Origin: Sporomusa sp.
Lineage (GTDB): Bacteria > Bacillota_C > Negativicutes > Sporomusales > Sporomusaceae
Length of the DNA: 17,728 nt
Reading direction: 5' to 3'
NCBI GenBank assembly: GCA_029256645.1
Contig: JAQSXM010000014.1
Span: 1 to 17,728 of the forward strand
Part shown: positions 1-17,728 of the stretch, one piece after another
How positions within the stretch are numbered: position 1 is the stretch's first letter
How the letters are laid out: every line of letters begins with the position of its first letter
The notes under the pieces: generated by a model
The model's input: the letters and a program-made list of their open reading frames with translations, nothing else
What the model was told of the DNA's origin: nothing
Databases searched by the model: none
Made by a program: the position numbers and the translations under genes

Positions 1-125
1 AGGTAAAGTTTGACCGAGAGGAACTGTAGTGAGGGGTTAAATCCTATTAGCGAAATTCCCAGCAGGCGGGTGTGGGGTCAAAGACCAGGTCGGCTAAGCA
101 GTGGTTTTTAAATTCATAAGGTGAG
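1..125 (+). other. Possible 3' part of a structured RNA or leader
   Basis: No reading frame stays open here: all three forward frames meet stops within about 30 bases. The stretch instead shows pairing potential. TTTGACC at 9-15 is an exact reverse complement of GGTCAAA at 76-82, and a local GGTC-AAA-GACC hairpin lies at 76-86, so the two helices would be alternatives. Purine-rich segments lie between them. This could be the tail of a non-coding RNA or riboswitch cut by the window edge, or simply the 5' leader of the following gene. I do not recognise the family. Confidence 0.25.
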
Positions 126-137
126 GGGATTTCGTTA

Positions 138-434
138 ATGGCTTTTCAGGACAGAACTCTTAAGTGCAAGGACTGTGGAACAGATTTTGTTTTCACAGCA
201 GGGGAGCAGGAGTTTTACGCAGAAAAAGGTTTTGAAAACGAACCTGCCCGTTGTCGGGAATGTAGGGGTAACAGAAGACGTAGCCGTGATGGTGGCGAAG
301 CTCAGACAACCCAACGGGAGATGCATGAAGCAGTATGTGCCGAATGCGGTGTAACAACTCAAGTTCCATTTAAACCTCGCAATGATCGTCCTATTTATTG
401 CCGTGACTGCTTTATCGCCAAAAAAGAGCAATAG
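138..434 (+). CDS. Double zinc-ribbon domain protein
   Basis: This 98-residue protein carries two zinc-ribbon modules. The first has CKDCG near residues 10-14 paired with CRECR near 38-42. The second has CAECG near 67-71 paired with CRDCF near 87-91. A basic, polar linker (GNRRRSRDGGE) joins them. The N-terminal half resembles the probable zinc-ribbon (zf-trcl) family, and the C-terminal half has the VPFKPRNDRPIYCRDCF pattern common in small Firmicute zinc-ribbon proteins. Such proteins are assumed to bind nucleic acid or protein, but no reaction is known. The ATG is preceded by AAGGTGAGG at good spacing. The gene stands alone between the candidate RNA and a strong terminator. Coding status is near certain; the molecular role is unknown. 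Confidence 0.9.
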   Translation: MAFQDRTLKCKDCGTDFVFTAGEQEFYAEKGFENEPARCRECRGNRRRSRDGGEAQTTQREMHEAVCAECGVTTQVPFKPRNDRPIYCRDCFIAKKEQ

Positions 435-463
435 TACATATAGAATATATTGCGCCAAACAAT

Positions 464-490
464 GCCCGGAATTTAGTATTCCGGGCTTTT
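464..490 (+). terminator. Rho-independent terminator after zinc-ribbon gene
   Basis: GCCCGGAAT (464-472) and ATTCCGGGC (478-486) form a perfect 9-bp stem with a 5-base loop, followed directly by TTTT and another T-rich run. Confidence 0.9.
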
Positions 491-588
491 AGTTTTGCGA
501 AAAAGGACGCTGATGGTGGACATCGTGGACAGATGTACTTTATTAATGCACTGAAATGCGTTTGTATATGTATACATGTTTAAAATGC

Positions 589-617
589 TTGTCTAAATAT
601 ACATAGAATCGTATAAT
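589..617 (+). promoter_or_regulatory. Sigma-A-type promoter of the amino-acid ABC transporter
   Basis: TTGTCT (589-594) and a perfect TATAAT (612-617) are 17 bases apart, placing the transcript start near 624 and giving a leader of about 34 bases. A perfect 10-bp palindrome, ATGTATACAT, lies just upstream at 568-577 and could be an operator. The rest of 491-657 holds only a short direct repeat (GTGGACA at 516-522 and 525-531). Confidence 0.75.
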
Positions 618-657
618 CATTATAGATCTTTTAACAATTTATAAGGGGGTTACATAC

Positions 658-1443
658 GTGTCTAAAAAACTGATTGCCTGGTCTGTTCTCGCTATGTTTG
701 TACTGGTGTTTGGACTTGCCGGCTGTGGTCAATCATCCAAACCTGCTGAACAGCCTCAAGCCAAGGTGCTCAAGGTTGGCTCTGATACCGCGTTTGCTCC
801 GTTTGAGTTCCAGGATGAAAAATCGAAAGATTATGTTGGCTTTGACATGGATCTGATCAAGGCTATCGGCAAACAAATGGGGATGGAGGTCCAGGTACAA
901 AGTATGAACTTTGACGGGCTTATTCCTGCACTGGAAGCCGGTAATATTGATGCCACTATTTCAGCCATGACCATTACCGATGAGCGGGCTAAGAAGGTTA
1001 ATTTCACCAAGCCATATTACAAATCCGGTCTTTCTATGGTGGTAAAGTCTGACAATAATACGTTGAAATCCTTTAAAGATCTTGAAGGCAAGCGCATTGC
1101 CGTACAAATTGGCACAACCGGTGCTGATGAAGCCAAAAAGATTAAAGATGCCAAGATCCGTGAGTTTAACACTGCCCCTGAAGCCTTTATGGAACTTAAG
1201 GCCGGTGGTGTGGACGCTGTTGTAAATGACCTGCCTGTTAACGAATATTATATCGCCCAGGCCGGTGGTAAAGATGCTAAAACTGTAGGCGATCCGCTTA
1301 CTTCAGAAGATTATGGTATTGCAACCTCCAAGAAAAGCACTGAGTTAGCCGATAAACTCAATAAAGCGCTGGATGAACTTAAGAAAAACGGCGAGTATGA
1401 AAAAATCTACGTGAAATGGTTTGGCAAGAAACCTCCCCAGTAG
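658..1443 (+). CDS. Amino-acid ABC transporter substrate-binding lipoprotein
   Basis: This 261-residue protein is the extracytoplasmic receptor of a polar or basic amino-acid importer (SBP_bac_3 family, the GlnH/HisJ/ArtJ type). The N-terminus is a lipoprotein signal: KK, a hydrophobic stretch, then the lipobox LAGC with the lipidated cysteine at residue 23. The mature part starts with a short Ser/Pro/Glu-rich linker. The typical VGSDTAFAPFEF strand, a GFDMDLIKAIG helix and the TITDERAKKVNFTKPYY segment follow; the arginine there usually contacts the ligand carboxylate. The start is GTG, with AAGGGGG well placed upstream. Permease and ATPase genes follow on the same strand. The exact ligand (Gln, Arg, His, cystine) cannot be read from the sequence alone. 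Confidence 0.93.
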   Translation: MSKKLIAWSVLAMFVLVFGLAGCGQSSKPAEQPQAKVLKVGSDTAFAPFEFQDEKSKDYVGFDMDLIKAIGKQMGMEVQVQSMNFDGLIPALEAGNIDATISAMTITDERAKKVNFTKPYYKSGLSMVVKSDNNTLKSFKDLEGKRIAVQIGTTGADEAKKIKDAKIREFNTAPEAFMELKAGGVDAVVNDLPVNEYYIAQAGGKDAKTVGDPLTSEDYGIATSKKSTELADKLNKALDELKKNGEYEKIYVKWFGKKPPQ

Positions 1444-1457
1444 CAGCTGGATATTGC

Positions 1458-1486
1458 AACGGCGCGATGTTTCGCGCCGTTTTTTA
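1458..1486 (+). terminator. Intra-cluster terminator after the binding-protein gene
   Basis: A 10-bp GC-rich stem, AACGGCGCGA (1458-1467) with TCGCGCCGTT (1472-1481), has a TGTT loop and ends in a T run. It should stop most transcripts after the binding protein and so uncouple its level from the permease and ATPase. Confidence 0.88.
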
Positions 1487-1501
1487 TGTCTAAAAAACAT
1501 A

Positions 1502-1530
1502 TTGACACTCACTGCCTGTCCGCATATAAT
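1502..1530 (+). promoter_or_regulatory. Perfect-consensus sigma-A promoter for permease and ATPase
   Basis: TTGACA (1502-1507) and TATAAT (1525-1530) are separated by exactly 17 bases, a full match to the vegetative consensus. It lies just after the preceding terminator, so the permease and ATPase have their own transcript. Confidence 0.85.
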
Positions 1531-1580
1531 TGTCATGTGATTTTATGCAACCTTATACATTTTAATTAAGGGTGAGGAAT

Positions 1581-2246
1581 TTGAATTTTGATTTTGATTT
1601 AATTATCAATTCGTTTCCGCTGCTCCTCCTGGGGGCCGGTGTTACCGTGCAGATTTCAGCAATTAGTGTTAGTTTTGGCCTGCTTATCGGGATGTTTGTT
1701 GGGATGGCTCGCCTGTCGCAGATCTGGGCGGTTAAAACACTTGCTTCCTTGTACGTGGACTTTATCCGGGGGACTCCGCTGCTGGTGCAGATTTTTCTGA
1801 TTTACTTCGCCTTGCCGCTGGTGGTTGGACAGCGGATTGATCCGTTTATTGCCGCTATTACGGCCTGTAGTGTTAACAGCGGAGCCTATGTGGCCGAGAT
1901 TTTCCGTTCTGGTATTCAGTCCATTGACAAGGGACAAATGGAGGCCGGCCGGTCACTGGGCATGACCTGGGCCCAGACGATGCGCTACATAATTCTGCCA
2001 CAGGCCTTTAAGCGTATTATTCCGCCTCTTGGCAACGAGTTTATTGCCATGCTGAAGGATTCATCCCTTGTGTCGGTAATCGGCTTTGAAGAGCTCACAC
2101 GGCGCGGACAGCTCATTATTGCCCGAACCTACGGCTCTTTTGAGATTTGGCTTACAGTGGCTTTTATTTACCTTGTTATGACCTTTACCATATCCCGCCT
2201 TGTGGATTATCTCGAGCGGAGGTACAAGACAGATGATAAGCATTAA
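1581..2246 (+). CDS. Amino-acid ABC transporter permease
   Basis: This is the membrane-spanning subunit of the importer (HisM/GlnP family, about 221 residues), which forms the path through the cytoplasmic membrane as a dimer. About five hydrophobic segments are visible. The EAA loop that docks on the ATPase is clear ([21 protein letters not shown], then the PPLGNEF segment). The frame can open at a GTG at 1572 or a TTG at 1581. I prefer the TTG because GGTGA (1571-1575) is ideally spaced before it, whereas the GTG lies inside that ribosome binding site. The 3' end overlaps the ATPase gene by 14 bases, suggesting translational coupling. The family assignment is firm; the substrate is not. Confidence 0.92.
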
Positions 2247-2952
2247 AAATCTTCATAAAAAGTTTGGCAAATTGCATGTTCTCAAAGGCGTAAACACTCA
2301 TATCAGCGAGCAGGAGGTTGTTGTCATTATCGGCCCCAGCGGCTCAGGTAAGAGTACACTGCTGCGTTGTATGAACTATCTGGAAGAGCCAACTGAGGGC
2401 GAGATTATTGTTGACGGTATTCCTCTTACCAATGAGGCGAATATAAATAAAGTCCGGGAAGAAGTCGGCATGGTTTTTCAGCGCTTTAACCTGTTCCCTC
2501 ATATGACAGTATTGCAGAATATCTCGCTGGCCCCGATTAAAGTCCGAAACTTGCCGCGCGCTGAAGCGGAAAAGATAGCCAGTAATTTACTTGAAAAAGT
2601 GGGGCTTTCTGATAAGGCGAATGTTTACCCTGAGCAACTGTCCGGTGGTCAGCAGCAGCGGGTAGCCATTGCCCGGGCACTGGCGATGAAACCGAAAGTG
2701 ATGCTGTTTGACGAACCTACCTCAGCCCTTGATCCAGAAATGATTAAAGAGGTTTTGGATGTAATGAAAACCCTGGCCAATGAGGGCATGACTATGGCTG
2801 TTGTTACCCATGAAATGGGGTTTGCCCGCGAGGTGGGTGACCGGGTACTCTTTATGGATGAAGGCAGGATCGTTGAAGAAGGTACACCGGACGAGGTCTT
2901 TTTGCACGCCAGGGAAGAACGGACGCAGGCTTTCCTCTCGAAGATACTATAG
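2233..2952 (+). CDS. Amino-acid ABC transporter ATP-binding protein
   Basis: This 239-residue cytoplasmic ATPase (GlnQ/HisP type) powers the importer. All motifs are intact: Walker [10 protein letters not shown] at residues 34-42, the Q-loop [13 protein letters not shown], signature LSGGQQQR, Walker [13 protein letters not shown] and the switch histidine in VVTHEMGF. The start is the ATG at 2233, preceded by GGAGGT (2218-2223); the frame is open further upstream, but the family begins with the [11 protein letters not shown] strand. It overlaps the end of the permease gene, so the two are one translational unit. No terminator is obvious before the next promoter. GlnQ-like proteins serve several amino acids, so no symbol is given. 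Confidence 0.94.
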
Positions 2953-2968
2953 GCACAAGGTGGTCGCG

Positions 2969-2997
2969 TTGACATTGCTGTAAATATATGTTATACT
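2969..2997 (+). promoter_or_regulatory. Sigma-A-type promoter of the cold-shock gene
   Basis: TTGACA (2969-2974), a 17-base spacer and TATACT (2992-2997) place the start near 3004. The leader is under 50 bases, unlike the long cspA leader of Escherichia coli. Confidence 0.85.
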
Positions 2998-3006
2998 TCC
3001 ACTTGT

Positions 3007-3024
3007 GACTGCAAAAAGGCAGTC
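3007..3024 (+). promoter_or_regulatory. Hairpin at the 5' end of the cold-shock mRNA
   Basis: GACTGC (3007-3012) and GCAGTC (3019-3024) form a perfect 6-bp stem with an A-rich loop within a few bases of the predicted transcript start. It may protect the 5' end from decay or act in temperature control; the sequence does not decide. Confidence 0.5.
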
Positions 3025-3051
3025 TGTAGTTTATCTTAGGAGGAGTTTCAC

Positions 3052-3252
3052 ATGATTGGTAAAGTTAAGTGGTTTAGCGCAGAAAAAGGTTACGGATTCA
3101 TTGAGAGAGAAGATGGCGGCGACGTATTCGTACACTTCTCGGCTATTCAGGATCAAGGTTTCAAGACCCTGAATGAGGGCCAACAAGTTGAATTTGAAAT
3201 CGTTGATGGTGCTCGCGGACCGCAAGCCAGCAACGTTTATAAAGCTCAATAA
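3052..3252 (+). CDS. cspA: Cold-shock protein, CspA family
   Basis: This 66-residue protein is a single cold-shock domain, a five-stranded beta barrel that binds single-stranded RNA and DNA and melts mRNA structure. The two RNA-binding motifs are present: KGYGFI (RNP1, residues 13-18) and VFVHF (RNP2, about residues 26-30). The N-terminus [17 protein letters not shown] is diagnostic and the length is the family norm. AGGAGGAG lies at good spacing before the ATG. The gene is monocistronic, with its own promoter and terminator. Which paralogue it is, and whether it is cold-induced or constitutive, cannot be told from the window. Confidence 0.96.
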
Positions 3253-3276
3253 GAATATAAACCACACATAAATTAT

Positions 3277-3306
3277 ACCCGGCGATATTTATATCGCCGG
3301 GTTTTA
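3277..3306 (+). terminator. Rho-independent terminator of the cold-shock gene
   Basis: ACCCGGCGATAT (3277-3288) pairs with ATATCGCCGGGT (3291-3302) in a perfect 12-bp stem, followed by a T run. Confidence 0.92.
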
Positions 3307-3390
3307 ATTTTATTTAAACCAGGGCAAATGAAGAAGTTTCGGGAATTGTGTAAAAAAATCTGAACAAAAACAGAAAGTATGATTTTTTAG

Positions 3391-3417
3391 ACAGGAATTT
3401 TTAAAAAAATAGGGAAT
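3391..3417 (+). promoter_or_regulatory. SigH-type promoter of hpf
   Basis: ACAGGAATT (3391-3399) fits the Bacillus SigH -35 pattern RnAGGAwWW, and AGGGAAT (3411-3417) fits the -10 pattern RnnGAAT. They are separated by 11 bases, within the known 11-12. I found no good sigma-A pair in 3307-3445. SigH governs stationary-phase and early-sporulation genes, which suits a ribosome hibernation factor; Bacillus yvyD is similarly controlled. The predicted leader is about 22-30 bases. Confidence 0.65.
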
Positions 3418-3454
3418 ATTAAATATATAGGATCTAGGAAAGGGGATGGGTAGT

Positions 3455-3997
3455 ATGGCAATTACAGTACGTGGAAAAAATATCGAAATTACAACAGCAC
3501 TAAAAGATTATGTCGCCAAACGCGTTGGTAAAGTCACTAAGTATTTTGACGGTGCCAGCATGGGCGAGATTACTGCAATCCTCACTGTTAATAAAGGCCG
3601 GCACATTGTTGAGGTTACTGTGCCCATCAATGGAATACTTCTCCGGGGCGAAGAATCTACAGCAGATATGTACACCTCCATAGACCTGGTCATTGAGAAA
3701 CTAGAAAAACAAATTGAGAAATATAAAACTAAACTGTCCCGCAAGTTAAAGAGCGGCAGCTTCAAAACAGATTTGATACCGGCTGCAGCGCCAGCCCAGC
3801 CAGCCAGCGAAGACGAGTTTTCCATTGTTAAAACCAAGCGGTTTGCTGTTAAACCGATGGATGCCGACGAAGCTGTTATGCAGATGAATCTAATCAACCA
3901 TGATTTCTTTGTTTTTATGAATTCAGATACTGAGGAGGTCAATGTCGTATACCGTCGTAAAGATGGACAATACGGTTTAATTGAGCCTGAGTTCTAA
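3455..3997 (+). CDS. hpf: Ribosome hibernation promoting factor, long form
   Basis: This long-type HPF (about 180 residues) binds the 30S decoding region and pairs 70S ribosomes into inactive 100S dimers in stationary phase. The N-terminal RaiA-like domain (MAITVRGKNIEITTALKDYV to about residue 100) is followed by a Pro/Ala linker. The C-terminal dimerisation domain then runs from KTKRFAVKPMDADEAVMQMNLINHDFFVFMNSDT to the end. Two in-frame ATGs exist, at 3446 and 3455. I chose 3455 because family members begin M-x-ITVRGKN and AAAGGGG lies nine bases before it, while it directly abuts the first ATG. A SigH-like promoter lies upstream, and hairpins plus a bidirectional terminator lie downstream. 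Its position a few genes before secA and prfB is common in Firmicutes. Confidence 0.95.
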   Translation: MAITVRGKNIEITTALKDYVAKRVGKVTKYFDGASMGEITAILTVNKGRHIVEVTVPINGILLRGEESTADMYTSIDLVIEKLEKQIEKYKTKLSRKLKSGSFKTDLIPAAAPAQPASEDEFSIVKTKRFAVKPMDADEAVMQMNLINHDFFVFMNSDTEEVNVVYRRKDGQYGLIEPEF

Positions 3998-4018
3998 TGT
4001 GTATATTCCGCATTAAAG

Positions 4019-4113
4019 AAGTTTGCAGGCGCAGGCGGATGATGCATTGACAACGCTCCACCGCTGGCGCTTGACTTCCGCTTTTGCCAACACACCACCC
4101 GCCTGCAAAACTT
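4019..4113. repeat. 95-bp imperfect inverted repeat downstream of hpf
   Basis: AAGTTTGCAGGCG (4019-4031) is matched in reverse complement by CGCCTGCAAAACTT (4100-4113) with one extra A. The interior can pair weakly (GCGGA with TCCGC). No T run follows, so it is not a normal terminator. It may be a small non-autonomous insertion, a structured 3' UTR or a dispersed intergenic repeat. Confidence 0.5.
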
Positions 4114-4135
4114 TATCGCGTTGTATACAGAAAAG

Positions 4136-4166
4136 AACGAGCCGGGTATATATACCCGGCTCGTTT
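4136..4166. terminator. Bidirectional terminator between hpf and the reverse-strand gene
   Basis: A perfect 30-bp palindrome (4136-4165, core GCCGGGTATATATACCCGGC) is flanked by T-rich sequence on the right and A-rich sequence on the left, so it can end transcripts from both sides. The stop codon of the convergent small gene overlaps its right edge. Confidence 0.88.
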
Positions 4167-4395
4167 AAATTTGCCGCTGTGTCCGCAGCTCCGAGCGGCG
4201 TTTAATAATAATCTCAGCTAGTGATGCCGACTCCATTTCCAGTGCTTTTTGAGCAAACTCCTGTCTGGTAAACAGACCTTTCTCGATTAGGAGTTCAATT
4301 AATACCGCGATTGCCAGTGTGTTTTTGTAATCGACATCTTTAAGGTCAGCAAGTTGGCCGGCAACATCTAATATATTCAGAACATCATGACTCAT
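4165..4395 (-). CDS. Small protein of unknown function (76 aa)
   Basis: I do not recognise the family. The 76-residue product is predicted to be almost wholly helical and acidic to amphipathic, with no cysteines, signal peptide or membrane segment. A central segment ELLIEKGLFTRQEFAQKAL resembles short helix-turn segments found in many unrelated small proteins. Coding status is supported by a strong reverse-strand ribosome binding site (GGGAGGG, 5 bases before the ATG), a full-length frame and a terminator exactly at its 3' end. It converges on hpf and is divergent from the hydrogenase operon. Its 5' leader would run through the hairpins at 4448-4558. Confidence 0.75.
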   Translation of the reverse strand: MSHDVLNILDVAGQLADLKDVDYKNTLAIAVLIELLIEKGLFTRQEFAQKALEMESASLAEIIIKRRSELRTQRQI

Positions 4396-4447
4396 GATAA
4401 CCCTCCCACAGGGACGAAACCCTTACACCTTTTATCCGATGACTAAC

Positions 4448-4492
4448 CCGCTCTAAGATTCCCGTCTTTCTATAAATGGGAGTTAAGAGCGG
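4448..4492. repeat. Inverted repeat with nested helices
   Basis: CCGCTCT (4448-4454) pairs exactly with AGAGCGG (4486-4492), and ATTCCC with GGGAGT extends it inside. Just outside, TTATCC with GGATAA and GGGAC with GTCCC can also pair. It lies in the leader of the reverse-strand gene and upstream of the hydrogenase operon. Confidence 0.5.
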
Positions 4493-4512
4493 ATAAGTCC
4501 CTGGATAAGTGC

Positions 4513-4558
4513 GACTTAGCTTCAGATGGGGGGTTAAAACCCCAGCTGAAGCTAAGTC
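4513..4558. repeat. 46-bp hairpin with 13-bp perfect arms
   Basis: GACTTAGCTTCAG (4513-4525) and CTGAAGCTAAGTC (4546-4558) are exact reverse complements. Inside, GGGGTT (4530-4535) and AACCCC (4538-4543) pair again, so nearly the whole element folds. No T run follows in either direction. In 4396-4808, which has no supported forward gene, this and the preceding hairpin are the main structures; 4580-4808 is AT-rich leader and promoter sequence. Confidence 0.6.
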
Positions 4559-4661
4559 TACTTTATTAATAGTATGCACGACCAGGCCTAAAATTAAACC
4601 ATTTAATGGATAATTTCATGAGAGTGAAATAAATAACTTGTTCAGATTATTCCAATATTTA

Positions 4662-4690
4662 TTGACAAGTTTTACATTATAATTTACAGT
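4662..4690 (+). promoter_or_regulatory. Possible promoter of the hydrogenase operon
   Basis: A perfect TTGACA (4662-4667) is followed after 17 bases by TACAGT (4685-4690), a weak -10. A better TATAAT (4678-4683) is only 10 bases away and cannot pair with this -35. The operon start is therefore uncertain and may need an activator. The leader would be over 100 bases. Confidence 0.4.
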
Positions 4691-4808
4691 TATAGCATGT
4701 ATTTATATTTACTATGGTTATCATCACAATCTTCATGTTCCAATTTTCACAAAGTCCGTTGTTTTAAGAAGGACTAACTATTTAATTTCATGGTGAGGAG
4801 GTTTTGTC

Positions 4809-6068
4809 TTGAAAGGTTTTCAATCACAGGAGTTAACCCGTATTATTGAAATTGACCGCAAGACATGTAAAGGCTGTGACTCGTGTAAGGCATTTTGTCC
4901 AACTGACGCTATCGAGGGCAAGTATGGGGCAATACACAAAATCAACAGCGAAAAATGTGTTTCTTGTGGTCAATGTCTTGTCAACTGTCCATTTGGGGCT
5001 CCCCAGGATACTGTTGACGTCGTGGATCAGGTTATCGACAAGCTTAAGAACAAGCAAGTCACTGTTGTGGGTACAATTGCGCCAGCGGTTCGTGTCGCAA
5101 TTGGTGAAGAGTTTGGGATGGAGCCAGGCAGCTTGATTACCGAGAAGCTGTATGGTGCCATGAAGCAGGCCGGTTTTAAGGTTCTTGATACCAACTTTAC
5201 TGCCGATCAGACGATTATGGAAGAAGGTATGGAGCTTATTGCCAAAATAAGACACTATGCCCTGGGTGAACCATCAGAACATCATTTGGGACCGTTGCCC
5301 CAGTTTACTTCCTGCTGTCCGGCGTGGGTCAGGTATGCCGAGCTGTATTACCCGGAACTGCTGCCTAATATGTCATCTGCCAAGTCGCCGATGATGATGG
5401 CCGGCGCGCTGGCTAAAACCTATGGTGCGACTGAGGTGTGGAAGGTAAACCCTGCAGACATATTTATGGTCGGTGTTATGCCCTGTACTGCCAAAAAGTT
5501 TGAGGCTTCGCGCCCTGAGTTCCACAGCGCCGCCCACTACTGGCAAACCCAGGGGAAAACAGGTGAGTATCCCGATATTGATGTAGTTCTCACAACAAGA
5601 GATTTGGCGCGTCTGTTCAAGAAACTGAACATTGATGTCAAAACTGTTGCTGAATTTAGTGATAAAGACAACCCGCTGGCTCAGTATAGCGGTGCCGGTA
5701 CAATTTTTGCCAATACCGGCGGCGTAATGGAAGCAGCCTTACGGACTGCCTATTTTGTCATTACCGGTAAAGAGCTGGATGTCCTGGAGTTTAAACCTGT
5801 GCGGGGCCTCAAAGGCGTAAAAGAAGCCAGTGTTACCATGAAAGATATCAAGACAGGCAAAGAGGTTACGCTTAAAGTAGCTGTTGCCCATGGTACTAAA
5901 GAGAATGTAAAACCGCTCCTGGATGAGGTTAAAGCCGGCAAATCACCATACCACTTCATCGAAATAATGAACTGTCCCGGCGGCTGTGTCAACGGTGGTG
6001 GCCAGCCGATTAATCCAATGGGCACTTCATGGCTGGATAAAGCCAAGGCCGTACTGCCTTGGGCATAA
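4809..6068 (+). CDS. hydA: [FeFe]-hydrogenase catalytic (large) subunit
   Basis: This 419-residue protein catalyses H2 oxidation or formation at an H-cluster. The N-terminal ferredoxin domain carries two [4Fe-4S] motifs (C20, C23, C26, C30 and C50, C53, C56, C60). The three H-cluster signatures are complete: FTSCCPAW (C169, C170), MPCTAKKFE (C226) and MNCPGGCVNGGGQP (C389, C393). C169 matches the proton-relay cysteine of prototypical enzymes, so the subunit should be active. There is no extra [2Fe-2S] or NADH-binding module and no signal peptide of its own. The start is TTG, after GAGGAGGT at 7-base spacing. Twelve bases separate it from hydB. Maturases HydEFG are not in the window. The layout resembles the periplasmic HydAB enzyme of Desulfovibrio. 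Confidence 0.95.
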   Translation: MKGFQSQELTRIIEIDRKTCKGCDSCKAFCPTDAIEGKYGAIHKINSEKCVSCGQCLVNCPFGAPQDTVDVVDQVIDKLKNKQVTVVGTIAPAVRVAIGEEFGMEPGSLITEKLYGAMKQAGFKVLDTNFTADQTIMEEGMELIAKIRHYALGEPSEHHLGPLPQFTSCCPAWVRYAELYYPELLPNMSSAKSPMMMAGALAKTYGATEVWKVNPADIFMVGVMPCTAKKFEASRPEFHSAAHYWQTQGKTGEYPDIDVVLTTRDLARLFKKLNIDVKTVAEFSDKDNPLAQYSGAGTIFANTGGVMEAALRTAYFVITGKELDVLEFKPVRGLKGVKEASVTMKDIKTGKEVTLKVAVAHGTKENVKPLLDEVKAGKSPYHFIEIMNCPGGCVNGGGQPINPMGTSWLDKAKAVLPWA

Positions 6069-6080
6069 GGAGGGAACACT

Positions 6081-6392
6081 ATGGCTCGGTATGATTATGT
6101 AGAAAAAGCCGTCAAGGTTTCGCGGCGTGAATTTTTAGGGATCGTTGGCGTGGCAGGCGCTGTTCTTTGGACCGGTGCGTATGTCGCCACTGATCTGGTG
6201 CAGGACCGCAATAAGTACATTAAATTGCGGGCACAAGGGATTTATAAAGATGATGAGAAAGCAAAAATCCGTCAAAGCCATAATAATCAGGCGGTTACCG
6301 ATGTGTATAAAAAGTTTGCCCACAACCCGCTCAGCCATCTGGCCGAGGAACTCTTTCATACTAAATATGTAAATCGGACTAAGTTGGTGTAG
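6081..6392 (+). CDS. hydB: [FeFe]-hydrogenase small subunit with Tat signal
   Basis: This 103-residue protein is the small subunit that wraps around HydA. The N-terminus has a twin-arginine motif SRREFLG at residues 14-20 and a hydrophobic core to about residue 36. The rest fits the iron-hydrogenase small-subunit domain: IKLRAQGIYKDDEKAKIRQSH, then HNNQAVTDVYKKF, then LAEELFHTKYVNR. HydA lacks a signal, so the folded HydA-HydB pair is presumably exported together through the Tat system, with HydB as the carrier. A clear AxA cleavage site is not obvious, so the segment may remain as a membrane anchor. GGAGGG precedes the ATG. It lies between hydA and the cytochrome b gene in one operon. Confidence 0.92.
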   Translation: MARYDYVEKAVKVSRREFLGIVGVAGAVLWTGAYVATDLVQDRNKYIKLRAQGIYKDDEKAKIRQSHNNQAVTDVYKKFAHNPLSHLAEELFHTKYVNRTKLV

Positions 6393-6405
6393 GAGGGATA
6401 TACTG

Positions 6406-7104
6406 ATGAGCCATCATGATGAACACGGCCCGCGGGTATTGAAACACCCACTTATCTCGCGGCTATTTCACTGGGGTTTGATTCTCGGTTTTTTACCGGC
6501 GGCAATCACCGGATTTTTTGTCTGGCTGAAGCCTTTCGGTGATGATATGCAAAACCTGATTATGCAGATTCATATTGTCGGTGCCAGCATTCTTACTATA
6601 TCCTGTATACTCTATACGATTTTTGCCTTAGACCGGGTTGTTGCCTTTACCCGGCGCATATTCTCCTGGAATGACAATGATGTCAAATGGCTGATGGTTT
6701 GCGGCGGCTATCCGCAGAAGATGCTGTTAGGCAAAACCATCCCTGTAGCCCCCATGGGTAAAATGAACTCCGGTCAAAAGCAAATGGGTATTATGATGTT
6801 TTTTGGTGGTATTATCCTGATTGTTACCGGCTGGGCGCTGTATGCGTTTTTGCCTGTAGCACCGAAAGCAGTTATGTACTGGTTTGATATGTTCCATCTG
6901 GTGATCGGGGTCATCCTCGGTCTGGCAGTATTCGCCCATATCTTTCTTGGTATCTATAACTGGGGTGAGTTCTTGTGTATGTTTGGTGATGGAACGCAGA
7001 CGGTTGAGGAAGCTGAACATCATAACCCTGTGTGGGTAGCCAACGAAATTGAGCCGGTCAAAGGCGGTCAAACCACTGTCCCTGGCCAGCATCAGGCAGG
7101 CTAA
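6406..7104 (+). CDS. Cytochrome b membrane subunit of the hydrogenase
   Basis: This 232-residue protein is a di-haem cytochrome b of the formate dehydrogenase gamma/hydrogenase cytochrome b superfamily. Four membrane segments are visible, at about 20-42, 55-76, 128-150 and 160-184. Candidate haem-ligand histidines are H22 (LFHW), H56 (IHIVG), H164 (MFHLVIG) and H178 (FAHIFLG). The MNSGQKQMG segment before the third helix is typical of FdhI-like proteins. The tail is hydrophilic and cytoplasmic or exposed. It lies 13 bases after hydB with its own GGAGGG site. The likely role is to pass electrons between the periplasmic hydrogenase and menaquinone, making the complex a respiratory-type uptake enzyme. 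The direction of flow is inferred. Confidence 0.9.
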   Translation: MSHHDEHGPRVLKHPLISRLFHWGLILGFLPAAITGFFVWLKPFGDDMQNLIMQIHIVGASILTISCILYTIFALDRVVAFTRRIFSWNDNDVKWLMVCGGYPQKMLLGKTIPVAPMGKMNSGQKQMGIMMFFGGIILIVTGWALYAFLPVAPKAVMYWFDMFHLVIGVILGLAVFAHIFLGIYNWGEFLCMFGDGTQTVEEAEHHNPVWVANEIEPVKGGQTTVPGQHQAG

Positions 7105-7115
7105 ATAGTAGTTTA

Positions 7116-7156
7116 AGAGAGAGATTGCTTCGCGATGCGGGGTGATCTCTTTTGTT
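7116..7156 (+). terminator. Probable terminator of the hydrogenase operon
   Basis: AGAGAT (7120-7125) pairs with ATCTCT (7145-7150), extended on both sides by wobble pairs, and is followed by TTTTGTTGTTT. The stem is imperfect but the T run is good. Confidence 0.65.
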
Positions 7157-7176
7157 GTTTCCCGGCTACCCAATTT

Positions 7177-7205
7177 TTGACTTTATCCAGGGAATCTGTT
7201 AAAAT
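7177..7205 (+). promoter_or_regulatory. Sigma-A-type promoter of the secA operon
   Basis: TTGACT (7177-7182), a 17-base spacer and TAAAAT (7200-7205) each differ from consensus at one base. The start would be near 7212, exactly where the leader hairpins begin. Confidence 0.8.
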
Positions 7206-7212
7206 CATATAT

Positions 7213-7250
7213 TAGGCACATACTATGCCTATGACCGTTTTAAAACGGTC
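7213..7250 (+). promoter_or_regulatory. Two tandem hairpins in the secA leader
   Basis: TAGGCA (7213-7218) pairs with TGCCTA (7226-7231). One base later, GACCGTTTTAAAACGGTC (7233-7250) is a perfect 18-bp palindrome. No T run follows, so it is not a terminator. It could be an operator read as DNA or a structured 5' end of the mRNA. Confidence 0.6.
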
Positions 7251-7296
7251 TAAACTTTGTAATTAGAGTTTATTGTTTTGCCGGGGAGTTGATGAT

Positions 7297-9819
7297 TTGT
7301 TTAAATTTTTGAAAAACTTATTTGGTGATGATAACGAAAAAGAGATTAAACGCATGATGGTGCTTGTTGAAAAAATCAATGCGTTTGAACCCGAGCTTCA
7401 GAGCATGAGTGATACCACGCTGACTGCCAAGACGGGTGATTTTAAACGCCGTCTTGATAAAGGCCAGACAATTGACGATATCTTGCCGGAAGCGTTTGCT
7501 GTGGTGCGGGAAGCATCACGCCGCGTGCTGGCCATGCGTCATTTTGATGTGCAGATGGTCGGTGGCATAACACTGCATGAGGGTAAAATTGCCGAGATGC
7601 GTACAGGCGAAGGTAAAACACTGGTAGCTACCCTGCCGGTGTATCTGAACGCACTAACAGGCAAAGGGGTGCATGTTGTTACCGTCAATGACTATCTGGC
7701 GCGACGCGACAGCGAGTGGATGGGAAAACTATACCGCTACCTTGGCTTATCTGTTGGTCTGATTGTTCACGGTCTTGACTTTGATGAGCGCAAGCTGGCT
7801 TATAGCTCTGATGTTACATATGGTACGAATAACGAATTTGGTTTTGACTATCTGCGGGATAACATGGTTATTTACCCGGAGCAAATGGTGCAGCGGCCGC
7901 TTAATTACTCAATTGTCGATGAAGTTGACAGTATTTTAGTTGATGAAGCGCGGACACCGCTGATTATTTCCGGTCCTGGTGAAAAGTCGACAGACCTCTA
8001 CTATGTGTTGGCCAAGGTTGTGCCAAAACTAAAAGAGGGCGAAGACTATACCATTGATGAGAAAGCCCATACGGTAGCCCCTACCGAGGCCGGTGTGGCT
8101 AAGGCGGAGAAACTGCTTAATGTACAGAACCTCTATGAGAGCGAAAACATAGAGATGTCCCATCACTTTAATCAGGCCCTCAAGGCCAGTGCCCTGATGA
8201 AACGCGACCGCGATTATGTGGTTAAAGACGGCGAAGTCATCATTGTTGATGAATTTACCGGCCGGCTTATGTTTGGCCGCCGCTATTCCGATGGTCTGCA
8301 TCAGGCGATTGAAGCCAAAGAAGGCGTGAAGATTGAACGGGAAAGTCAGACTCTGGCGACGATTACCTTCCAGAACTACTTCCGCATGTATAAGAAATTA
8401 GCCGGTATGACAGGTACCGCCAAGACCGAAGAGCCTGAATTCAGGAAGATCTATAATCTTGATGTTGTCGTTGTTCCCCCTAACCGGGAGATGCAGCGGC
8501 AGGATTTTCCCGACATTATTTATAAAACGAAGCGGGCTAAGTATAAAGCGGTTGTTAACGAGATTGCTGAAAAGCATAGCAAGTCCCAGCCGGTTCTTGT
8601 CGGCACTACCTCGATTGTTCAGTCCGAGGATTTGTCGGCGATGCTCAAGAAAAAGGGTGTTCCCCATAATGTACTGAATGCCAAATATCATGAAATGGAA
8701 GCGCAGATTATTGCTCAGGCCGGCCAGGCCGGGGCTGTGACGATTGCGACAAATATGGCCGGTCGTGGTACTGACATTGTCCTTGGGGCCGGTGTATCCG
8801 ATTTGGGCGGACTGCATATTATCGGTACTGAGCGGCATGAGAGCCGCCGGATTGATAACCAGCTGCGTGGCCGGGCCGGCCGTCAGGGCGACCCCGGATC
8901 ATCCCGGTTCTACCTGTCGCTGGAAGACGATCTCATGCGCCTGTTCGGCTCAGATAATATTGCCGGTATTATGGATAAGCTGGGAATGGAAGAGGATGAG
9001 CCGATTGAACACGCGCTGATTACCCGCTCTATTGAGCAAGCCCAGAAAAAGGTCGAAGCGCGTAATTTTGACATTCGTAAATATGTGCTTGAATATGATA
9101 ATGTAATGAACCAGCAGCGTGAGGTTATCTATAGCCAGCGGAAGAAAATCCTGCTAGGTGATAACCTGAAAGACAACATCTTTAATATGATTGAAAAGCT
9201 TATTGATCATGGGATGGATCTGTATGCCAATGAAAAGATATACCCGGAGGAATGGGATTACGCCGGGCTTATTGAGTATTGTGAGGGCTTCTTTGCCCCT
9301 GCCGGTGAGCTTAAGGTCGATGTACTTGATACGCTGAGCCGCGAAGAGCTTAAGGAAGAGCTTATGAAATCCGCCGATACTGCCTATAGTGGCCGTGAGG
9401 CCCTGTTTGGCCCGGATAATATGCGTGAGCTTGAAAAGGTTGTCATGCTGAAAACGGTTGATGCCAAATGGATGGATCACCTTGATGCCATGGAGATGCT
9501 GCGGCAAGGTATTGGGTTACGGGCCTATGGGCAAAAAGATCCGCTTATTGAGTATAAGCTCGAAGGCTTTGACATGTTCCAGCAAATGATTGAGCATGTG
9601 CAGGAAGATATTGTCCGCTATATATTCAGGGTCAATATCATTTCCCAGGCGCAGCCTGAAGACCATTTACGCGGAGCCCACACCAGCCGTGGCGGCGAAG
9701 AGGGCGACGAACAGGCCCAGCCGGTAGAACCGGTCGTTAATGCCGATACCACAGGCCGCAATGAATTGTGTCCCTGCGGCAGCGGTAAAAAGTATAAACG
9801 CTGCTGTGGGTCTAAATAG
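7297..9819 (+). CDS. secA: Preprotein translocase ATPase SecA
   Basis: SecA is the motor that pushes unfolded preproteins through SecYEG; this copy has 840 residues, a normal length. The Walker A motif MRTGEGKT is at residues 101-108, the DEVD box is at 208-211 with [11 protein letters not shown] after it, and the second helicase domain shows MAGRGTDI and [18 protein letters not shown]. The C-terminal zinc-binding SEC-C motif [13 protein letters not shown] (C825, C827, C836, C837) binds SecB or ribosomes in relatives. The frame is open from 7273. I chose the TTG at 7297 because GGGGAG lies eight bases upstream and the family begins [11 protein letters not shown]. prfB follows after 12 bases, as in many Firmicutes. 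Confidence 0.98.
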
Positions 9820-9831
9820 GAGAGTGAGAGT

Positions 9832-10942
9832 ATGCTTTTAGAAGACTTACGCGGGTCAATTGAGACCCTGGCCAAACGGCTTGAGGAAATGAGGGCTTCT
9901 CTTTGACGTTGCCGGTAAATCGGAACGAATCGAAGAGTTAGAAGATAGAATGAGCGACCCCACCTTCTGGGATAATCCGGAGGAAGCCCAGAAAACTGCC
10001 CAGGAGGTTACCCGCTTAAAAGACAGTATCAGCCAGCACCATGACCTGGCTGTCCGCCACAGCGATATGGCCATATTATGGCAGCTGGGGATGGAAGAGG
10101 CTGATGAGAGTGTTTACCCTGAGGTAACGGCTGTCATTACCGGAATTGAGCAGGAGCTGGCACAGGTTGCGCTTACACTGATGCTGTCAGGTGAATATGA
10201 CGGCAATAATGCCATTTTGACCCTTCATGCCGGTGCCGGTGGTACCGAGGCTCAGGACTGGGCGCAGATGCTGCTGCGGATGTATGTTCGCTGGGCTGAA
10301 AAGAGAAACTATAAGGTAGAAACGATGGATTTTCTGGCAGGTGATGAGGCCGGGGTAAAAAGCGTTACCCTGATGATTTCCGGCACCAATGCCTATGGTT
10401 ATCTAAAAGCGGAAAAAGGCGTACACCGCCTTGTCCGCATCTCTCCGTTTGATGCCAGTGGCCGCCGTCATACCTCGTTTGCTGCTGTCGATGTCATGCC
10501 TGAGATTGATGATTCAGTGGAGATTAATATCAATCCGGTTGATCTGCGGGTGGATACCTTCCGGGCCAGTGGGGCCGGCGGGCAGCATATTAATAAAACT
10601 GATTCAGCCGTACGGATAACACATCTGCCGACAGGGGTTGTTGTTCAGTGTCAAAGTGAACGGTCCCAGATTCAAAACCGTGAGCAGTGTATGCGGCTTC
10701 TGCGGGCCCGGCTCTTTGAGCTTGAACGGCAGAAACAGGATGACAAGAAGGCCGAATTAGGCGGCGAATATCAGGCGATTGAATGGGGCAGCCAAATTCG
10801 TTCATACGTTTTTCACCCCTATAATCTGGTAAAAGATCACCGCACCGCGGCAGAGACCGGCAATGTTCAGGCCATTATGGACGGGGAAATAGATCTGTTT
10901 CTGGAAGCCTATTTAAAGAGTGATTTGAATTCCCAAAAATAA
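9832..10942 (+). CDS. prfB: Peptide chain release factor 2 (programmed +1 frameshift)
   Basis: RF2 releases the peptide at UGA and UAA. Translation starts at ATG 9832 and reads 24 codons to CTT (9901-9903). It then meets UGA (9904-9906) and shifts +1 to continue with GAC at 9905. The joined product has 369 residues, typical of RF2. The stop-recognition tripeptide SPF is at residues 204-206 and the catalytic GGQ at 249-251, close to the Escherichia coli positions. The shift gives autoregulation: low RF2 lets ribosomes pause and slip, while high RF2 ends synthesis at the internal UGA. It lies 12 bases after secA. An annotation starting at ATG 9950 would miss the N-terminus. It is not a broken gene. 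Confidence 0.97.
9892..9907 (+). promoter_or_regulatory. RF2 recoding site
   Basis: The canonical slip sequence CTT TGA C (9901-9907) is preceded by a Shine-Dalgarno-like AGGG (9892-9895) five bases upstream. That spacing is slightly wider than the three-base gap in Escherichia coli. The frame before and the frame after both match RF2. Confidence 0.95.
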
Positions 10943-10971
10943 GGTGAGATTGCTCAAAGGGGGCGTAGGAC

Positions 10972-11664
10972 ATGAAGCGCCTGACAACAATCATTCTGTT
11001 TGTCACCATGGTGTTGGCTGCTGTCGAGATTGTGCTGCCGAAGGTAGTATCTGATGCTGTTGCCCAAGGTCTGCGTGACCTGACAGGCAGTAAGCAGGTA
11101 GTCGCCAAGGTGGATAAAAGCCCGGCTATCTTTATGCTGGGCGGAAAATTCGACCGGGTATCGGCAGACGCCAGTGACGTCAAGACCGATAAGATAACCT
11201 TTCGCAATATGCATATTGTGTTAACAGGCGTTGCTGTCGATCTTCAGTCATTACTTACTAACCGGACACTGGTGCTCCAGCGGGTTGATGATGCCGTTGT
11301 TACGACCACGATTACCCAGGAAGAGCTGGCGACATTCTTGAACAACTCGGTAAAAGGCGTCAAAAATGCTGTTGTTGCTATTACACCTGGTAAGGTGGAG
11401 GTTAGCAGCGTTTTGACCCTGGGCGGGATTGCCCGGGTCGACGTCAAGCTGGAAGGCCGGATTGCCGGTGACCGGGAAAAGCACAGCATTAAGTTTGTTA
11501 CCGACCGGTTTTGGCTTAATAACACCCCTGTCGGTAATATCGGCGGCTCACTTCTGACTGAGGTGCAGTTGCTTGACCTCAAGAAACTGCCCTTTGGTGT
11601 TAATGTGCGCGATATTGTCATGGAACAGGGGCAAGTCATTATCTATACAGATAACCGGACCTAG
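10972..11664 (+). CDS. DUF2993/LmeA-like phospholipid-binding family protein
   Basis: This 230-residue protein has an N-terminal signal or anchor (KRLTTIILFVTMVLAAVEIVLP, residues 2-23). A beta-rich extracytoplasmic domain follows, with the pattern of DUF2993: an early amphipathic region, then SADASDVKTDKITFRNMHIVLTGVAVDL and a C-terminal LPFGVNVRDIVMEQGQVIIYTD. The actinobacterial member LmeA binds phosphoinositides and acts in cell-envelope lipoglycan maturation; the role here is unproven. AAAGGGGG precedes the ATG. It lies 29 bases after prfB and before two envelope genes, which supports an envelope function. The family call is moderately sure and rests on pattern and context. Confidence 0.75.
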   Translation: MKRLTTIILFVTMVLAAVEIVLPKVVSDAVAQGLRDLTGSKQVVAKVDKSPAIFMLGGKFDRVSADASDVKTDKITFRNMHIVLTGVAVDLQSLLTNRTLVLQRVDDAVVTTTITQEELATFLNNSVKGVKNAVVAITPGKVEVSSVLTLGGIARVDVKLEGRIAGDREKHSIKFVTDRFWLNNTPVGNIGGSLLTEVQLLDLKKLPFGVNVRDIVMEQGQVIIYTDNRT

Positions 11665-11726
11665 TATTTAGTGTAATTCAGTTGAAAAGGCATTTAGCAA
11701 GCCGTTTCAAAAAGGGTGGAGAGATT

Positions 11727-13796
11727 TTGACAACCTTTACATATAACAAGCTGCTGGTTGGTCTCATTATTATTGGGCTGCTAGCGGCAGTTGCGGTTGA
11801 CTGGCAGCGGCACACGGTGGAACAAGCTAATTCCACCGTGGAGTTGGTCATGGAGTATGAAGACCTTGTGGAACTGGCGCAAATCGAAGGTATTCAAACT
11901 GAGAGCCTGCTTACCAGGTTTAAGGCCGCAGGCATTACTTCATTAGCTGTATATGAAACCACTCTGGAAAAGCTCAATAAAAATGGCAAGGTAACAGCAT
12001 TGCCAGGTGCAGATATTCTCCACCAAAATCGCACAGGGACCCTCACAGACCCATTCTGGCACAGCATGATTGCCGGGGGGAAGATCGTGGCTGAGGATGT
12101 GTATGTTGTCGGCCAGGATAAAAAGGTTTTTATGGAAGTGCGGAGCGATTTAGAGCGGCGTTTGGGCCCAGGCAGGGTCACCCTGCTGGCAGAAGGCGAC
12201 CGGCCGGTTCTGGCTGCTAAAGGCAATTTTGAAAAAATGGTCAAATGGAATTTGGGTCTGCCAACAGACGAACTGGCTGCTGTTGATAAGCTCGGTTTTT
12301 ATGTAGTTCCCCGCCCGACTAACTATACCAAAGTAACCCCGGCTGATGTTAATTCAGTGTTCAGCCGCTTATCCGGGATTAATAATCTGAGTGCGATGAT
12401 TTTCGTCGGTGATGAAATCCTGGGTTACCCTGATTTGCTGCCCCTTACTGCCAGTAATTTTAAAGAACGTAACCTGACACTGGCAATGATTGAACACCCG
12501 CTGCAACTACAGTTTTTTAAACAGGAGGGTCTGACTGAACTGGCTGCAGCCAATAACTATCAGGCCGCGCGCGTGTATACCATTCCTAAGGATGAACAGC
12601 CTAAACTCAAAGTGGCTGAGGCCATTCAGCGCTGGGCGGTAACCGACCAGGAACGTAATATCCGGATTAATCTTATGCGTAAGTATGATAAACCTGAGCC
12701 GGGCAAGACCCTCATTGAGACCAATCTGGATTATGTATCCGGTGTAAAGGCCGAGTTGGCGGCAGCAGGTCTTACTACTGGCCGGGCAACTACCTTTAAA
12801 CCTTACTTCCCGGCACCATGGCTGTTAGCTGTTATTGTACTGGGGGTAACAGCAGCCGGGGTGCTTTTCTTGTCGCTGATTGTTCCGTTTGCTGCCCGTT
12901 GGCAGTACGCGCTTGTGGCGCTGCTGGCAGCAGTATTGATATTCCCTATACTTAAGGGTGGGGGAACACTGAGCCGCCAGATGGCCGGTTTGGCCAGTGC
13001 CTGTATTTTTCCGGCGCTCGCGATGACCTGGCAGCTTGACCGCTGGCGTTCCCGGGAGTTAGCCGGGGATTTCGGGCCTTCTACCGGCATTGGGCGGATT
13101 ATTACTGCCGGTGTAGGCGCGCTTGTTGTTACAACCCTGTTGTCATTAGTGGGTGGACTGTATTTAGGGGCTGTACTCAGTGATGTGCGCTTTTTCCTGG
13201 AGATGGAGATATTCCGGGGGGTAAAGCTGACGTTTGTTGCACCGCTTATTTTAGTAGCCATCACGTATCTAACCAGGTATAATCTGTTTGAACAGGTTAA
13301 ATCTGTTGATGCCCGCGGGTTATGGCGCCAGGTTGTTACAATCCTAAACTATCCGGTGACCATTAAATCGTTGCTGTTTGTTGGTGCGGCTGCTTTTGCT
13401 GCGTGGGTATTTATCGGTCGTTCAGGGCATACTGCCGGTGTACCTGTGCCTGCAGCTGAGCTGAAACTCAGGGCACTGTTAGAGCAGCTTATGTATGCAC
13501 GTCCGCGGGGGAAAGAGTTTCTAATCGGTCATCCCGCGTTTTTATTAGCGGCCATGGCCGTATATCGTCAGTGGCCAAGGCTTATACAATTCATTTTAGT
13601 AATAACGGCTACCATTGCCCAGGGGTCGCTTGTTGAAACGTTCGCGCATTTGAGGACGCCAATCTTCATGTCGGCGGTCCGGGGCCTGGATGGCTTGGTA
13701 TTAGGTGCAGTGGTTGGCGCGGCTGCGGTTATCGGTGTGTACATAATCCAAGTCGTAATCGCCCGTTTGGGAAGGAGTCCGGCAGTTCATGAATGA
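11727..13796 (+). CDS. DUF5693-like multispan membrane protein
   Basis: This protein of about 689 residues has one N-terminal membrane helix (about 8-28). A large soluble extracytoplasmic domain of roughly 330 residues follows, including the ESLLTRFKAAGITSLAVYETTLEKL segment. The C-terminal half is a bundle of about eight helices. The layout and its place directly before csaB match the DUF5693 family, whose function is unknown. The frame opens upstream at a TTG at 11682 that lacks a ribosome site. I chose the TTG at 11727, preceded by GGTGGAGAG. It overlaps csaB by 8 bases, so the two are coupled. A role in transport or assembly of the wall polymer that CsaB modifies is plausible but not shown. 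Confidence 0.8.
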   Translation: MTTFTYNKLLVGLIIIGLLAAVAVDWQRHTVEQANSTVELVMEYEDLVELAQIEGIQTESLLTRFKAAGITSLAVYETTLEKLNKNGKVTALPGADILHQNRTGTLTDPFWHSMIAGGKIVAEDVYVVGQDKKVFMEVRSDLERRLGPGRVTLLAEGDRPVLAAKGNFEKMVKWNLGLPTDELAAVDKLGFYVVPRPTNYTKVTPADVNSVFSRLSGINNLSAMIFVGDEILGYPDLLPLTASNFKERNLTLAMIEHPLQLQFFKQEGLTELAAANNYQAARVYTIPKDEQPKLKVAEAIQRWAVTDQERNIRINLMRKYDKPEPGKTLIETNLDYVSGVKAELAAAGLTTGRATTFKPYFPAPWLLAVIVLGVTAAGVLFLSLIVPFAARWQYALVALLAAVLIFPILKGGGTLSRQMAGLASACIFPALAMTWQLDRWRSRELAGDFGPSTGIGRIITAGVGALVVTTLLSLVGGLYLGAVLSDVRFFLEMEIFRGVKLTFVAPLILVAITYLTRYNLFEQVKSVDARGLWRQVVTILNYPVTIKSLLFVGAAAFAAWVFIGRSGHTAGVPVPAAELKLRALLEQLMYARPRGKEFLIGHPAFLLAAMAVYRQWPRLIQFILVITATIAQGSLVETFAHLRTPIFMSAVRGLDGLVLGAVVGAAAVIGVYIIQVVIARLGRSPAVHE

Positions 13797-14877
13797 AATT
13801 GTTGTTTCAGGCTATTATGGCTTTGCCAACGCCGGTGATGAGGCCATGCTGGCAGCCATGATTGAGGCTTTGACCGACATTGACCCCAATATCCGGATCA
13901 CCGTTATCTCCGGTGATCCGGACGATACCAGGCGGCGGCATGGCGTAGAGGCTGTCTATCGCCTTAATTATCCGGAAATTGCCAGGGTTATGTCGAAAAG
14001 TCAGCTCTTAATCAGTGGCGGCGGCAGCTTGCTCCAGGATGTGACCAGCGACCGCAGCCTCTACTATTATCTCAGTATTATGATGCTGGCTAAAAAGCTG
14101 GGTAAACCTGTCATGCTGTATGCCCAGGGTATCGGTCCGGTACAAGGGGCACTGGCACAGGGCGCGATGCGTTATATTGGCAATATGGTTGACCTGATTA
14201 CTGTCCGTGATGATGGCTCCTATGAGGAGCTTAAGCGGCTAAAGGTAACGACGCCACCTATCTATATAACCGCCGATCCGGTGTTGGCTATGCATCAGGT
14301 TGACCGGCAAATTGGCCGCGCAATACTGAAAAAACACGGGCAGGAGGGTGTGGCTCCCTTAATTGGCATCTCAGTCCGGGAGTGGAAGGACTGGAGTCAT
14401 TTTAAACAGGTGATGGCCCATGCTGCCGACCAGATGATTGAGGAATTGGGTGCCAGGGTGGTATTTATCCCCATGCAGTGGCCTGATGATCTCAGTGTTT
14501 CAAAAAAAATCGCCAGCCGGATGAAAAATAAGAGCGGCGTGCTGCCTGGTGAATATACTACCAGTGAGCTGCTTTCCCTTGTCGGCAATCTGGATCTGTT
14601 AATTGGTATCAGGCTGCATGCCCTTATTTTCGCCGCTGTTATGCATGTGCCGATGGCCGGTATATCCTATGACCCTAAAATCGACCGTTTTCTTGAAACC
14701 ATTGGGGAACGGCACTGCGGCACACTCAAGACCGTAACTGCCGGCAGCCTGATGGCCAGAATCCGCGAACTGTGGGATGAACGTAAGCAGCCCAATAGCG
14801 AGCGGGTAGAACACATCAATATTTTACGCAATAAAGCTTTTCAAAACGCCGAACTCGCGCTCAGCCTGATAAAGTGA
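13789..14877 (+). CDS. csaB: Polysaccharide pyruvyl transferase CsaB
   Basis: This 362-residue enzyme is of the CsaB/polysaccharide pyruvyl transferase family, which moves pyruvate from phosphoenolpyruvate to a wall-polymer sugar to form a ketal. Pyruvylated polymer is the ligand for SLH domains, so the enzyme is needed to anchor S-layer or, in Negativicutes, possibly outer-membrane-tethering SLH proteins. Visible family segments are the N-terminal SGYYGFANAGDEAML glycine loop, LLISGGGSLLQD, and the C-terminal GIRLHALIFAAVMHVP with the conserved histidine. The ATG overlaps the preceding gene and is served by GAAGGAG inside it. The presence of the DUF5693-like partner raises confidence. Acceptor sugar and SLH partners are outside the window. 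Confidence 0.92.
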   Translation: MNEIVVSGYYGFANAGDEAMLAAMIEALTDIDPNIRITVISGDPDDTRRRHGVEAVYRLNYPEIARVMSKSQLLISGGGSLLQDVTSDRSLYYYLSIMMLAKKLGKPVMLYAQGIGPVQGALAQGAMRYIGNMVDLITVRDDGSYEELKRLKVTTPPIYITADPVLAMHQVDRQIGRAILKKHGQEGVAPLIGISVREWKDWSHFKQVMAHAADQMIEELGARVVFIPMQWPDDLSVSKKIASRMKNKSGVLPGEYTTSELLSLVGNLDLLIGIRLHALIFAAVMHVPMAGISYDPKIDRFLETIGERHCGTLKTVTAGSLMARIRELWDERKQPNSERVEHINILRNKAFQNAELALSLIK

Positions 14878-14906
14878 GACATAGCCGCTCTTAGTGTGGT
14901 TATGTC
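14878..14906 (+). repeat. Intercistronic hairpin between csaB and yitT
   Basis: GACATAGCC (14878-14886) pairs with GGTTATGTC (14898-14906), 9 bp with one G-U pair and an 11-base loop. It begins directly after the csaB stop. No T run follows, so it may protect or process the mRNA rather than terminate it. Confidence 0.55.
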
Positions 14907-14935
14907 AGCAGATCAAGAAAAACTAGGAGGTAGCG

Positions 14936-15781
14936 ATGGTGAAACGGAAGTGGTTGCGGGACTATTTAGGCATTGTGCTGGGCACGGTTATCACCGCGCT
15001 GGCACTAAATATCTTCTTAATTCCTAACAAAGTTGCAGCCGGTGGCACTAGCGGTCTGGCCACTGTACTTCACCATATTTTCGGGTTGCCGGTAGGGATG
15101 ACCATGCTGGCGCTTGATATTCCCATGTTTTTGATTAGTGTTAAGGTTTTGGGCGCCCGTTTTGGTGTGAACACGCTGCTTGGCGCCGGGATATTGGCGG
15201 CAAGCATTGATTTAACTGCCCCGTTTGTGCCGGTTTTAACCCGCGATTTACTGCTGAATTCGATCTATGGCGGTGTGCTTGCCGGGGTTGGGATGGGCAT
15301 TGTCTTTAAATTTAAAGGTACAACGGCAGGCACTGATCTGGCGGCAGCTCTCATTAATAAACTGACAGGTATTAGCCTGGGGCAGGCGCTGTTAGGCGTT
15401 GATTTCTTTGTTATTGCCTTAGCAGGCGTTGCGTTTGGCAGCGCTGAATTGTCATTATACGCACTTATTTCTTTATTTGTCACTACCCAGATTATTGATC
15501 TGGTACAGGAGGGCCCCAGTGCCGCCAAAGCCTTTTTTATTATGTCACATTCATCAGATGCGGTGGCTGATGCTATTATGGCTGAGCTTGGCCGGGGGGT
15601 AACCCTGCTGGCCGGACGCGGTGCCTATACCAAGGCTGAGCGTGATGTCGTATTCTGTGTGGTCAGTACCAGGGAGGTTTCGCATCTCAAAGACCTGGTC
15701 TACCGGATTGACCGTGAGGCGTTTGTTATTGTGGCTGATGCTCACGAAGTACTCGGCGAAGGCTTCTCTTCCCCCCGCTGA
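14936..15781 (+). CDS. YitT family membrane protein
   Basis: This 281-residue protein has an N-terminal block of about five membrane helices (the YitT/DUF161 part). It opens with the typical GTVITALALNIFLIPNKVAAGGTSGLATVL and later shows FKFKGTTAGTDL. A soluble C-terminal DUF2179 domain of about 80 residues ends in DREAFVIVADAHEVLGEGF. The biochemical role of the family is unsettled; export or transport is assumed. AGGAGG precedes the ATG by 5 bases (a GTG at 14939 is an alternative). It lies 58 bases after csaB and probably belongs to the same transcript. Its TGA stop lies inside the first large palindrome. Confidence 0.93.
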   Translation: MVKRKWLRDYLGIVLGTVITALALNIFLIPNKVAAGGTSGLATVLHHIFGLPVGMTMLALDIPMFLISVKVLGARFGVNTLLGAGILAASIDLTAPFVPVLTRDLLLNSIYGGVLAGVGMGIVFKFKGTTAGTDLAAALINKLTGISLGQALLGVDFFVIALAGVAFGSAELSLYALISLFVTTQIIDLVQEGPSAAKAFFIMSHSSDAVADAIMAELGRGVTLLAGRGAYTKAERDVVFCVVSTREVSHLKDLVYRIDREAFVIVADAHEVLGEGFSSPR

Positions 15782-15903
15782 AACGGGCGATAAACGCCCA
15801 CCTGCTTCGTTGCTCCTCAGAACGATTGCTTGCGTACGGAGGTACGCGGCGCTGCACGTTCTTCCGGTGCGCCTCGCATCTGGGCATTTCTCGCCCGTTT
15901 CAG
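15778..15903. repeat. 126-bp imperfect palindrome, copy 1
   Basis: The ends CTGAAACGGGCGA (15778-15790) and TCGCCCGTTTCAG (15891-15903) are exact reverse complements. The arms stay similar inward (AACGCCCACCTGC at 15793-15805 against GCATCTGGGCATT at 15876-15888). The centre is GCGTAC-GGAG-GTACGC. It has no open frame of its own. Its reverse complement aligns with the element at 17139-17261 over about 95 bases, so it belongs to a repeated family. In 15782-16262, which has no supported gene, the contents are this element, a short plain spacer (15904-15957) and the tandem array. Confidence 0.85.
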
Positions 15904-15957
15904 GCCTTAGGCATTTTAGTTGCTTTAATGCAATTGTCGATAGAGTTTTGAGTTATG

Positions 15958-16223
15958 GCTCGTCCAGATTGCTGGACATCGGGAGTTGGGTGACGCTCGT
16001 CCAGATTGCTGGATATTGGGAGTTGGGTGACGGCTCGTCCAGATTGGCTGGACATCGGGAGTTAGGGGACGACTCGTCCAGATTGGCTGGACATTGGGAG
16101 TTGGTGACGCTCGTCCAGATTGGCTGGACATCGGGAGTTGGGTGACGCTCGTCCAGATTGGCTGGACATTGGGAGTTGGGTACGGCTCGTCCAGCTTTGG
16201 ATGGACATTGGGTTATGTGAGAC
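15958..16223. repeat. Tandem array, seven copies of a 37-39-bp hairpin unit
   Basis: Units begin at 15958, 15995, 16033, 16072, 16109, 16147 and 16185. Each reads roughly GCTCGTCCAGATTGG, then CTGGACATYGGGAGTTGGG, then TGAC. Within each unit GTCCAG and CTGGAC form a 6-bp hairpin with a 4-5-base loop. Unit 2 keeps pairing by a G-U pair, and the diverged unit 7 keeps GTCCA/TGGAC. Unit length is not a multiple of three and there are no variable spacers, so it is neither a coding repeat nor a CRISPR array. It ends about 40 bases before the transketolase start codon. Confidence 0.92.
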
Positions 16224-16262
16224 GCTTAATTTAGATAAAGACTATGGGGGGTTTTTGAAAGT

Positions 16263-17102
16263 ATGGTAAAGAAGTTGACATCAGAACAGCTCCATGAGCT
16301 GGCCGGCCGGGCTAAGTCGATCAGGCGCAATATTGTGAGCATGGTTACTGAAGCTAAATCGGGCCATCCAGGCGGTTCATTGTCTGCTGCCGATATTCTT
16401 TCAGTATTGTATTTTGCTGAAATGAATGTTGAGCCTGCTAAGGCGAAGGATGCTGACCGCGACCGTTTTGTACTGTCGAAGGGGCATGCGGCCCCGGTGC
16501 TGTATGCTACGCTTGCTGAAAAAGGGTATCTGCCTGTGGAAGAGCTGCTTACTTTGCGTAAGGTTAACAGCCGTCTGCAGGGCCACCCTGAGATGAAGGC
16601 TATCCCGGGTGTTGATATGTCGACCGGTTCTTTGGGACAAGGTCTGAGTGCTGCTAACGGGATGGCGCTGGCTGCTAAGATTGATGCCAGGGACTACCGG
16701 GTATATGCCCTGCTTGGTGACGGGGAGCTGGAGGAAGGCCAGATCTGGGAGGCAGCAATGTTTGCTGCTCATTACAAACTGGACAACCTTACCGCCTTTG
16801 TAGACTTTAACGGCCTGCAGATTGACGGCCCTGTTGCTGAGGTTATGTCACCGCTGCCGATTCCGGAGAAGTGGCAGGCTTTTGGCTGGAATGTGCTTAT
16901 CATTGACGGCCATGACTTCAATGCCATCTATGATGCCATTCAGACAGCCAAGACAGTAAAAGACAAACCAACCATGATTGTAGCCAAAACCATCAAAGGC
17001 AAAGGCGTCTGCAAAATGGAAAATGTCGCCGACTGGCATGGCAAAGCCCCCAGCCGGGAAGAATGCCAATTATTTTTAGCTAATATAGACGAAATGGATT
17101 AA
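16263..17102 (+). CDS. Transketolase, N-terminal (TPP-binding) subunit
   Basis: This 279-residue protein is the thiamine-diphosphate-binding half of a split transketolase, which moves two-carbon units between sugar phosphates in the non-oxidative pentose phosphate pathway. Visible are the substrate and cofactor loops SGHPGGSLSAADIL and SKGHAAPVLYA, GHPEMKAIPGVDMSTGSLGQGLS, and the TPP motif starting GDGELEEGQIWEAA with the DFNGLQ(I)DG end. The length is normal for the separate N-terminal subunit of anaerobic Firmicutes and archaea. The ATG has a G-rich stretch 11 bases upstream, a rather distant ribosome site. The C-terminal partner follows after 182 bases instead of the usual tight spacing, because a palindromic element lies between. 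Confidence 0.95.
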   Translation: MVKKLTSEQLHELAGRAKSIRRNIVSMVTEAKSGHPGGSLSAADILSVLYFAEMNVEPAKAKDADRDRFVLSKGHAAPVLYATLAEKGYLPVEELLTLRKVNSRLQGHPEMKAIPGVDMSTGSLGQGLSAANGMALAAKIDARDYRVYALLGDGELEEGQIWEAAMFAAHYKLDNLTAFVDFNGLQIDGPVAEVMSPLPIPEKWQAFGWNVLIIDGHDFNAIYDAIQTAKTVKDKPTMIVAKTIKGKGVCKMENVADWHGKAPSREECQLFLANIDEMD

Positions 17103-17138
17103 TCATCCTACCCCGTTTTAAAGACTATGAATATACAC

Positions 17139-17261
17139 GATGCTGGTTATGAATGCCCAGATGCTAGGCGCGACGAGAACCGTAGCGGAGGCGTACGCGG
17201 GAGTACGTTGAGCAACGGATCGCAGGAGTAACGACGCAGATGGGCGTTCAGAACCGGCATC
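17139..17261. repeat. 123-bp imperfect palindrome, copy 2
   Basis: The ends GATGCTGGTT (17139-17148) and AACCGGCATC (17252-17261) pair with one wobble. Further in, AATGCCCAGATGC (17152-17164) faces GCAGATGGGCGTT (17236-17248). The interior shares AGGCGC, GCGTAC, GTACG, AGCAA and AGGAG segments in the same order as the reverse complement of copy 1. It separates the two transketolase genes and leaves 23 bases for the ribosome site of the second. Confidence 0.85.
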
Positions 17262-17284
17262 CCATGAAAGAGGTGCAAAGATAA

Positions 17285-17728
17285 ATGGCTAACCAAGCGA
17301 CTAGGGACGCCTACGGTGAGGCACTTAAAGACCTGGGCGAACGTAATAAAAATGTTGTGGTGCTGGATGCTGACCTGTCCAAATCTACTAAAACCAATGT
17401 ATTTGCCAAAGCATTTCCGGACCGGTTTTTTAATGTTGGCATTGCCGAGCAGAATCTGATGGGTACTGCCGCCGGCTTGGCTGCTGCCGGTAAGCTGCCC
17501 TTTGTGTCAACCTTTGCTATGTTCGCCACCGGACGGGCGTTTGAACAGATTCGCAACTCAATCTGCTATCCTAAGCTAAATGTTAAGATTGCAGCTACCC
17601 ACGCCGGGCTGACTGTTGGCGAAGACGGTGCCTCGCACCAGTCGGTTGAGGACATCGCTATTATGCGGGCTGTGCCGAATATGACAATCATTGTACCGGC
17701 TGATGCTGTTGAGACTAAGCAGGCTATC
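17285..17728 (+). CDS. Transketolase, C-terminal subunit (partial)
   Basis: The first 148 residues are the pyrimidine-binding domain of the partner subunit; the gene runs off the window. The start [35 protein letters not shown] is typical. The [16 protein letters not shown] segment contains the glutamate that activates the TPP pyrimidine ring, and [17 protein letters not shown] is a conserved substrate loop. The ATG is preceded by AAAGAGGTG. The two subunits together form the active site of transketolase. A 1-deoxyxylulose-5-phosphate synthase is unlikely, because that enzyme is one long chain and the adjacent N-terminal gene is transketolase-like. Confidence 0.94.

Follow-up and report, generated by a model that had tools for sequence, protein, structure and literature searches.

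Tandem hairpins between yitT and tkt in a Sporomusa-like bacterium: probable amplification from the end of a dispersed PATE-like element

Related repeat systems

Repeats of the MIRU/VNTR type are intergenic units arranged head-to-tail in variable copy number. The array described here resembles them in all these respects; it differs in that its unit is proposed to come from the end of a mobile element and in that its stems carry compensatory changes between species. The dispersed element from which the array probably derives is best compared with the palindrome-associated transposable elements (PATEs) of Haloquadratum walsbyi. According to the accessible part of the PATE paper (PMC3119063), the two share the lack of terminal inverted repeats, near-terminal palindromes, a length too short for a transposase, the lack of target duplication (in our case at the resolved sites), presence or absence between relatives, and short deletion derivatives. 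The Sporomusa element, however, belongs to a different domain of life, has a different sequence and carries three hairpins. PATE palindromes are related to an IS605-type transposon, whereas one of 50 Y1 transposase loci in the Sporomusa genomes has a copy beside it, and that copy is 5′-truncated. Tandem amplification of an end hairpin, as proposed here at tkt, is not among the PATE features described in that part of the source.

Enzymes of the IS200/IS605 family bind subterminal hairpins; a guide lies on the 5′ side of the hairpin foot, and the left end is flanked by a target (accessible part of PMC6006769). REP/BIME/REPIN repeats, associated with RAYT transposases, are a further comparison (PMC3733652 and PMC6006769, accessible parts; see also PMC3116915 and PMC8266576): like them, the Sporomusa element forms dispersed, multicopy hairpins whose stem is preceded on the 5′ side by a short tag; REP copies can also be tandem or clustered (PMC3733652), and Y1 transposase genes occur in the same genomes as the Sporomusa element. 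Unlike REP, it has CTCG instead of a conserved GTAG or CGTC tag (CGTC arises only if the stem itself begins with GTC), its full unit comprises 113 nt with three hairpins, and it lies near a Y1 gene at one of 50 loci. The words Firmicutes, Clostridi- and Sporomusa are absent from the accessible part of PMC3733652. Open-access literature searches returned nothing on Sporomusa intergenic tandem repeats or Sporomusa REP, and, for IS200, REP, non-autonomous or miniature repeats in Negativicutes or Sporomusa, the element is absent from the titles and abstract openings of the best 8 of 28 and 6 of 20 matches.

The array and its hairpins

The window, by which we mean the whole stretch of 17,728 nt analysed, carries genes for a polysaccharide pyruvyl transferase, YitT and a split transketolase. 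Between yitT and the split transketolase gene, an array of seven tandem units of 37-39 nt, each with a hairpin of the GTCCAG/CTGGAC type, occupies positions 15958-16223 (Table 1), as the earlier note had described. The string TCGTCCAG starts seven times (15960, 15997, 16035, 16074, 16111, 16149 and 16187; spacings 37, 38, 39, 37, 38 and 38). Tandem Repeats Finder reports it as the sole array in the window (15957-16212, period 38, 6.7 copies, 89% matches), and the pattern GTCCAG-N4-6-CTGGAC has five matches in the window versus none in 200 dinucleotide shuffles.

Table 1. Features at and around the array (R1 is a model built from tkt units)
Feature	Position	Strand	Remarks
yitT (YitT_membrane + DUF2179), upstream of array	14936..15781	+	domain search
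Dispersed REP-like palindromic repeat, separate from array	15778..15904	.	28-nt arms, 86% complementary
Proposed remnant of mobile element 5′ end (AGTTATGGCTCG; AGTGAACTCG in dispersed copies)	15951..15962	+	proposed by eye, without statistical match
Unit 1	15958..15994	+	GTCCAG-ATTG-CTGGAC; R1 match
Unit 2	15995..16031	+	GTCCAG-ATTG-CTGGAT, closing pair G-U; R1 match
Unit 3	16033..16070	+	R1 match
Unit 4	16072..16108	+	placed by unit-start positions; absent from R1 match list
Unit 5	16109..16146	+	R1 match
Unit 6	16147..16183	+	R1 match
Unit 7, degenerate	16185..16223	+	GTCCA-GCTTTGGA-TGGAC; R1 match
Promoter-like TGGACA-17-CTTAAT, overlaps unit 7	16202..16230	+	weak, 9/12
TTTAGATAAA, proposed remnant of element 3′ side with ATAAA target	16230..16239	+	by eye
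Transketolase N-terminal subunit gene (tkt)	16263..17102	+	Transketolase_N, E 5.4e-64
Second, diverged REP-like repeat copy, opposite orientation, between the two transketolase genes	17150..17250	.	extent by eye

The units are contiguous and alike along their whole length without being identical to each other, and no unique spacers separate them, which agrees with the earlier statement that this is not a CRISPR. Nor is it likely to be a coding repeat, another point on which the earlier reading holds, since spacings of 37-39 nt do not hold one frame from unit to unit, and a stop interrupts the array in five of the six reading frames. The exception, a 90-aa antisense frame (15953-16225, stop to stop), is open through the whole array and would yield no repeated peptide. 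A 174-aa sense frame (15621-16145) overlaps yitT and enters the array; we treat both frames as spurious. The absence of a known riboswitch is likewise upheld, with no Rfam match in the window at gathering score or in 15780-16300 at E<=5. Exact matches to the unit core in a collection of genome contigs fell in five stretches of unrelated taxa, one match each, and a looser core matched nine stretches of viral contigs, again singly; being single and scattered, these were taken as chance. A stricter promoter scan listed a sole site, on the minus strand (15940-15913), and did not list the promoter-like site of unit 7.

As for the neighbouring genes, the YitT protein has 92% identity to a protein of Sporomusa termitida. 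A search of viral contigs gave one distant relative of tkt (31% identity) and none of YitT, and blastn matched 11 plasmid and 7 phage records, all at 60-80% identity; in the annotated records the matches lie over transketolase, except for one plasmid row labelled none.

On the sense strand, a lower stem CTC/GAG is found below the hairpin. GGA/GAG motifs made binding by CsrA or TRAP a candidate reading. The stretch 15957-16223 folds at -106.2 kcal/mol in sense versus -67.4 kcal/mol in antisense, and the sense fold of 15940-16265 beats 100 shuffles (z -3.36). Units folded singly are unexceptional against shuffles (z -0.37 to -1.64), and in the minimum-energy fold of the complete stretch some of the pairing joins one unit to another. 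Of the chain of seven hairpins once proposed for the RNA, the structured character therefore stands, whereas a clean seven-hairpin chain does not appear.

The earlier note had further claimed that base changes in units 2 and 7 keep the pairing, implying selection on structure. We found no two-sided pair change inside the window: unit 2 has a one-sided change from G-C to G-U, and unit 7 loses the sixth pair and keeps its lower stem only via G-U. It is between species that compensatory changes occur, within a constant CTCG...ACATYG frame. Stems read GTCCAG/CTGGAC in the window, GTCTGC/GCAGAC and GTCCGC/GCGGAC in genome G514 (inferred S. termitida), where one unit has a stem mismatch, and GTTTCAG/CTGAAAC in other species; the bases before the stem, including its first base, are CTCG in 14 of 15 tkt-type units and CTTG in one.

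In an alignment of these 15 units, which leaves out the partial second units of loci L037 and L041 and has eight relatives' rows typed in from the locus sequences, 97.8% of cells are paired and four of six pairs show two-sided changes. Because the window units are not independent, the count was repeated with fewer of them (two window units, three from G514, one each from G550 and G570; the second alignment was made from references only), giving 95.2% paired and again four of six pairs. In both sets, three measures are reached by none of 500 shuffles: the share of paired cells, the count of cells with changes on both sides, and the covariation score. Two others are unremarkable: as many pairs with a two-sided change arise in 291/500 and 135/500 shuffles (15-unit and reduced sets, respectively), and as many pair types in 499/500 and 316/500. 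When the unit alignments are slid by one to three columns, 25-45% of cells are paired. Pairing is thus kept between species, outside the units that the earlier note had singled out, and selection is not established by it, because template switching can also keep hairpins paired (PMC8794818, accessible part).

A dispersed three-hairpin element

The tkt unit matches the first hairpin of a repeat of about 113 nt with three hairpins, dispersed in Sporomusa genomes. The element runs from a left end AGTGAACTCG through hairpins H1, H2 and H3 to a right end AAG next to ATAAA. By eye, neither of its ends, AGTGAACTCG... and ...AAGATAAA, is an inverted copy of the other, so that terminal inverted repeats are lacking; H1 (nt 10-28) and H3 (nt 71-86 of 113) are near-terminal palindromes. 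A genome search for other copies of the unit, advised in the earlier note, proved productive: R1 matches 11 of 11 genomes at E<=1, with 78 matches in G578, 32 in G558, 22 in G574, 21 in G542, 18 in G485, 8 in G474, 4 in G514 and 2 each in G538, G550, G570 and G493 (the G493 pair weak, best E 0.05), counts for which 150 candidates were scored per genome, which include the tkt copies and in which matches near E 1 may be chance.

Among 81 element loci, a set in which L066 is a tkt copy and some entries repeat a place already listed or are segmental duplicates, 67 span 95 nt or more of the element and 14 are shorter, being cut or internally deleted (e.g., L065, L134, L146 and L171). In G485, a second subfamily (L176-L182) shares the left end but has a longer H3 and other stem sequences, which still pair. 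The consensus copies of the two subfamilies, 113 and 117 nt, are too short for a transposase gene, and DNA folds of one copy per subfamily gave z -6.4 and -7.9. Across 29 diverse copies, 95.0% of cells are paired over 29 pairs, in an alignment where H1 of the second subfamily is out of register, which lowers the score; nine pairs show two-sided changes, a number reached by 3 of 500 shuffles, and the pair types are not above shuffles (221/500 reach them). With R2, a model of the complete element, matches at E<=1e-3 were obtained in 37 of 300 genomes from the class (12 candidates were scored per genome, so that a count of 12 means at least 12, and the weakest matches may be chance). No Rfam match was obtained at gathering score in 18 element loci, and seven sub-threshold matches were all that the short loci L127 and L178 gave.

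The flanks of seven element copies were joined and searched in ten genomes, resolving empty sites for three of them. L085 is present in G578 and missing from G558 and G542; L086 is present in G558 and, judged by a gap and an R1 match, in G578, and missing from G542 and G574; L077 is present in G542 and missing from G578. No target duplication was seen at these three sites. ATAAA stands at the junction in three of the five empty alleles, one per site (G558, G542 and G578), and the two others, more diverged, read AAATAG (G542) and GTAAAC (G574). At L076 the relatives diverge at the junction and the boundary is unreadable; L092, L074 and L083 gave no resolved junction. On the 3′ side of 78 of the 81 copies (L066, L073 and L087 set aside), a regular expression found ATAAA in 45 of 59 anchored copies, a count that we do not take as proof because the pattern itself required AT; the 5′ flank shows no strong motif over 78 copies. 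ATAAA is likely, without being proven, to be a fixed target of the element.

Y1 transposase genes are present in nine of nine genomes searched, many as frames of about 250-290 aa. We examined 50 Y1 loci, corresponding to about 52 of 79 Y1 matches, and found the element near one of them: at L101 (G542, contig C6), a 5′-truncated copy (1934-2052) lies beside a 255-aa Y1 (RAYT-like) frame. A RAYT as parent looked possible at this locus, but 49 of the 50 loci lack the element and no parent transposase was found among them; the adjacency at L101 may be chance.

The REP-like repeat upstream of the array is a separate family. The yitT stop codon TGA sits in its first arm, and it was matched in 11 of 11 genomes of Sporomusa and relatives (1-16 matches each at E<=1e-5, some partial). 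Elsewhere, at L071 (G570, contig C52, about 27.4-27.7 kb), a REP-like repeat is followed by H1-type units and then a gene start, the same make-up as at tkt, where the gene looks by eye like argG (argininosuccinate synthase). At L070 (G538, contig C16), a REP-like repeat adjoins a degenerate three-hairpin element.

Origin and present role of the tkt units

A genus search with G514 yielded nine genomes, all of which were examined; G493 (probably S. carbonis) and G485 (probably Methylomusa anaerophila) stand outside this count. Six of the nine have units of the CTCG-hairpin-ACATYG frame between yitT and tkt: three units in G514, one each in G550, G570 and G574, and one plus a partial or weak second in G542 (second by eye) and G578 (second at E 0.33). 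They were not found at tkt in G538, G474 or G558, nor in G493 or G485. The comparison of copy number proposed in the earlier note thus gives 0-3 units in nine same-genus genomes versus seven in the window. An element specific to tkt is not supported, given the dispersal of the unit and its absence from tkt in three of the nine genomes, in one of which the whole spacer is missing: in G558 (L039), the REP-like repeat and the units are both gone, with 22 nt from the yitT stop to the tkt ATG.

In a protein tree of the pyruvyl transferase, YitT and transketolase, the window groups with G514 (0.996), L039 is sister of L041 (G578), and the unit-bearing genomes fall in two groups. The simplest reading is an ancestral insertion with later losses at tkt, on a tree in which one inner split is weak (0.554).

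The tkt copy of L041 reads AGTGAACTCGTTTCAG...CTGAAACATTGTGGATT, followed by a second, weaker hairpin and then GGGGATTAACCCCGCCTAGATAAA; both element ends are present, and H2 and most of H3 are missing. R2 matches the tkt spacer, with inner parts of the element missing, in five of the 12 sources given, L041 (2.5e-7), L037, L057, L035 and L038 (1.5e-4), and at E<=1 gives no match at tkt in L034, L036, L039, L040, L042, L033 or the window, where its sole match is weak, partial and outside the tkt spacer (at 4519). BLAST aligns nt 1-38 of the element at L037 and L041 and nt 1-32 at L035 and L057, with 91-95% identity, and at E<=1e-2 gives no hit for the window, L033 or L038. The case for linking the window and L033 to the element rests on R1, which was built partly from their own units, on position, on TTTAGATAAA, which also occurs at the tkt locus of L033 (AGATAAA is seen by eye in L035 and L041 too), and on a resemblance by eye of the spacers, GGGAGTTGGGTGACGGCTCG in the window and GGATTACGACGGACTAG in L041.

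Taking this together, we consider it probable that the array arose when the end hairpin of an old and decayed non-autonomous PATE-like insertion was amplified in tandem. The element would have been mobilised by a Y1 (HUH) transposase acting on single-stranded DNA, like PATEs and the ends of IS200/IS605. Because they share the place and the H1 frame, the units of the window and S. termitida would descend from the insertion seen at tkt in relatives. H2 and H3 would then have been deleted, and ACTCG-like sequence near both element ends may have allowed head-to-tail duplication, giving two units early and, later, three in S. termitida and seven in the window.

Against this derivation, one may suppose a plain minisatellite unrelated to the dispersed element, or an assembly artefact. 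The varying unit number between genomes, the lack of an R2 match at the window array and the fact that the array is known from one assembly all fit such a reading; the units, however, differ from one another, with unit 7 degenerate, and at the corresponding position other genomes have related units that carry element-like ends, so that we find such a reading quite improbable. Less credible still is the idea that a DNA-binding regulator of tkt uses the dyads as a row of operators, close to the dyad sites for a multimeric protein raised in the earlier note. Seven near-identical dyads near a promoter-like site would suit it, but the dyad centre varies in the window from 4 nt (units 1-2) to 5 nt (units 3-6) and 8 nt (unit 7), and from 2 to 7 nt in relatives (six-pair register), which fits a fixed-spacing dimeric site poorly and led us to judge a row of dimeric operators unlikely; the arms also differ between species, and the hairpin is dispersed elsewhere. 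We hold this reading to be very improbable.

The remaining readings concern what keeps the stems paired. Template-switch (quasipalindrome) mutation can restore or keep hairpin pairing and so mimic compensatory change (PMC8794818, accessible part); if it did so here, the array would be neutral, which is compatible with derivation from a PATE-like insertion. In its favour, several stem bases differ together between lineages and the array is gained and lost between genomes, yet this process by itself would not keep the unpaired CTCG and ACATYG frame; we regard it as plausible, a little short of evenly balanced. An exapted leader RNA, in which a hairpin chain in a yitT-tkt transcript tunes tkt expression or mRNA stability, would account for stems that diverge while pairing and the frame stay, even among the three L033 units and with spacers diverging. 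The advantage of the sense fold (-106 vs -67 kcal/mol; z -3.36 against 100 shuffles) agrees with it, and co-transcription is plausible given the 22 nt left between the two genes in L039. On the other hand, that advantage comes partly from G/U richness, many shuffles fold as well as the individual units do (z -0.4 to -1.6), the nine same-genus genomes carry 0-3 units, with none in three and the spacer lost in L039, the sister of L041, and the array may sit outside the main tkt mRNA in view of the weak promoter-like site in unit 7. A leader RNA is, in our estimate, doubtful. A broader proposal joins two claims: that the 113-nt element would be an undescribed structured family in Sporomusa and some other members of its class, and that its end hairpin was captured at tkt, became immobile, was amplified and is kept as a tunable chain whose copy number (0-7) sets tkt output. 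As a joint reading we rate it unlikely.

We therefore return to the amplified end hairpin of a decayed insertion, most likely a passive relic rather than a functional element at tkt. Its units are probably passive now, appearing as hairpins in RNA if yitT and tkt are co-transcribed; the frame kept after the loss of mobility could reflect a later function.

What appeared to be a regulator of tkt acquires a traceable history of one insertion, loss of parts, tandem amplification and independent loss. Following it brings to light a family of dispersed elements with strong structure, for which the tested loci gave no Rfam match at curated thresholds. A further lesson is that a regulatory RNA cannot be concluded from compensatory changes in tandem hairpins alone. 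Were exaptation true, these genomes would offer a natural copy-number series (0-7) of leader hairpins.
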